Virus record (IMG/VR): IMGVR_UViG_3300047510_003583
Span: 42,795 to 106,794 of that record
From: a virus
Length of the DNA: 64,000 bases
Strand: one strand, 5' to 3'
Shown here: positions 1 to 64,000 of the stretch, piece after piece
How positions within the stretch are numbered: the stretch's first letter is position 1
Layout: every line of letters begins with the position of its first letter
Position numbers and translations under genes: made by a program
The notes under the pieces: generated by a model
Database searches by the model: none
Seen by the model: only the letters and a program-made list of their open reading frames with translations
Told to the model about the DNA's origin: nothing

Positions 1-2945
1 CTGTTACTTTCTAAAACAATGTTACCAGAACTTTGCGGAACCTGGGTTAAGTTAAAGAAAGAAGCGTTTTTAATACCCTGACCTAATTGACCTAAATTAC
101 AATTACCTGAAACAAATAAGTTACCGCCTGATAAAGCTAGTAGATGATGCTTACCTGCTGCAATATCATCCCATTTTCCGGGTATCTGTAACCATTGTCT
201 GTTAACAGGGTTAATAGTTGTTGTTCCTAGTTCACCGAAGTCATTTGAGCCAACTGCAAATAAATCCCCGGTTTCAGCTAATGCATAAGACGTTGTATCC
301 CCAGCTTCTATTTTACGCCACGGGCTATATAAAGATTCTCCAGTTGCAGGATCTGTACCTGTAATTGGTGGTACCACCGTACACTCTTGCCACTCATAAA
401 CAGTATCCACGTCTTCAACACCTAGCTCTCCTTTATCGTTCAAACCTGTGCTGTATATTTTACCGTCTCCGGCTAATCCAATAGAGTGCTTTATACCTGC
501 TGCGATATCAAGCCACTCTGAACCACCAGGTAAAATATTCCACCCTCTAACAATTTTAGTATTTTCACCCATACCTAATTGACCCTCTTCATTTTGGCCT
601 GTTACATATAGCTTATTATCACTCTTTATACCTAAAGTATGGGTGATTCCCCCTACTATTTTTTTAAACACAGTACCATCTTCTTGTATTTGTTGAGAGA
701 TATCCCATCTGTTTATAAAGTTTCTTGGTAAATCAGCTCTACCTAACTGAAAATCTCTATTATCTCCTGCTCCGTATAAATTGCCGTCAAAATCTACTGC
801 AAAAGAACAGTTATGGGTAGTAAATATATCTCTCCACTTACCTGGTATTTGTTTTGGTGTCGAAACAATTATTTCTCGTTCTGGTGACGTTGCAATTTGC
901 CCGTAAGTGTTGTTACCGCCTGCATATAGGTCTGTGCCACTTAAAAGCAAGGCATGTGTTGCACCTAAAGAAATCTTTGTCCAACCACCTGTTAATGTTT
1001 GAGTTAAAACTAATACATCAGAAGAACCTCCATTTAGTAGTTGACCATTGGAGTTTCTTCCGGCAACAAAAATATTACTTAGAGGTACGTTAATTGTCAC
1101 ATCAATAATAGGTAGTGGTGGCTCAACAATAGGTTGCCCTGTTTCAGGGTCTATAGAAGATACTCCTTCATAGATTGTTTTACCGTAAAAATTTTGGCCT
1201 AAAATATACGGAAACACAGGTCTTTGAGTTGCAGGATCAATGGTAAGAAAATATGCATATGTACCGTTAGGGTATTCTGGTGTAACACAATAACGACCGT
1301 TGTAAGCGTCTAAATCACCATAACTAGGGTTATAGTTATAATCTTGTACAAAATACCCGAGGGGGTATGAACTTAGAGGAGGACGATATTTAGGTACACT
1401 TGATAATACCCGGTAAGAACTACGTAAGGCAGTAACACGGGAAAGACTATCGTCTGGTTTTTTATACCCATAAGGTCCGTAAATCGGAAAACCGTCTAAT
1501 GCTACACCAAATATTTTTGAGTGACCGTTATAATGTTCAGTACTAAAATTATAATAATCATTTAAGCCTAAAAACTCTTCCCAAGTGTCGTTAAATAAAA
1601 ATTCTCCAGTGTAGTATTTGTATAAATTATTTTTATCAGGGGCACCACCTGCAAAATCAATACCTGAAAGTTTTGTATAAACCAAATCAAAATTATATAT
1701 ATTGCGGTTGTTCGAGCCTGTTAACGTTTCTGTTGAACAAAAATTATTTAAATAAACACCGTTGCTTGCAATACCGATTATTCGGTTTTTAGTTTCTGCA
1801 GGAAATCTTTCTCGAGTATTTTTACCACCGTTATACGGTAAAATAAAATTGTAACTTTGCGGTTCAACAGAAAAGCGATATTCGTTTGTAGGAAATGTTC
1901 CCTTTTTAAAGATAGTCGATGGTATGCTTTTAGCATCAATTATTAGATTACTTTGTTCGGAATCATATCTAGCATCAATGTCTAAATCAAAAAATATAGA
2001 GGCCGGGTTAAAGCCTGTAAAGGAAGGTGGTTTAGGTTTTTTTGCAACTGTATAAGAAGGTGTTAATATATTTTTTAAGGCTACTATTTCGGCATCAATA
2101 TCAAAAAATTGCTGTTTATCTTTATTAGTTAAGTCAGTGCTGTTTTTATACGGTACATGTACTAAAAAATTAATATCATTAACCGGTATTTTATTAGCTA
2201 TCTCAGTATTTGTTGTATTTGTATCTTGAAAATTATTGTAATATTCTACTGCGTAGCTTTGTGGTATGTAATCAGGGGTGTAAAAACTATCTACTCTTCT
2301 CTCTAAAACCATATAATACTCACTAACACGTAAATCAGATAAATGTAACCCTGTTGCTCGTAAAACTTTTGTAATTGGACTATAACTAACGTATCTTTTT
2401 GTTTCTTTATTAGTCTTTTTATCAATAACCCGAGACAATAATATAATACGATTTTCTTCCTGAGTAAATGCAAACGACTGTTGTTGATAGTAATCAATAT
2501 TCTTTTTTGGTTCGAGTGTTATATTATAAGGGTATTCTCGAGATACAGTAAAATATAAATCATTATGTATTAAAGATATACTGTTATTGGTAATTTTAAA
2601 ATATATAAAATCGTCCGTCGTATATACATGAGAAACATTAATATTTTTATCTTTAAATGTTACATAATAGTTTGAGTCTTGAAAATACAAGTAAGCATAA
2701 TCATTAAGCTTAAAAGAATCAATAACTCGTTTAGGACTTTTATATAATGATTGAATATTATTACCTTTTGTTAAAATAAGTCCGCTATCTTTCTGCAAAG
2801 ATGCGTCTTGTATATTATTAAAAACGTCATATGTAAAATGGGTATACCCATCAGATGTTTGGGTGTATACACCTTTAAGGTTTAAAGCGTTTTTTAGCTT
2901 AATAGGAAAAATCGGTACCTGATCGATTGTTTTTATAGTAAGCAT
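1..2945 (-). CDS. Giant virion protein with YHYH domain and RCC1 repeats, 3' end outside window
   Basis: The reading frame is open from an ATG at 2945 to the left edge, giving at least 981 residues; the C-terminus lies outside the window. Residues 1-430 show no motif I recognise. Around residues 440-565 there is a YHYH-type domain, with GVALDGFPIYGPYGY and then NGRYCVTPEYPNGTYAYF. From about residue 615 to the edge it carries RCC1-type propeller repeats, seen as repeated GQL/GEL/FQLG turns such as GQNEEGQLGMG and GNCNLGQLGQG, spaced about 50 residues. The start is one base after the stop of the upstream gene (TAATATG), so translation is probably coupled. It is the last visible gene of a six-gene run of huge structural proteins after gp6, so I infer a distal fibre or adhesin exposed on the virion. 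The domain calls are solid; the role is inferred from position. Confidence 0.75.
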   Translation of the reverse strand, partial: MLTIKTIDQVPIFPIKLKNALNLKGVYTQTSDGYTHFTYDVFNNIQDASLQKDSGLILTKGNNIQSLYKSPKRVIDSFKLNDYAYLYFQDSNYYVTFKDKNINVSHVYTTDDFIYFKITNNSISLIHNDLYFTVSREYPYNITLEPKKNIDYYQQQSFAFTQEENRIILLSRVIDKKTNKETKRYVSYSPITKVLRATGLHLSDLRVSEYYMVLERRVDSFYTPDYIPQSYAVEYYNNFQDTNTTNTEIANKIPVNDINFLVHVPYKNSTDLTNKDKQQFFDIDAEIVALKNILTPSYTVAKKPKPPSFTGFNPASIFFDLDIDARYDSEQSNLIIDAKSIPSTIFKKGTFPTNEYRFSVEPQSYNFILPYNGGKNTRERFPAETKNRIIGIASNGVYLNNFCSTETLTGSNNRNIYNFDLVYTKLSGIDFAGGAPDKNNLYKYYTGEFLFNDTWEEFLGLNDYYNFSTEHYNGHSKIFGVALDGFPIYGPYGYKKPDDSLSRVTALRSSYRVLSSVPKYRPPLSSYPLGYFVQDYNYNPSYGDLDAYNGRYCVTPEYPNGTYAYFLTIDPATQRPVFPYILGQNFYGKTIYEGVSSIDPETGQPIVEPPLPIIDVTINVPLSNIFVAGRNSNGQLLNGGSSDVLVLTQTLTGGWTKISLGATHALLLSGTDLYAGGNNTYGQIATSPEREIIVSTPKQIPGKWRDIFTTHNCSFAVDFDGNLYGAGDNRDFQLGRADLPRNFINRWDISQQIQEDGTVFKKIVGGITHTLGIKSDNKLYVTGQNEEGQLGMGENTKIVRGWNILPGGSEWLDIAAGIKHSIGLAGDGKIYSTGLNDKGELGVEDVDTVYEWQECTVVPPITGTDPATGESLYSPWRKIEAGDTTSYALAETGDLFAVGSNDFGELGTTTINPVNRQWLQIPGKWDDIAAGKHHLLALSGGNLFVSGNCNLGQLGQGIKNASFFNLTQVPQSSGNIVLESN

Positions 2946-2946
2946 A

Positions 2947-5799
2947 TTATAATTTTATTAACTCCTTAAAGCCTAGACCTGTGTTTTGTGCAACGTTTGT
3001 ACCTAAATCGTTCTCGTAAACAATCCGGTTTGGTGGTTGTAGTGGTTTTTCACTAGTTAAAGTTGTAAGTTCTTTTTTATACTTATTATCTTTGCGAAGA
3101 ACTGCTGCTTGTCCTTGAAAATCAAATACAAAGGTTGCATTGTTATTTACACCATAAAAATTTGTCTTTATGATGTCTTTTTGTGGTTTAGCTTTTAGTC
3201 CTATAGGGCCTATTTCTCGAGAGCAGCTACTATGAGCATCTGTGACAGCACTATATGCTGTAATAGAAGGATAAAAGGTTCTAGGATCAGTAAAAGTTGA
3301 TCGAGTGTATGTATGACGAACGTTATAGTTTCGAGGATCTTCTAAATCTTTTACAGTTGGGTTTATTGTAAAAATAATATTCGAATCTCCTGTTAATGTA
3401 GTGTGTCTCGATATTGTTACTAAAGGTGTACCGTCTCCAAAGTCCCAGTCTATTCTCTCAATAGGAAACGAACCGGGTTTTGTGCTACGAGGGGTAAACT
3501 CTATTGTAAGTGGGCTAAACCCGTAATCTGTAGAAAGAACTGCAAAGTTAGCAGTAGGACCAATTTCATCTAAACGTACTGCATCATAATCTGCATCTTC
3601 ATCATCGTAAATATAGTTATTCTCTAGATCTGCGGTTACTTTTACGCATAAGGACGGGGTATAAGTTTGTGGTACGGTATAGACGTGTTCTATTTCTGCA
3701 TCTGCACTGTAGCCCTCTCTTAACCAAAGTTTTGGGTTGTCTCCGGTTCTTAATGTTTCGTCCCATCTATATTTTTTCCACGAAGGGTCTGTTGAGCCCC
3801 AGCCTATATCAATATAGGATTGAGCATATTGCTGCCACCAGCGAGCTTCAAAATAATATATTTTTTCTTTTTGAAGTAGTAAACTTTTTCGTTGTAGAGA
3901 TGAACGATCCCAATGCTTTTGACTTTCAGGGTATATAGTATCGCCGTTATACGGGTAATTACGACATATTAAGTAGTCAAACGGGTAATCTTGCAAGTCT
4001 GTTTCGTTAGGTTCTTCACAATATAGTAAAACAGAATCACAATCAGAACCTAATGAAAAGGTATGATAGCTTGTCTCTTGAGGTTTAAAGTACCATGAAA
4101 TACGATGCACTTTACCTTCGGGGTTGTTAATAGTGTTTATAGCAGGTACTGATGGTATAAGTGCTGAAAATCTCGAATTGTTAATATCTGTTAACAATAA
4201 TAGTTGCGGTTCCCATACTAAAATATATTTGCCAAAAGGATCAGCATTTTCAAAGAAAACGTTATTGGCAGAAGTTTGTATATTTAAAGAATAGTTGTTT
4301 GTATCTAAAATAGAAAACCCGTATGTACAGGTGCCAGTATACTGCGCTGTACCGGTCATTGCTAAATAATACCACCCATCTCCTACATCTTGTATTTGAT
4401 AAGCGGTAACATTACCCTTTTTTTGTAAAAGAATACCTGATTGAAGATCCCAGTCTGTAAAGCATGGGGTTGTTAAAAAGCACGGACCACCTAAATTTAG
4501 TCTTACTTTAAATACGCTACCTAGAGGTTTAACAAAAATACTAGCTATTAAAGAGCTACCTGCATTAAAGACTTGACCCGTCGGTTGTGTGATACTGTAA
4601 AAGCTTTTTTCTGGTGGGCCCTGCATACGTATTAAACATGCATCTCTGGAAGATAAACTGGCTGTCGAATTAGGGGCAAACCCCGCATAGTTAATTGCAT
4701 CTACACCGTTTAATAACCAGTTAGAAGGGGCAAATTCAAGAGCAGGTTCAACTAATGTCGGAGCTATTCGAGACGGCTCTCTAAGCTTATTGCGACTGTA
4801 AATTAAATTAGCATCGTTACGATCATATCCGTTTATATGAAGACTTTGTACAGGTAATAAGGAGACCGGGTTTACTGTCTGTATAACAGGGTCTCTAACA
4901 CCGCCTTCTTGTATAGTTAAATTAAACTGCTCTCTTGTAAGATTAGCTGATGCTTGCGGAACGTTTAATTTGCTTGCTAAGTCATCTGTATAATTTAACT
5001 TTTTAAAAATAATTTTTAAGCTTGTTGCACAAGAAGAAAACGTATTTACAGAAGATACTGTACCTGCAAATTCTGGATTACGAGATAAAAATGTAGTAGG
5101 GGCTTCTTCTCGTAAATAAAGACGTCTATTAAAACTTGGTATAAGGCTCGGAGGGGTTGATTTTAGTGTTTCTACGGTTGCTAATAAATCTGGGGGTGTT
5201 GTATATACCTGGGCCCAGCGCTCGTACAATACAGGTCTTTGAGATGAATCCGTATATTCAATTGTACCAATATTATCACCAAACTGCAGCAGGCTACCTG
5301 AAAGTTCTTTTACCATGTTAATCGCACCTCTTGGAGGCACAACGCTAAGTAAATTTACAACAGTTTCCGGGTATTCAAAAATATCTAAATCGTTATCTAA
5401 TGAATCAGAAATTTTAATTGCTTCATCAGCAGCTGAATAGTAATGAGTCAGGGTGCTTCTAACCCTATAGCCATTTGTGGCTTGTCCCGCCCATGACCAA
5501 ACTGCTCCATATCGGTCTTCAAAAGGGTGAAACGGCTCTCTAGGGTTAAAGGACGTTATATTATTTGTTTCAGTGTAATAGTTATCTGCATTAAACGTTA
5601 AGAAAGTTTGTAAACGAAATCTAGGAACAACATCCGTGGTAATAAGATAACGTACTTTTGTTACCGGTGCATATCCCGAAACAAAATTGTTTATAGATTC
5701 TAGAGGTTTAAAAGATACAGGTAGCCCTCGATCCCAATTGTAACCGTCTTCTACTGTTAAACCGCTTATAACTGCAAAATTACTACGTAGTATTATCAC
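2947..5799 (-). CDS. Large virion protein with a PKD-like domain
   Basis: This 950-aa protein starts with GTG; an in-frame TAA lies five codons upstream and no ATG intervenes, so GTG is the best start. Near residues 770-860 there is a PKD-type Ig-like domain with the signature WDFGDG around residue 784 and a closing HTYTR strand. Residues about 560-680 contain a beta-rich stretch (YYFEARWWQQYAQSYIDIGW) that recalls PA14-type carbohydrate-binding folds, but this is only a resemblance. No signal peptide or membrane segment is visible. It lies 12 bases after the 1992-aa protein and 1 base before the YHYH/RCC1 protein, so all three are probably one transcript. A role as fibre or adhesin component is inferred; no catalytic motif was seen. 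Confidence 0.7.
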   Translation of the reverse strand: MIILRSNFAVISGLTVEDGYNWDRGLPVSFKPLESINNFVSGYAPVTKVRYLITTDVVPRFRLQTFLTFNADNYYTETNNITSFNPREPFHPFEDRYGAVWSWAGQATNGYRVRSTLTHYYSAADEAIKISDSLDNDLDIFEYPETVVNLLSVVPPRGAINMVKELSGSLLQFGDNIGTIEYTDSSQRPVLYERWAQVYTTPPDLLATVETLKSTPPSLIPSFNRRLYLREEAPTTFLSRNPEFAGTVSSVNTFSSCATSLKIIFKKLNYTDDLASKLNVPQASANLTREQFNLTIQEGGVRDPVIQTVNPVSLLPVQSLHINGYDRNDANLIYSRNKLREPSRIAPTLVEPALEFAPSNWLLNGVDAINYAGFAPNSTASLSSRDACLIRMQGPPEKSFYSITQPTGQVFNAGSSLIASIFVKPLGSVFKVRLNLGGPCFLTTPCFTDWDLQSGILLQKKGNVTAYQIQDVGDGWYYLAMTGTAQYTGTCTYGFSILDTNNYSLNIQTSANNVFFENADPFGKYILVWEPQLLLLTDINNSRFSALIPSVPAINTINNPEGKVHRISWYFKPQETSYHTFSLGSDCDSVLLYCEEPNETDLQDYPFDYLICRNYPYNGDTIYPESQKHWDRSSLQRKSLLLQKEKIYYFEARWWQQYAQSYIDIGWGSTDPSWKKYRWDETLRTGDNPKLWLREGYSADAEIEHVYTVPQTYTPSLCVKVTADLENNYIYDDEDADYDAVRLDEIGPTANFAVLSTDYGFSPLTIEFTPRSTKPGSFPIERIDWDFGDGTPLVTISRHTTLTGDSNIIFTINPTVKDLEDPRNYNVRHTYTRSTFTDPRTFYPSITAYSAVTDAHSSCSREIGPIGLKAKPQKDIIKTNFYGVNNNATFVFDFQGQAAVLRKDNKYKKELTTLTSEKPLQPPNRIVYENDLGTNVAQNTGLGFKELIKL

Positions 5800-5811
5800 A
5801 ATAATATTTAA

Positions 5812-8800
5812 TTACTGTTCACGCCATGTTAAACCGGCATATACCTTAGCTTTTGGATAAACCGGTGTAGGCGGCAGTACTAATCTTCTTACAAATGTAG
5901 CATCCTTACTTAAATATGCCGATAGTACCGTACTTCGGGTTTCACAGTATATAGGGGATCCTGATAAAGGTAACACTTGACCGAGAGTTAACTTAAATCT
6001 ATTATCTTTTGCGGCAGTTATTAATGCAATATTATTAATAAGAGGGTGTCTATTGTTTATTGAAGTCCACGTTGATGTGTATAAATCTTCAGTTGACCCC
6101 GTGCAAGCTAATAATTCGGTAGTTAAATGCTGTAATTCCCAACGACTGTTAATCTCGTTCCAATATAACTTAACCCCTGTAGCTCCAATGACCCCTGTGT
6201 AAAGTTTTTTAGGTACGGTGTATTCATAGCTACTAGCGGCACCAAAAGCCGCTACTGTTATACTTTCGCTACTTGCAGTAGAAAACGTTACTGTGTATGT
6301 ATTTACTTTAAACCCTGATAATTCTGTTGGTAAAGATACAGACGAAATACCATATCTATCTAAGGTACCGTTGTACGCAAAATTAGCACTTAGAGACGTT
6401 AAAGGGGTATTATTGACCATTACAAATGTCTGAGCGGTGGGGTCATAACCTGCCCCTGTTAAGCTTAAAGATATACTCGTTAACGTATAACGCGTGACAC
6501 TTGTTTCTGGGCCAGTTTCATACAAAGAGCTTAACCCCGCCAAGGGAGTACTCCAATTTATACTAATAACCTCTCTAGCATTAGCAAAAACCTGTATATC
6601 ACCCGGTACTGTTACTGGCGAGGCATCAAAACCAGGATATATAACACTAACTATATCTTTTTCAGCAGATAAACCAAGTTGACCGTATGTATTGTTACCG
6701 GCAGTAAATAAACTTGTACCGCATAAAATAGCTGTGTGGGTATCACCGCATATAGCATCAAGATCTTTGTTTGTAACAACAACCTTTTGAGGGGTGTTGT
6801 AGTTTTGATACGAATTTAAGCCTAACTGACCGTATTGGTTGTCTCCAGTAGCGTATAATACGTGATATATATTATCAGAAGATAATAATAAAGTGTGGTT
6901 ACCTCTGGCTGCAGCTTTTGTCCAACCTTGGTTATTGCCTATTAAGGTAAATAGGTTGCGGTTATTATTATCCCCTAAACCTAATTGACCGCTTGTATTA
7001 AGCCCGCAGCTATATGCATTATAAGTGGATAACGATATAACTCTAGAAGTTGTTATTGTCGGAAAGTCATCATCTTCTACAACAGAAACAACCCTTACCG
7101 GTACACTTGATAGAGGCCCGGCGCTAAGAGCTATTGTATGTTGGTTACCGCATACTATATCCTTCCAGTTACCGGGGTTAGCAGGATTGAGGTCATTTAA
7201 TCTCTGAAATGTTGTATAACTATTGCCATACGAGCCAATTCCTAGCTGCCCGTATGTGTTATCCCCTGTTGCGTACCAAACATTTTGATTAGAAAATCTT
7301 GTTTTTGCAAATGTACATGCACTTCCAGGTACAATCTGGGTGTATAATGTTTCTGATAACGGGGTAAAAGCTGTAACATTATTTGTATGGCCTAAACCTA
7401 ACTGACCGTAACCGTTTTCTCCTGATACAAACCATGTATCTTCTGTAGCTGATAATAAAAATGTGTTATTTTTACCGCATACAACGTCTTTAAATGATCC
7501 TGTTAAAGATCTAAACAACGAAACACTAGGTATAGATAGTGGTAGACCTAACTGACCGTGACTATTCGATCCGGCTACAAAGACTTGGTTGTTATTATCA
7601 ATAACAATAACATGTCGATCCCCAACACCAATTTTTTTATACGATCTTTGTAATTCAGTAAACTTATATTTGTTACTGCTGTCGTTATTTAAACCAAACT
7701 GAGAATTTAAATTGTAACCTGTAGCCGCAATGTCTTTTGGTTTAAAGTCATTAATGTCAAATCCCGATACGGTGGTCCGAGCTGTAATATAAACAGAATT
7801 CCATGGCTGAGATTCTTTTTTCTTTAATGTATTTGAAAGATATTCTGCTACAAGACCAAAATACGGGCTTATATCATACTGGATAACTTCACCTTTAGGT
7901 ACGTAAAACGCTGCTATTGTACGAGTAGCCATATTTTCGCGATATTTACCGTTTTTAATATCAGAAGCGGTTATAAACCCTTTGTCATAAAGTGGTTGTG
8001 ATGATTGAAAATCTAGTTTTGCCGCAGTACCGGGCATGTCTTTGAGTACTACAAAGTTAGGAGGCTGGGTTAACGCATTACTTTTACCTGGGTACACACA
8101 CGATAAACCAGGTGTACCGGTTAACATCCTGCTTGTAACAATATCAACAGGTGTTAAGCGTACAGAAGAAAGTGGTATCCATGTCGGGCTCACAGTTTGT
8201 TGATCCTGTGTCCAGTAATCAGATATAACTACACAGTCTTTAATACTTGCTCCTTTATGTCCAATAAAAACTAAACGCCACGGTTCGCCAATTTCTCTTG
8301 GTTGAGCACCTGATCTATTACCTTTAGGTGGTAAATCCTTCCACCCGTTAACATTATCAATACCTTTAGTTTGAGGTTGAAGAAACCCTATAGACATGTG
8401 AGTGTTTACTGCAGATGCATGAGCGAAAAGAATACCTGGTCGACCTGCATCGTATGTGAAGGGTTGAAATTTAGTATTTTTTCTTTGGTTTGCAGTTTGG
8501 TTTCGTATATCGTACCAAGGTTCTCTAAGGGCTACTCTTGAAAGACCTCGAGGATATATTTGTAAAGTAGGTCCTCCACCTTCAGTTAATGAAACTCTAT
8601 CAATTGGAAGACCATATTGTGGGAACGCACCTCTGTTTTTAACATTATTAACACTAGGTCTATAAGGGTACGGATAAACGTTTATATTTGTAAGAGGTAT
8701 ATAATCTGGTAAAGTATCTTTTATTATATAAACTTTACTATTTGTAAGCCCTGTAAATAAGAAAGGCATATACACAGTGTTAACATTTTGTGTATACGGT

Positions 8801-11790
8801 ACACCAAAAGATCCATTAACTTTCAGTGTAAATGCATAATCTGATAATATTTCTTGAACTTGGTATTTTTTAGTTCTATCGTTTGTTTGTGCTAACTGAT
8901 TATCCGGCACAGTAGGTTGCTCTACGGCGTGTACAAAAGTAAATACTTCCCCTTTCTTAAGCATGTGTGGTAACTCTGTGCAAATAACCGGTATGGGGTT
9001 AGTTGTAGGGTCAGGGGAGCCCATATTGTCAATGTACCGGACATAATTTCGTAAAAAGTAACGACCTATATAACCTTCGTATGTAGGTGTATTTGCGTAA
9101 TAGCGATCTTCTCTTAACGGTCCTTGATGGGAAGACCCTAAATTACAGCTAATCCAATACTCCTCTTTACCATTAAAGGTTTCGCGAGATATTGCCTGGC
9201 GGTCAAGTATTTCTAAATTAAATTCAAACATAGACCCGGTTACATAAGGGTATACACTGACAAACGCATGACCAAAATTGTTTCTAGATGAATTTGTAGG
9301 GTTTAGTTCGGGTCCAAGAGTCGCCTGATCCTCCCATACGGTATGAGGACCGGTTGTTCCAGTTTCAGCCCCGATACCGTAACCCCCGGGCATACGTTCA
9401 TTGAACATATTCATGTTTGCCCAGCCACTTAATGGGCTAGACAGCCATATTACGTCTCCTTTTACGCATGTTTTAAACCAGTCATCAGGTCCCTTTGTAG
9501 GGTCAAAGTCTCCTACAGCAGAAATATAGGTATTAAAAATACCTGTTCTAGTGCGAGGGGAATTAACCCAGGGGTCCCCGGTTGGGTTTCTTTCATCGTA
9601 AACAACAAAATCATTATCTTCAACCTTACCGGGCGGTAATCTAGAATCAGACCATAGACCTACTACCCCTGGGTAATCGTCAGATGTTGCAAATGGGTCC
9701 CACCATTTAAATTGAAATCTATTACATGCAATATTTGTATCGCTTTGAAAAATACGAGCTCCAACTAAAACTTCTCGGGCTGCTGAACCTGAAATACCAA
9801 ATGTACCCGATAAGGCCCGTAAATTGTACGCTCCCCATTCTTCGTGTGCTCCTGCTGAGTCTGTTTCATCGTAACCTGTATAACCGCTATCTTCTGCAGA
9901 TAAGAGAAAAAAGGCTGCAGGGTTATTTGCTAAAATAGTTCCAGAAATTGACGGGTGTGGTATATTAAGTGGTTGCAACTCCGCGCCTTTTGTAATACCT
10001 TGTACCAAGTTACTTGTTGGTTTCCAAACTACTTCTACTAAGCAGTTTTCAGATGTACTAATATTAATAAGGGACGGTAATATTAGCTTACTATTAGGTA
10101 TCATTTCACCAAATGAGCTTTTTATTGCATCTGTTGTTGAAATACCTACTAGAGGTACCGGGTCTTGACTTACTTCTTTTAAAATGTCAGTGTAACGGGT
10201 ATTTTGTATCATTGTGCCTTCGTCGGCCCCTTCAATATACGACGAAACACCGTACTTCTTAAGAGAAACCCGTGCACCTGCTCGTGCAAAAGTAAAATAC
10301 TTAATTTGCATTACCGGGCTATTTAAAACCGGTTCTTTAAATAACTGACCGCCTTCAATTTCGTGTAGACATACCCATTCAGCCTTGTCATTATCTTGGT
10401 TAAGGTATGCAAAAAATCTAGCGCCAGCTGCACCGTACCAACTAAACTCTATTTTGTACATTGTTACCTTATCAAAATCTATAACCGATCCTGAGGGGCC
10501 TTTGCCATCAACTGTATCATTCTTAAAGTCTTTTTGATAGACTTTAGTTAACTCTGGCGCATCCGGGTCAATACTAACAAATTTAGTTGCGGCCGGTGAA
10601 ACGCAATAAAATGGATCATCAGGGTATGTACCTAATGTGCTTGTTGATTGAACATTGTTATAGTCGGTCTGTATGCCCCATGTTTTTACCGTTAAATTAC
10701 TATCCCCGCGGTAATGTCTACGACGGTTAACAGAAAAAGCCACTTCACTTAACGTACCCTGTCTTCCATTACCGGATAATTCAAAATAATATGCGTCACT
10801 TGCGTTACCTACACCCCAACGCGTGATATTACCTGGAGGGCTTTCATAAAAATCTTCATTACCTAATTCATACGCTTGTAAAACCTGCTCATCAGATAAA
10901 CTATAGGCGTTGTCAACACGAGCTTTAATACCGAACGTAAATACATTAGCGCGGCCCGGTAGATACTTAAATGATCTTTGAGTTTCCAGCATTTGAAAAC
11001 CGAAACCTGCAGGGTGCAGGCCTGGAAATAAAGACTCGATCTGTGGACCAAGAAAATAAGGAGCACTTTCTGCAGCTAACTCTACAAAAAGCTCAACACA
11101 GGATTCGTCTCCGCGAAACTGCAAACCAGTGCCGCGATAATAGTTCGGAAAATCAGGTAGTACATATTTATCAATAGCGGCGGATACCTCAGGTGTTATT
11201 GTTCTTGGAGAGTTAAACCACGTACTACTTTCACCCCACGGGTATGACATAGTGTACCAGCCACGGTGTTGCCAAATCACTGAATTGATACCGTACCTTG
11301 TTACCTCTTCAATTTGTGTTGATGTTTCTTCTTCCCGAGGTATACCTAACATTGATATATCTACTTCTGTTTGTATACCAAAATCGTTTTTTTCTTTTTC
11401 AATTATTATATACCGGTCTATAGGTAAATTAATAGAAAGAGCGACATCTTTGTAATTTTGTTTTTTACGAACCGGCCCGACTATAGAGCTACGTTTTACA
11501 ATATAACCGTTACTACAAAGTGTTGTGTAATTTGTTGTATCAATAGGTATACTAAATCTACGACCGTCAATCACGGTTGCAGGATACTCAATAAAGTTTA
11601 TAAAAGGATTAGTACCGTTATCATAAACGGTAATTACGTCTAAATCTCCGTATAAACCGTGGTTTTTTTCAGTAGCAATTACCGTAGCACTACCCGGTAC
11701 AACAGCAGAAATAGCTATTTTTGTAAATGTTGTATTTTCGCCGGGTAAATATTTTCTATTAAACGGTACTGTTACTTTGGTATCTGCCAT
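5812..11790 (-). CDS. Giant virion protein, paralogue of the upstream 1040-aa protein, with inserted RCC1 propeller
   Basis: The protein has 1992 residues. Its first 1310 residues follow the 1040-aa neighbour in order: SMLGIPREE versus SLLGIPRSE, FKYLPGRANVFTFGI versus FRYQPGRVSSGTFGV, TKVTMYKIEFSWYGA (about residue 447) versus TKVTMYKIEYSWYGA (about 452), and DISPYFGL versus DLSPYFGF. After that it gains about 650 residues: an RCC1-type propeller at about 1375-1710 (GSNSHGQLGL, GENGYGQLGLG, GDNTYGQLGIG, GLNTSGQLGLG, GDNQYGQLGL, GNNTYGQLGL) and a beta-rich domain. Both proteins then end with a common terminus, LTWREQ here and MTWEEQ there. It begins three bases after the stop of the 1040-aa gene. 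It is probably a host-contact fibre or baseplate appendage; the ligand is unknown. Confidence 0.75.
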   Translation of the reverse strand: MADTKVTVPFNRKYLPGENTTFTKIAISAVVPGSATVIATEKNHGLYGDLDVITVYDNGTNPFINFIEYPATVIDGRRFSIPIDTTNYTTLCSNGYIVKRSSIVGPVRKKQNYKDVALSINLPIDRYIIIEKEKNDFGIQTEVDISMLGIPREEETSTQIEEVTRYGINSVIWQHRGWYTMSYPWGESSTWFNSPRTITPEVSAAIDKYVLPDFPNYYRGTGLQFRGDESCVELFVELAAESAPYFLGPQIESLFPGLHPAGFGFQMLETQRSFKYLPGRANVFTFGIKARVDNAYSLSDEQVLQAYELGNEDFYESPPGNITRWGVGNASDAYYFELSGNGRQGTLSEVAFSVNRRRHYRGDSNLTVKTWGIQTDYNNVQSTSTLGTYPDDPFYCVSPAATKFVSIDPDAPELTKVYQKDFKNDTVDGKGPSGSVIDFDKVTMYKIEFSWYGAAGARFFAYLNQDNDKAEWVCLHEIEGGQLFKEPVLNSPVMQIKYFTFARAGARVSLKKYGVSSYIEGADEGTMIQNTRYTDILKEVSQDPVPLVGISTTDAIKSSFGEMIPNSKLILPSLINISTSENCLVEVVWKPTSNLVQGITKGAELQPLNIPHPSISGTILANNPAAFFLLSAEDSGYTGYDETDSAGAHEEWGAYNLRALSGTFGISGSAAREVLVGARIFQSDTNIACNRFQFKWWDPFATSDDYPGVVGLWSDSRLPPGKVEDNDFVVYDERNPTGDPWVNSPRTRTGIFNTYISAVGDFDPTKGPDDWFKTCVKGDVIWLSSPLSGWANMNMFNERMPGGYGIGAETGTTGPHTVWEDQATLGPELNPTNSSRNNFGHAFVSVYPYVTGSMFEFNLEILDRQAISRETFNGKEEYWISCNLGSSHQGPLREDRYYANTPTYEGYIGRYFLRNYVRYIDNMGSPDPTTNPIPVICTELPHMLKKGEVFTFVHAVEQPTVPDNQLAQTNDRTKKYQVQEILSDYAFTLKVNGSFGVPYTQNVNTVYMPFLFTGLTNSKVYIIKDTLPDYIPLTNINVYPYPYRPSVNNVKNRGAFPQYGLPIDRVSLTEGGGPTLQIYPRGLSRVALREPWYDIRNQTANQRKNTKFQPFTYDAGRPGILFAHASAVNTHMSIGFLQPQTKGIDNVNGWKDLPPKGNRSGAQPREIGEPWRLVFIGHKGASIKDCVVISDYWTQDQQTVSPTWIPLSSVRLTPVDIVTSRMLTGTPGLSCVYPGKSNALTQPPNFVVLKDMPGTAAKLDFQSSQPLYDKGFITASDIKNGKYRENMATRTIAAFYVPKGEVIQYDISPYFGLVAEYLSNTLKKKESQPWNSVYITARTTVSGFDINDFKPKDIAATGYNLNSQFGLNNDSSNKYKFTELQRSYKKIGVGDRHVIVIDNNNQVFVAGSNSHGQLGLPLSIPSVSLFRSLTGSFKDVVCGKNNTFLLSATEDTWFVSGENGYGQLGLGHTNNVTAFTPLSETLYTQIVPGSACTFAKTRFSNQNVWYATGDNTYGQLGIGSYGNSYTTFQRLNDLNPANPGNWKDIVCGNQHTIALSAGPLSSVPVRVVSVVEDDDFPTITTSRVISLSTYNAYSCGLNTSGQLGLGDNNNRNLFTLIGNNQGWTKAAARGNHTLLLSSDNIYHVLYATGDNQYGQLGLNSYQNYNTPQKVVVTNKDLDAICGDTHTAILCGTSLFTAGNNTYGQLGLSAEKDIVSVIYPGFDASPVTVPGDIQVFANAREVISINWSTPLAGLSSLYETGPETSVTRYTLTSISLSLTGAGYDPTAQTFVMVNNTPLTSLSANFAYNGTLDRYGISSVSLPTELSGFKVNTYTVTFSTASSESITVAAFGAASSYEYTVPKKLYTGVIGATGVKLYWNEINSRWELQHLTTELLACTGSTEDLYTSTWTSINNRHPLINNIALITAAKDNRFKLTLGQVLPLSGSPIYCETRSTVLSAYLSKDATFVRRLVLPPTPVYPKAKVYAGLTWREQ

Positions 11791-11793
11791 GGA

Positions 11794-14700
11794 CTACTGT
11801 TCCTCCCATGTCATGCTACCTCCACCAACAGCTATTGTATCCTTACCGTCGAGTGCACGTGCTGTTAAGAATAACATATCAGGGTCTCCACCTTCTACAA
11901 GCGGAAAAGATAGATATTGCTTGTCAAAGCCAAAGTATGGTGATAGATCTAGATCAACGCCGCCGGTTGCAACGTTAAATGAAGCTAATACCTCTCCTGT
12001 GGCTGGTACTGGTGTTCTCTGCTCATATATATCTTCTTCTACAGCTATTAATGGTCGATCTTCTTGCCATGCAGCTGTTGAAGCATTATAAATAATTTCA
12101 CTATCCCCTCTCATAGGTAGTTCAGGTATAAATGCCCCACGTTTTAATGTGCGTCTGACACCCGTTTGCCCGACTCCGTCGTAATCACTCTCGTCGTTAC
12201 ATCCATTTACTGTCTTAGGGTTACCTGCAGCGAGTCTTCTAAAGGAGAAGGTAGCATTAAACATCGGTATACCGCCAATTAGCTGATAGTTATCTTCTAA
12301 TACATCGGCTTCACTACTTAAATCCTCACAGCCAAACGATTTAAGTTTTAGTATACCCTTAATGCCATAGAATGAACCAAGCACGGCTTTGCCTAGATTC
12401 TCTCGAATAAGCGGGATAACGCAGTTGTTTCTGTTAAAATATACCACTGTTGAAAAGAGTACTTCTTCTGTACTAGCAGGTATTTCAAATGCTGCTGTCC
12501 ACTTATTTACTAGATCAAATCTTGATAAGCCTTCTTTCCACGCTCTAGCTGTTAGAGGAGGAATTGAATATGCATACGGACCGTATTGTGTCCCGCCTTG
12601 TGTTATGTAGTTCCAAGATGAATGGTAATCTATACCTGCTTGAAGCCCTGGGCCAGGGTTTGTAGCGTTTACGGTTAGTGATCGTGCAGGTGTCGTTCCA
12701 TCCACACTTATTTGAGAGGTATGCCATATAAACGCTGGTAGTAGATTAGATGGAGATGCGATACCTGACAAGGATGCAAAATACGGGTTTTTTACAAGTT
12801 GTAGTAAGACAGGCTTACTTGTACCAAAACTTAAACGGGTAGGATAAACCTGGGAACGGTTACGTATATTGTTAATTTGATTTTTAACACGAATACCTAG
12901 TACAGGTGTTCCACGACCTGTTACTGCTGTTAGCTGAACACTGACAGCTGAAACACCGACAGGTTTGTTCTCTGTAATAAATGCCAAACGACCATCGTGA
13001 GATATATCACTAATCGATACACCTGGATAAACTTGATTACCGTTTATGTCGGTGCCGTACAAGCGTGCACCAATATGCCAACTTGAGAAAATACCTCTTG
13101 TTTCAAACCCTGTTGTGCCTTCTATTGGACGGACCTCAACACCAGATAAGAAGTTTACAACTTCATTATTTTGTAAATTATTAAGATCGACAATGCCGTT
13201 ATTTACTTCATTAGCACTCAAAGTGTTAACAGTAAGTACTTGTCTGTCTGGGTAAATTCTTTTTTCGTTATCTGTTGCAACGGTATTAATATTTACAGTA
13301 CCTTTATCGCCACCGTCAATAAGGTAAGATGCACCGTATTTGTTTACACGCTGAACAATTTTATCTCCATCCTCAATGTTACCTGCACCACCAATATTGA
13401 GATAGGTAAACGGTAGAGTAGGGTTACCTAAACTTGGTGACCCGATTTGGTTTGATACTCGTAAATGGTGTATGCGTACCCAGCGAGCTAAACTATTACT
13501 TACAGGTACATATGCTAAAAACTGAGCACCGACAGCGCCGTACCAGCTGTACTCAATTTTATACATAGTTACTTTTGTGAAATCGAGATTTTTGACTGAT
13601 TGAACATATACGTCTTGGCCGTCCTCTTGTACAACCTGTCCCGTAACGTTACCATCAAAATAATCGCTCCAGCGTCTTAGGTTGCTCTCTCCGTTCATGT
13701 TGTCAAAGTTAAAACATGAACGCGGAACACGGTATTCGTAAACGTTTGCGTACTCTTTTTTAACAGCAATTGGTTTATTAGCAACACCGCTGCCGTTGTC
13801 GAACGGAGCCCAGGCATAATACAGATCTTGTAAAAATTGATCCCAACGAGTACGTCCTACACTTGTTGAACCAAAGTTTTTCCAATGGTAGTCATAAAAC
13901 GCAACTAAATCTGGGGGAGGTAACTCCTGACCCGTTTCATAACCTACGTAAGGCATAATATACGTTATATTTGGCGGGCTTTGATTTTGATCTGCAGAGG
14001 TTGCCAGCATTGTTGTATCAAACAAAGCAGCATGGAATAATACTAATTTATCTCTAACAATAATAGCGTGTTCCCCTGCAATACCAGCATAAAGACGAGC
14101 TGTTTGTGCGTTTGGATGACTGCCTGTAACGACATCAGGTGACCACTGACCTGGTCGTGCATAAATGGGGTTAGGTGGTATCGAATTTGTACGTCTGACT
14201 ACTAAAAAGTTGTCCCGGTTACCGTCTCCGCGAGCTTCAAAATAATAACCGTTTAAGTTATCAAAACATCCCCACTTCTTACATGTTGAGTTGCGATTAT
14301 ATACTGTAATACTCACACCCTCACCACCAGCATCTGTATCGTCAATGGTTGTGGCTTTACTTAGCCCGGCGGGTGCGCCTTCTAATGATGTGTCTAAACG
14401 GACGCCAAATGTACCAGAACTTACACGGCCCGGCTGATATCTAAAATAACGTTTTGATGTTAACCGAGAAAAATAAAGTATACCTCTTCCTGGTTCATAA
14501 AAACCGAGAGGGCAGCTTATTTGTGCTGCTGATTCTGCAGATAAGTGTTTAACGCCCCAAACGTTTGCTAAATTACCTGTAATTTGAGGATAACTTGTCC
14601 ATTCTAAAGGATTAACATCATACGTATTAACGTCACCGAAAATACCTAAAGCTACTTCAGAACGCGGAATACCAAGCAAAGATAAACTTACTTGCGTAGC

Positions 14701-14916
14701 TTCTTTATTTACCTCTCTTACCGGAACTGGTAATTGATCTGTTGCAACTACAACAGGTACTGACGAGGCTGCTACTGTAGGTCCTAAATCTAGAGGTGTA
14801 CCCCCGATTGTGCGTACTGTTATTTTCTTTGTTACGCCATTATTAACAATAGGTAGTAAATCTGCAGGGTCTAAGCCTTCAGCCGTTGGTAAAAGAGAGA
14901 TAGGTAGATCAGCCAT
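11794..14916 (-). CDS. Large virion (tail fibre-like) protein, 1040 aa
   Basis: The N-terminus (DLPISLLPTAEGLDPADLLP, then NNGVTKKIT) is of the kind common at the virion-attached end of phage tail fibres. The middle carries the TKVTMYKIEYSWYGA module (about residue 452) and the C-terminal region DLSPYFGF (about 990) followed by the terminal MTWEEQ, all shared with the 1992-aa paralogue downstream. No enzymatic motif is visible. A T4-late-like octamer lies 9 bases upstream of the ATG and a second copy about 13 bases further up, so transcription may restart here; no Shine-Dalgarno sequence is seen. I infer a baseplate-attached fibre or its adaptor, from the N-terminal motif and the location between baseplate genes and the adhesin-like genes. 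Confidence 0.75.
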   Translation of the reverse strand: MADLPISLLPTAEGLDPADLLPIVNNGVTKKITVRTIGGTPLDLGPTVAASSVPVVVATDQLPVPVREVNKEATQVSLSLLGIPRSEVALGIFGDVNTYDVNPLEWTSYPQITGNLANVWGVKHLSAESAAQISCPLGFYEPGRGILYFSRLTSKRYFRYQPGRVSSGTFGVRLDTSLEGAPAGLSKATTIDDTDAGGEGVSITVYNRNSTCKKWGCFDNLNGYYFEARGDGNRDNFLVVRRTNSIPPNPIYARPGQWSPDVVTGSHPNAQTARLYAGIAGEHAIIVRDKLVLFHAALFDTTMLATSADQNQSPPNITYIMPYVGYETGQELPPPDLVAFYDYHWKNFGSTSVGRTRWDQFLQDLYYAWAPFDNGSGVANKPIAVKKEYANVYEYRVPRSCFNFDNMNGESNLRRWSDYFDGNVTGQVVQEDGQDVYVQSVKNLDFTKVTMYKIEYSWYGAVGAQFLAYVPVSNSLARWVRIHHLRVSNQIGSPSLGNPTLPFTYLNIGGAGNIEDGDKIVQRVNKYGASYLIDGGDKGTVNINTVATDNEKRIYPDRQVLTVNTLSANEVNNGIVDLNNLQNNEVVNFLSGVEVRPIEGTTGFETRGIFSSWHIGARLYGTDINGNQVYPGVSISDISHDGRLAFITENKPVGVSAVSVQLTAVTGRGTPVLGIRVKNQINNIRNRSQVYPTRLSFGTSKPVLLQLVKNPYFASLSGIASPSNLLPAFIWHTSQISVDGTTPARSLTVNATNPGPGLQAGIDYHSSWNYITQGGTQYGPYAYSIPPLTARAWKEGLSRFDLVNKWTAAFEIPASTEEVLFSTVVYFNRNNCVIPLIRENLGKAVLGSFYGIKGILKLKSFGCEDLSSEADVLEDNYQLIGGIPMFNATFSFRRLAAGNPKTVNGCNDESDYDGVGQTGVRRTLKRGAFIPELPMRGDSEIIYNASTAAWQEDRPLIAVEEDIYEQRTPVPATGEVLASFNVATGGVDLDLSPYFGFDKQYLSFPLVEGGDPDMLFLTARALDGKDTIAVGGGSMTWEEQ

Positions 14917-14925
14917 GTTGTATTA

Positions 14926-14933
14926 TATTTATT
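14926..14933 (-). promoter_or_regulatory. T4-late-like octamer AATAAATA before the 1040-aa gene
   Basis: The octamer is one base off the T4 late consensus TATAAATA and ends 9 bases before the ATG at 14916. A second copy lies at 14939-14946. It is likely a late promoter, but chance A/T-rich matches are possible. Confidence 0.4.
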
Positions 14934-14941
14934 TAAATTAT

Positions 14942-17900
14942 TTATTGCTCAACTTCAATAAAGTGACCATCATCTAAATTATAATTATCATAATAGTCGG
15001 TAATAAACGACTCTTGTAACATATAATCATTGTTTTCTTGTAATAGTACTACGTTTTCGTAAGGAAGTATTACTTCAATATCGTCTAGCTCAAAAGTAGG
15101 TTTTTGTTTTAGATATATGTTAATCATAACTCCGTAAACAGTTTTAACAATTTTTTTAGCAAACGGTTTAAAGTTTTTTGCTAACTGAGGCTGAGCATCA
15201 ACAATTAATGTAAGTACAGCTGTTTTAGAATCATTATTATAAGCAAACGCTGTAGATGTAATATTTGTTATATACAAGTTTTTAAGAGCTTGAAACTGAG
15301 TTAGGTTAGTATCTTTTAACGGGTAAACCCGCTTGTAAGTAAAGTCTATTAAGTTGAAAGCGTATAGTATTGGAGTAAAACCTTGATATACTTCTCCGTC
15401 ATAATATGGCAGTATATAACTAAAATAAATTTGTTGTTCATTAGGTTCAAGCCAAGAACCTATGTATCGATAATCGCTAAATGTGTGTAATATTGCGTGT
15501 TTTGATTTAGCAATGTTATAAACAGGTACTGGGTCAAACCCTATTAGAAATGGTTTTGAGTCACTGTTAATCCCGTAAATTAAATTGTAATCATAAGCTT
15601 GTGGTATATTAACACCAGAGACAACAAATGTCTTTGAGTTAAAAACGTCCGTAACAACATAGTCTAAATCGGGTAGTATGCCGTTTGTTTTAAAGAGTTT
15701 AAATTTAGAGTTTTTCTTTAAAAAGTGATCTGTAATTGTAGTGAATGTTGCAGAGTAGATGTACGTGTGTTTATATTTTTCATCGTTATATGCATCAAAA
15801 TCGGCTTCTCCGTCTCCCCAGACAATGGTAACCGGTGCACTGTTATTGGTTTTAATACTAACCCCGGAAAGTACTCCTTCAGGAGGCATGTTGTGGCTAA
15901 GAACGGGTATTGAGAATTCATGAGCTGAAGATGAAGTAGTACCAGCGAATTTCGTCGAGTAACCATCTCCCCAGAAAATTTCAGTTTCCATTCCCGATAG
16001 TGTATCAACTGTTAGCTTATTAATAGAGGCAGGGGTATTATGTTTTAGTGTCCAGTATGTAACATAATCTCCGTACTTATCTATAAGCATATTTGTAATA
16101 GATATTTTGTTAACTATACGTGGTGGGAATTCAACGTTTTGTAAAAGTAGCCCTGTAGGTATCGAAGTTGGTACTTCAATTTGCAATGCACCGTTTTCTT
16201 TTTCGTAGTCTATAAAGTTAGAATCTTCGAGTATATTCTTAAAGACGCCTTTTTCATAATCATAATCTAGACGTAACAATATCATTCCTCCCTTCATTAA
16301 GAGGAACAAAACATCATAAAAAACTTCAATGTCTTGTATTTCGTTGCTAGTTAGATATTTGTGTAGAGTTGTATATTTGAAATTATCATATATAGACGAT
16401 AACATAAACGACGCAGTTTTTACATCGTCACCCAGATTTTTTACCCATACAGACCCTTCAACAATTTTTTGTTCTTTTAACGAACTGGTAATATTTGGTT
16501 TATAAAGACTGTATTGATTTCCGTAAATGTCAGTTGTCCATTTATATAGAATGTTATCGTCAAGGTAGCCTATTTGATTTGTCTTCCAGTAATCTGTATT
16601 AATAAGCCCTCGAAAATCTGGTTTAAAGTTTTTCGAAACTACCCATGTATCATTTTTTGGGCCGTTCCAGGGGGATTGTCTTGTTTTTGTAGTTGTAACC
16701 CCGGTGTTAGAAACTCGGGATGATTCTTCTTTGGCCTGATAACCTAAGAATTTCGGATATGTTTTTGTTATTTCAGGACTTGTTAAACTAGTTGAAACGT
16801 ACGGAGCTTCTTTAAGCCAACTACTATTTGTTGTATCATAGACATAACCACCACTGAGTGTTTCTTTTGATAGGCCACGGCTTGCAATACCGTAACTATT
16901 ACTAAAGTTTGATGCAGAAATATTTGGAGCTTCAAACGTGTTTATTGGTTTTGTTTTTATGTTGTTTGTGGCATATTTGAGTAAGCCGAGATTTTTATAG
17001 GTAAAATAACCTCCAAGATCTTCGTGAGAAAAAAGAGAATTAATATTATTAATGCTTGCGATCGTGGGGTAGTGAGCATTAGTTAAGTTAGCGTAATCAA
17101 AATCAGGTGTAAAGGGAGTACCGGTAATTGCGTTAACATTGCTACCAGAAACGTATAAGAAGTTAGGATTAATAGTACTGAGTGTAAAATTAATAGATAA
17201 GTCTGTTTTAGACGTAAAAAATACATATTTTACCATCTCCCCGGCGTTTGTTTGTTCGATTACCATGTCTGATATACATGGGGTAGGGTATGTAGTTGTA
17301 GCTTTTGTTAGATAATCACTATAGTTAGTATTTTCAGTTATTGGTATATTTTTATCTACAACAATGTTTATTTTTTTCCATTTTTTAGAATTGTCTGTTA
17401 AGTTGTAATAGATTGGTTGTATCCAGTTTATAATATTGTTACCAGCGTTAGTGTATGAAATTTCTTGACCCCCGTAGATATAATCGTTTGCTGGTCGCGG
17501 TTGAGAATAAAAATTATATTCATCTACAAATTCAAATTCATTATTTTGAACAAGTAAGCCGTTAGCAGGGGCTGTTTTTACCCAAAACGGTTTCATGTGA
17601 GGGGCTGAGCTTAACGGTCTATATGCACAAATATCCCATCCGGAAACGGGTACATTTAACATAAAGTTTGCTTTAGGGTATTCTCTAACTGCGTCGACTT
17701 TTGTTTCTCGTTGCAACGGAATACATGTAACAGCAGGGCATGCTGGTGTAAAGGTAACTGTACCATAGCTGCTTCCCGCATAATGTCTTATTGTAAGACT
17801 CTGTATTGAGTATTTACCGGTTGTTACCGGCACAAAAGGTAATGTTACACCATAGTTTGCAGGGATTTGCCCTGGGGGAGATGTATAATTAAAAATTGTT

Positions 17901-20740
17901 GGACCTGTATAATCAGATGGTGGTTCAGTTAATCTTATTTGCCAATCAACACCTGAAATTCTAAAATATTGAATACTATTTAAATTTTGGCGTTGACCGG
18001 TATATACAGCTACATTCGGTTCATTAGGAATTAAAAAGTTAACCAACTCATCAGGGGTTACATAATCGTAATCGCTCCATATAGTGTTTGACACCTTTGT
18101 AGCCGTTGGCGAGTCGGTAAATACTGATGATACTTGTCTATATGTTACACTGTAACTATTTTTATGATCGTATATATAAAACTCACCGGGGCTAAAAACC
18201 ATATCAGAAGTAAGATTTGTAGTTCTCCAAGTACCATCTGCAGATAACACAGCTTTAATCCATATAGAGTCAGCTCCTATATCACCTTGACGGTACTTTG
18301 CAACATAATACGGTAGTTGTAAATTTATATCTTCTGGGCTTCTTTTTAGATTATTTCTAAAATAATAGTAACGGGCACCGGCACTTAAGGCCATAGTTGA
18401 AGGTTCCCCACCAAAATTAACCCACTTACCGTAACTCCATCCTACATCATCGTTATTAGGGGTTAACTGATACCAGGCAAAATTATTAAGCCCGTAATCT
18501 CGTATACTACTCATTACAGCAAATAGAGAAGGGCCCTGTATATAGTAATATTTTTCTTTCTTATCGACATCCAGTAAGTCTGCAGAAATTGTTCTATAGA
18601 ACGGCACAAAAAGACTACTAAGAGCACTTAACCCTTCATGATCTGTACCATACATTTGCGGGTACGTTAATAACCATTCAGCTAAATTAAACTTTGACGG
18701 AAAACCGCTTTCAGCTCCTGCTGCAGAAAAGTATCTATCATCAAGAACAATAAAATCCGCGCTACTATTATAATCAGTAAATTTTTGCCCGGGGTGACCA
18801 AACGGTGAAAAATTTACAGCTTTACAATTACAGGCATTAAAAGGAGTTAAAGTGTTTTTAGAAGATTTTAAAACAGAAATCTCGTAGAGTTTTTCTTTAC
18901 GGTCAAGTTGAAGATATTCACAATCTAGAGAATGTTCTATGGTTTTAAAAACAGAAGAAAGCGGTACAGCTGTTATAGCTGCAACAGAATTCCAAATAAA
19001 TGGTGTATAGTCCCCTGCGTTAAAGCGGGCTGTAAAACTAGGTTGCTGAGGGCCGTCAGCTTTACTGTATTTTGTATAATCTGTTTGGTAGTCACTTAAG
19101 TTTTTTGAGGAAAGCCATGCAACCTCTGTAGCTTCTTCTGTTGTAGCTTGCGGGTATGGTATTTTGTAGATAACATCCCCTTTTTTAAATTCAGTAGCAG
19201 CAGTTGCATATGGTATTTTTATCTCGTTTAATAGTCGCGGTGTACACCAGTTGTCTGTTATCGTAAAAGGTATAGTTTCTTTTTCAATATCTTCATCTGT
19301 AAACTTAAAAATCGGCCAATATATTCTATTTTCTCCACCTACAATAGATAAATCAGTTTTATTACCGGCGTAATACCAATATTCTTGATGAGAATTTACG
19401 GCGCTGCTTTGGGTGTTTAATAATATTTTATCTGATTCAGAATACTGCTCTGTAGCATTAGCTCTAAAAACGTTTATGTCTTGTATATATAACGGGTCAA
19501 ATGATGTTGTTGTGGGAGTGTAGCTCCAGTATTGTTTTAATATCTCTGTTTTTTCTTCAGGTTCAAGTGTTGTAAAAATCAACGAATTTTCTACCAAACT
19601 AGGACCAGTCCAAGGTAGTCCTTCACCGATTAAACCAAAGCCAGGGTATGGAAACTTGAATTTTACTTGCTTACCAACAGGTAAGTTTGTTACCATGTAT
19701 GTTTGTAATTTCTTTTGAGAAGATTCTTCAAGCCATGCCCCTTCAATATCTAATTTTGTGACCTTATAAATTTTATCAACAAAAGGAAACCGTAGGGTAG
19801 GTGTTGTGGGGGCTGATAAAAAGTCGCTCTCGTTTAGTTTTACCGGGGCAGTTATTATTTCATAGTTTGGATTTATATTATCAAAACTTGTTGTCCAATA
19901 AAAAAGTGTGCTACCGGGCTTAAAGTCTAAAGTTTGATTAGTTGTTGTTACTGCTTTTTGACTTGCTTCTTTAATAACATCAACAATAAATGTTGAAGAA
20001 CCGGAAAACTTTTTCTTTCGTACAGAATTTACTAATTCTGTAAAAAATGTCGTATTTACCCCTGTACTATAAAGCCAGTTGAGATCGTTTATATCTATAT
20101 TTTTACTATTAAAAAATTCTTGAGTTTTACTGGAAGTTAAATCAAAATAATTAGTAATGGGTTGATTTGGGGAAATATCAAAGTAGTTATGGGTATCGTA
20201 AAGCTCTTCTACACTTACTTTAAAACGATTCGATATTGCACTTAATTGTGGTATCTGATTATAAAAGTATGTTCCTGCTACATTAACAGCATAATTCTTT
20301 TTTGTAAAAGCAGTTAAAATATAACCGTAAAGTATATTTTCTAACCCTTTGTTCGTGCCTGCTACTTCAGATTTAGTCTTAATACCTTTAAGCTCTTCTC
20401 TCTGTTCGGTAAAAAAGACTGCAATATCTTTTAATTTACGACTAAAATAAGGTATAGAAAGTATAAGCTCGTCTTCGCTATCAAGATCTATAGTAGAATA
20501 CCATTTTTCAGTTTCTTCATCTGAAAAGAAAACCTGTATTTTTGAAAGTAGGTCAAGATATTCTTGACGTAAAACGTACAAACCGTCAGTAACGAGTTTT
20601 GTTGTCTTATTACTCTCATACCATTCTTTTACGTAGCGATTATATAGATAAAAGCTTTGTTTGGTGTTTACATTAGGATTATAAAGTAACCACTCTTTAT
20701 AAGGCAAAGGTATGTTTTTTTTATGTGTTATAGGTTCCAT
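14942..20740 (-). CDS. Giant virion structural protein, 1932 aa, with PKD-like WGDG repeats
   Basis: I do not recognise this protein as a whole. The first 250 residues are helical and charged (for example LDSEDELILSIPYFSRKLKD), unlike the beta-rich remainder, which suggests an N-terminal virion-anchoring region. Two WGDG-containing PKD-like segments occur near residues 1587 (EIFWGDGYST) and 1640 (VTIVWGDGEADFD). There is no signal peptide or membrane helix. It lies 12 bases after the 1464-aa gene and 25 bases before the 1040-aa gene. A T4-late-like octamer CATAAATA sits 9 bases upstream of its ATG. Size, composition and neighbours point to a baseplate or fibre component; the exact role is unknown. 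Confidence 0.7.
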   Translation of the reverse strand: MEPITHKKNIPLPYKEWLLYNPNVNTKQSFYLYNRYVKEWYESNKTTKLVTDGLYVLRQEYLDLLSKIQVFFSDEETEKWYSTIDLDSEDELILSIPYFSRKLKDIAVFFTEQREELKGIKTKSEVAGTNKGLENILYGYILTAFTKKNYAVNVAGTYFYNQIPQLSAISNRFKVSVEELYDTHNYFDISPNQPITNYFDLTSSKTQEFFNSKNIDINDLNWLYSTGVNTTFFTELVNSVRKKKFSGSSTFIVDVIKEASQKAVTTTNQTLDFKPGSTLFYWTTSFDNINPNYEIITAPVKLNESDFLSAPTTPTLRFPFVDKIYKVTKLDIEGAWLEESSQKKLQTYMVTNLPVGKQVKFKFPYPGFGLIGEGLPWTGPSLVENSLIFTTLEPEEKTEILKQYWSYTPTTTSFDPLYIQDINVFRANATEQYSESDKILLNTQSSAVNSHQEYWYYAGNKTDLSIVGGENRIYWPIFKFTDEDIEKETIPFTITDNWCTPRLLNEIKIPYATAATEFKKGDVIYKIPYPQATTEEATEVAWLSSKNLSDYQTDYTKYSKADGPQQPSFTARFNAGDYTPFIWNSVAAITAVPLSSVFKTIEHSLDCEYLQLDRKEKLYEISVLKSSKNTLTPFNACNCKAVNFSPFGHPGQKFTDYNSSADFIVLDDRYFSAAGAESGFPSKFNLAEWLLTYPQMYGTDHEGLSALSSLFVPFYRTISADLLDVDKKEKYYYIQGPSLFAVMSSIRDYGLNNFAWYQLTPNNDDVGWSYGKWVNFGGEPSTMALSAGARYYYFRNNLKRSPEDINLQLPYYVAKYRQGDIGADSIWIKAVLSADGTWRTTNLTSDMVFSPGEFYIYDHKNSYSVTYRQVSSVFTDSPTATKVSNTIWSDYDYVTPDELVNFLIPNEPNVAVYTGQRQNLNSIQYFRISGVDWQIRLTEPPSDYTGPTIFNYTSPPGQIPANYGVTLPFVPVTTGKYSIQSLTIRHYAGSSYGTVTFTPACPAVTCIPLQRETKVDAVREYPKANFMLNVPVSGWDICAYRPLSSAPHMKPFWVKTAPANGLLVQNNEFEFVDEYNFYSQPRPANDYIYGGQEISYTNAGNNIINWIQPIYYNLTDNSKKWKKINIVVDKNIPITENTNYSDYLTKATTTYPTPCISDMVIEQTNAGEMVKYVFFTSKTDLSINFTLSTINPNFLYVSGSNVNAITGTPFTPDFDYANLTNAHYPTIASINNINSLFSHEDLGGYFTYKNLGLLKYATNNIKTKPINTFEAPNISASNFSNSYGIASRGLSKETLSGGYVYDTTNSSWLKEAPYVSTSLTSPEITKTYPKFLGYQAKEESSRVSNTGVTTTKTRQSPWNGPKNDTWVVSKNFKPDFRGLINTDYWKTNQIGYLDDNILYKWTTDIYGNQYSLYKPNITSSLKEQKIVEGSVWVKNLGDDVKTASFMLSSIYDNFKYTTLHKYLTSNEIQDIEVFYDVLFLLMKGGMILLRLDYDYEKGVFKNILEDSNFIDYEKENGALQIEVPTSIPTGLLLQNVEFPPRIVNKISITNMLIDKYGDYVTYWTLKHNTPASINKLTVDTLSGMETEIFWGDGYSTKFAGTTSSSAHEFSIPVLSHNMPPEGVLSGVSIKTNNSAPVTIVWGDGEADFDAYNDEKYKHTYIYSATFTTITDHFLKKNSKFKLFKTNGILPDLDYVVTDVFNSKTFVVSGVNIPQAYDYNLIYGINSDSKPFLIGFDPVPVYNIAKSKHAILHTFSDYRYIGSWLEPNEQQIYFSYILPYYDGEVYQGFTPILYAFNLIDFTYKRVYPLKDTNLTQFQALKNLYITNITSTAFAYNNDSKTAVLTLIVDAQPQLAKNFKPFAKKIVKTVYGVMINIYLKQKPTFELDDIEVILPYENVVLLQENNDYMLQESFITDYYDNYNLDDGHFIEVEQ

Positions 20741-20749
20741 GCCTTAAGA

Positions 20750-20757
20750 TATTTATG
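20750..20757 (-). promoter_or_regulatory. T4-late-like octamer CATAAATA before the 1932-aa gene
   Basis: It lies 9 bases upstream of the ATG at 20740, inside a 12-base intergenic gap. It matches seven of eight positions of the T4 late consensus TATAAATA. Confidence 0.4.
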
Positions 20758-23700
20758 TTAGTAAGTTTTTGGTTAAAACGTAGTTAAACATTTCTTCCAC
20801 TACCCCTTCGTCTTTATACCAGTCATTAACTTGAGTACTAGACAATAAAACAGTAGAAGGATTGTTCCAATCTATAAACGTATTATTTAAATTATTAGTG
20901 TTTGAATATGTAACTCTATATATTTCTAATACATCAAACATATAATCTTGCAATTGTGGTATTTTTAAAATGGAGTATGGTATTGGTGTGTCTGTAGATA
21001 AAAAGAAGCCTGCAGAATTTGTTGAAACAGGTACAATATAGGTAAATTGACTGCGTGTTATAGGTTCTTTAATAAGAAGTATTTCCCCTGCAGTAACAAA
21101 AGAATACGTAGTATTAATAGGTTCTAAATAAGCTGTGCTTAATTCAGTGTTCTTTGCAGAATAACCAAAAAGTTTTTTAAACGGTATGGATACCGTATTT
21201 ATTAATCTTTTAATTTCAGCGGGTAGTTTTAGTTTCGACAGACCTTGTTCAATTTCAACGTCCAGCATTTGACCTAAGCTGTATAAACCGTCTATATTGG
21301 CATAATCAATATCACTGTGATAACGGGTAAAGTTAGCAATTTTTTCGAATAATACTCTACCTATATTTTCTCTGCTATCGTCTACATTACCTAAAATAGA
21401 ACCAAAAAAGTCTTCAAACAGCACTGTATTTTGGTTTAAGATTTCAGGTAAAGCATATGACCTTATTTGTTCAGCGGCATCAAAACTTTCGTTTTTAACC
21501 CGGTAGTAGTGTTGATTTTGTAGTGGGTTTACGGTAAAGGTGTTACTTTGACCGGTGAGTAAGTACATCGATGTTTTTTCTACTTCAGGTATAACGTATT
21601 TTTGGAACCAAACGTTACCTGTAGGATCTCCAAAGGATTGTGTAAGTCTATGACGTTCATTTAGAGAATTACGTAAATTCGCGTTATAGGATCTATAGTT
21701 CTTTGTTAAATTAGGGGCATAAAATGTATATATTTTTTGTTTGTCGTTTGATACTAGCCAAATTCTGTTAAACATATCTACATGCAAACCTCTAATGCCG
21801 TTATTGAAGACGTGCTCTTTATTAGTTGTGCTGTTAGGCTCTAATTCGGAACTTAGTATTTTAGTAACCGTAAAGATATAACCAGTATCTGTATCTATTT
21901 TCCATGTTTGGTAATAATCTGTAACAGGATCGAGGACTGTAAAATGGTTATAGTTATGTGTAAACCATATCTTATTTGTATTATCTGAAATAATACTTTC
22001 GGGCCGTTCAAATTTTTTAGTGTAGTTTTTAACTAAATCGCCCGCAGAGTTAAAACAATATATACTGCCATAGTTGCCGGGTATAACCTGACGAACACTT
22101 GTAATCGGGTCATTAATTGAACTAATCTGATTAGTAGTAAGGTCGTTTTCGCTAGCATAAAGCGGAGACGTAAAAAAGTTAGTAGATATATTTGTACCGC
22201 TACTTGTTGTAATAGTATTGTACCGGTAGTTTGCATATTCGGTAAACGTATTTGCAAAACTATAAACGTTTTGAGTATAGTAATCAAAATTATAAATTCT
22301 AAAAAATAGACCTGGTACATAACCGGGTATAATACTAGCGAGAGGTAAAGCCGATACAGGGTATGTTGCACTTCGAAGCTGTTCGTCTAAAGTTGCTGTA
22401 AATAAAATAAGTGCTCTGTTTCCCTCTAAATATACCACATCGTAACTAGGGTTCATGGCAGTAACTCTTTGTATTGTAGTAGCACTGTTAAGTGGGTTAG
22501 TAGTAATTGCTGAAGGTCTATTAACCCGGGTGGTCCCGTAACCTAAAGATTTTGGTAAGTAATTGTAAGCTTTTCTTTGTTGTGGTACTTCAATCATTAT
22601 TCTAGTACCTGCGGTAATATAATCTGTTTCAGTGTTGTATAGACCGGGCCAATACCTATTAATGTATGAAGGTATTGTCATTATTATGTTAGCAGTAATT
22701 GGCGGTATTATGCTTTGGGTTTCAAGAGAAGTAACTACATTAATACCAGAAACAGGTATATGAGCTACAAAGGTAGACAAGAACGGTGTTGTAATAGATG
22801 ATAATCTCATTATTTCAAACCTATAATCTACCCCGCGAGCAGTTATATCAGGCATTATAGAACTGAGAGAGCTAACTGGTGATGTACGAGCTGAATACGA
22901 TACAGAAAATGTATAATTCGTTTTTAAAGACTCCCCGTTAAACGCTTCTCGGTTCCAAGTTTTTGGATACATACCAGCTGGGTAAATTTCTCTTTCTACT
23001 ACCCAGTTTGTTAAACCTACAAATCTTGTATCTCTCCATCTTAAGGGGGCATTTTTACTAGGACGTAAATTAAACCAGTCCCAATAATGACCGTAACGAT
23101 CTTGAGACGGTTTTATTAAGTATGGTGTAACGGCTACTGTTAACCAAACGTTATCTTTTCTATCAATATAGATAGAAGTAGGATTATAAATTGTTGGTAA
23201 AATAATAGTTGAAAGTAGACTACCCGTTGAACTGTACTTACGAAGCTCATTATATAGGTATTCTGTATGGGTACTCCAAATATTATTTTGGCTGTCCGTA
23301 TCAATTAAAGAGTAAACTGATAAGTTTCTTTCTTTAAGTGGTTCGCTAACAGGTGGTGCGTCTTTATTAATAGAGGTATGTGCCGTTCTAAATAAAATGT
23401 CTCCATCTCTGTTAAGTTTTATAAGTCTTAGTTCATCATAAAAACTTACCCAAACATCTCTATTTTTATCAAGTTTTACCTGTAAGGGAGCACTACGATC
23501 AAACGGTCGTTTATTCTTGTTAAGATATCTAGGATCCGTATCAAAGTATGACATTAGGCTTATAGCTGTTAGCACTTGATGATCTTTGTTAAGACGATAT
23601 ATATTATTTGTGTCTGGATCTGCAACCCAATAAATTCGATCGACGGGGTCATACGCAACACTATGAGGGGTATTTAGGGTAGGGTATGCTGTTGTTTTAG

Positions 23701-25147
23701 AAGTAAAAGTTTTTTCTAAGTCGGTAGATTCTAACCATTCAGTTTCTAAAACTTTATCATAAATTAGCTTATTATGTACTATACTTTTATTTGTATGTGG
23801 TAAATTAAAGTTTTTATTTACGAGTTTGACCTCCGGGTTATATACATTTAAATACGTCGTATTAAAAAAGCTTGGTTTGTATGATGTTGCAGGTATCATA
23901 AGCGTTGCGCTTAATGTAACTGCTCGCTTTTCCGGTGAATATATTTTTACAGAATCGAAAGCAAACCCCGCTACAGGTAGCCCCTGTATATTGTGCTTAT
24001 AAAACCGTACAGGGATGTTTGGATATTCTTCAAGTATAACTTCTTCTTTAATAAAAAAATCAATTTTAACACTGGTTGGCGTAATAGAAGACAAAGAATA
24101 ATTACCCCAAATACCCGTTAAAAACGCGCTAGATGTTTCTGCGGTTTTAATGGCTGATGATGTGTACGTATTAAACGTGTTTGTAACCTTTCTGTTTAAA
24201 GATAAGGATGGTGTATCAGAGTCTGGGTAAGAAAAATTTATTGTATCATTTTGTCGTTTTAAAATGTTAACGGGGTAATAGTCTACATTTTGTGGTGTAT
24301 TTTTGTTTATTTTATAACCTTCTCTATTCCAAGCTAATGTTACTAAATACGGAATTTTTATTCCTGACCACTTTGTTTGGTAGATATTACTAATAACCGT
24401 TTCTGAAATTTTTAAGTGTGTTGGTAGGGGTTTATCCGTGTACCAAAATGTTGCTTTTTGTATGGTGTTTTGAGTGCTGTTTAAACGATCGTTTTCTTGA
24501 GTGGTAGTTTTTAATGTAGCAAAAATTACTGTTGGTTGTTCTAAATACGGATCGTTAATACCTATATCTTCAGTAAAATAAAAGTTAACTGAACCTTTAT
24601 AACCAATTAATATATTTTCAAAATATACAGGGGTATAATTTGTGGCAGTTAATTCTGTTACAACATTACCACTTAAATCATGAAACATCCATCGAGGAAT
24701 TAATTGGTTCCAGGTTGGTTTAATTGGTGCATTATACGGGATTGATCTAGAATTATCAGCATATAGGGATATAACAGGGTCTCTTCCAGTTATAGTGGTT
24801 GTAAAGCTTACCTTTATAGGAGTATCTGTTTTTTGACCCGAACCAACAAAATAATCCGGTATGTGGTCAAAATATATTGTGTCACTTAAAAATTGACGTA
24901 CACTAACAGTAATAGTGGTGCTTTGTTGTTTATTTTCTTCGTCCCAAATAGTTAACCTAACAGTATAGGTACCACTATTAAAAAATTTATGCGTAATTTT
25001 AGGGGTATTATGATACGAAGTACCGTCACTTATAACCCAAAGATATTTTTGTATAGAAGTATTTGTTACAGAGCGACTTTCAAATACAAATTCTGTAAAA
25101 TTTGTATAGCCTGTTCTAAACTTTGTATATATAAGTGCTTGTAACAT
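20753..25147 (-). CDS. Large baseplate-associated protein with PKD domain and NHL-like propeller
   Basis: The 1464-aa protein begins with a PKD-type domain (about residues 5-85, ending FFNSGTYTVRLTIWDEENK). Propeller-like repeats of the NHL/virginiamycin-lyase type occur at about 480-690 (HSVAYDPVDRIYWVADPDTN, IYIDRKDNVWLTV) and again at about 1040-1180 (SIISDNTNKIWFTHNY, GLHVDMFNRIWLVSND). The last 250 residues change character, with DIDYANIDGLYSLGQMLDVE and LPAEIKRLINTVSIPFKKLF, which looks like a virion-assembly region. It directly follows gp6 (4-base gap) and precedes the 1932-aa protein, so it may be the baseplate component that carries the fibres, in the position of T4 gp7 or gp8. That equivalence is inference from order only. 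Confidence 0.7.
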   Translation of the reverse strand: MLQALIYTKFRTGYTNFTEFVFESRSVTNTSIQKYLWVISDGTSYHNTPKITHKFFNSGTYTVRLTIWDEENKQQSTTITVSVRQFLSDTIYFDHIPDYFVGSGQKTDTPIKVSFTTTITGRDPVISLYADNSRSIPYNAPIKPTWNQLIPRWMFHDLSGNVVTELTATNYTPVYFENILIGYKGSVNFYFTEDIGINDPYLEQPTVIFATLKTTTQENDRLNSTQNTIQKATFWYTDKPLPTHLKISETVISNIYQTKWSGIKIPYLVTLAWNREGYKINKNTPQNVDYYPVNILKRQNDTINFSYPDSDTPSLSLNRKVTNTFNTYTSSAIKTAETSSAFLTGIWGNYSLSSITPTSVKIDFFIKEEVILEEYPNIPVRFYKHNIQGLPVAGFAFDSVKIYSPEKRAVTLSATLMIPATSYKPSFFNTTYLNVYNPEVKLVNKNFNLPHTNKSIVHNKLIYDKVLETEWLESTDLEKTFTSKTTAYPTLNTPHSVAYDPVDRIYWVADPDTNNIYRLNKDHQVLTAISLMSYFDTDPRYLNKNKRPFDRSAPLQVKLDKNRDVWVSFYDELRLIKLNRDGDILFRTAHTSINKDAPPVSEPLKERNLSVYSLIDTDSQNNIWSTHTEYLYNELRKYSSTGSLLSTIILPTIYNPTSIYIDRKDNVWLTVAVTPYLIKPSQDRYGHYWDWFNLRPSKNAPLRWRDTRFVGLTNWVVEREIYPAGMYPKTWNREAFNGESLKTNYTFSVSYSARTSPVSSLSSIMPDITARGVDYRFEIMRLSSITTPFLSTFVAHIPVSGINVVTSLETQSIIPPITANIIMTIPSYINRYWPGLYNTETDYITAGTRIMIEVPQQRKAYNYLPKSLGYGTTRVNRPSAITTNPLNSATTIQRVTAMNPSYDVVYLEGNRALILFTATLDEQLRSATYPVSALPLASIIPGYVPGLFFRIYNFDYYTQNVYSFANTFTEYANYRYNTITTSSGTNISTNFFTSPLYASENDLTTNQISSINDPITSVRQVIPGNYGSIYCFNSAGDLVKNYTKKFERPESIISDNTNKIWFTHNYNHFTVLDPVTDYYQTWKIDTDTGYIFTVTKILSSELEPNSTTNKEHVFNNGIRGLHVDMFNRIWLVSNDKQKIYTFYAPNLTKNYRSYNANLRNSLNERHRLTQSFGDPTGNVWFQKYVIPEVEKTSMYLLTGQSNTFTVNPLQNQHYYRVKNESFDAAEQIRSYALPEILNQNTVLFEDFFGSILGNVDDSRENIGRVLFEKIANFTRYHSDIDYANIDGLYSLGQMLDVEIEQGLSKLKLPAEIKRLINTVSIPFKKLFGYSAKNTELSTAYLEPINTTYSFVTAGEILLIKEPITRSQFTYIVPVSTNSAGFFLSTDTPIPYSILKIPQLQDYMFDVLEIYRVTYSNTNNLNNTFIDWNNPSTVLLSSTQVNDWYKDEGVVEEMFNYVLTKNLLT

Positions 25148-25151
25148 GATT

Positions 25152-26975
25152 CTAGTATTCTAGAACTTGATACGTTATATTTTTTGTTTCAAGCTCAACT
25201 TTATTTACAATATAATCAATGTTGTAAAAGTACACAAACTCAAAATCTTTTACTTTATAGTTAGTACTAACAACTTGTTTATCTCTTTCCGGGTATGTTG
25301 GGTTCCAAACAAAAAACGATAAACCTGATGTAATAATTGTTTGTTCGTCTTCTGTTACTCTTTGTGTGTAAACATCAGACACCCCATCGATAGAAACGAT
25401 ATCACTATATAGCTGTCTTAAGTCGAGCAATTCCCCGAACATTCTACTGGATGTAAAGAAACTTTTAATAACCTCTATTACCCTATTTTTAATATAACTA
25501 TCATCTATAGCTACATTTAGATCTCTTTTTATAACTAATTTACAGCTTTGTTCATTTTCTAAGTCAATATCCCCAAAAGTATTTGTTACGCCAAATGTTA
25601 TAGCTTTATAAACAGGGTCTACAAAAACAATTTCTGAGGTTGAAGTTTTACGTTCTTGTAATGCATCGATTATTAATTGTTTTAAACTAGGTTGTACAAA
25701 GTTAACTGTACCGTTTTGTAGTCTTGGGGCTAATAAGATATAAATGTTGTTAAAATTACATGAATCTGCAAAATAAATTTGATTAAAAAGCGGTCTATCG
25801 GTTTTATCTAAATCTTGTAACCCGATATCTTTATAGTACTTCAAATACGTTGTTAGGTAGGTCCAGTTGTTTATAACTTTTACATCCGTTAAGAGGTAAG
25901 AGTATCTTTCTCTTATAAAAGATTCATAATCAGTTAGAGAGACAAGTCTGTTAGCAGACCGAAAACTTTTTGGTGCGTTTGTACGAATTTCTTCAACGTC
26001 TTCTGCAGATGAAAATGGAGTCGATCCTTGCGGGTTTGATAGAATAAAGTTATTTGCTAAATTTGAATTTAAGCTATTAAGTTGTTGTTTTTGGGTGTCA
26101 TTGTATACCTGATTAAACAACGGGGTATTAAAGATGTTTAATGATGTTTGGCGTAATGCGTAAGGACCGACCTCACCTAATTTACCGGTGCTTGCTAAAT
26201 AATAAACCTGTACAATATCTCCTTCGTTTAGTTTATTACCGTATATGCTATTACCAAATTTTAATTCTATTTGTTTATATTCGTTTACTCTTGGTTCGAA
26301 TACCATAGACGTATTTGTTTCGTAAAAAATGTTAGCAGTACGTTCATATTTTATATATGAATTTTGAGCTTTAGGTTTTATATAAACGTCTAAATTATTG
26401 TAATCAACAATATCTTTAGTATTAATTACAAACGTTTCAAAATTTTCCCCTGTAGCTACAAACGCTGGGTGTTCAATCCAAGTACCTTCAAATAAAAGTT
26501 TACGTCGGGATAAGTCTTCTAAATAAACAACTCCTTCTTGTGGTTTGTAAAAATTTACATCTTCAACAAACGAATAACGAGTACGGTTTGTAAAAACATA
26601 ACTATAACGAGGTATAGTGTAGCTACCTATAGGTAAAAAGCTTTTAGCTGATGCTTCAAAAGAAAGAGTTGCTGTCTGATCCCCTACAGGTTTGTAATTA
26701 ATAAGTTTTACAATACGATTTATATTTTCATATAACTCCGCTTCAGAAAACAATGTTTCGGTGGAAGTTTTATTTAGGTAATATATTAATGTATGATAAG
26801 AATACGATATGATATCAATAATTGAAGCAAGATTACTACCTATATAGTTTTGATCTGTAAAATTACTGTTTTCACTTAATCTGTCTATGATTAACTGTCT
26901 TAATGATAGAGCGTCAAACGCAGCGTAGCCGTTTTTAGGGATTGTAAAGTCTGATTGTATTTGCTGATCTTTCAT
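25152..26975 (-). CDS. 6: Baseplate wedge protein gp6-like (baseplate J family)
   Basis: The 607-aa protein matches the T4 gp6/baseplate-J pattern. The N-terminal helical region has IGSNLASIIDIISYSYHTLIYYLNK with TETLFSEAELYENI, which in gp6 proteins packs the wedge core. A middle beta region has FGNSIYGNKLNEGDIVQVYY, and a later segment resembles the J-protein domain with SLTDYESFIRERYSYLLTDV. T4 gp6 is 660 residues, so the length fits. It forms the dimeric wedge ring of the baseplate. It begins 5 bases after the stop of gp25, its usual wedge partner, and is followed after 4 bases by the 1464-aa protein. No promoter is visible in the gap, so it is probably co-transcribed with gp25. Confidence 0.9.
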   Translation of the reverse strand: MKDQQIQSDFTIPKNGYAAFDALSLRQLIIDRLSENSNFTDQNYIGSNLASIIDIISYSYHTLIYYLNKTSTETLFSEAELYENINRIVKLINYKPVGDQTATLSFEASAKSFLPIGSYTIPRYSYVFTNRTRYSFVEDVNFYKPQEGVVYLEDLSRRKLLFEGTWIEHPAFVATGENFETFVINTKDIVDYNNLDVYIKPKAQNSYIKYERTANIFYETNTSMVFEPRVNEYKQIELKFGNSIYGNKLNEGDIVQVYYLASTGKLGEVGPYALRQTSLNIFNTPLFNQVYNDTQKQQLNSLNSNLANNFILSNPQGSTPFSSAEDVEEIRTNAPKSFRSANRLVSLTDYESFIRERYSYLLTDVKVINNWTYLTTYLKYYKDIGLQDLDKTDRPLFNQIYFADSCNFNNIYILLAPRLQNGTVNFVQPSLKQLIIDALQERKTSTSEIVFVDPVYKAITFGVTNTFGDIDLENEQSCKLVIKRDLNVAIDDSYIKNRVIEVIKSFFTSSRMFGELLDLRQLYSDIVSIDGVSDVYTQRVTEDEQTIITSGLSFFVWNPTYPERDKQVVSTNYKVKDFEFVYFYNIDYIVNKVELETKNITYQVLEY

Positions 26976-26980
26976 GTTTG

Positions 26981-27478
26981 TTATTTGTTACGAGATGTAG
27001 GTATAGAAATTATTGATTGACGTTTTAAGTCAAAGTTATAAAGTGTTTCAAAATTGGTTCTAAGTACAGGTATTTCTAAAAATATTGATATTATATAAGC
27101 ATTTTCATCAGGCTTACCATCTACTATTATTTTTCTTACAATAACTCTTGGTTCAAATTTTTTAATAGCTGTGTGCATTTTGTTACCTATCATTTGAGCT
27201 GTTGTTTCAGTTATAGGTTCGAACAAAAACTGATATAAATCTAAGCCATATTCCGGAAACAAGAATCTTTGTCCCGGTAGAGTATTGAAAAGATTTGTTA
27301 GAGAGTTAATAATAGCTTTTGTATCAAAACTAGCTTGAATATCGGAACCAGGAACCGAGTTTTCGAAGCCCGGTTGTATTATTTTTGTTTGAGAAACATC
27401 TAAGGTTAAATCTTTATAAAAGAAGTCCGTATTGATCTCGGTTGCTATTTTTTCAAGAGTCTGTATTTTGATAGCCAT
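26981..27478 (-). CDS. 25: Baseplate wedge protein gp25-like
   Basis: The 165-aa protein has the gp25/lysozyme-like wedge fold pattern: an N-terminal strand (FYKDLTLDVSQTK), the core segment INSLTNLFNTLPGQRFLFPE followed by YGLDLYQFLFEP, and a C-terminal half with FEPRVIVRKIIVD. In T4-like phages and related contractile systems gp25 initiates sheath assembly at the baseplate wedge, although no hydrolase activity is expected. T4 gp25 is 132 residues, so this one is slightly longer. It is the first gene of the leftward run that continues with gp6. A late-like octamer CCTAAATA (27489-27496, minus strand) lies 10 bases upstream of its ATG, in a 38-base divergent region shared with the plus-strand gene at 27517. 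Confidence 0.9.
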   Translation of the reverse strand: MAIKIQTLEKIATEINTDFFYKDLTLDVSQTKIIQPGFENSVPGSDIQASFDTKAIINSLTNLFNTLPGQRFLFPEYGLDLYQFLFEPITETTAQMIGNKMHTAIKKFEPRVIVRKIIVDGKPDENAYIISIFLEIPVLRTNFETLYNFDLKRQSIISIPTSRNK

Positions 27479-27488
27479 TTTACACTAT

Positions 27489-27496
27489 TATTTAGG
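27489..27496 (-). promoter_or_regulatory. Late-like octamer CCTAAATA before gp25
   Basis: Ten bases upstream of the gp25 ATG, in the 38-base divergent region. It faces the plus-strand octamer at 27506-27513, so the region may drive late transcription in both directions. Confidence 0.35.
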
Positions 27497-27505
27497 GCTA
27501 GAACA

Positions 27506-27513
27506 CATAAATA
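27506..27513 (+). promoter_or_regulatory. Late-like octamer CATAAATA before the plus-strand island
   Basis: Its end is 3 bases before the ATG at 27517 and 12 before the second ATG at 27526. If it is used, the second ATG is the more likely start. Confidence 0.35.
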
Positions 27514-27516
27514 ATA

Positions 27517-28080
27517 ATGATTCACATGGAAACACAATTTAATCTTTTATACGAGAATTTACTAGAACGTTATCAACAAGGTGGGTATCTAATCGGGGAT
27601 CGTGTTAGATTTCGCAAAGATTGTCTTAATCTTGAGTTCTTTAAAGGTAAGGCTAAAGGGTTTATTGATTTAATAAGAAGTTGTATGGATGAAAACTTTG
27701 ATCTTAATTTAAGAATTAGTGCTCTAAAAAGTATTTACCCTACAACAACCCAAAACTATCGCGGCGGGACTGAATCTCCAGATTGTGTCTACGCTGATGT
27801 AATAATAGAGTACGCCCCTGGTTTATATCGCAACCCGATGACAGTACCTATTGAATCGTTTGAATTAATGGAAGATGGCGTTAATACAGGGCCAGTACCT
27901 GATAGTATTAAGCGTAAAGGAGATATCGATATTAAACCAGTACCGGTTAGTACAAAAGGTACAGAAAATTTTGAAGTAAATCTCACTAACAAAAATACAC
28001 AATTGCCAGGGGGTAGTAGATACAACGATTCAAAGCCATCGGCTAATTGGAAACCTCTTCCAAAGAATAAAAAGCACTAA
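27517..28080 (+). CDS. Hypothetical protein, 187 aa
   Basis: I do not recognise this protein. It is soluble, mixed in charge, with GGYLIGDRVRFRKDCL near residue 23, which resembles the small beta-barrel start seen in several uncharacterised phage proteins, and a low-complexity, Pro/Lys-rich tail. It opens the plus-strand island and is transcribed divergently from gp25. Two ATG codons are possible, at 27517 and 27526. A CATAAATA octamer at 27506-27513 lies only 3 bases before the first but 12 before the second, so if the octamer is a late promoter the second start (184 aa) is more likely. Its stop is 55 bases before the ribonucleotide reductase gene. Function unknown. Confidence 0.7.
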   Translation: MIHMETQFNLLYENLLERYQQGGYLIGDRVRFRKDCLNLEFFKGKAKGFIDLIRSCMDENFDLNLRISALKSIYPTTTQNYRGGTESPDCVYADVIIEYAPGLYRNPMTVPIESFELMEDGVNTGPVPDSIKRKGDIDIKPVPVSTKGTENFEVNLTNKNTQLPGGSRYNDSKPSANWKPLPKNKKH

Positions 28081-28135
28081 TATTTGTAGCAATTCTAGCT
28101 TTTGTGGCTAAACTGGCATAAATTAATTTACATTT

Positions 28136-30124
28136 ATGGCTACATACGTTTCTGATCTTTTACCCGAACCATTTTTAAAGCAGTACCAAGATAAAACACC
28201 ACCATGGGGTTTTAATGGGTTAGGTTATATAGTGTATAAAAGAACATACGCTCGTAAATTAGAGGGTACAGATCAAACGGAAGAATGGTGGCAGACAGTG
28301 GCTCGTTGTATTAATGGAGCACAAGAAATTGGAGCTGATTATACTCAGGCTGAAGCACAAAGGTTATACGACCTTATTTTTAATCTTAAATGCAATTTTG
28401 CAGGGCGTATGCTTTGGCAGCTTGGTACAGAGACTGTAAAAAAGTTTGGTGCTAATTCATTACTGAATTGCTGGTATGTATCTATTAATGACCCAAAGAC
28501 TTTTCTTTTTATATTTGAAAACTTAATGCTTGGTGGTGGTGTTGGCTTCTCTATTCGTAGAGAAGATATTCATGAACTACCTAAGATTAAAAAAGGAGTA
28601 ACTGTAGAACATCAATGTACTAAAGACGCAGATTTTATTGTACCTGATTCTCGTTCAGGGTGGGTTGAATTACTTCGTAAGGTGCTAGAGGCATATTATA
28701 ATACCGGTAAATCATTTTCTTATTCCACTATTCTCATAAGAGGGGCCGGTGAAAGAATAACCGGTTTTGGTGGAACAGCATCTGGACCGGGTATTTTAAT
28801 TGAAGGTATCGGTAAAATTTCTCAAATACTTCAACAAAGAGAAGGTAAAAAACTTCGCTCTACCGATGTATTAGATATCTGTAATATAATTGGTTCGATT
28901 GTAGTTGCTGGAAACGTAAGACGCTCAGCACAAATAGCTTTAGGTGACCCTGATGATTATCTCTATCTTAGAGCTAAAAACTGGTCATTAGGTAATATTC
29001 CAAACTGGAGAGCTATGTCTAATAACACGATATATGCCGATGACTTTTCCCATATTTCTAGTGAAATATGGTCTAACGGTTACGTAACTGATAAAGAAAC
29101 AGGGTTTGCAAAAGGGGAACCGTATGGATTCTTTAATTTGCCTTTATCTCAAAAATATGGCCGCCTTAAAGACGGGCAAATGAAAAAGTCTAAACTTTAT
29201 CCTACTGATGAAGATAATGTTTTGGGTACTAATCCTTGTGCAGAAATTTCATTAAATTCCTATGAATGTTGCAACCTTTCAGAACTTTATCTAAACAATA
29301 TTACTTCTGCAGAAGAGTTGGTAGAATGCGCAACACTTCTTTATAAAACACAAAAAGCAACTGCGGCAATGCCGTTTATACACGACGAAACAAATAAAAT
29401 CGTTCATAAAAACATGAGATTGGGTCTCGGTGTTACAGGTATTTGTCAGTGTACTGATGAAAAAATAGAGTGGTTAGACAAAGGGTACGAAGCTTTACGT
29501 AAGTTTGATAAAGAATGGTCTAAACACAAGGGATACCCTGAATCTATTAAGTTAACCACTGTTAAACCTTCAGGTACTCTATCCCTTCTTGCAGGGTCAA
29601 CACCCGGGGTACACCCGGCTTATTCGCCATTTTATATTCGCCGAGTAAGAATGGGATCTGGGGATAAACTTGTAAATATCTGTCGAGATCTTGGGTATCA
29701 TGTTGAATTTGTTCGTGGCTTTGATGGTAAAGAAGATCATTCGACCATAGTTGTTGAGTTTCCGTGTTATGCGGGCGGTAATTGTGTTGTAGCTAAAAAT
29801 ATGACCGCAGTACAGCAGCTTGACCTTGTTAAAAAACTTCAAACTTACTGGTCTGATAATGCCGTATCAGTAACTGTATATTACAGACAGGATGAACTTG
29901 AAGAAATTAAAGCTTGGTTGGAAGTAAATTATGAAACATCAATAAAATCAGTTTCATTTTTACTACACAACGAACACGGGTTTGCTCAAGCCCCGTACGA
30001 AGAAATAACTGAAGAAGAGTATAATAAGTCTGTTGAGAGGGTTAAATCAATAACTACAATCAATATCGGGCAAGGGGAAATTGAAAGTATGGAATGTGTT
30101 GGCGGGGTTTGCCCTATTAAATAG
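28136..30124 (+). CDS. nrdJ: Adenosylcobalamin-dependent (class II) ribonucleoside-triphosphate reductase
   Basis: This monomeric class II reductase reduces ribonucleotides to deoxyribonucleotides using adenosylcobalamin as radical source. All key residues of the Lactobacillus-type enzyme are present: the redox Cys112 (NCWY), the radical Cys368 and Glu370 in NPCAEI, the second redox Cys379 (11 residues after Cys368, as in the family), and the C-terminal shuttle pair Cys654-x4-Cys659 (CVGGVC). The substrate loop PSGTLSLLAGSTPGVHP is intact. At 662 aa it is slightly shorter than the about 740-aa bacterial form. No intein or intron is visible. It works with dUTPase, encoded 0.7 kb downstream, to supply dNTPs. 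Its 3' end overlaps the convergent gene by 8 bases. It implies a host that makes or imports B12. Confidence 0.92.
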   Translation: MATYVSDLLPEPFLKQYQDKTPPWGFNGLGYIVYKRTYARKLEGTDQTEEWWQTVARCINGAQEIGADYTQAEAQRLYDLIFNLKCNFAGRMLWQLGTETVKKFGANSLLNCWYVSINDPKTFLFIFENLMLGGGVGFSIRREDIHELPKIKKGVTVEHQCTKDADFIVPDSRSGWVELLRKVLEAYYNTGKSFSYSTILIRGAGERITGFGGTASGPGILIEGIGKISQILQQREGKKLRSTDVLDICNIIGSIVVAGNVRRSAQIALGDPDDYLYLRAKNWSLGNIPNWRAMSNNTIYADDFSHISSEIWSNGYVTDKETGFAKGEPYGFFNLPLSQKYGRLKDGQMKKSKLYPTDEDNVLGTNPCAEISLNSYECCNLSELYLNNITSAEELVECATLLYKTQKATAAMPFIHDETNKIVHKNMRLGLGVTGICQCTDEKIEWLDKGYEALRKFDKEWSKHKGYPESIKLTTVKPSGTLSLLAGSTPGVHPAYSPFYIRRVRMGSGDKLVNICRDLGYHVEFVRGFDGKEDHSTIVVEFPCYAGGNCVVAKNMTAVQQLDLVKKLQTYWSDNAVSVTVYYRQDELEEIKAWLEVNYETSIKSVSFLLHNEHGFAQAPYEEITEEEYNKSVERVKSITTINIGQGEIESMECVGGVCPIK

Positions 30125-30620
30125 TTTCTTCGCTAATAACTTCACTATCTAAAATAGTTATAGGCTCAACTTCTTTTTCAGCTTCTAATAACTGTTTAAT
30201 AATTTCTTCCCGGGAAGCGATTAAAACATTTGTATTATTAGTAACATTATTATTTGGTAACATACCAGCAACCGCTTTACGGCCTGCTATATCAATTTCT
30301 TTTAATTCTCTATCGGTTTTTGCTTTCTTGTTTTGTAGATTAATACGATTTAACGCTTCCAATGCTTTAGTTGTCGAAGATATAAGTTCTGATAAGGCTG
30401 CTATTTCATCAGGGTTTTGTCCTTGTACTATAAAATCTTTTAAATCTTCTACCGCCCCTAAGCCTGAGTTAATTAACTTACTGGCTTTTTTAAGTATAAA
30501 TTCGTTTATATTTTCGTCTGTTAAATCGTTATTTTGTTCTGCTCTAACAGGTTTTTGAGTATTTGTCGGTAACTGAAAACTAGACAATTCATCTAGTAAT
30601 GTGTTTAAATCATCTGACAT
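30117..30620 (-). CDS. Putative terminase small subunit (gp16-like)
   Basis: The 167-aa protein has the layout of T4 gp16 (164 aa). An acidic N-terminal arm is followed by a long helical hairpin (about residues 40-110; NPDEIAALSELISSTTKALE aligns in spirit with the T4 core), an Asn-rich linker NVTNNTNVLIAS, and a C-terminal acidic helix EEIIKQLLEAEKE, which matches the order of T4 gp16's [20 protein letters not shown]. Gp16 recognises and holds DNA for the gp17 motor. If the call is right, it is oddly placed, about 16 kb from gp17 and as the only minus-strand gene inside the plus-strand nucleotide-metabolism island. No strict sequence identity was measured, so this remains a structural analogy. 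Confidence 0.5.
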   Translation of the reverse strand: MSDDLNTLLDELSSFQLPTNTQKPVRAEQNNDLTDENINEFILKKASKLINSGLGAVEDLKDFIVQGQNPDEIAALSELISSTTKALEALNRINLQNKKAKTDRELKEIDIAGRKAVAGMLPNNNVTNNTNVLIASREEIIKQLLEAEKEVEPITILDSEVISEETI

Positions 30621-30640
30621 AAAATTAATTAAGGTAAAAG

Positions 30641-30668
30641 TTGAATCTTTTATACAAGGTTGTATAAT
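30641..30668 (+). promoter_or_regulatory. Sigma70-like promoter before the 55-aa ORF and dut
   Basis: TTGAAT at 30641-30646, 16-base spacer, TATAAT at 30663-30668. The expected start of transcription is about 30675, three bases before the ATG at 30678. An 18-base inverted repeat covers the -10 box. Confidence 0.55.
30650..30667. promoter_or_regulatory. Inverted repeat over a -10 box, possible operator
   Basis: TTATACAA-GG-TTGTATAA, with two perfect 8-base arms and a 2-base centre. It lies in the divergent region between the gp16-like gene and the dut transcript and overlaps the -10 box of the rightward promoter, an ideal place for a repressor. It could also be a chance A/T-rich palindrome. 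Confidence 0.4.
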
Positions 30669-30677
30669 ATATAAATT

Positions 30678-30845
30678 ATGGAAATTATAGTCAACACCTT
30701 ATATGGTACTTATATTGTACCAGCAAGTAAAGCAGATCAATTAGTAGCGTGGCTGCAACAAAACGCTGTGAAGCAAGGTCAGCAACCTATCGGTGAAATA
30801 AAACAAGACGGAAATTACTTAGGTAAACAGCTTATTAATGAATAA
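30678..30845 (+). CDS. Small hypothetical protein, 55 aa
   Basis: The short ORF reads MEIIVNTLYGTYIVPASKAD and ends QLINE. It is soluble and shows no motif I know. A sigma70-like promoter (TTGAAT, 16 bases, TATAAT) lies directly upstream, with the -10 box only 9 bases from the ATG, and the ORF overlaps the dUTPase start by 8 bases (aATGaaTAA), which suggests translational coupling. These two points support it as a real gene and as the first gene of the dut transcript. Function unknown. Confidence 0.55.
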   Translation: MEIIVNTLYGTYIVPASKADQLVAWLQQNAVKQGQQPIGEIKQDGNYLGKQLINE

Positions 30846-31341
30846 TTCATTTACAACATATACATCTCCACAATACGATCCTAAATCGTTAGATCTTAGT
30901 AGTTGGAAAATAAAGTTTTTAAAAACACATACAGACGCTATTTTACCAGAAAGAAAGCATGACGATACGTTTACCGGGGATAGCGGATACGACGTAACAG
31001 CGGTAGAAGATAAAATTATTCCTGCAAGAGGAGCAGCTATCGTCGAGGTTGGCCTAAAGTTAGCTTATGTTCCTCCTGGTTTGTGGATACGGGTAGAAAG
31101 TAGATCCGGGCTGCAATTTAAACACGGAATATCTGCTTTTAACGGTATTATTGATAACTCATATCGTGGGGATTGCGGTATTCGTTTAATAAACAATAGC
31201 GACAAAGACTATGAAGTAAAAAAGGGTGACCGTATAGCTCAATTTGTAGTCTATACTTTAGTAGCTCCGCAAACAGACTGGGCAGAAGAAGTACAAGAAA
31301 CTGTGCGCGGGGAAAAAGGTTTTGGAAGTAGCGGTCGTTGA
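30838..31341 (+). CDS. dut: dUTP diphosphatase (dUTPase)
   Basis: The enzyme hydrolyses dUTP to dUMP and pyrophosphate, keeping uracil out of phage DNA and feeding dTMP synthesis. All five motifs of the trimeric dUTPase family are present in order: motif 1 GDSGYDV (about 47-53), motif 2 ESRSGLQFKHGI (87-98), motif 3 NGIIDNSYRG (102-111) with the catalytic Asp, motif 4 GDRIAQFV (130-137), and the glycine-rich motif 5 RGEKGFGSSG (157-166). The 167-aa length is slightly longer than usual because of about 20 extra N-terminal residues. It overlaps the 55-aa ORF upstream by 8 bases and is followed 15 bases later by the clamp-loader gene. Confidence 0.95.
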   Translation: MNNSFTTYTSPQYDPKSLDLSSWKIKFLKTHTDAILPERKHDDTFTGDSGYDVTAVEDKIIPARGAAIVEVGLKLAYVPPGLWIRVESRSGLQFKHGISAFNGIIDNSYRGDCGIRLINNSDKDYEVKKGDRIAQFVVYTLVAPQTDWAEEVQETVRGEKGFGSSGR

Positions 31342-31350
31342 TAGTATAAT
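31322..31350 (+). promoter_or_regulatory. Sigma70-like promoter before gp44
   Basis: TTGGAA, 17-base spacer and TATAAT (31345-31350), overlapping the end of dut. The ATG is 6 bases after the -10 box, so the transcript would be leaderless. Confidence 0.45.
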
Positions 31351-31356
31351 ACAACT

Positions 31357-32277
31357 ATGTTTGATAACCTGTATATTGAGAGATATCGCCCTAAAACTTT
31401 AGACGATATTATTTTAACTAAAGAAGAAAAAAATTACTTTCTCTCTTTAAAAGACAAGAAAGAAATACCTCATCTTCTTTTTACAGGTTCGCCCGGGACA
31501 GGTAAAACGTCTTTAGCAAAAATATTGGTAACGGACGTCTTAAATTGTCAATACCTTTACATTAATGCTTCAGATGAGAATGGTATTGATACTATTAGAA
31601 GTAAAGTTATAGGGTTTTCTCAAACAAAGTCCTTTGATGGGGGCTTGAAGGTTGTCTTGTTTGATGAGTGCGATTCTATAACGTTTGATGCACAAAAAGC
31701 CTTAAGAAATGTTATAGAAGAATATTCGTCTAATACTCGTTTTATTTTTACTTGTAACTATCTTTTTAAGATTATACCGGCTTTAAAATCTAGATGTCAA
31801 GTTTTTGAATTTGCACCACCTATAGATTTGATAGTCGGTCGGGTATCTGAGATTCTCAAGACAGAAAAAATAACAGTGCCGGAGACTGAAAAAGGTAAAC
31901 TAATTGAATTAGTAAGAAAAAATTACCCAGATATTAGACGTATAATTAACGACGTACAAAAATATTCGTATTCAGGATCTTTACTGATAAAAGAAAAACA
32001 AATAACAACTCTTACAGATAAAATAGTAACTTCAGTTCTTACTAAACAAAACCTATTTAGTTTACGTAAACAGATTATAGAAAATGAAGTTGAGTTTTCG
32101 AGTGACTATCATTTTCTATTAAAAGAAATGTTTGAGTGTATTTTTAATAAAGAAATCCCGGAAGATAAAAAAACTAATCTTCTTTTAACTATTTCTGAAG
32201 CGATGTATCAAGACGCTCTTGTTGTTGATAAAGAAATAAACTGGTTTAGTTGTTGTTTAAAACTTTCTTCTTACTAG
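31357..32277 (+). CDS. 44: Sliding clamp loader subunit gp44 (AAA+ ATPase)
   Basis: The 306-aa AAA+ protein corresponds to T4 gp44 (319 aa), the ATPase that with gp62 opens the gp45 clamp and loads it at primer ends. Visible motifs are Walker A GSPGTGKT (44-51), Walker B VVLFDECD (99-106), sensor 1 FTCN (131-134) and the arginine-finger SRC motif (145-147). The N-terminal YIERYRPKTLDDI is typical of clamp loaders. A TATAAT box with a TTGGAA element 17 bases before it lies at the end of dut, 6 bases from this ATG. The stop codon shares the four bases CTAG with the stop of the convergent gene. The gp62 partner was not recognised in the window. Confidence 0.93.
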   Translation: MFDNLYIERYRPKTLDDIILTKEEKNYFLSLKDKKEIPHLLFTGSPGTGKTSLAKILVTDVLNCQYLYINASDENGIDTIRSKVIGFSQTKSFDGGLKVVLFDECDSITFDAQKALRNVIEEYSSNTRFIFTCNYLFKIIPALKSRCQVFEFAPPIDLIVGRVSEILKTEKITVPETEKGKLIELVRKNYPDIRRIINDVQKYSYSGSLLIKEKQITTLTDKIVTSVLTKQNLFSLRKQIIENEVEFSSDYHFLLKEMFECIFNKEIPEDKKTNLLLTISEAMYQDALVVDKEINWFSCCLKLSSY

Positions 32278-32480
32278 CGGCCACAACATCTACTTGTTGG
32301 AGCTGCAGCTTCTTGAGTAGATGTTTGTGTTTGCTGAGTAATAAACCCTTGTACTGCCGCAGCTGCGGCTTGATGAGAGTCATATAAACCTGTTAAATGT
32401 ACAGGGGTACCGGTATTAGAGTCTTTAACAACCCCGCATATTTTATTATTTACAACTTCGTACTCTACAATATATGTCAT
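32274..32480 (-). CDS. Small hypothetical protein, 68 aa
   Basis: I do not recognise this protein. The first 40 residues look like a small alpha/beta unit (MTYIVEYEVVNNKICGVVKD), followed by an Ala/Gln/Thr-rich stretch and a cysteine-containing end (SRCCGR). It lies 3 bases after the stop of the 830-aa structural gene in the same direction, which makes it likely to be the last gene of the tail transcript. Its stop codon overlaps that of gp44 on the other strand. Confidence 0.55.
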   Translation of the reverse strand: MTYIVEYEVVNNKICGVVKDSNTGTPVHLTGLYDSHQAAAAAVQGFITQQTQTSTQEAAAPTSRCCGR

Positions 32481-32483
32481 GTT

Positions 32484-34976
32484 TTAGTAACCTAATACTG
32501 TTTTACGACGTTGAACACTAAATTCGGCACGTACAGGACGTGGACGGCGGCGATACACTGTTGTCGGCCAGTGTAACTTACCAACGTTTGATACCTGAAT
32601 AACCGGTTCACTGTAAATTATTGTTGGCTGGTAGTTATAAGGTGCACGAGCAGTTGAACCTACGTGCATTTGGAATCCAGCAGAATAAGTTTGACCGAAG
32701 TGATTGTATTGGGAAATACCAATACTTTGAGGTGGGTTTATTGTAATAACCTCATATGCACCAATGCCTCTTCTCATATCTAGAACAGGTACTAATTCTT
32801 CATTAACTTTAGTATGTGCTATATGATTTACAACAGGGTATGTTGTTTTATCACCGAGAATTGTACGGATACGGTCGTTGTTTGTCGGGCCGCTAAATAC
32901 AATTGCTAAGTTACGGTATATTTGAGATGTTCTAAGAACATTAGCAGGTATTTGACCTGTTGCGTATGTAATATTAGGTGCATTCTGAGAAGTAAGCGGT
33001 GCAGTACGTACATACGTACCTGTTGCTGGTAATGTACCAAGTGTGAATACGTTAAATGCTGGCAAGTATCTATTTGTTGTTTGTATTGCACTGCCGCTCA
33101 TTGCAACTATTGGAGTTCTTACTGCAAATCTTGTAGGAGGTATAACAACTCTGGCGTTATACTTTGTCTTGTACTGAGATGTAAGACTTGGCATTTGACT
33201 TGCTACGAATGAACCTGAAGCCCATATAAAGATTGTACCTGAAAGAACACGATCACTGTGTATTGTTTGTGCAATATAATCAGTTACAAAGGTAACGTTT
33301 TGTATATCAAGCGCTGTTAACGGTATACGGCCTGTTGCAGTTAGATCTGTAACAGATATGGTTGTTACAGGAGCTTTATCAATATATGTCTCGTATTTAC
33401 CGAATTTAGTACCTGTATTTACTATTTTGTAATTATCAGGTGTATTAATATTAAGACTAATAGCTGATAATATAACATTTTTAAACGACGATGTTGTAAC
33501 GAAGTTAGTAGACGTTAGTCGACCTGTTTTTGTAAAATGCTCTAAACCAGGAGCTGATGTATAGACTACCCAGGTAGATAGTTCTGGGTGATACATAGTC
33601 CAAGAACCGACCCGTCTAAAATCAACAGCTACAGGCTGTTTTGTAACAACTACTGTATTGACTGAAGGATCAAAGTTAAACATTTGCAGTGCTGAAACCG
33701 GTAGAGAAGATAATGTTCTCCAATGGGATAGGTACTTGTTAATAACTGTTGTATATGAACGACGGAAGTGCTTACTCTTTGCGTACGCTACATCAACAGC
33801 GGACCAAGCAGAGGTTTTATCAGCAAAAGTGCGTGTTGGTACACCTTGTATTAAGCTCTGTCTTGATGTAGGTACTTTTGTTAAAAATGCACCGTGGTTA
33901 CCTACAACGATATCAGCTGGGCCTCTATAAACACCAGCGTGACTTATTGGCATATGCCATCTGTATTTTGTACCCGTTAGTAGATCAAACATTGTTCTTA
34001 TATCAGCGGTCTTAGGGTATGGCTTATAAGAATAAAATGCTGATAAGAATTGTTGAGCTGTTTCTCCAGTTGGAAGTGTTTTATTGAAAATACCACTGCT
34101 TGATAACACTTTATGCAGCTGTGTTAAGTAACCTTGTTTCGAATAACTTTCTTGATCCGGTTTTGTTTGTAAAAATGCATCAAGTTCATAAACATCACTA
34201 GGAACTAATACCGTAGTTGGGTTAGCATACCCTACTAAGTTTGAGCTAACTGCGCCTACTGTGTTTGCGTATATATTGAACTTAGGCTTACTACCGTTTA
34301 TGCGTTGACCGGATGACATTTGGGTCATACTGACATACGCTAAAAAGCTTTCTATCCATACGAATGATGTGACTAACGGATTAGTTGTATCTTGACGTAT
34401 AGTTTTATTACTGTACGGTGTTTGTAATTCAATAGCAACACCGGTTGTTGTTGTCCAGAATGTTAGTTTTGGTCTACTTAACTCAATGCCAGCAGGAGAA
34501 ACGTACCATTCATTTATTGGTGTTAATTTTTTAGGAGATTCGTTTGAATATTTTGGGTAATGTATTACAACCGGTATTGGGTTACCTGATGGCGGTACAA
34601 CATAAAACCAAAATGGTTGGTTGCGTGTGTTATCAATAAATGATTGACTTATGTATTGGGCACTTGCACCTAAAGTTAAGTTCGACCACGGTACACATTT
34701 TCCATATGCTTCCTGAATATTATTAGGCTGTACGGTTTCAGGATACCCTGAAACTTGACGGTTTGCAGACGATAAATAGTAGCTTTTAGCAGTAGTAAAG
34801 CCATCATATGTTGGATCGAGTAAAAACCATGGATAACCGATGCCGGGTACACTAAATAATGCATCTGTGAACGGTCTGGTTGCGGAAAGTTTTGTTAATC
34901 TACCTTCTGTAAATAATGAGTTATACTCTTTAAGAGAATACTTCGAGGAACTTAATGTAGGTGCTGCTATTGCCAT
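32484..34976 (-). CDS. Putative virion structural protein, 830 aa
   Basis: I do not recognise the family. The protein is Ser/Thr/Tyr-rich, beta-rich and slightly basic at its C-terminus (RRRPRPVRAEF, then SVQRRKTVLGY), with no signal peptide, membrane helix or catalytic motif. It begins 29 bases after the hub candidate and follows the tail and baseplate genes in the same direction, so a virion or fibre role is the best guess. A late-like ATTAAATA lies 6 bases upstream of the ATG. Its composition resembles the six giant proteins at 1-25147, but I found no shared motif with them. Confidence 0.6.
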   Translation of the reverse strand: MAIAAPTLSSSKYSLKEYNSLFTEGRLTKLSATRPFTDALFSVPGIGYPWFLLDPTYDGFTTAKSYYLSSANRQVSGYPETVQPNNIQEAYGKCVPWSNLTLGASAQYISQSFIDNTRNQPFWFYVVPPSGNPIPVVIHYPKYSNESPKKLTPINEWYVSPAGIELSRPKLTFWTTTTGVAIELQTPYSNKTIRQDTTNPLVTSFVWIESFLAYVSMTQMSSGQRINGSKPKFNIYANTVGAVSSNLVGYANPTTVLVPSDVYELDAFLQTKPDQESYSKQGYLTQLHKVLSSSGIFNKTLPTGETAQQFLSAFYSYKPYPKTADIRTMFDLLTGTKYRWHMPISHAGVYRGPADIVVGNHGAFLTKVPTSRQSLIQGVPTRTFADKTSAWSAVDVAYAKSKHFRRSYTTVINKYLSHWRTLSSLPVSALQMFNFDPSVNTVVVTKQPVAVDFRRVGSWTMYHPELSTWVVYTSAPGLEHFTKTGRLTSTNFVTTSSFKNVILSAISLNINTPDNYKIVNTGTKFGKYETYIDKAPVTTISVTDLTATGRIPLTALDIQNVTFVTDYIAQTIHSDRVLSGTIFIWASGSFVASQMPSLTSQYKTKYNARVVIPPTRFAVRTPIVAMSGSAIQTTNRYLPAFNVFTLGTLPATGTYVRTAPLTSQNAPNITYATGQIPANVLRTSQIYRNLAIVFSGPTNNDRIRTILGDKTTYPVVNHIAHTKVNEELVPVLDMRRGIGAYEVITINPPQSIGISQYNHFGQTYSAGFQMHVGSTARAPYNYQPTIIYSEPVIQVSNVGKLHWPTTVYRRRPRPVRAEFSVQRRKTVLGY

Positions 34977-35005
34977 ATAATATATTTAATATTTTTTGTA
35001 TTATT

Positions 35006-36763
35006 TTATATTGTATCTTGAAAGGTTTTTTCGGCTTTTTGAAACCTGTGCAGCTTAACTGCAGTTATGTCATTATAGTAAATTTCAGCTTCAAATATAT
35101 GTTTTACGTTAATTACAAACCATTGCCCGTAAAACTTATTTTGAAAATCGCCGTCTTCAACACCCTCTGTTCTATCAATACCTATAAAACGGCCCGGCTC
35201 TCTAAATGTTAAACCTAAGCACCGGAAGTTAATAGCAGCGTTTTGAAAAAGACCGGTGTATAGTAAGTTATGTAAACCAGATGATTGACGTATTAAAGCG
35301 CCTCCATCAGCCACATTGTCACCGTAGTTAGAAAAAATAGGATTCATATTGTTATGTTCTCTATCTTTATCAATAGTTATTAAAAATAAATCTTCCGCTG
35401 TACCGTTTTTATAAAGTTTATCGATGTATTTTTTTGACATAAAAGTACGAGCAGCTTTTACGCTATTATTTTGAAACTCTACTTTGTACAATCGTTGATT
35501 ATAATCAAATGAATAGACTGGTCTATTAGCAAATTCACGTGTATTTGTATGAGCTGCAATATCTACAAAACGATAGTTAGTAATTTGATTATATTTTAAA
35601 GATTTAACGTCAACCTTATCACTTGTTGAGTTTTTAGAAAGAGGTGCTTTATGTAGTTTAGTTGGTGTGTTTTTATCCCCGGTATACCCTTGTAAGAAAA
35701 AGTGTTCTATTTGGTAATCCCCTGGGTCTTCGGCTCCGTTACCAGCCTTTTCAAAGAAATGAGATACCGGTCTTAGTGTTAGATAACCTTGATCTTTTTC
35801 GTTAGGGCCTTTTTCTTTAATTAAAAGACTAAAATCATTACTTGAACCTTCAGCTACTTGACTAATATGGCGCTCAAGAACGTATTGTAAACTTTCATAA
35901 GCTGAAACTTCTGTTGGGGTTGTGTAAAATATTTTAGCAGGTCCCTCCTCCCACTCTTCTCCTATATCTGCCGTAAAAGAATATGGCATATTTAAATTTG
36001 CTTCTGGTGTAACTGTGCCTGCAACCGGCATAGTTTTAGTTTCGCTTAACGCTACATCGATAATTTCTTTCATTGCTCGACCCGTGTTTATTAAACCTTG
36101 TTGTTCGTAGCCGGTAGATTTGTCACCTTCTATATTAGCTGAAGAAGATAAAGCTGTAGAATATTCTATAACTGTGTTTGAAAGTTTTTGAAAAATATAA
36201 TCCCAAAAATACAGCTTTAAACATTTAATAGTTGCTGATGCGGCATTTTGTGCACCGGGTGGTAGATCAACGTCCTCCATATCATATACCGAAAATACAT
36301 GGGATATTGTCCAGAATTTTTTATCTGAAATAACTAAATCAGGAACAGCTATTTGCCCGGTTATTGCGGAGTTTTGTGCTTGGGTATTTGGAACAATTCT
36401 AATGCGAAGCCTGTCGTTTCCGTCATTTCGAAAGCTATAAAATTGACCAGTGCCAGAATTAAGACCCGTAGCAGCCGAACTTGATTGACCAGTATCGCTA
36501 TTTGTACTACCAGCCTCACCTTCAGGGTTAAACATAAACGTTAACGTACCACGAGTAACCCAGTCAGATAAAGTATCTTCTATTGTTAAGTTAACAATAG
36601 CGTTAGGGTTAATAGTGTACCTATCTGTTAAAGAATTACCGTTTGTATTATCTAGGTATATTTCAACAAGGTGTTTAACTTGGTTATACTTTGTTTCGAT
36701 TTCTTCATTATCTAGCAACGAACTAGTAGTAGATGTAGGGTTTAATGAAAGATTACTAGCCAT
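35006..36763 (-). CDS. Putative baseplate hub protein, 585 aa
   Basis: The protein is assigned mainly by position: it follows the gp53-like gene by 3 bases and ends the tube-cap and baseplate gene block. The C-terminal region with CLGLTFREPGRFIGIDR, then FYGQWFVINVKHIFE, looks like the late-control/gp27-type tube-adaptor domains in which a beta-barrel ends with a 'W-x-V-x-x-V-x-H' strand. T4 gp27 is 391 residues, so there would be extra material, including a Ser/Gly-rich insert near residues 85-105. No lysozyme or peptidase motif (as in T4 gp5) is visible. Alternatives are a fibre adaptor or other baseplate protein. Confidence 0.5.
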   Translation of the reverse strand: MASNLSLNPTSTTSSLLDNEEIETKYNQVKHLVEIYLDNTNGNSLTDRYTINPNAIVNLTIEDTLSDWVTRGTLTFMFNPEGEAGSTNSDTGQSSSAATGLNSGTGQFYSFRNDGNDRLRIRIVPNTQAQNSAITGQIAVPDLVISDKKFWTISHVFSVYDMEDVDLPPGAQNAASATIKCLKLYFWDYIFQKLSNTVIEYSTALSSSANIEGDKSTGYEQQGLINTGRAMKEIIDVALSETKTMPVAGTVTPEANLNMPYSFTADIGEEWEEGPAKIFYTTPTEVSAYESLQYVLERHISQVAEGSSNDFSLLIKEKGPNEKDQGYLTLRPVSHFFEKAGNGAEDPGDYQIEHFFLQGYTGDKNTPTKLHKAPLSKNSTSDKVDVKSLKYNQITNYRFVDIAAHTNTREFANRPVYSFDYNQRLYKVEFQNNSVKAARTFMSKKYIDKLYKNGTAEDLFLITIDKDREHNNMNPIFSNYGDNVADGGALIRQSSGLHNLLYTGLFQNAAINFRCLGLTFREPGRFIGIDRTEGVEDGDFQNKFYGQWFVINVKHIFEAEIYYNDITAVKLHRFQKAEKTFQDTI

Positions 36764-36766
36764 GAC

Positions 36767-37120
36767 TTAGTATTTTGATGTTTGAGTTAATATACTTTGA
36801 ACAACTTCAAATATAGGTACGTCTAAATTTGTACCCGGTTCGAGAAGAGGGATGGGGTTATCGATTTTGTTAAATGTAGTTATTACCCACCACAAGTTCG
36901 GGGTATTATATACTTTATACGATATAAACGGGTAGGTATCACCTATTTTTGTAGTATAGGTATAGTAAAAATTTTTAGGTAATCTGTCAGGAAACTTTAC
37001 TGACTGTAATATATTGTAGTAGTAACGATTGTTTTCATCTACGTTAACTGAAAAAATATTTTCGTAATTTTCAGTGCGTAGACGAGGTAAATCTTTAATT
37101 TGATTTTGTTTGCTAATCAT
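36767..37120 (-). CDS. 53: Baseplate wedge protein gp53-like (LysM-like)
   Basis: The 117-aa protein has the gp53/LysM-like signature: YYTYTTKIGDTYPFISYKVY followed by NTPNLWWVITTFNKIDNPIP, where the LysM-type repeat ends with the W-W and N-x-I-D-N-P pattern. Gp53 binds the wedge in the last step of baseplate wedge assembly. T4 gp53 is 196 residues, so this is a compact form, as in many non-enteric T4-like phages. Its start overlaps the stop of the gp48-like gene by four bases (ATGA), indicating translational coupling. Confidence 0.8.
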   Translation of the reverse strand: MISKQNQIKDLPRLRTENYENIFSVNVDENNRYYYNILQSVKFPDRLPKNFYYTYTTKIGDTYPFISYKVYNTPNLWWVITTFNKIDNPIPLLEPGTNLDVPIFEVVQSILTQTSKY

Positions 37121-38151
37121 GAGTTATCTCCGACAATTATATCTATTACATCCCGTGCCCCTTCAGATAAAGAATCTCCGACCGTGTCAGTTGTTTCTGA
37201 TCGAGTTGATTGGGATACTTTTCCTACTACGGTTTGTTCATTTATTGTTTGAAAAAGATTTTTACTAGGCATAACCATATCTGTTAAGGTTATATTAACT
37301 TCATAGACGTCAGGAACGTTACATTTATTACCTGCAGAATCAGTTAATAATCTAACATTGCCGCGGTTATTAACCGTTATATTTGTTACGCATGATGCGT
37401 AGCTATAGTGTTGTCCTGGTACAGTAACTTCGTAGTAAACGGGTGGTATACCGGTAATAAAATCTCTCTTATTAAAAAGATTTTGATTAATAAAAAGAAA
37501 GCATAGCTCTCGGTTTACTTCCCAGTCTTCTGTATAATATTTTGTAGTATTTTGTTTTGTATTAAAGAGAGGAAATTTAATTGTGTAAGATCTAAAATCG
37601 TGACTCTCCCATAATTTAGGTCGATCCATAATACCTACTTTCGGGTAACCTAACGAGAGCCCTGCTAGTATAGCACCACCAGCAAATTCTTTAGCTTTAT
37701 CAACAAATTTTGCAGCTCCTTTTCCCATAACTGTACCTGCAAATCCTTCAACAGCGTTACCGGCGGCTTCTAAAGTATCGAGGGACTTCCATTGCGGGGT
37801 GTTTAACTCGAAATTTATGTCAGTAAAAAACGGCATTCTGTAAACAAACCCTGTTTCTTGATCTCTCGGAAAAAGCTCAGCGTAAGGAGCTAATCTATCC
37901 CCACCACCAACAAAATTAGCAGCTCCTGCAGTATAAAAAAACAACTGCCGCTTTATTGCGCTTTCATTTACAGCATATTCCTTTAAAACAATATACGGTG
38001 CACGCTCTCTTGCTTTATAACTATAAGTCCAAGGAAACTGGCCATGCACATCAATATAAGCAGAACCACCTGCTGGTACAAACTCATTAGCTAACCCAGC
38101 GCTGTTAATAAATGATTTTGGCTTACCGCCTTGAGAGTATAGTACTGGCAT
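37117..38151 (-). CDS. Putative baseplate tail-tube cap protein (gp48/gp54-like)
   Basis: The 344-aa protein resembles the T4 gp48/gp54 tube-cap group in size (364 and 320 aa) and layout: an N-terminal segment ending RAPYIVLKEYAVNE, a central Gly/Ala-rich hydrophobic insert (about residues 130-165), and a C-terminal tube-like half with YYEVTVPGQHYSYASCVTNI and YEVNITLTDMVMPSKN. These proteins close the hub and nucleate tube growth. Gene order supports the call, because tape measure then gp48 is the T4 order, and the downstream gp53-like gene overlaps it by ATGA. Similarity was judged by eye, so the exact orthologue is uncertain. Confidence 0.55.
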   Translation of the reverse strand: MPVLYSQGGKPKSFINSAGLANEFVPAGGSAYIDVHGQFPWTYSYKARERAPYIVLKEYAVNESAIKRQLFFYTAGAANFVGGGDRLAPYAELFPRDQETGFVYRMPFFTDINFELNTPQWKSLDTLEAAGNAVEGFAGTVMGKGAAKFVDKAKEFAGGAILAGLSLGYPKVGIMDRPKLWESHDFRSYTIKFPLFNTKQNTTKYYTEDWEVNRELCFLFINQNLFNKRDFITGIPPVYYEVTVPGQHYSYASCVTNITVNNRGNVRLLTDSAGNKCNVPDVYEVNITLTDMVMPSKNLFQTINEQTVVGKVSQSTRSETTDTVGDSLSEGARDVIDIIVGDNS

Positions 38152-38162
38152 ATAATTACTTA

Positions 38163-40688
38163 TTAAGCGGTATCAAGGGTAAATTGGGACCTCACGTGCC
38201 GTATAGGGTCAAAATTTGTAGCAGCTGCTCTAGATGCTGATTCATATTCTTGCTGCTGTCCTAATAATACTCTTGGTCCTTGCTGACCATCGGGTAGCAT
38301 TTTTTTGTCAAGCACTTGTGTAAACTTATACATTAAACGTATTAGGTTTTCTAAAGACATATGTGTTTTTTCAGTATTATCAGAAATGTCCCTTAAGAAC
38401 CGTTCATCAATAACTGGTGTATCTGTTGCATCTATATTAATTGGTCTTTCGTCTGTTTGCTGAATATTTTCAGCAGTTCTAATTTGATTTGTTTCCGGTT
38501 GAACGTTTAAGTTTTGTTTTGCATTTTCATCTCTTTTATCTATTTCATTAACAGATAAATCTTGAGATTGATTTACAGAACTTGTGTTATTTTGTTCGGT
38601 GCCTGTCTTTGTTGTAGGTATATTAGTTTGTTTAAGTTGTTCGCTAATATCCTCGCTGCCTGACATAAATGAAGTTAATTTTGACCATATGCCACCTACA
38701 GAGTCTTTGATAAATTTAAAAGTGTTTTTTATAGTATCTTTTACAAAGTTGAAAATTCTTTTTGTAATATTTTCGTGCACCCATTTACCAATATCTGTAA
38801 CTGTTTCAGTTACACTTTTATATGCTTCTGCAAACTTACCGGTTTGATCTTTAACCCAATCTTTACTAACCGAAAATGCTGATGTTACCTTTTCTTTAAA
38901 TTTTTTTGCACCATCAATAGCATTTGTAACCGTTGACTTTGTAAAATTAGTAATTTTGTCGGCCATAGCTTTCACATTCGTAGAAGCCCAATCTTTAACT
39001 TTGTCTGCTATAACACCTCCGACTTTTTTGAGGTTATCTAAAGGGCTGGTTTCGAGCTTGACTTCTCCCACCGGGGTATCAATACCTTCTAATTTTTCGT
39101 TTGCATTGTCTTCTAAAGACTTAATAACGTTTGCAGGTAAAACTTTTCTTGCTAACCACTTTACCCACGTCCATGTATTTTTCCACCAATTACGGGCTTT
39201 TTCAAGTATAGCATCTTTAATTGCTGTAAACGGGCTCTTCTTAGGGGTCTCTTGTTTAATATCTTTCTTTTCGTCAGATGTTTTAACATCTAACCAATCC
39301 ATAATCATTCCTACAAATGGAACGGCACGACCGAGCCAAATTAAACTATCTTTCCACTGACCTGCGAATAAAGCTTGAGAGCTTTTAATCAACGGTCCAA
39401 TTATCGGTAGGTTAATAACCTTACTAGCTACCCATTTACCGAAACCGGTAACCCAGTTAGTTGCTTTGGAAATACCACCTTTAATCGATTCTTGAGTTTT
39501 ACCTTCTGTAAAATAATCTATAATATCTAATACGGTGCCAACACCTGGTATTGAGCGAACTAAGCTATACATTGCGTCAACCCATTTGCCTTTTGATATG
39601 TCTTCGGCCATCTGTATTAACGGACCAACAACGGGAATATATTTGACCCCTTTGTAAATCATTTTACCAAGACCCTTGGCCCAGTCTAACAACATACTAC
39701 CTTTTTTAGCAGATGCTTCTGCAGAAGAACCGCCTGTTTTAGCATCTAAAACAGCCTGCATTATGTCTACACCAAGACTTAACACCGTACCGAGACCTGG
39801 GGCTACTAAATCTAGTAATTGTACAGTACCAGATACTAAATCAATAATACCACCAATTGTATCTCCTTTCGAAAATCTTTGAAACGCAAAACCGTAACTT
39901 ATAAGTGTTCCAATAATTGGTATTCTTTTAAGAGCACTTTTTAACGTCATTCCAAAAACTTTTTTAGCTAATAGGACTAACCCGCCCTTAATACCTGCTT
40001 TGCCGATAAGTTCAAGTGTTCCTTTAGCACCACCGTCAGTTTTAAACGCCATAACTAACGCAGTTATACCACCTAAAATTAATGCTAAACCACCCCCTAG
40101 GCCTTTTACCCATCCAGGTATACTGCCTAGTAGGCCACCTTCACTATAATCTTCTTCTTTTTCTTTTTCTTCTTCAGTTTTTTCTTTTGGAAAAATGCCT
40201 TTTAATATTTCAGGTAATTTTTTCTCGAACCCCTCTGTTAAACCCCCTATAATAACCGTTTTAGGTTTTTCATTTACTTCATTTATAACATCAGCTTCAG
40301 TTGCAGAAATACGCTGAGTAAAGCCTTCATTATCTTTAATAGTTGAAGGTAGCTTTTCTTGGGTTTCTTTAACAGATGGCAACTTAAGAGCATCCGTAGC
40401 TTGTTTTACCGGCTCGGCTTTTTCTTCTTTATTTTTACCAAATCTCTTTTTTAAAGCATCATAACCTACCCCGAGCCAACCTTTATCTTCTAAAGCTTTA
40501 CCGAAGTTTTCAAATTTTTTAGTATAACTTTCTTTAGTCTGTAAAGCGGCCTTAGACTTTTTCTCTACTTCAGTCAGTATGGCAGGAAACAAACGGCTTT
40601 CAAGTATTACACCTATCCTTTCAGAGATAGCTTGTGACAATACTTCTATACCATCATTACTATTAGTAGTTGTAGCAAAATCCGCCAT
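38163..40688 (-). CDS. Putative tail tape-measure protein with tandem hydrophobic repeats
   Basis: The 841-aa protein has an N-terminal coiled, lysine-rich region (1-185), then a hydrophobic middle with about three tandem repeats of 75-90 residues (residues about 240-470), each starting with a P-x-x-G-x-L-I motif (RIPIIGTLI, YIPVVGPLIQM, NLPIIGPLIKS) and continuing to a P-G/F-V-G-x-V/I-L/M-D motif (SIPGVGTVLDIID, AVPFVGMIMDWLD). After that come amphipathic helices (480-680) and a polar tail. Long helical proteins with hydrophobic patches in this position are tape measures, and the order gp26/51-like, this gene, gp48-like mirrors T4 51-27-28-29-48. A 24-base perfect palindrome lies just upstream of the start. 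It could alternatively be another hub component. Confidence 0.55.
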   Translation of the reverse strand: MADFATTTNSNDGIEVLSQAISERIGVILESRLFPAILTEVEKKSKAALQTKESYTKKFENFGKALEDKGWLGVGYDALKKRFGKNKEEKAEPVKQATDALKLPSVKETQEKLPSTIKDNEGFTQRISATEADVINEVNEKPKTVIIGGLTEGFEKKLPEILKGIFPKEKTEEEKEKEEDYSEGGLLGSIPGWVKGLGGGLALILGGITALVMAFKTDGGAKGTLELIGKAGIKGGLVLLAKKVFGMTLKSALKRIPIIGTLISYGFAFQRFSKGDTIGGIIDLVSGTVQLLDLVAPGLGTVLSLGVDIMQAVLDAKTGGSSAEASAKKGSMLLDWAKGLGKMIYKGVKYIPVVGPLIQMAEDISKGKWVDAMYSLVRSIPGVGTVLDIIDYFTEGKTQESIKGGISKATNWVTGFGKWVASKVINLPIIGPLIKSSQALFAGQWKDSLIWLGRAVPFVGMIMDWLDVKTSDEKKDIKQETPKKSPFTAIKDAILEKARNWWKNTWTWVKWLARKVLPANVIKSLEDNANEKLEGIDTPVGEVKLETSPLDNLKKVGGVIADKVKDWASTNVKAMADKITNFTKSTVTNAIDGAKKFKEKVTSAFSVSKDWVKDQTGKFAEAYKSVTETVTDIGKWVHENITKRIFNFVKDTIKNTFKFIKDSVGGIWSKLTSFMSGSEDISEQLKQTNIPTTKTGTEQNNTSSVNQSQDLSVNEIDKRDENAKQNLNVQPETNQIRTAENIQQTDERPINIDATDTPVIDERFLRDISDNTEKTHMSLENLIRLMYKFTQVLDKKMLPDGQQGPRVLLGQQQEYESASRAAATNFDPIRHVRSQFTLDTA

Positions 40689-40691
40689 TTA

Positions 40692-40715
40692 TCTTTCTTA
40701 AATATTTAAGAAAGA
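40692..40715. repeat. 24-base perfect palindrome upstream of the tape-measure candidate
   Basis: The core is TTTCTTAAATATTTAAGAAA, with two more matching base pairs on each side. It fills most of the 34-base gap between 40723 and 40688, so it may be an mRNA-processing or translation-control hairpin or a protein site. It lacks a following U-tract in the right place, so I do not call it a terminator. Confidence 0.5.
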
Positions 40716-40722
40716 AATCTGT

Positions 40723-41565
40723 TTATGTGTTAAAAAACGATGCGTCGTACGGTAATTCTTTTTCTATTATTACCTCTTTTTGCTCTTTATTTTGAACTCT
40801 AACTTTAACTTTTAAAACATCTGCTATATGTTGTTTATAGGTTTCTATGTACTTTAGAACGTTTTTAATAACGTTAGCAGGTAGTTTTTCAACAATTTTA
40901 GTTCTATTTTTAAACGTAAGACTTGCAAAATCGATCACTTGCTCATTAATTTGTACGGATATTATATATTTTGTTATTTCATTAATAAACGTATTACCGA
41001 CAATCTCTCTAAGCTCTTCAGGTGTATCAACATTTAATTTAGTTGTTTTATGAAACTCTTTTTCGAGTTTATTTTCGGTCTCTAACTGAGGTACGTTACA
41101 AGTAACTGTACACTGTTCATGAGTAAAGCTTTCTTGAGTAAAAGTCTTTACATTTTCGTTTAAGTGCTTATAAACATCACTAATCAGAATTGTTGTTTTT
41201 ATGTTTTCTTCTAGATTATTTTGTCTTTTTTCTTCGTCAGTAAAAGTAATAGTGTACTCATCAGATATATTTTCAATACGTGTTTTTAAAAAGATAAAAA
41301 GTTTATCGTAAGAGTTTAAACCACTATACACGCTACTATCAAAACAATTATCTTTTATAATTTTATTAAATGTTAGAACAAACTGTGTGTTATAAATTGG
41401 TGTATCGATAACCGTCTTTAAGAGCTCTTTTAATTGCTCTGTTGTTAGAACTTTAAATTGTTGCTCGGTATTTTGTGTAGGTATAAAAACATTATACCCG
41501 CTACTTTTTTCTAGTGCCTCGAGAGAAGATAGTATAGCACTAAAACTAGTATTATTAGATTCCAT
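40723..41565 (-). CDS. T4 gp26/gp51-family baseplate hub assembly protein, copy B
   Basis: The 280-aa protein is a diverged paralogue of the gene directly upstream. Both have a central helical segment containing a 'hub assembly' motif: here SYDKLFIFLKTRIENISDEY, there IDYFILLSHIRSMSIGNIVY. Both end the conserved part with INEQVIDF then KIVEKLPANVIKNVLKYIET (here) or INGTEFKI then IQKLPAKVISNLYKKI (there). This pattern matches the T4_baseplate family that includes gp26 and the chaperone gp51. The first 40 residues are specific to this copy, and the C-terminal 'TPEYIEECTPGEY' segment of copy A is missing. It lies before the tape-measure candidate, consistent with hub assembly. Which copy is gp26 and which gp51 cannot be told. 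Confidence 0.55.
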   Translation of the reverse strand: MESNNTSFSAILSSLEALEKSSGYNVFIPTQNTEQQFKVLTTEQLKELLKTVIDTPIYNTQFVLTFNKIIKDNCFDSSVYSGLNSYDKLFIFLKTRIENISDEYTITFTDEEKRQNNLEENIKTTILISDVYKHLNENVKTFTQESFTHEQCTVTCNVPQLETENKLEKEFHKTTKLNVDTPEELREIVGNTFINEITKYIISVQINEQVIDFASLTFKNRTKIVEKLPANVIKNVLKYIETYKQHIADVLKVKVRVQNKEQKEVIIEKELPYDASFFNT

Positions 41566-41594
41566 ATATTATATTATTTTTAAAACAAAAAAAG

Positions 41595-42503
41595 TCAACT
41601 TATAAAGCCGTCGCTAAAGTTTTTATCATACCCGGTACCACTAGGTGCTTGTTGTTCCGCTTCTTGTTTTTTAGCCATGTATGTTTCTAGTTTGCGACAA
41701 AAAATGTAGTATTCCCCTGGGGTACATTCTTCTATATACTCTGGAGTAAAATTACCAAACTTACATAATAAAAATATATTATCGTAAAGAGACAATAACT
41801 GGTCTCCGTATAATAATGTAATTAGACTTATATAGCTTTTAATATTAAAACTAAAGGGTATAAATTCACTTACCCCTTTAATGTGTTCTAGTAAATTTGT
41901 TTTTGAATATATTTCTAGTAAACTGTATATTTTTTTATAGAGGTTAGATATAACTTTTGCTGGTAGCTTTTGTATTGTTTGTATTTTTTCGTCAGTGTTA
42001 AACTTATAAATTTTAAACTCTGTACCGTTAATTATTATGCTCTCTATGAAAGGTATACAAAATGTTTCGATATCATTCGTCTGTAATTGAGAGAGTTCGT
42101 TTGGTGTGGGTAGTTTATATTTTACTGTAATACCATTTTCTAGTGTATCGTCTTTTAATAGGTTTTTATAATCGATGCTTGATAGTTGTTTTATTATTTC
42201 TTCAATATTAATGTTAAGCTTAACATTTTTTTGTTGGGTGAGTTCTGCATAAACAATATTACCAATACTCATTGAGCGGATGTGGCTTAGTAGAATAAAA
42301 TAATCAATTAAATTGAGCTCATTAATTTCTTCTTTAGTAAGGTTAGTAATTTCAGAAAAAATGTTATTAATGTTTAATAACACGATATCACTATCAGGTT
42401 CCCCTATTAGGCATTTTTGTATAATTTTAAGGTGTTTAAGTTTTAATTCTGAATAAGTTACATTTTTAGTATGCAGAAATGTTTTATATAAAAAAGATGC
42501 CAT
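41595..42503 (-). CDS. T4 gp26/gp51-family baseplate hub assembly protein, copy A
   Basis: I chose the ATG at 42503 (302 aa, MASFLYKTF), not the TTG at 42521, because a CGTAAATA octamer lies 7 bases upstream of this ATG and would sit inside the longer ORF. The protein has the gp26/gp51-family helical core (LIDYFILLSHIRSMSIGNIV), a 'KLPAKVISNLYKKI' helix, and the C-terminal segment LLCKFGNFTPEYIEECTPGE followed by YYIFCRKLETY, typical of these proteins. In T4 both members are needed to assemble the baseplate hub. It is followed 29 bases later by its paralogue. Confidence 0.6.
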   Translation of the reverse strand: MASFLYKTFLHTKNVTYSELKLKHLKIIQKCLIGEPDSDIVLLNINNIFSEITNLTKEEINELNLIDYFILLSHIRSMSIGNIVYAELTQQKNVKLNINIEEIIKQLSSIDYKNLLKDDTLENGITVKYKLPTPNELSQLQTNDIETFCIPFIESIIINGTEFKIYKFNTDEKIQTIQKLPAKVISNLYKKIYSLLEIYSKTNLLEHIKGVSEFIPFSFNIKSYISLITLLYGDQLLSLYDNIFLLCKFGNFTPEYIEECTPGEYYIFCRKLETYMAKKQEAEQQAPSGTGYDKNFSDGFIS

Positions 42504-42510
42504 GTTAGTA

Positions 42511-42518
42511 TATTTACG
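42511..42518 (-). promoter_or_regulatory. Late-like octamer CGTAAATA before hub-assembly copy A
   Basis: It lies 7 bases upstream of the ATG at 42503 and would lie within the longer TTG-started ORF, which supports the shorter start. Confidence 0.35.
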
Positions 42519-42539
42519 CAATACAGAGCTAACTAGCCA

Positions 42540-43259
42540 CTATTGTGGCCCGTTAAAGTTTTGTATTGGAAAATCATTTAATACGTCATCTCTGCTTAGA
42601 GACTGGTTATCAGTAACTGAGTCAATAGTGTAGTAATGATATACAAATGTAGTCTCGCGAAGACGAGGGGTTGTTGAAGTAGAATAGTTAAACTCTTCTC
42701 CGACAACTGAAACGGGGCAAGCATCGTAAAAAGTATATTTTTGTGTAACGTGTGGAGGTTCGTCTCTAGAAATAACACCAAGTCTATACAGTGTAAAATT
42801 TGTGCGATATTGAGGAAATTCTTTTGTGGCGACTAATCCGTAATGAGCAGTTGCAATGACCCAAGGACGAATAACATTGTCTGCAAAACTTACATTGGTA
42901 TCTAAAAAGACAATCTGTAAGGGGGTATAAGCATCTCGGCCACCCCCAACTGTCGTACGTAAAAATCCATTGTATTGTAGACCTTCTGGGTTGGCTACCA
43001 TACTTTCTCCAGGAAGCTGTATTGCTTGAGCAAAAAGACAGCCTTTTGTATTTTGAAGTCGCTCTTCTGTACATTTTTCAAGAGCTGTTTCAATGTTCCA
43101 CTGCAATGGTTCAAACTCTAAAGCCTTTTTAATAGCATTTACAGGGCCAGTGAAATCATCAAACTGTAATACCCATTGAGCACCTTTAGGTATTGCAGTT
43201 GCTGGACGAGTTAAAAACTCATCTAAAAAGTACGGGATACGGCTTTTAAATTCAGACAT
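42540..43259 (-). CDS. Tail tube-fold protein, 239 aa
   Basis: The protein has the strand order of contractile-tail tube proteins: an entry strand with LPGESM, a middle with TPLQIVFLDTNVSFADNVIR followed by a W-containing helix (PWVIATAHYGL), and closing strands YTFYDACPVSVVGEEFNYST and FVYHYYTIDSV. It directly follows gp19 (42 bases), so I infer a second tube-like protein, for example a tube initiator or hub adaptor. It is longer than gp19 by an N-terminal extension of about 50 residues. It does not closely resemble the gp48-like protein. The exact T4 equivalent is unknown. Confidence 0.55.
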   Translation of the reverse strand: MSEFKSRIPYFLDEFLTRPATAIPKGAQWVLQFDDFTGPVNAIKKALEFEPLQWNIETALEKCTEERLQNTKGCLFAQAIQLPGESMVANPEGLQYNGFLRTTVGGGRDAYTPLQIVFLDTNVSFADNVIRPWVIATAHYGLVATKEFPQYRTNFTLYRLGVISRDEPPHVTQKYTFYDACPVSVVGEEFNYSTSTTPRLRETTFVYHYYTIDSVTDNQSLSRDDVLNDFPIQNFNGPQ

Positions 43260-43301
43260 ATAAACTAATATATATCTTTATTTAAGGGTAAATTTATGTT
43301 A

Positions 43302-43856
43302 TTAGTTACCAGAAAATACTGTTGGAGAAAGACTTGCTTGGGTTACTCTCCAGTATTGATAAGCGAGAACAGCGGGTACTGTTACAATTTGGCCGTTGTC
43401 GCCCATATTATATGTCGACTCCCCAACACTTTGTACATATGCACCAACTAATGTATAATTACGAATTGGTTGCATTTGAGAATTTAGTAAAGCCATAATA
43501 ATTGTTGAAGCAGGACCTGGTGTTTTGTAAGAACCGGTTGATGTAGAATCGTCAAATGTATTAAATGTAGCGTTTTCTAAAGCTATACGAATTTTATAAT
43601 CAGAATCGCAACGGAATGTTACGTTATAGGCATCTGAGCCTGGATATGTAGCTGTACCAGGTACGTTAAACTGAAGCCCCATAAAGGGTACCGGGACGTT
43701 TGTTACTGCTCTCCCTGGTAGGTTTGCTGTTTCAAGGTATACCAACTCGTCATCGGTAAAATTAGTATTTGCTAATCTAATTAGACGAAATTGAAACTGA
43801 CGTGCGAAGTCTTTGTCGCGCGCTACTCTATAGAAGTCTGAGATGTTTTGTGCCAT
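43302..43856 (-). CDS. 19: Tail tube protein gp19
   Basis: The 184-aa protein is the major tail tube subunit, which stacks in hexameric rings inside the sheath. The N-terminal FARQFQFRLIRLANTNFTDD, the LPGRAVTNVPVPFMGLQFNV loop, the YNVTFRCDSDYKIRIALE strand and helix, and the closing LAYQYWRVTQASL strand follow the T4 gp19 pattern (163 aa). It lies 20 bases after the sheath gene, the usual T4 order 18-19. A late-like AATAAATA octamer 10 bases upstream of the ATG is consistent with strong late expression. No Shine-Dalgarno sequence is visible. Confidence 0.85.
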   Translation of the reverse strand: MAQNISDFYRVARDKDFARQFQFRLIRLANTNFTDDELVYLETANLPGRAVTNVPVPFMGLQFNVPGTATYPGSDAYNVTFRCDSDYKIRIALENATFNTFDDSTSTGSYKTPGPASTIIMALLNSQMQPIRNYTLVGAYVQSVGESTYNMGDNGQIVTVPAVLAYQYWRVTQASLSPTVFSGN

Positions 43857-43866
43857 ATGTTTTAAT

Positions 43867-43874
43867 TATTTATT
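43867..43874 (-). promoter_or_regulatory. Late-like octamer AATAAATA before gp19
   Basis: It ends 10 bases before the tail tube ATG, in the gap after the sheath gene, and would allow extra tube mRNA beyond read-through from gp18. Confidence 0.4.
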
Positions 43875-43876
43875 CT

Positions 43877-46306
43877 TTAAATCAATTCTTGGAAGTTTTG
43901 TCCAGTTCTTGTTGCAATGAAGTTGACTAATATAAACTCAGCGGCGCGAACCGGCTTAACGTATATATCTACCGCCATTTCATTACGGTCTATTAAATCA
44001 GGTGTATTGTTTCTTTCGTCACAAACAATTAGGTAATCGTATAAACCTTGTGTTGTTTTTGCTAACTCAAACACTGGTATAATGTCGTTTACTAAACGGG
44101 TACGTGTAAATGCTGTATTTGGTTCAAATACGTAGTATTTAACTACACTCATTACTGCTTTTTCTAAAACCAAGAACAAGCGACGTACATTAATTCTATC
44201 AAATGCTGATGGCTTGTCTTGTAGTGTTTTTTGCCCGAATACAACAAAACCATCTCCAGAGAAGAATACAACAGGGTTAACACCGATATTGTATAAGAAG
44301 TCTCTTTGCTTTTGATTTGGATTAAACGCTAAATCTATTGCATTATTAACAACGCCGCGGTTTAGGCCAGCTGGAGCAATCCATGGTTGAGTTGCAGCAT
44401 CGGTACGGGCAATGACAGCAGCAGCATAAGCCGAGAACGGCATCCAGAATTGCTTGTCGGCATACGGATCATATGCTTTTACCCAGTTGCCATAAGCTAC
44501 AGAATAGTTTGAATTAATTCCAGCGTATAGATTCTTAAGAGGCTTAAAGATGTTAATAGAGAACGTGTTACCTCTGAATGCTAATGTCTTGGCATTTTCC
44601 CCGTTGACAAATATTTGTCTTAGCGGATCTGAAAGGAAGATACAATCTCTACGGGTATTTTCAACAAAGTTATTGAATACATTGAACATCGATCTCCATT
44701 TACCGATTAGTTGTGAATCAGTTACAAAAAGATCTGATAAGTTTGCTGCTTTTTCATCATTATACCCTGTTGATGCAGATGCATTAGAATAAATTGTTGA
44801 AAGACCGGCGTCGCAAACTACGTCAATAGCTGCGGTTTCTGTTGATTCAACAAGTGATAAAGCACGTTGAACTTTATCTACTACATTACCAATTTCTTTA
44901 TTTTGAGTTCTATTAAATACAGGGTTATAAACACTACCTGTGAATAGTGCTTTGCCTTCTTGCTTAATACGTACAGCCGAAGCTGGGGTTGTTGAGTTAG
45001 GTACTATCCAATTGTCTTCAGCTACAGAAGGGTTAACGTATAATTTTAAGTTTGCAGAACGATCGTTAATAATATCTTGAATATAAAACGTACGCTCAAT
45101 GCCACCTAAATCTGCAGCTGTTTTTCTATTCTTATTAAATGAACCAATCCATGACTCAGCAAGAGAAGCAGCTAATACTTGTGGTTCGTATATTGAGTTA
45201 CGAACTTTAAATACAGTGATTACGACACTATCGTTATAGTACGGGTTACTAAAGTTAAATTGTGGTATACCTTCAATTGTTTCCGAAATACTATTAGATC
45301 CTTGCTTTGTAAAGTCAGCTGATAAAGCGAAACTTAAGCGATCCTGGGTGACCTGTGCAAATTTGTTGGTACCTGTTAAAGCAAATATTTGAGAAGCAGC
45401 TGTAAAATTAGAATCAGGGCCAAACTCTGAGTTATCAGAGATGTTTACATAATATCCTTCAAATGCTTCATTAATGGTTGTTTGTCTTTGGTTAAGAATT
45501 ATTAACCCAGCATTTACTTCGTTAAGATTTGGATCATAATTCGGTGTACCAGCTACCGTTGTTTGTACTGATGATGTACCAATAGAGAACGATACTGATG
45601 AATTGTCTGCATCTAAGCTGTTGATCTGATATGTATTTGGTGTTGGGTCAATTGAAAAGGCGGGTGTGCTGCTTGAAAATACAACAATGTTACTAGGTAT
45701 TACCCCAGTTAATTGATTAGCAATTGTTTTGTTTTCATCATTAACTGTAGATGTTGCTGATACCGCAAGGTTAGTTAATGTGTTTTTTATGAAATTGACA
45801 ACTATACTTGTCGAAGATGTTGGTACTGTGACAGATACGTTTTGATACGCTGTTACTGTTGTTGTTGAAGTGGTCGTTGAACCAGTACCAATCCATTTAA
45901 TATTACCTTGTACAAAGTTATTATACTCAGTACCGTTCAAGTTAATATGCTTGGGGGCACCGATATTGTATGAACTTACTGACTTAGTAACCGGGTATAG
46001 TAGGGCGCTATACTCAGATGAAAAAACTTCCCCGGAGCCAGAGCCATAAGGTAAACGAGTTGTTAAAAGAGTTGCTGGAGAATTTAATACTTCTTTACAT
46101 GAATGATAGAAATATCTTTCAGCTGCGGTTTGGGGCTGACCGTAAATTTGTTCAAACTCAGAAATTGTTGTAACGAGGTTTACTTCGTCAGTAGGCCCTT
46201 GAGCAGCGAAACCCGCTATATAGACATTAGTTCCACCACCAACCTGTTGGTTAAATGATAAATCTGTCTCTGTGATCTGTACACCTGGTGAATTTATTAC
46301 TCGCAT
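43877..46306 (-). CDS. 18: Tail sheath protein gp18
   Basis: The 809-aa protein is the contractile sheath subunit. The N-terminal SPGVQITETDLSFNQQVGGG and YIAGFAAQGPTDEVNLVTTI are diagnostic for phage sheath proteins. The C-terminal domain carries the sheath core (ARTDAATQPWIAPAGLNRGV, LYNIGVNPVVFFSGDGFVVF, INVRRLFLVLEKAVMSVVKY). T4 gp18 has 659 residues; the extra length is in a Thr/Ser/Asn-rich region at about 125-330, likely the outward-facing domains. An AATAAATA octamer 13 bases upstream of the ATG fits a late promoter. The gene sits between a tube-like protein and gp19. Confidence 0.95.
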   Translation of the reverse strand: MRVINSPGVQITETDLSFNQQVGGGTNVYIAGFAAQGPTDEVNLVTTISEFEQIYGQPQTAAERYFYHSCKEVLNSPATLLTTRLPYGSGSGEVFSSEYSALLYPVTKSVSSYNIGAPKHINLNGTEYNNFVQGNIKWIGTGSTTTSTTTVTAYQNVSVTVPTSSTSIVVNFIKNTLTNLAVSATSTVNDENKTIANQLTGVIPSNIVVFSSSTPAFSIDPTPNTYQINSLDADNSSVSFSIGTSSVQTTVAGTPNYDPNLNEVNAGLIILNQRQTTINEAFEGYYVNISDNSEFGPDSNFTAASQIFALTGTNKFAQVTQDRLSFALSADFTKQGSNSISETIEGIPQFNFSNPYYNDSVVITVFKVRNSIYEPQVLAASLAESWIGSFNKNRKTAADLGGIERTFYIQDIINDRSANLKLYVNPSVAEDNWIVPNSTTPASAVRIKQEGKALFTGSVYNPVFNRTQNKEIGNVVDKVQRALSLVESTETAAIDVVCDAGLSTIYSNASASTGYNDEKAANLSDLFVTDSQLIGKWRSMFNVFNNFVENTRRDCIFLSDPLRQIFVNGENAKTLAFRGNTFSINIFKPLKNLYAGINSNYSVAYGNWVKAYDPYADKQFWMPFSAYAAAVIARTDAATQPWIAPAGLNRGVVNNAIDLAFNPNQKQRDFLYNIGVNPVVFFSGDGFVVFGQKTLQDKPSAFDRINVRRLFLVLEKAVMSVVKYYVFEPNTAFTRTRLVNDIIPVFELAKTTQGLYDYLIVCDERNNTPDLIDRNEMAVDIYVKPVRAAEFILVNFIATRTGQNFQELI

Positions 46307-46319
46307 ATTATTGTAATAT

Positions 46320-46327
46320 TATTTATT
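46320..46327 (-). promoter_or_regulatory. Late-like octamer AATAAATA before gp18
   Basis: Thirteen bases upstream of the sheath ATG. The sequence around it (GAATAAATAAT) is the same as at gp19, which supports a conserved element. Confidence 0.4.
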
Positions 46328-46344
46328 CTAAATCAGGTACTTTT

Positions 46345-46956
46345 TTAATTCTTTGATAGAAAAACATCTAATTGCCCAAATGTAAACTCAACACTAGACT
46401 CTAAAATTTCAGAATCTCTGTAATTGTAATTAATACCGGCTAAATTAGTTATAAAGGCATTATAATAGCGGAATTCGATTGTTCTTTGATTGTATTCGTT
46501 TAAACCTATAACTGAAAGTATAGTTTGATACTCTGTCAAAAGACCGTTACGGCTCACACTGTCACTATCTAACGGCTTCATTGAAGTTGGTGTTTTAACG
46601 TCGTAAATACTTTCTCTAGGGGTATTCATTAAAGCTAACCATTTCCATAAAACCCAGTAATTTTTAAACTGATTATCAATAATAAAATTAACATTTAGTG
46701 GAGGGTACGCCGGACGAGAATGACTAGATATATTGACACTTTGACCTGCAAAGCGTAGTTCTACAGGGGGCACGCTAATAGGGGGCACGATCCCTCCGTA
46801 TATACTAAGTTGTACTGATTCTAAATCTAAATTTTTATCTGTTATAGCAGCATCTTTAAAAATTTTTGGTAAATTAAAGACTAGTAAAAATTTATCTTTA
46901 CTCGGGCGGTTAAGATTCGACTGCAGCGCTGGATTTTCTAAACATTCTTCGGCCAT
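46345..46956 (-). CDS. Putative tail tube-fold protein between terminase and sheath, 203 aa
   Basis: The longer ORF could start at 46995 inside the terminase gene, but the ATG at 46956 (MAEECLENP) lies one base after the terminase stop (TAATATG), so I prefer it. The sequence FLLVFNLPKIFKD, LESVQLSIYGGIVPPISVPP, NVNFIIDNQFKNYWVLWKWL and IEFRYYNAFITNLAGINYNY followed by SSVEFTFGQLDVF has the strand-helix-strand order of tube-type proteins. T4 has no gene at this place (17 is followed directly by 18). It may be a tube or sheath terminator (gp3 or gp15 function) or a second tube subunit. I am fairly confident of the fold type, not of the role. Confidence 0.55.
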   Translation of the reverse strand: MAEECLENPALQSNLNRPSKDKFLLVFNLPKIFKDAAITDKNLDLESVQLSIYGGIVPPISVPPVELRFAGQSVNISSHSRPAYPPLNVNFIIDNQFKNYWVLWKWLALMNTPRESIYDVKTPTSMKPLDSDSVSRNGLLTEYQTILSVIGLNEYNQRTIEFRYYNAFITNLAGINYNYRDSEILESSVEFTFGQLDVFLSKN

Positions 46957-46957
46957 A

Positions 46958-48724
46958 TTATAAAGGTTTAAACCCAAGAGATAATAAATCATCAAAATCG
47001 CTTGTGTTGTACATATTATTTAATTCTTCTTCACTTATAAGTGGGGTGTAGCCTGTAGGGTCTGTTTCTTGATTTTTATTTTCTAAAACCTTAAAATTGT
47101 TTAAGTCTTTTAAAATATATAAACTTGGATCAGGATCGTAAAAATCACCAGGTAGTATTTTTAACGGTTTACCCTGATCGTCAAATTCCTCAACATTAAA
47201 ATACTGCTGACATAAATCAGGTTCTAGTATAAAAAGAGCCCAGTTAAGAGCCATAACTCTATCGTCATAAAAATTATCATTCTTTTTTCTATATGTACCG
47301 TTTGGGTACCGAACAAAAGTTTCTAACTCTTTTATTGTTTCAATGTCATGTACAAAAACAGCTTGAATAAAGTTTAACCAATAGCGCATATTTGCAACGC
47401 TTGAAAATCTTAAATTGTTGTGACTGTAAACTCCTAAATGTCTCGTGTTTGCATATGACCCTGTATTGGCTAACTTAGAATAACAGACAATTTTTTCATA
47501 TTCATGTTTATGAAACAAAGCATCAATAACTTGAGCGCCACAGTTATTGCGTTCAATTATGATTGGTGGGCGTCCCCAAGAGTTTAATATAACATTTAGT
47601 TGGTTGGCAAAATAGTACGGTTCAATAATACTAGTACTATAAACACCAACTTGTTTTATATCTGTTAAATCCGTAATATCTAAAATTTGTACAACAGAAG
47701 CGGCGCGACCAATCCCCTCCCCGACATCAACCCCAAAAATGTAAAGTTTTTTTGGATCCGGCATTTCAAAAACTTTATAACTTTTGTTTTCGTTTTCCCA
47801 AATGGGTGGCTTACGCTGCTCTTTAAATCGTTCAATAACTGCAGCGCCAACCGCTGAGCTACCCTCATCTAAAAACGTGTTACCAAATTCTTGTTGAAAG
47901 CCTTCTTCAGAACCTAAAGCAGCTACCATCTGTTTACGCCACTTTTCTGTACGACCAGGTACGTCCCACCAATCAATTCTTTCAGCATGCCATCCGTTTG
48001 TGCCCTTTTCAGCGCCAGAATAAATTTCATAAAACTTATTACCAACACCGTTTGGCGTACTGACCATAAAAATTTTTGTTTTCTTACCAGATGAAATGAT
48101 CGGTATAACGGATTTCCAAAACTCGTCCATAAAGTTAGGCTCAATAAACGCAGCTTCGTCAATGATTAGAATTGAAGCTGTGTCGCCACGAGCAGCAGTT
48201 GATGTTGTTGTACTAATACCAATACTTGAACCGTTTGCAAACGTTACACCTGTTTTACCATATTCTTTAACACCAGGCTTAAGATAGTTGGGTAACATTT
48301 CATATGCTAAACGAACACGTTTAAAAATATTAATAGCTGTACTTTCTTTGTTGGCAACAATAATAACTCTTTGATCGTCAAAGAAGCATGTGTTCCAAAG
48401 TGCGTAGATAGTACTAATTGTTGTCTTACCGCATTGACGTGAGGCTAATACGCAAACAAACCTATTCTCAGATAAGCTCTTTAACGCCTTTTTTTGAGCT
48501 TTATAAAGTTCAATTTTTATTTTACCAAGATCTAAGTTAACTATATAGAAATGATTTTCCGCAAAGTGTACAATATTTTCTTTACACTTCTTTAACTCTT
48601 TGACCATTTTCGGAGTCCATTTAAACTCCGCATCTTCATTAGGTAAATTTTTATCTCCCCGATAAAAATGTGAATCACTTACTGGGTCGTTAATTATGTC
48701 GATGTCTTCTGTATTATCAGGCAT
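46958..48724 (-). CDS. 17: Terminase large subunit gp17
   Basis: This is the DNA-packaging motor and headful nuclease, 588 aa (T4 gp17 is 610). The ATPase domain has Walker A SRQCGKTT (95-102), Walker B ILIIDE with catalytic Glu190, and the coupling motif MVSTPNG (about 220). The RNaseH-like nuclease domain begins with FGVDVGEG (Asp333) and continues through the ERNNCGAQVIDAL segment. No intron or intein interrupts it. It starts 10 bases after the 132-aa gene and is coupled to the downstream tube-like gene by TAATATG. The presumed small subunit lies about 16 kb away at 30117-30620. Confidence 0.95.
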   Translation of the reverse strand: MPDNTEDIDIINDPVSDSHFYRGDKNLPNEDAEFKWTPKMVKELKKCKENIVHFAENHFYIVNLDLGKIKIELYKAQKKALKSLSENRFVCVLASRQCGKTTISTIYALWNTCFFDDQRVIIVANKESTAINIFKRVRLAYEMLPNYLKPGVKEYGKTGVTFANGSSIGISTTTSTAARGDTASILIIDEAAFIEPNFMDEFWKSVIPIISSGKKTKIFMVSTPNGVGNKFYEIYSGAEKGTNGWHAERIDWWDVPGRTEKWRKQMVAALGSEEGFQQEFGNTFLDEGSSAVGAAVIERFKEQRKPPIWENENKSYKVFEMPDPKKLYIFGVDVGEGIGRAASVVQILDITDLTDIKQVGVYSTSIIEPYYFANQLNVILNSWGRPPIIIERNNCGAQVIDALFHKHEYEKIVCYSKLANTGSYANTRHLGVYSHNNLRFSSVANMRYWLNFIQAVFVHDIETIKELETFVRYPNGTYRKKNDNFYDDRVMALNWALFILEPDLCQQYFNVEEFDDQGKPLKILPGDFYDPDPSLYILKDLNNFKVLENKNQETDPTGYTPLISEEELNNMYNTSDFDDLLSLGFKPL

Positions 48725-48734
48725 GCATAGTTAA

Positions 48735-49133
48735 TTATGAGCCTTGACCACTATTTAACATACCAATAAGTGTAGATCTAATATGCTCTATAAGAGCATC
48801 TTTATCGTGATGATTTTTTGCATGCATAATGTGCACTTTTTCCCCGTTTAAATCGTAACCTAAAATTACATATGCTCTTAAAAACTCTTCGCAAATATTG
48901 CTTAAATGTTCAAGATCTTTTAATTTATTTTGTTTTAAAGTTGTTACGTCGTAAAAACGTAAAAATGCTTGCTTAATAACTTCATCAACGTCCGGGGGTA
49001 TCGGTATTTGATTTATATCTTCAACATTGACAGAACTTAAATTTACACCACTTAATCCAACAGAAATAACTGGCGCCTTTTTTAGGCGAGTTTTTTTCTT
49101 TTTTTTCTCGGGTTGTTTATCTTGTCGTGGCAT
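48735..49133 (-). CDS. Hypothetical protein, 132 aa, basic N-terminus
   Basis: I do not recognise this protein. The first 20 residues are strongly basic (QPEKKKKKTRLKK), followed by a short beta segment and a helical body (DVDEVIKQAFLRFYDVTTLK, then ICEEFLRAYVILGYDLNGEK). It is soluble, with no metal or nucleotide motif. It lies between a replication-side hypothetical gene and gp17, and an AATAAATA octamer lies only 7 bases before the ATG, so it is probably expressed late together with terminase. A small DNA- or terminase-associated role is possible, but this is a guess from charge and position. Confidence 0.6.
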   Translation of the reverse strand: MPRQDKQPEKKKKKTRLKKAPVISVGLSGVNLSSVNVEDINQIPIPPDVDEVIKQAFLRFYDVTTLKQNKLKDLEHLSNICEEFLRAYVILGYDLNGEKVHIMHAKNHHDKDALIEHIRSTLIGMLNSGQGS

Positions 49134-49140
49134 AAAAAAA

Positions 49141-49148
49141 TATTTATT
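49141..49148 (-). promoter_or_regulatory. Late-like octamer AATAAATA before the 132-aa gene and gp17
   Basis: Seven bases upstream of the ATG at 49133. It marks the boundary between replication genes and the terminase/tail module on the minus strand. Confidence 0.35.
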
Positions 49149-49470
49149 TTGTTTTATTTGTGTAACTTTCTGCTTTATTGTTTATGCCAAACTTTACAAG
49201 ATAACTAATAATGACTTCTGCAGAGTCTGTTTTAACTTTTAACCGTCCTGGTATAAACTGACCTCCATCATACAACTCTATAGACGACTCTCCGACGTAA
49301 GGGTCGTTTAAGTAACACGTACAAAATATGGAGGCTCCTTTAGGGTCAATTACAATTGTCCAAACTCGTGAGTCTGCATTACTGTATTCTGTAAAAAGTT
49401 TATGAGCGTAGTAACCGCTATCCCGTAAACGTTTTAGAAAATAACCTAGGGTTGTTATCTTATTTGACAT
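49144..49470 (-). CDS. Hypothetical protein, 108 aa
   Basis: The family is not known to me. The protein is small and soluble with a helix-strand layout: TTLGYFLKRLRDSGYYAHKL, then SRVWTIVIDPKGASIFCTCY and a Gly/Pro loop GGQFIPGRLKV. The strong pattern WTIVIDPKGASIFCTCY suggests a conserved fold, not a random ORF. It lies 28 bases after the sliding clamp gene and 10 bases before the 132-aa gene. A weak promoter (TTGTAA, 15 bases, TATAAG) could precede it, with the -10 box 12 bases from the ATG. Confidence 0.6.
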   Translation of the reverse strand: MSNKITTLGYFLKRLRDSGYYAHKLFTEYSNADSRVWTIVIDPKGASIFCTCYLNDPYVGESSIELYDGGQFIPGRLKVKTDSAEVIISYLVKFGINNKAESYTNKTK

Positions 49471-49498
49471 ATATACTATTATCTTATACTACAAGAGT

Positions 49499-50236
49499 TT
49501 ATTTTACAAGGGCTGATATAATAAATTTAGTGTTTATTAAGCTTGTATAATTTTCAAATAACAGTATTTTAAGGTTGTTGTTTATTTTTACTAAAAATTG
49601 CTGTTGGCCTAACCCGCTTAGCACCCGGAAGTTTTCTAAATTTAAAGGTATGTTATCTGTTATCTCTTTACCGTTATATTCATTAGTTATGAGGTATGTA
49701 ATATTGTTAACGTTTTGTCTTTGATGGTCGTTAAGCTCTGCGTATACTTTCTCCTCCCGGGTAAAGAAATATAATTTGTCTGTATCAGTAGCTATAGAAC
49801 TACCTTTTAATATTTCGTTAAATTTTGTATTTGTTAATTCAAACTGACTATCAAACTCTAACTGTTGTATTTTTTGAGGATTAACAGGACTTTTTTGTAT
49901 ATAACTATCATCAATTAAGAAGTAGTTAAACTTTAACCCCGCTGTATCATATTTTAAAGAGTTGTTTGTAACAGTTAGTGTAATCTCAGGCTGTTCAACA
50001 CATTCAAGTAAACGAATAAACTTCTTTATATCAGGTATGTTTAACTTGGGCACGTTTAAGCTACCTGTTTCAACTTTATACTCAGCGTATAAAACTACAC
50101 TACCGTCGTTTGAATTACACGTAGTATATATTTTGTTTGTATCAATACAAAGAGAGGCATTATCTGTTAATTTACTAACAGGTAACAAAAATTGCCGTAA
50201 AAATATATCTTTACTAAATGTTATTTTTTTATCCAC
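49499..50236 (-). CDS. 45: Sliding clamp gp45-like DNA polymerase processivity factor
   Basis: The 245-aa protein has the two-domain layout of T4 gp45 (228 aa). Domain 1 has FLLPVSKLTDNASLCIDTNK and ends with a strand pair (PEITLTVTNNSLKYDTAGLK) leading to NYFLIDD. Domain 2 starts with FELTNTKFNEILKGSSIATD and ends with NLENFRVL and KILLFENY. The trimeric ring tethers gp43 to DNA and, in T4, also activates late transcription. The start is a GTG that overlaps the upstream gene by 16 bases; I saw no nearby ATG that fits. Identity to T4 is low, so the call rests on fold order and on the replication-gene context. Confidence 0.7.
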   Translation of the reverse strand: MDKKITFSKDIFLRQFLLPVSKLTDNASLCIDTNKIYTTCNSNDGSVVLYAEYKVETGSLNVPKLNIPDIKKFIRLLECVEQPEITLTVTNNSLKYDTAGLKFNYFLIDDSYIQKSPVNPQKIQQLEFDSQFELTNTKFNEILKGSSIATDTDKLYFFTREEKVYAELNDHQRQNVNNITYLITNEYNGKEITDNIPLNLENFRVLSGLGQQQFLVKINNNLKILLFENYTSLINTKFIISALVK

Positions 50237-50598
50237 TCTAGAACGCTTTCTGCAATAGTTTTAAGACTTTTATCTATAGATAGTATAGCGTTTTTTATGT
50301 CAGTATCTACTAAAGTTTGAGATACTGCGCTAGTTTGTACAGGTTGTACAGGCTGTGGCTGCACAGGGGTAGGTTCTGGTAGCGGGTAGAGTTGCTCAGC
50401 AAGACGATTTTGCTCTTCTATTATTCGAGCTTGTTTTTGTTGTTGAATTTGTTTAACACCAACTAAAAAGTCTTGAGGGTTAATTCTTGTTGCAGGACCG
50501 TTACTGGATTGCTGTACAGTATATTGATCTACTTCTTTTAAAGTACTTCCTGCTAATTTAGCAACCATAGCGGCTGCAAGTTGTTCGTCAAATGTCAT
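50221..50598 (-). CDS. Hypothetical protein, 125 aa, Pro/Gln-rich
   Basis: I do not recognise this protein. An N-terminal helical part (about 1-75, ending QQQKQARIIEEQNRLAEQLY) is followed by a Pro/Gln-rich linker (residues about 73-92) and a C-terminal helix ending in SVLEWIKK. Its 3' end overlaps the GTG start of the clamp gene by 16 bases, and it lies 8 bases after folE, so it is part of the gp32-folE-gp45 transcript. A scaffold or assembly role would fit the linker architecture but cannot be shown. Confidence 0.55.
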   Translation of the reverse strand: MTFDEQLAAAMVAKLAGSTLKEVDQYTVQQSSNGPATRINPQDFLVGVKQIQQQKQARIIEEQNRLAEQLYPLPEPTPVQPQPVQPVQTSAVSQTLVDTDIKNAILSIDKSLKTIAESVLEWIKK

Positions 50599-50606
50599 AA
50601 TTTAAT

Positions 50607-51260
50607 TTAGGCTTTTTTATCTTGTTGTGCAAATTCTACAAATTTATAAAACTCAGCACGAGATTGATCGCTTTTATCTAAAAACGCCCCTGACATTCTT
50701 GCAGTCCTCATAGTACTGTCATGCTTAATACCGCGATTCGAACAACAGGTATGATTAGCTTCTATTAATACAGCAACTCCTTTATTCTTTTCGCAGACTT
50801 GATCAATATACTGATGAATCTGCATTGTAAGATTTTCTTGGACTTGAGGTCTACGTGAAAACCAATCAACGATACGGTTTAGTTTAGACAAACCAATAAC
50901 CTTACCCGTCTTTGAAGGAATATAAGCAACGTGTGCTACCCCCATAAACGGTGCGTGGTGATGGGAGCACATCGATACTACCTTAATATTATTTTGACAG
51001 ACCATACCATCATAACCATCTACATTAGCAAAAGCTGTTACTTTGGGCGGAGCAGTATAACACCCCATCGCTAAATCTGTAACAAACGCCTTAGCTACAC
51101 GACGAGGCGTATCGGCACTATTCGGGTCATTACGCCAATCGAAGCCGAGAGCGTCTAAATATTGTTCGTATGCCTGAGCTCCCCTTGATATTAATTCTTC
51201 TGTTTCTTCTGGTGTATGAACTATATTATGATTAGCGTATTGTAGTTTTTTTCTAGACAT
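50607..51260 (-). CDS. folE: GTP cyclohydrolase I (FolE)
   Basis: The enzyme converts GTP to dihydroneopterin triphosphate, the first step shared by folate and 7-deazaguanine (preQ0/queuosine) synthesis. The 217-aa protein has the family's zinc ligands (Cys98 and His101 in [10 protein letters not shown], and Cys172 or Cys173 in HTCCSNRGI), the substrate motif [20 protein letters not shown] and [10 protein letters not shown]. It starts 3 bases after the gp32 stop, in the replication transcript. With QueF, a DpdA-like transglycosylase and a formyltransferase 6-9 kb away, it most likely feeds DNA base modification rather than host folate. QueD, QueE and QueC were not found in this window. Confidence 0.95.
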
Positions 51261-51263
51261 ATA

Positions 51264-52181
51264 TTAAAGAGAAGCTAAAAGTTCTTTGAGTTTTGCGTCA
51301 GTGTCATCAGTAGCTGGTTTATCTTCAGCTATTTCAGTTTTCGAAATAGCGGGTTCTGCAGTTGATGAACTCTTAATACCTTCAAATATATTTTGGAGTG
51401 CTTCGTCTTTAGTTGGCTTACTAATAGGGGTAATGAGTTCTTCATCATTATCATCTTCAGTATTAACGTCTTGTACACAGAAGAAGTGCTGTTCAAGCAT
51501 TCTTTGAAGTTCAGCCTGAGTCTTTGGCTTAAAAAACTTATCAAGCTGATGTACACTGCTATAAATCGTATCTAATTTTTTAGCATCTAAGCCTTCAATC
51601 GTTGAAGGAGAAGTAAATTTAGAAGATGTGTATGTTGGCAGCCCACCTTTACCTAGTCCGCTGGCAGCACGGGCTTCGCACTTAATTCTTAAGTTACATC
51701 CATTAGCTAGATCAAAGATCTTGACACCAAACTCTTCGGCATCATCTCCGTCAATTGCACTATTGATAATTTTAGCTAATTCCCGGCCATAGCGAATAAT
51801 TTTAACCTTACCTTCATTTTCAGGATTAGTAGGATCGGAAATAACATAAGCGTTTACTAACCAGCTTTCTTTACGAGCAATAGGCTTTACCTTTTCTTTT
51901 TCTTCAGCGCTGCCAGTTCTAAAGTTTTTAATAACATGAGAGTCAATCGGGCAAGATTCTCCGTAAGTAGTCGGACACAAGCACGTAACAAACTGACCTG
52001 TGCAAAAACTGTTCCAACTATGGTGATAGTAATGGTACAAGGTACGAGCTGGTGCGTCAACATTAGGTACAAGACGAACAATGTAAGTCTTACCTGTTTC
52101 AAATTTCATTACGTCCTTAAACGGACTTTCTGATTTAGTGGATAGAGATGCTTTAATTTCGTTAAAGATATTTTTATTCAT
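51264..52181 (-). CDS. 32: Single-stranded DNA-binding protein gp32
   Basis: The 305-aa protein matches T4 gp32 (301 aa). The N-terminal region MNKNIFNEIKASLS mediates cooperativity in the family. The OB-fold core holds a zinc-binding cluster with candidate ligands His53 or His54, Cys60, Cys67, Cys69 and Cys77 (HHSWNSFC, CLCP, ESCPI). The last 80 residues form an acidic, flexible tail (TEDDNDEEL, DDTDAKLKELLASL) that recruits partner proteins in T4. A TTGAAC/TATAAT promoter lies upstream, with the -10 box 11 bases from the ATG. In T4 order genes 33, 59 and 32 precede it in the same way. Confidence 0.9.
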   Translation of the reverse strand: MNKNIFNEIKASLSTKSESPFKDVMKFETGKTYIVRLVPNVDAPARTLYHYYHHSWNSFCTGQFVTCLCPTTYGESCPIDSHVIKNFRTGSAEEKEKVKPIARKESWLVNAYVISDPTNPENEGKVKIIRYGRELAKIINSAIDGDDAEEFGVKIFDLANGCNLRIKCEARAASGLGKGGLPTYTSSKFTSPSTIEGLDAKKLDTIYSSVHQLDKFFKPKTQAELQRMLEQHFFCVQDVNTEDDNDEELITPISKPTKDEALQNIFEGIKSSSTAEPAISKTEIAEDKPATDDTDAKLKELLASL

Positions 52182-52192
52182 ATTGTTGTTAT

Positions 52193-52220
52193 ATTATACT
52201 TTGTATTTTTTAGAGTTCAA
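52193..52220 (-). promoter_or_regulatory. Sigma70-like promoter before gp32
   Basis: TTGAAC (52215-52220), 16-base spacer, TATAAT (52193-52198), placed 11 bases before the gp32 ATG. The expected leader is about 4-5 bases with no Shine-Dalgarno. Confidence 0.55.
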
Positions 52221-52859
52221 CTCTCGATCTACAAATAGTTTAACCTTTATAAACGCTTCCTTAAGGAATGGTCTTAGTATTTTGCTACTCATATAACGAG
52301 TTCTGTATTCTAAAAAATTTGTTCCAAAATTACCTAGTAAGAGTTCTTTTTCTTCGCTCGGTATATCTTGTATTATAGAGTAAATGTTAGGAAACTCCAT
52401 CATTGTATAAGCATTTATTTTTCCGTGTTTAAAATGGTACGTCCATTCCGGTTCTAAATTACTTGCTCTAAAAGTTGAGTAGTCTTCGAAGTTTATTTTA
52501 TTATCCAAACAAAACTTTGTAACAACACTTAATGACTCTTTTACGTTATTGAGTTGTGTGTCAGGTTGCGTTTCTATTAACTGTTTTTTATAGATTGTAT
52601 ATGTTTTTACAGCGCGAAGAGAAGCAAAATACGTTAAATCAAAATATTGAACATCAGTATATAGTTTATAAGGCGCAGAAAAATATATCTGCATATCAAC
52701 GTCCTTATTACGTGTAAAAAAATTGTATAGACGTTTTAAAGATAGAGCCTTACTTGGCTCTAGGTTACTAAAATCATTTTTAAGCTTAAAAGGTTTATTG
52801 CGGAGGGAACGAGAAACTGCTAGGTGAGTGTTATATATGCGTTTTTCAAGTTCGGTCAT
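52194..52859 (-). CDS. Putative helicase loader (gp59 position)
   Basis: The 221-aa basic, helical protein sits directly upstream of gp32, as gene 59 does in T4, with matching length (217 aa). The N-terminal layout also fits: RIYNTHLAVSRSLRNKPFKL, then a helix containing LSLKRLYNFFTRNKDVDMQI, which resembles the T4 gp59 helix with 'RDKYFFQKLSEKY', followed by IYFSAPYKLY. Gp59 loads gp41 onto gp32-coated DNA. Identity is too low for a firm call by eye. It overlaps the 105-aa gene upstream by 14 bases and ends 12 bases before gp32, so all three should be co-expressed. Confidence 0.4.
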   Translation of the reverse strand: MTELEKRIYNTHLAVSRSLRNKPFKLKNDFSNLEPSKALSLKRLYNFFTRNKDVDMQIYFSAPYKLYTDVQYFDLTYFASLRAVKTYTIYKKQLIETQPDTQLNNVKESLSVVTKFCLDNKINFEDYSTFRASNLEPEWTYHFKHGKINAYTMMEFPNIYSIIQDIPSEEKELLLGNFGTNFLEYRTRYMSSKILRPFLKEAFIKVKLFVDRELNSKKYKV

Positions 52860-53163
52860 TTTTAAGTGATTTCTTAAATAGTCTTTTTGTATTCTTTGAT
52901 TTTATAAGGGAAGGATAAAAATGCAATAAATTTAATAAAGATTCTTTTTCACTACTGGTACCTGTTATTTCAACAAACAGCTGTCTTAGAGATAGACTTT
53001 CTAAAACTGATGTAAAAAGAAAAACAGGGTTTATTTTTTTATTATTAATAATACTTAAAAACGAACCAAAGTTTAAAATGTTTAAAGCTACTTCTTTGTT
53101 GTAGAGCTGTCTTATAGGATCACTTTGCTCTAGAGCATTTAGTACTACTTTATCATTAAGCAT
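52846..53163 (-). CDS. Hypothetical protein, 105 aa (gp33 position)
   Basis: I do not recognise it by sequence. It is helical with hydrophobic stretches (NILNFGSFLSIINNKKINPV, SVLESLSLRQLFVEITG) and a basic tail (KRLFKKSLKNDRT). Its place and size (T4 gp33 is 112 aa, upstream of 59 and 32) suggest the late-transcription co-activator gp33, but the C-terminal clamp-binding hydrophobic motif of gp33 is absent, which argues against it. It lies 31 bases after the helicase gene and overlaps the next gene by 14 bases. Confidence 0.5.
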   Translation of the reverse strand: MLNDKVVLNALEQSDPIRQLYNKEVALNILNFGSFLSIINNKKINPVFLFTSVLESLSLRQLFVEITGTSSEKESLLNLLHFYPSLIKSKNTKRLFKKSLKNDRT

Positions 53164-53194
53164 ATAAGTTAATTACTTATATACTGAGCTATAA

Positions 53195-54550
53195 TCAAGT
53201 ATTATTTTTAGTGCCTAATTTTTCTAAAGTTGTTTCAGCCTCGTTAATAGTTTTTTCAGAATTTTCAGACGAAAAGTAATCAGGGTTAGTTTCGGTAAGA
53301 GTTAGTGTCTCGTATTTTACTTTAAATGCACAACTACCGTAGTTAACACCAAAACGATTTTTCTGCATACCTAAATGTATAATACCTAGTTCTTTATCTT
53401 CTTCTTCTTGCCACAACGAACAAATAACGTCACATGTTGCGGCTAAGCCAATACTTTCAGAAATACTTTCCATACCAGGATTCGCTGAATTGAACGCTGG
53501 TCTATTAACCTGACTGGCTGTGACAAACGGTATATTAAACTTAAATGAAAGTGCTCGTAACTGCTCAGCAACTTCTTTTACTGATTCATACGAGTTTAAA
53601 TTTTTTGTCGAAGGCTTTAAAAGATTTATATAGTCAATAACAACAATCTCAGGCTTAAAACCCTTACGGGTTAGCTTGGTTATATAACTATCGATGTTTC
53701 TTACTGAAACAGTTTTTGGTGGGTATTCTTTTATAACTAGCTTACTTTCAATTTGTTTCCTTATATGACCGACCTGCTGTTTGAGCTCTTCTGTATAAAG
53801 CTTTAATTGGTTATGAGGTATTTGTGTAAGTTGGGTACTAATACGCTTAGCGTACATAAACTCTGACATCTCTAAAGAGATTAACAAAGTGTTGCGGTTA
53901 CCCATTACCATATTTGCAGCTATATTACCCAATACAATACTTTTACCGATATTAACCTGACCAACAAAGCAGGTTAATGTTTTCGGGTAAAGGCCTCCCT
54001 CTAACTTTTCGTCTAAAAATTTCCAGTTAGTAGGTATCGGGTTATATACAGTTAGTAACTCTCTAATGTGTTCTTCAACATTATCAAAGTACCAATGACC
54101 CATGTCTTCAACTAAGTTAATGCTATAAGCTTTTTCAAACTTTGTAAGTGTCTCTGCAATATCAGCCTTACCCTGAGAGTATTTTTCAGCTGTATCAACA
54201 ATAATTTTATATAAACTTCTTTCTTTTAAGAAGAGCTCTGTGTTAGCTATTAACTCTTCTTTGTTAAAATTAGTATCGAATTGTTTAAATGCATTTGCAA
54301 CACTGTTAAAAGCGTTTTTTTCTTCTTCAGTTGTTAACCGTGTCTTAACTTCTGTTAAGGTTGGACAGCTACCTCTCTCATTAAAAAATGAAACAATGGT
54401 CCCTAACACCGTTTTAACCTCTTTATTAGTAAAGAAATTAATATCTATGTGTTCAATAATTGAGGATAGATACTCCTGGCTTAAGAGTGAATTAAACAAG
54501 ATTACATACTCGTAGTAATCTAAATCCAGCTTAGAGGTGTTTGTAGACAT
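53195..54550 (-). CDS. 41: Replicative DNA helicase gp41 (DnaB-like)
   Basis: The ORF opens with TTG at 54553, but the ATG one codon later (54550, 451 aa) overlaps the uvsX stop as TGATG, so I choose it. An N-terminal DnaB-like domain (1-140) is followed by a RecA-type ATPase with Walker A GQVNIGKS (197-204), an EMSE arginine-rich region (SLEMSEFMYAKRI) and Walker B IVVIDYINLL, then the H4-type motif TASQVNRPAFNS. T4 gp41 is 475 aa. The enzyme moves 5' to 3' on the lagging strand together with the primase, which I did not see in this window. Confidence 0.92.
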   Translation of the reverse strand: MSTNTSKLDLDYYEYVILFNSLLSQEYLSSIIEHIDINFFTNKEVKTVLGTIVSFFNERGSCPTLTEVKTRLTTEEEKNAFNSVANAFKQFDTNFNKEELIANTELFLKERSLYKIIVDTAEKYSQGKADIAETLTKFEKAYSINLVEDMGHWYFDNVEEHIRELLTVYNPIPTNWKFLDEKLEGGLYPKTLTCFVGQVNIGKSIVLGNIAANMVMGNRNTLLISLEMSEFMYAKRISTQLTQIPHNQLKLYTEELKQQVGHIRKQIESKLVIKEYPPKTVSVRNIDSYITKLTRKGFKPEIVVIDYINLLKPSTKNLNSYESVKEVAEQLRALSFKFNIPFVTASQVNRPAFNSANPGMESISESIGLAATCDVICSLWQEEEDKELGIIHLGMQKNRFGVNYGSCAFKVKYETLTLTETNPDYFSSENSEKTINEAETTLEKLGTKNNT

Positions 54551-55659
54551 CAATCGTCGATTTTATCGACTTCTTCTTCAAGTTCAACAGTATTGCTACC
54601 ACCGTAAGAAAGTTTTTCTTGTAAAACGTTTTCTAGCTCAGGCATAATCTGTTCCCAGAGAGCGGCATCTTTTTCAATATTTTTCCGATACCCAATACTT
54701 TTACCTTGGAAGCTATAAGTTCTACCTTCTTGTTTAATAACGTCAAACGCAAGAGCAATATCAAACAAACCGGTATGTTTGTCTAAGCCTGATTTAAAGT
54801 TTAAATAAAGCTCAGTTTTTAAGAAGCTAGGTATAAAACGATTTTTTACCGTTAGTGCGCCAAGAGTTACCCCTGTAATATTATGCGCAATAGCAATACC
54901 TTCTTCTTCAGGATTCTCAGAAGCTTTTTCGTTCTTGGTACTAAGTTGTACTAAAATCGATGAAAGATAAACAGGTCCTTTACCTCCTGATTGAGTCTTA
55001 ACAAGAGTAGGAAACATTTCCATAGAATCATAAACGTGATTACTAAATAGAATAGGTACTCTAGCTTTTGCAGCTTTATACGTAAGTGTACGCATCATAG
55101 ATTTAATAGCCTTAGCTCTTTGACCGACGTCAGATGCATCCTTACCTGCAACAGCATCTCTAATCTCTTTGCCTGACGCTAAGTTACCTAGCGAATCGAT
55201 AGAGATAATAAATTTTAGTTCAGGGTTGTCAGCTTTAATAACGTTATCTAAAAACGTTACAATTTGATTACGGCAATCCTCGATGGTTTCAACAGGATAG
55301 TACTTCGTCTTAGCTGGATCCATACCAATGTTTTCAGCTCCTTTTTTATCAACTGCAACCTCTGAATCCCAAATTACAGCTATATACCCTTTCTTTTGAG
55401 CATTAGCCATAATTTTGTTCATTATAAGTGTTTTACCAGCCATTGACGGTCCAGAAAAACCAGTAATACGACCTGACGGTACACCTTTATGTAGGGAACC
55501 AGAAAGAATAGCATTTAATGCGTAAGAACCTGTATCAATCCAGTCATCAGCAGTAGACAATGTACTGCTTTCTAGTATTGCGGCGTCTGGATTTAAATCG
55601 TCTACAGACTTAAAAATATCTTTTAGTGAATCAAGTGAATTAGATGCTTTTTTACCCAT
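54550..55659 (-). CDS. uvsX: UvsX recombinase (RecA-like)
   Basis: The 369-aa protein is the strand-exchange recombinase of T4-like phages (T4 UvsX 391 aa). The visible motifs are Walker A GPSMAGKT (70-77), the AVIWDSE strand with a conserved acidic residue near 100, Walker B FIISIDSLGN (150-160) and the DNA-binding loop region DASDVGQRAKAIKSMMRTL. The C-terminus is acidic (ELEEEVDKIDD), as in other UvsX and RecA proteins. Its stop is fused to the gp41 start (TGATG). It follows the FkbM methyltransferase gene by 40 bases; a TTGATT element lies there, but the -10 box is weak. Confidence 0.93.
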   Translation of the reverse strand: MGKKASNSLDSLKDIFKSVDDLNPDAAILESSTLSTADDWIDTGSYALNAILSGSLHKGVPSGRITGFSGPSMAGKTLIMNKIMANAQKKGYIAVIWDSEVAVDKKGAENIGMDPAKTKYYPVETIEDCRNQIVTFLDNVIKADNPELKFIISIDSLGNLASGKEIRDAVAGKDASDVGQRAKAIKSMMRTLTYKAAKARVPILFSNHVYDSMEMFPTLVKTQSGGKGPVYLSSILVQLSTKNEKASENPEEEGIAIAHNITGVTLGALTVKNRFIPSFLKTELYLNFKSGLDKHTGLFDIALAFDVIKQEGRTYSFQGKSIGYRKNIEKDAALWEQIMPELENVLQEKLSYGGSNTVELEEEVDKIDD

Positions 55660-55699
55660 ACCAATATGATCGTTTCTTTTTTAAGAAAATCAACTTTTA

Positions 55700-56302
55700 T
55701 TAAAAATGAACAATATAATCTATAGAATTTTCTCTAATGAAATTTTCAAAATAATTCAAATTCCAAGGATTATTTTTTCTCATATGAAAGTGCCATTCTA
55801 TCGCTAAATGCTTCATGTAATTAAACGTATTGTCTAATAGCATTTTATCTAAAACTTCGCACTCTGCTCCTTCAATATCCATCTTTACATGTATATCATC
55901 TTCTTGGCTAAAATTGTTTTTAACAAAAGTAGAAAAATCAATACATTTTGTTTCCATTTCAACTTTTGGTGGCCATTCAGCCATATGATCTTTTTCTATA
56001 TACGTGGGTATTAAAAAATTTTCATGTAAGATGTTACTAGCACCACCTACCCACTTTTTTTCATACTTACAGAATTCAACATTTAATGTTCTTGATTCAT
56101 TTTTATCCCAAACAGCAACGTTATGAATTTTTATATTTGGGTGGGTGTATTTTTCCTTTAAAATATCAAAACTATTTTTATTGGGTTCAAACATGTGGAC
56201 TTCAGTATCATCCAACTGAAGCCCCCAATGCTTGAAGTACAGTTCAAATCCTGAACCGATTTGCGATCCGCAATCTAAAAATACTTTTTTATTCTTCGTC
56301 AT
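55700..56302 (-). CDS. FkbM-family SAM-dependent methyltransferase
   Basis: The 200-aa protein has the FkbM-type Rossmann methyltransferase layout: SAM-binding motif I VFLDCGSQIGSGFELYFKHW, an acidic FEPNKNSFDILKEKY strand that binds the ribose, and a C-terminal DIHVKMDIEGAECEVLDKML segment, which is the family hallmark MDIEGAE. These enzymes usually methylate glycans, O-antigen sugars or other small acceptors, so the target here is open. It overlaps the upstream 128-aa gene by 14 bases and lies between the base-modification cassette and uvsX. It is not the deazaguanine methyltransferase DpdM as far as I can see, because that enzyme was described as having a distinct fold. Confidence 0.85.
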   Translation of the reverse strand: MTKNKKVFLDCGSQIGSGFELYFKHWGLQLDDTEVHMFEPNKNSFDILKEKYTHPNIKIHNVAVWDKNESRTLNVEFCKYEKKWVGGASNILHENFLIPTYIEKDHMAEWPPKVEMETKCIDFSTFVKNNFSQEDDIHVKMDIEGAECEVLDKMLLDNTFNYMKHLAIEWHFHMRKNNPWNLNYFENFIRENSIDYIVHF

Positions 56303-56675
56303 CGAAGAGTTTAACCACGTCTTGATCTGCAGGTGCTTGGCCCGGAACAGGTTGTTCAGGCTGAGGCTGGGAAGCTAAACTCATAATTTGCTCATATTGA
56401 GCAATAATTTTAAAATCCAGAACCGGGTCTTTAACAAGAGCGATGCTGTCCTTTGTAAAGGAAACGATTACATCATCTGCTTTATCTGCTAAAAACTCTT
56501 TGAAAAAGAGAGGTAGAATCTGAAGAGATAACTGACCTGTTTGAGGGTTTGGCTGTAAGTGAAGTACAGCTGGATCTTTTACGGTTAAGGTTTTGTCGTT
56601 TGATTCGACTTCTTGACCGATAATTGTACGGCTAACTGAGTCGAAGAACGCTACGATTTTTTTGTTGTTACTCAT
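56289..56675 (-). CDS. Hypothetical protein, 128 aa
   Basis: I do not recognise the family. The protein has a beta-rich body (IVAFFDSVSRTIIGQEVESN, ending QLSLQILPLFFKEFLADKA), then a strand IVSFTKDSIALVKDPVLDFK, and a Pro/Gln linker (QPQPEQPVPGQAPADQ) with an acidic tail VVKLFDDEE. The linker plus acidic tail is the kind of arrangement used by proteins that dock to replication factors. A promoter-like TTGCAT/TATAAT pair lies upstream with the -10 box 11 bases before the ATG. It starts 38 bases after the QueF stop and overlaps the methyltransferase gene. Confidence 0.6.
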   Translation of the reverse strand: MSNNKKIVAFFDSVSRTIIGQEVESNDKTLTVKDPAVLHLQPNPQTGQLSLQILPLFFKEFLADKADDVIVSFTKDSIALVKDPVLDFKIIAQYEQIMSLASQPQPEQPVPGQAPADQDVVKLFDDEE

Positions 56676-56686
56676 ATGTCTTATAT

Positions 56687-56713
56687 ATTATAAAGTTTTT
56701 TTATAAAATGCAA
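56687..56713 (-). promoter_or_regulatory. Sigma70-like promoter before the 128-aa gene
   Basis: TTGCAT, 15-base spacer, TATAAT (56687-56692), 11 bases before the ATG at 56675. The spacer is one or two bases short of the ideal. Confidence 0.4.
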
Positions 56714-57661
56714 CTACTGACCCATAGCTTTTTTAGTGTAATATTTCGGGTTTACTAAAACAGGGGGTAGCATGTCAAAAGATGTAGCTCTACACGGATT
56801 AATGTCTAATGAACCACGACGTGAGTATAGTAGAGTTACAGCACAAGAATCTACTTCAGGACATTTCATAATTTCTGTATAAAGCTTTTCAGCACAAAAC
56901 TCGTGAAACTCGTTAACCTCTCTAAGAGAGACTACCTGTTTAAAAAGTGATTCAGGTTTAAGAACACAACCAAGGGTGTTAATTGAGATATAAGCGGCTC
57001 CTGTATCTTTTTGCTTTGTATGGCGGCAACGAGAGCGTAATGCATTAGTAAAGAATTTATTTGCATAAAGGGCTTTGTTTTCTTTTATACTATAACCAAA
57101 GCCCGAATAATTAACACTTTCAAATTCAAGATGATTTTTTTCTGCATTATAATCAGTAATTTCAATACTCTCAAGATCTTTATCTAAGAAAGATTGTAAA
57201 TCAATATAACCTGTCATAGGGAAGATTTCATTAATCTCATCTCCTGACCTAAAAAACTTAACATCAACGGAAGTTTCTAAAGCTTTTTCGAGATCTGTCT
57301 TAACTTGTAATTCGTAATTTTGAATAGCAGAATCAAGCGACTGGCCCATCTTACACATGTCAAAAGTATTAAGGTAAAGTTTAGCAGACTTCGATTCAAC
57401 CATATACTTAGAATCGGATGAATAGGTGTACTTTAAAGTACCAGCTATAGGTACACCGCTATTAAGAAGAAAAGTAGCTTCATGGCAGTGCCAAGTATCA
57501 TACCCAACAAATTCATCCCCTTTAATACCCCATCCATCTCGAGCGAGTTTACGGGGCATCGGGTTAAGAAGAGAGGGATCAAAACGGTCAGTGTAAACAG
57601 CATAAGAGGCTGAAGACCCTAACGATTTTGAAGCGATATCGTTTAAGTTTGTTGTACTCAT
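56714..57661 (-). CDS. queF: NADPH-dependent 7-cyano-7-deazaguanine reductase (QueF, bimodular type)
   Basis: The enzyme reduces the nitrile of preQ0 to the aminomethyl group of preQ1. The 315-aa protein aligns along its whole length with the E. coli-type QueF (about 280 aa). The N-terminal KSLGSSASYAVYTDRFDPSL and PMPRKLARD segment, the family signature ESKSAKLYLN (89-98), the catalytic Cys212 (SRC) with Asp219, the NEFHE motif with His253, and RRGSLDINP (281-289) are all present. Reduction to preQ1 makes sense for a DNA-modification pathway with DpdA. It overlaps the kinase stop by ATGA, so it belongs to the cassette at 56714-59577. Confidence 0.95.
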   Translation of the reverse strand: MSTTNLNDIASKSLGSSASYAVYTDRFDPSLLNPMPRKLARDGWGIKGDEFVGYDTWHCHEATFLLNSGVPIAGTLKYTYSSDSKYMVESKSAKLYLNTFDMCKMGQSLDSAIQNYELQVKTDLEKALETSVDVKFFRSGDEINEIFPMTGYIDLQSFLDKDLESIEITDYNAEKNHLEFESVNYSGFGYSIKENKALYANKFFTNALRSRCRHTKQKDTGAAYISINTLGCVLKPESLFKQVVSLREVNEFHEFCAEKLYTEIMKCPEVDSCAVTLLYSRRGSLDINPCRATSFDMLPPVLVNPKYYTKKAMGQ

Positions 57662-58206
57662 TGTTTTAAATATTTTTCTATTGTTTTCATTCTTTGCTCA
57701 ACAGAACCTTTAAGCCGAATGACTTTTTCTTTATTCTTCGGAGAAATTTTATACGTAATTAAATCTTCGAACAGAACAATTATATCATCTCTAAATTTAA
57801 AATCCACAGAACGTTCTCCGTCATCGACTAATTTTACATCAGATGGATCTGTATAAAAAACGTAGTCTAACTTATCAAACAGTAAACTAAATACACTATT
57901 AAAAGCATGTAAAACATCTTCTTTTACCTTGCCTTGATTTACTTGATATTTTGTATAAACATAACCATCTAAAATACAACGATCAAGCATTAAATTTTCT
58001 TCCGGTTTAAGATGATTCTTAATATGTTCAGCTAAAATGTATAGTTGAGTTTCTGTACCGCCAATCTCATTAATCTTTACATCATACGTCCGGCGAACAT
58101 ACCTCGTAACCTCATCAACAAACTTATAATCTTTATAAGTCTCTTTGCACTTATTTAGTAAGGTAGTTTTACCTGTACTCTGAGCACCTGTAAATGAAAC
58201 TCTCAT
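57658..58206 (-). CDS. P-loop kinase-like protein (NadR/AAA_28 type) in the deazaguanine cassette
   Basis: The 182-aa protein begins with MRVSFTGAQSTGKTTLL, a Walker A motif of the kind in NadR- and deoxynucleoside-kinase-like ATPases. A DEVTRYVRR segment and MLDRCILDGYVYTKY further on fit a small-molecule kinase; DR-x-x-x-D-G is typical of nucleotide kinases. It lies between the formyltransferase and QueF, 7 bases after the former, and is coupled to QueF by ATGA. A role in handling a modified nucleoside or nucleotide is attractive, but not shown. NMN or dNMP phosphorylation are alternatives. Confidence 0.7.
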   Translation of the reverse strand: MRVSFTGAQSTGKTTLLNKCKETYKDYKFVDEVTRYVRRTYDVKINEIGGTETQLYILAEHIKNHLKPEENLMLDRCILDGYVYTKYQVNQGKVKEDVLHAFNSVFSLLFDKLDYVFYTDPSDVKLVDDGERSVDFKFRDDIIVLFEDLITYKISPKNKEKVIRLKGSVEQRMKTIEKYLKQ

Positions 58207-58212
58207 ATCTTT

Positions 58213-58239
58213 ATTATAGTCTATATCTTAAAAAATCAA
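58213..58239 (-). promoter_or_regulatory. Sigma70-like promoter before the kinase and queF
   Basis: TTGATT (58234-58239), 15-base spacer, TATAAT (58213-58218), 6 bases before the kinase ATG. It lies over the end of the formyltransferase gene and could give extra kinase-QueF expression. Confidence 0.4.
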
Positions 58240-58750
58240 CCCATAATTCAGAAGCAGCTTTATGAGTTTTAGTAAAAATTTCATCAAGAGTATTGTTTTT
58301 TATATCAACAATATTTTGTGCTAGTATTGGCCCAGCATCTAATTCAGCAATACATTTGTGTATAGTGTTACCTGAGTATTTCAATTTTTCTTCAAAAGTA
58401 CGAACTTGCGGGTCTTTACCCTTTAGGTGAGGGTACGTAACTAAAGGGGCTGGATGCAAATTATATATTTCGTACAAGTCACATATTTCAGGTGGTATGA
58501 TACGTAACCAACCGTGTAGTGTTACAAGAGATCTACTAGGTATAACATTTTTATATTCTTCTACTGTTGGTTTTTTTGGTAGCCAAATAAACTTGTCATG
58601 AAATTCATCAAATAATTCGGGTTTAATTTCTAAAAATTTATCTTTAGTTTTATTTGTAATAATAAAATCAGGTACCCGGTTAAGAGTTTTTATTAAATTA
58701 AAGATTTCAGAACCTGTTTGACTAAACAGTGTTACCCAAGGTCTTTTCAT
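58214..58750 (-). CDS. Formyltransferase, DpdN-like (predicted dPreQ1 formyltransferase)
   Basis: The 178-aa protein has the PurN/methionyl-tRNA formyltransferase fold with its catalytic triad: Asn97 and His99 in YNLHPAPL, and Asp138 in AELDAGPIL. The folate-binding segment SLVTLHGWLRIIPPEI parallels PurN's 'AGFMRILSP'. It overlaps the DpdA-like gene by ATGA and sits next to QueF. A phage dPreQ1 formyltransferase (DpdN) has been proposed to make 7-(formylamino)methyl-7-deazaguanine in DNA; this gene is the best fit in the window. The normal purine-synthesis PurN would be about 212 aa and out of place here. The acceptor is inferred from the neighbours. Confidence 0.8.
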   Translation of the reverse strand: MKRPWVTLFSQTGSEIFNLIKTLNRVPDFIITNKTKDKFLEIKPELFDEFHDKFIWLPKKPTVEEYKNVIPSRSLVTLHGWLRIIPPEICDLYEIYNLHPAPLVTYPHLKGKDPQVRTFEEKLKYSGNTIHKCIAELDAGPILAQNIVDIKNNTLDEIFTKTHKAASELWVDFLRYRL

Positions 58751-59577
58751 TTACAGAGATTTCTAAACTGCGTAATATTCCAAAAAGAGTCGTATACTTG
58801 CTGACTTGTTAGATTAGCATCAATAAAATCAACAAGTTTTACTGACCATTTTTCTGAAAGACCGGGACCCGGTTCATATCTTTTACCAAGAATGCCCGCA
58901 ACAATTGGATTTGAAGTATCAATAGTTTCAATATACTCACTCAAGTAATTATCAGAATATAGAGAAAATTCCCAAGGCAAAGATGCTCCGAGTAGATGAT
59001 GTGGTTTGTCAACATCTAAAACGTCATTATCGTAAAGATCGTCAAGAAGCTTTACCCGGCCAATAGCATATTTAAACCATTTATTATCTTCATGGGACTT
59101 GACAAATCCCGGTACATTAATTTGTGACCAGTCACAGTTATCTAGGTAATAAGAATAATCAAACGAAATAGCAATTTTATCAACCTTTGGTGCTACAAAA
59201 CGATAACAGTCAACAATATCCTGATAGGTCTTACCCTGTACAACACCAATTTTACGTCCAGGTAGATCAGAATACTTTGTTAGGAAGTTATCCATTGACA
59301 TACAAGTACCGGCTGTATCCTCTAAAACATCAGGGATAACATACTCGAAGGGTTTAAGTTCTTTGACCCAATACGCAAACTGATCCGGATCAAAAGAGGT
59401 TCCTAGCTCAAAAATAGAGTTATCTAATAGAACTCTGCGACCGTAATCTACGGATCTGAAATAAAATTCTTTGTACGCCTGATTCTCAGGCAATAAATGC
59501 ACCAAGCAATAATCATAGTCATTATAACCCCAAGAGTATGGAAGCAACGATACGGGTGTTTCGTGTGAGATTTTCAT
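58747..59577 (-). CDS. dpdA: DpdA-like DNA guanine transglycosylase
   Basis: The 276-aa protein has the features of the short phage DpdA proteins, tRNA-guanine-transglycosylase relatives that exchange guanine in DNA for a 7-deazaguanine. The RVLLDNSIFELG segment (Asp52) takes the place of the TGT 'TDSGGFQ' motif. EYVIPDVLED (78-87), IGVVQGKT (110-117), HHLLGASLPWE (193-203) and ETIDTSNPIVAGI (217-229, possible second Asp220) follow in TGT order. It lacks the C-terminal zinc motif of tRNA TGTs, as expected for DpdA. It starts 15 bases after the DNA polymerase stop and overlaps the formyltransferase by ATGA, so it is the first gene of the cassette. Confidence 0.85.
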   Translation of the reverse strand: MKISHETPVSLLPYSWGYNDYDYCLVHLLPENQAYKEFYFRSVDYGRRVLLDNSIFELGTSFDPDQFAYWVKELKPFEYVIPDVLEDTAGTCMSMDNFLTKYSDLPGRKIGVVQGKTYQDIVDCYRFVAPKVDKIAISFDYSYYLDNCDWSQINVPGFVKSHEDNKWFKYAIGRVKLLDDLYDNDVLDVDKPHHLLGASLPWEFSLYSDNYLSEYIETIDTSNPIVAGILGKRYEPGPGLSEKWSVKLVDFIDANLTSQQVYDSFWNITQFRNLCK

Positions 59578-59584
59578 AGAAGAA

Positions 59585-59612
59585 ATTATATACTAATTAC
59601 AAAGTAAATCAA
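59585..59612 (-). promoter_or_regulatory. Sigma70-like promoter before the dpdA cassette
   Basis: TTGATT (59607-59612), 16-base spacer, TATAAT (59585-59590), 7 bases before the DpdA ATG. It begins in the last codons of the polymerase gene and gives the modification cassette its own start. Confidence 0.55.
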
Positions 59613-62142
59613 ATAAATCTGTTTGTACTTCTTTACCAATAATAGGTAATCTCCAGCCAATAGCGTCATAAACTTGTTCAATAGGAGGAGCTACAATTTT
59701 ATTAAACATTTTATCGTAATCAATTTTAACATCTAAACTAAACTCTTTCGGGTATTGATTTACAAAACCAATAGCGTCAAGGCCGTATGGGTTTTTTGCG
59801 GCATAAAAGTATTTGATCTTTTGACCTGAATTGATACGTTCATACTTTGTTTCAAGGTTATATTTTTCTAATAAGAGGTTATATGCAATTGCTGCTTTAA
59901 CATGGCATGGTGTTGCTAAATTGAATTTTGCTAAAGAGGCGCCACCAGACCATTTGTCGTATTCTTTAACAGCTTTTCGAAACGCTGCATCTTCTACTTT
60001 AAGTGTTTTAAACAGTTCATAAGCTTCTCTGTATACCTCGTTTGTCTTCTTTACATCTTTAGTTAAGAACGCTGTATTAATAGTTTTTTTAATTAACTCT
60101 TTAACTTGTTTAGGTGTTGTTGAACGTGCTAACTCAACACCAACATATTTAAATTTACTCGTAGGTACACCTTCTTCGTCTAGAATGTGAAGTATGTATC
60201 GTTTCTTCTGTAAAAAAGAACCGACATCAGCTATGGCTTCTCGCTTAAATTCAAATCGCGGATCAGCAGAGTTTAACTCTTTACGAGCCCAAGAAAGAAT
60301 TTCTGTATTTAAATGTCTGCCAAGAGCATCAACTATTTTATGAGACTCGGAAGTAATGGCGTCATCTTTTACAAGCGGTAGTTTAAGTTTATTAAGGATA
60401 GGTTGTATAGTTGTGTATAGGGAGTCGGTGTCCCCAGATAAAATAAGAGATTCATCGACATTAAATTTTTCTTTAGCCCATGCGTCAATAATAGCCCCTC
60501 CTGCTTTAGCAACAGCTTGACCGGTTAACGTGATTGAAGACGCGTTATCAATATCCATAAACGCCGAATGTTTGTTTGCAAACGTTCCGTAAATAGAGTT
60601 AAGGAGAATCTTTAACGTGTACTGTAGAGTATCAAAGTATTGTATTTGGGAAATTGTTTTTGGATCTTTTTGTTTTGTTTTTTTAAGCTCGATCATTTTT
60701 TGACGAGCATAGACTCGCTCATCATAAATGCTATTAATCAGGTTAGGACAAACACCTTTGTATTTTTGAGAGTATAAAACACCTGCTTTAGACAAAGAGA
60801 CATTTTCTTCGGTTAGAAATTTTTTAAGTTTCTTGGTGTTTATTGTAAAAATATTACCATTAACAAGACGTATATCGAGATCTTCATCTCCGTCAACATT
60901 ACCTGTAACTATTTTACCTAGTTTAGTTTCTGGTGAAATATTAAGAGTTATGATTGTGTTAGGGTACAGAGAGTTAACGTCAAAACTTACAATAGCTTCT
61001 TTAAGACCTCGTTCAGGCTCCCTTACATAACCACCTTCAAGAGACTCTCTAATAGTATCGTTTTTAAACGTTGGTATGACGTAGCCTTGTTTGTCAGCCT
61101 GTAAAGTCATAGCTCCAGTAACAATAGATACCTTACCGAGAGCTCTTTCGAAATTTGTACAACCTTTATAAGACAATAGACGAATAATTTTAAGGTAGTT
61201 AAGTTTTTCTTCTAATTTACGAAGCAGATCAACGTCCTGGATGTTATAGTCAACAAAATTTTCCCAGTCAGTGTCAGCTAAAGAGGATAAGTTTGTAGCA
61301 TTAATAGCAAGCTTACCTTCCCCTAATTCGTATTCAGCAATATAATTTAACGAAAATGATTCTCGGTCACCTTTTGAATAGGTTTTGTAAATCTCCATGT
61401 AGTCTAAACAACTAACACCTGAAATATACCAACGACCTACATCTTTACCAAACTTAGCAAAATTTTCTCTATACTGCATTTCACCGATTGGTGATAATTG
61501 TTTTATAAAATCTTCTCCGAGCAGGTTTCTAGCACGGTTAATAATATAAGGAATATCGAACTGCTCAGTATTCCACCCTGTTAAAATATCTGGAGGATCT
61601 TTTTTCCAGAACTTAACAAAGTTATCAAAAAGTTCTTGTTCTGTTTTACATAATATGTATGTAACATTATCGAGTTTAGGTTTATAGTCGTGCTTTAACC
61701 CCCAGGTGGTTATCTGGTTTGTCAGGGTATCATATACCGTAATAAGTACTACAGGGTCCTTAGCTTTATGAGGTACAGGGAACTCATTAGGAGAGTACGT
61801 TTCAATATCGATAAAATAAACTTTTAGTGGAAACTTACTAAACTCTTCTTTATGAACGTCGTCTTTAAACGTTTCAACCAAGAATTGCTGATCGACAGGC
61901 AGATTGCCAAATAACCTTTTAGTACTTGTTTCGTTTACGTACTTGTTTCGTTCAAAACTATTTTTAAAAAAATGTCTTTTTAGTGGTGTTTTAAAGATCG
62001 AGACAGCGTCTTTTGATTTTTCACTCTCTGTATAAAGAAACGGTGTAAACGGAACCTCAGTATCAATTCTATCGCCGTCAGAAGTCCACGTTCTTAGATA
62101 TACAGTTCCTTCTCGTGGCCTATAAGTTGCGTTCCTAAACAC
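59593..62142 (-). CDS. 43: DNA polymerase gp43 (family B)
   Basis: The 849-aa polymerase has an intact 3'-5' exonuclease: Exo I FIDIETYS (Asp112, Glu114), Exo II GWNTEQFDIPYI and Exo III YNIQDVDLLRKL. The polymerase motifs are intact too: A FDVNSLYPN (about 389-396), B KILLNSIYGTF (about 515) and C SGDTDSLY (about 571). The start is GTG with an in-frame TAA two codons upstream, so no longer N-terminus is possible. A TTGATA/TATACT promoter places the expected transcript start at or next to this GTG. T4 gp43 has 898 residues. No intein is present. It replicates the DNA that the downstream cassette is predicted to modify. Confidence 0.97.
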   Translation of the reverse strand: MFRNATYRPREGTVYLRTWTSDGDRIDTEVPFTPFLYTESEKSKDAVSIFKTPLKRHFFKNSFERNKYVNETSTKRLFGNLPVDQQFLVETFKDDVHKEEFSKFPLKVYFIDIETYSPNEFPVPHKAKDPVVLITVYDTLTNQITTWGLKHDYKPKLDNVTYILCKTEQELFDNFVKFWKKDPPDILTGWNTEQFDIPYIINRARNLLGEDFIKQLSPIGEMQYRENFAKFGKDVGRWYISGVSCLDYMEIYKTYSKGDRESFSLNYIAEYELGEGKLAINATNLSSLADTDWENFVDYNIQDVDLLRKLEEKLNYLKIIRLLSYKGCTNFERALGKVSIVTGAMTLQADKQGYVIPTFKNDTIRESLEGGYVREPERGLKEAIVSFDVNSLYPNTIITLNISPETKLGKIVTGNVDGDEDLDIRLVNGNIFTINTKKLKKFLTEENVSLSKAGVLYSQKYKGVCPNLINSIYDERVYARQKMIELKKTKQKDPKTISQIQYFDTLQYTLKILLNSIYGTFANKHSAFMDIDNASSITLTGQAVAKAGGAIIDAWAKEKFNVDESLILSGDTDSLYTTIQPILNKLKLPLVKDDAITSESHKIVDALGRHLNTEILSWARKELNSADPRFEFKREAIADVGSFLQKKRYILHILDEEGVPTSKFKYVGVELARSTTPKQVKELIKKTINTAFLTKDVKKTNEVYREAYELFKTLKVEDAAFRKAVKEYDKWSGGASLAKFNLATPCHVKAAIAYNLLLEKYNLETKYERINSGQKIKYFYAAKNPYGLDAIGFVNQYPKEFSLDVKIDYDKMFNKIVAPPIEQVYDAIGWRLPIIGKEVQTDLFDLLCN

Positions 62143-62148
62143 AAATTA

Positions 62149-62176
62149 AGTATAGCTTAAAACGAAAATATATCAA
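62149..62176 (-). promoter_or_regulatory. Sigma70-like promoter before DNA polymerase
   Basis: TTGATA (62171-62176), 16-base spacer, TATACT (62149-62154). Transcription would start at or next to the GTG start codon at 62142. Confidence 0.5.
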
Positions 62177-63414
62177 TTAACTTGTTTAATATATTTTCGT
62201 TCCGAAGAACCATAAGGCGTGAAATAAGCTTCATGGTGTTTCATAATGTTTTTTTCATCCTCTAGCCAGAAATCTTCTGCGTATTCTCGGGACCTCTTAC
62301 AAAGGTCAGCATACGTATGTTGATTTTTTGTTGCCGTCTTTATACAGTCAATAAATTCTGAACCGTTAGAGTATTTTAATATAGCGTCTTTATATGTGAC
62401 CATATCGGGACATACACACGGTATACCGAGAGCTGCAGCTTCAAGTAATTTAATATTACTCTTTGCTTTGTTGAAGTTATTATCTTGTAATGCTGCAAAC
62501 GTCAATTGTGTTCCTGATTCAGCCATAGCAAGAGGGTAATCCGGAAGTTCAACCCATGGATGGAATGTTATTTCACCTGAATCAATAAAAGGTTTAAGCG
62601 GTAACGGGTAGCAGCCATAAAACTGCCACTTAAAATCTTTGCGTGCCTTTATTATGTGCTGTACTACTCCCGCAAAGTCATCGTTTTGATTAACTCTGTT
62701 TGTTACATCGACGTGAGTACCGGACGCAAAAATTGTTACAACTGGTTTCTTTTTATTCTTTTCAAACTTTTTAACCAAGTCTCCTAGGTTGTAGTATCTG
62801 TCAAACCACCATTTTAATAGATAGTTAGGTATGGTAGTAATATTTTTGTTACCGGTTTTTTCGATATAATAATCCCGCATGAAATCACAAGTTACTGTCA
62901 TTTCATCCATCATGCTAATAATCTCTAAAATACTATCTCTAATTTCGTTTTGTACGAAAGCATCTTTATTACGATTAAAATCAGGTATGTCTTCTCTAAA
63001 GACGATATCATCAACTTCATAGATGAGTTTGAATTTCATTTCTTCAGATAATTTTTTAAGTTGCTTAACAAATTCTTTTTGCATCGGGGTAGCCTGACGC
63101 TGTATTTTAATAGCTTTTACCCCCATATAAAAGCGAGGATCAAGAACCATGGTTGTTAATTCAGTTAAAACAGCCTTTTGGTACAGGTTTAACATTAAAT
63201 TAGGGGACATACACCTGTACCAGCTACAGCCTCCGTAATCAGCTAAATAATTTATAGCTCTAGGTAAATTCGCACCTGGTATCTCAGGTGGTGGCAAAGT
63301 AGGCATATTAGGTGGCTGTATTGCAAAATTCTGCGCCCCGGGTATACCTGGCGGTAAGCCAGCAGGAGCTCCGGGTATATTGTAAATGGCCGAATGGATT
63401 GGTGCAAAATTCAT
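62173..63414 (-). CDS. GT-B fold glycosyltransferase-like protein
   Basis: The 413-aa protein begins with a Pro/Gly-rich low-complexity region (residues 13-50), then a GT-B fold: NYLADYGGCSWYRCMSPNLM in the N-terminal half with FKLIYEVDDIVFRED (acceptor region), and a nucleotide-sugar half containing PVVTIFASGTHVDVTNRVN and FNKAKSNIKLLEAAALGIPC, the latter being the typical family 1/4 'K-x-x-E-A-x-x-x-G' donor-binding segment. Related proteins are common in T4-like marine phages. The acceptor is unknown: modified DNA bases, a virion protein or host glycans are all possible. It lies 31 bases before the polymerase and 38 after gp46. Confidence 0.7.
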   Translation of the reverse strand: MNFAPIHSAIYNIPGAPAGLPPGIPGAQNFAIQPPNMPTLPPPEIPGANLPRAINYLADYGGCSWYRCMSPNLMLNLYQKAVLTELTTMVLDPRFYMGVKAIKIQRQATPMQKEFVKQLKKLSEEMKFKLIYEVDDIVFREDIPDFNRNKDAFVQNEIRDSILEIISMMDEMTVTCDFMRDYYIEKTGNKNITTIPNYLLKWWFDRYYNLGDLVKKFEKNKKKPVVTIFASGTHVDVTNRVNQNDDFAGVVQHIIKARKDFKWQFYGCYPLPLKPFIDSGEITFHPWVELPDYPLAMAESGTQLTFAALQDNNFNKAKSNIKLLEAAALGIPCVCPDMVTYKDAILKYSNGSEFIDCIKTATKNQHTYADLCKRSREYAEDFWLEDEKNIMKHHEAYFTPYGSSERKYIKQVN

Positions 63415-63427
63415 ACTTTTATTTTAA

Positions 63428-63456
63428 TATATAAGTTATTTTTTTGATTATATCAA
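63428..63456 (-). promoter_or_regulatory. Sigma70-like promoter before the glycosyltransferase
   Basis: TTGATA (63451-63456), 17-base spacer, TATATA (63428-63433), 13 bases before the ATG. The -35 box overlaps the gp46 stop codon and is part of a short palindrome (TTGAT-TAT-ATCAA, 63444-63456). Confidence 0.4.
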
Positions 63457-64000
63457 CCGTTGTTTTCTAAGAATGTGAATCCGTTTTTCTTTACAAGGAA
63501 TAAGAAGTTATTAACTCTAGTTGTAATAGCAGAACCTCTATGTGTTATTATATAACAGTTTTCGTGATACTTATCAAAACGTTCCTGTAGTATTTCTAAA
63601 ACTAACTCTACTCCCTTATCATCTAAAGATGAATCTAATAGCTCGTCATAAAATACGGTATTAAAATGTATATCGCCTTGCATGCGGCGTATATCCAAAA
63701 ATGCAAATAAACACGCCAAATCAATCCGTTTTCTTTCGCCTCCAGAAAAGTTAAAGTATGATTTTTCAGTATTATTTTCGTCAGTTATTTTTTCTTCAAA
63801 GTATTCATTAAATTGACAAATACAGTTTGTATGTAAAGCTTGCAAATAATGTACTAATCTCGCATTAAGAACCTTTAATACTTTTTTAACGATATACGAT
63901 TTAACACCCTCTTCAGATACAACAAACTTTACACACTCTAAAACAGATATTTCTTTATTAAGACGGTTAACGGTGTCTTGTAAAACAGTTATTTCTTTTT
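63453..64000 (-). CDS. 46: Recombination endonuclease subunit gp46 (SbcC/Rad50-like), 5' end outside window
   Basis: The frame is open from the TGA at 63453 to the right edge, so at least 182 C-terminal residues are present; the true start is upstream. The part seen holds the ABC-type head: signature FNFSGGERKRIDLACLFAFL, Walker B NTVFYDELLDSSLD with the D-loop, and a final switch His in YIITHRGSA. Upstream of it, coiled-coil-like residues continue to the edge (EITVLQDTVNRLNKEISVLE). With gp47 it forms the Mre11-Rad50-type exonuclease needed for recombination-dependent replication. A 130-aa ORF with a TTG start inside this gene is not a separate gene. Confidence 0.93.
   Translation of the reverse strand, partial: KEITVLQDTVNRLNKEISVLECVKFVVSEEGVKSYIVKKVLKVLNARLVHYLQALHTNCICQFNEYFEEKITDENNTEKSYFNFSGGERKRIDLACLFAFLDIRRMQGDIHFNTVFYDELLDSSLDDKGVELVLEILQERFDKYHENCYIITHRGSAITTRVNNFLFLVKKNGFTFLENNG

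Follow-up and report, generated by a model that had tools for sequence, protein, structure and literature searches.

A candidate 7-deazaguanine DNA-modification cassette beside a T4-type DNA polymerase gene in an environmental virus, and its deoxynucleoside-kinase-like partner

The locus behind the DNA polymerase

The window analyzed here is a 64,000-nucleotide stretch of IMG/VR virus record IMGVR_UViG_3300047510_003583, a 106.8-kb fragment whose end lies 4.4 kb past the DpdA gene described below. Four open reading frames lie on its minus strand directly behind the gene for a T4-type DNA polymerase B (gp43-like; 59593..62142, minus strand), which matches PF00136 (4.1e-26) and phrog_262 (6.1e-199) and has its closest named relatives in T4-like phages, for example Pelagibacter phage HTVC008M (~32% identity). 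In order from the polymerase, they encode a candidate DpdA/TGT-fold base-exchange enzyme (58747..59577), a PurN-like enzyme that is a candidate preQ1 N-formyltransferase (58214..58750), an AAA_28 P-loop kinase, Kin1 (57658..58206), and a bimodular QueF, the reductase that converts preQ0 to preQ1 (56714..57661). By ORF coordinates, the gap between the polymerase and DpdA genes is 15 nt, the DpdA and formyltransferase frames overlap by 4 nt in a shared ATGA, the kinase follows after a spacing of 7 nt, and the kinase and QueF frames again overlap by 4 nt. A sequence-only reading of this DNA had described four overlapping or adjacent genes behind the polymerase, with an ATGA shared by the first two; the frames are real and the overlap is as described.

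The assignments of the last gene and of the second are supported by conserved residues. QueF matches PF14819 (1.5e-21) and PF14489 (3.4e-9), and its match to TIGR03138 (8.8e-48) falls under the equivalog cut-off. The Cys212, Asp219 and His253 residues named in the sequence-only reading are present, together with Glu254 and the ESKSxKLYLN motif. The formyltransferase (PF00551 Formyl_trans_N, 4.2e-13) contains the Asn97, His99 and Asp138 that the same reading had called intact, and these are invariant across 32 homologues. PurN is its best NCBIfam match, at 46.7 bits against an equivalog cut-off of 150.1, and the protein is therefore PurN-like and not an orthologue by the PurN model. Its PDB matches are GART, which likewise places it in the PurN-like group and not among the sugar-type enzymes that had been named as the possible alternative. 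The protein carries Glu in place of Asn in the G-S-N loop of PurN and is the least conserved cassette member in its clade, with ~60-76% identity versus 74-98% for the kinase. Taken with the families, these residues bear out the earlier proposal of a 7-deazaguanine modification cassette with a preQ1 reductase and an N-formyltransferase, and we consider the locus very probably to be a 7-deazaguanine DNA-modification cassette.

Genes for the precursor are found at a distance. FolE, GTP cyclohydrolase I (50607..51260, minus strand; PF01227, 1.7e-49), catalyzes the first step of preQ0 synthesis, which is common to folate. Its gene starts 3 nt after that of its upstream neighbour, a gp32-like SSB (51264-52181). 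The placement of FolE in the gp32 transcript thus stands as far as the spacing goes, and the shared transcript may be presumed from it. A search for QueC, QueD and QueE, as the sequence-only reading had proposed, was successful in part. Both QueD and QueE lie ~21 kb further out on a sister contig (G001) that matches the window at 100% identity in every protein compared. QueC was found neither on the window contig nor on G001, both of which are fragments, so this step must depend on QueC of the host or on an unseen gene. QueC is also absent from the contigs of seven relatives, and is present in the phages immuto and CP220. MazG and an HD phosphohydrolase, considered as PurZ-like markers of pool control, were not found in the genome of the window or in the sister contig.

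Two further genes of the window were recorded. An FkbM-family methyltransferase gene (55700-56302, minus strand) is flanked by RecA and the gene at 56289-56675; it occurs at this site only in the window virus and the identical sister contig, and was undetected there in the other relatives compared. A B12-type ribonucleotide reductase gene (28136-30124, plus strand) lies on the opposite strand, inside the structural-gene region.

The TGT-fold protein and its kinase partner

The DpdA-like protein is compact (276 aa) and matches zero Pfam or NCBIfam models; by sequence it matches phrog_19058 only, a family whose function is unannotated. Its AF2 model, built from 46 homologues, has a pLDDT of 93.7 (input alignments here comprised window and IMG/VR sequences only). 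The first three Foldseek matches of this model in the PDB are TGT (4hvx, 1.9e-8), the DpdA crystal structure 7ui4 (2.5e-6) and mouse TGT. A profile HMM search of PDB sequences returned nothing meaningful, so that fold comparison is the sole link to the solved TGT/DpdA structures. The identity given to this protein in the sequence-only reading is thus upheld by structure and not by sequence models. In hhalign comparisons, the protein aligns to a phiST protein (98.4%), has no detectable sequence similarity to the Dp-1 DpdA, and gives no match to a CAjan ORF that is not established as DpdA. Given the result for the Dp-1 enzyme, insertion into finished DNA by this divergent family is an assumption. 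Asp52, Asp83 and Asp220 are invariant among the 46 homologues and Gln114 is nearly so; all four occupy TGT-like motif positions and are candidate catalytic residues, their equivalence to TGT residues coming from our motif mapping rather than from structural superposition. Judged by predicted fold and motif order, the protein is a divergent, compact member of the TGT/DpdA fold.

In IMG/VR, over 550 loci contain a gene of the DpdA family, and the gene order of the window is seen in dozens of contigs. Gene content was counted in the 76 best-scoring DpdA loci with at least 3 kb of downstream sequence. DpdA, formyltransferase, kinase and QueF recur together in 45 of these, which argues that the arrangement is not due to chance, although the loci, selected as best matches, are related to one another, which makes the counts non-independent. 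A further 23 lack only the formyltransferase of the four, and five have DpdA and kinase only; the kinase was undetected in three. One locus (L076) combines DpdA, formyltransferase and QueF with no detected kinase. Another (L059) has the polymerase-adjacent arrangement of the window and keeps DpdA and the kinase, while the formyltransferase and QueF are lacking there. On the DpdA tree, in which many forks are weak, presence of the formyltransferase changes at least six times.

Insertions were observed at some of these loci. Two GIY-YIG homing-endonuclease-like genes (L018:5002-5796, plus strand, and L018:3202-4005, minus strand) lie between DpdA and the formyltransferase and beside the polymerase gene, and gaps of similar size occur in L013, L015, L016, L027 and L028. 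A recombinase gene (L059:11926-14561) is split by an apparent intein or comparable insertion that contains an endonuclease-like ORF.

Kin1 (PF13521, 8.1e-15) has a deoxynucleoside-kinase-like predicted fold. The top 50 Foldseek matches of its AF2 model (pLDDT 91.4) are mostly dCK, dNK and dAK, followed by TMK and NadR. The protein carries a P-loop and a DRC motif of the dNK-type DR(S/C), and its invariant Gln54 is aligned by HMMER with a Gln of the Giardia deoxynucleoside kinase. In deoxynucleoside kinases, the Gln at this position contacts the base. Kin1 is thus, by predicted fold, a deoxynucleoside-kinase-like P-loop kinase, for which we propose a modified deoxynucleoside as substrate; fold alone cannot give the substrate, and resemblances of the family extend to thymidylate kinase and NadR.

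The sequence-only reading had left the kinase as a bystander, a role that the wider comparison contradicts. Kin1 is the most constant partner of the DpdA family, present in 73 of the 76 loci versus 69 for QueF and 47 for the formyltransferase. It is kept with DpdA where both QueF and the formyltransferase are missing, Campylobacter phage CP220 included, and DpdA is present in all 49 kinase loci having more than 3 kb of upstream sequence. A second AAA_28 paralogue, Kin2 (L215:2863-3492, plus strand), comes after QueE in the sister contig at a spacing of 2 nt. Kin2 is without the VDDGERS motif of Kin1 and retains the DRC motif and Gln54. QueE lies nearby on the same strand in 64 of the 68 Kin2 loci with more than 2.5 kb of upstream sequence, and is directly adjacent in 36. 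Several Kin2-bearing contigs, two of ~127 kb among them, show no DpdA, and all of these may be fragments. Neither kinase occurs in CAjan, Dp-1, HVTV-1, Salmonella 7-11 or phiST, five of the six phages of the deazaguanine pathway used for comparison; the sixth, nt-1, gives one weak partial match to Kin1. Weak kinase homologues are also present in phages not known to carry the pathway.

Possible routes and the predicted base

Gene content, predicted folds, conserved residues, synteny and co-occurrence, as established by the analysis, suggest the following route. Its individual reactions, its product, the placing of formylation before insertion and the passage through nucleotides are our proposals. 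FolE, with QueD and QueE as encoded on the sister contig and a host or unseen QueC, would produce preQ0, which QueF would reduce to preQ1. The PurN-like enzyme would then formylate the aminomethyl nitrogen of preQ1, and the TGT-fold enzyme would swap guanine for the modified base. In the phrog_19058 family, this exchange would act on a deoxynucleoside or deoxynucleotide; Kin1 and the paralogue beside QueE would phosphorylate the exchanged product, and the neighbouring polymerase would incorporate the modified nucleotide.

We lean toward such a nucleotide-level route over exchange in finished DNA, though with slightly less than even confidence. The position of kinases beside both halves of the pathway suggests a precursor-level route. 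CP220 has DpdA next to a kinase, and 100% of its dG is reported to be replaced by dADG (PMC8306585); we infer the missing exchange enzyme of this system to be the phrog_19058 protein. A more specific version is perhaps a shade more doubtful: the base would be swapped on free deoxyguanosine or dGMP, the two paralogous kinases would carry the product to the diphosphate, and the polymerase would receive a 7-deazaguanine dNTP, making genome-wide replacement of G possible. The Campylobacter study reportedly did not detect dADG phosphates, and this would count against a nucleotide-level route.

Exchange in finished DNA, in which the TGT-fold enzyme replaces guanine by preQ1 or formyl-preQ1 after replication and the kinase is an accessory acting on nucleotide pools or DNA, is a serious contender that we hold to be somewhat less probable. 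Phages 9g and CAjan have a DpdA that inserts its base in DNA (PMC6884629), the fold of the window protein matches that of 7ui4, and phiST has a related compact protein and no detectable kinase. However, this explanation gives no reason for a deoxynucleoside-kinase-like protein at 73 of the 76 loci or for a paralogue on the QueE side, when the six comparison phages have essentially neither kinase. Nor does it account for the reported full replacement of dG in CP220.

As for the base itself, formylated preQ1 is probably the final product of the cassette. Gene content likely determines the outcome across the family, with fdPreQ1 where the formyltransferase is present, as in the window, dPreQ1 where it is absent, and an earlier intermediate such as dADG where QueF is absent as well. 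The 23 loci with DpdA, kinase and QueF but no formyltransferase suggest that dPreQ1 may suffice as an end product in the family. That the window, too, stops at dPreQ1, with its formyltransferase acting on another amine, is nevertheless unlikely, since the gene joins the other three in 45 loci and, in the window, overlaps DpdA and encodes intact catalytic residues. We find it very improbable that the genes serve to raise queuosine in host tRNA while the phage DNA stays unmodified. FolE, QueD, QueE and QueF are also enzymes of the queuosine pathway, and such a host-tRNA function has been suggested for certain phages (PMC6884629), but neither the formyltransferase nor the kinase is needed for queuosine, and CP220, whose DpdA and kinase belong to the same families, is reported to have fully dADG-modified DNA (PMC8306585). 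Taken jointly and leaving the route aside, a cassette that replaces dG by 7-(formylamino)methyl-7-deazaguanine is a reasonably probable reading of the locus. The modified base may protect against restriction, as the sequence-only reading had supposed.

These results touch on the question of how some phages replace guanine completely, versus about one third of G or less for the DNA-level DpdA systems in the literature searched. The gene-order association of a TGT-fold enzyme with a deoxynucleoside-kinase-like protein offers an answer open to direct test, and connects CP220 with environmental viruses. If correct, this would be a transglycosylase that uses nucleotide precursors, and it would provide a means of producing 7-deaza-dNTPs enzymatically. 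It would likewise account for the enzyme that has been described as lacking in the fully dADG-substituted Campylobacter phages.

Comparison with known systems

The deazaguanine pathway, QueF and DpdA are already known, as is the formylation of preQ1. The chemistry predicted for the window is the one reportedly described for fdPreQ1 and DpdN (Cui et al. 2023, Nucleic Acids Res. 51:9214). For the coupling of this divergent DpdA family to a deoxynucleoside-kinase-like protein, with Kin2 beside QueE, no description was found in the literature searched, which excluded the key papers on fdPreQ1 and Campylobacter dADG, and one may already exist.

The identical type of cassette occurs in a public isolate, Flavobacterium phage vB_FspM_immuto_2-6A (NC_055915), where DpdA, formyltransferase, kinase and QueF (45%, 46%, 32% and 36% identity to the window, respectively) follow in the same order. 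FolE, QueD, QueE and QueC lie elsewhere in that genome, and the depositor annotation names DpdA, QueF, QueD, QueE and FolE. Immuto differs in having a small ORF between DpdA and the formyltransferase, which overlap in the window, and a family A DNA polymerase downstream in place of the PolB directly upstream.

CAjan, 9g, Dp-1 and nt-1 resemble the window in combining deazaguanine precursor genes with a TGT-fold transglycosylase (PMC6884629). Their reported base replacement is partial, and the DNA of Dp-1 carries dPreQ1 (PMC6884629). CAjan, Dp-1 and nt-1 are unlike the window in having no formyltransferase of its family. The Campylobacter phages are listed there as lacking DpdA, and a proposed route through a modified dGTP is restated (PMC6884629). 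In CP220 (Firehammervirus), unlike the window, no formyltransferase homologue was found, and no QueF was found near DpdA. Yet its gp056-gp057 encode a protein of the DpdA family (41%) followed directly by the kinase (34%), as in the window, and its genome holds a second kinase paralogue.
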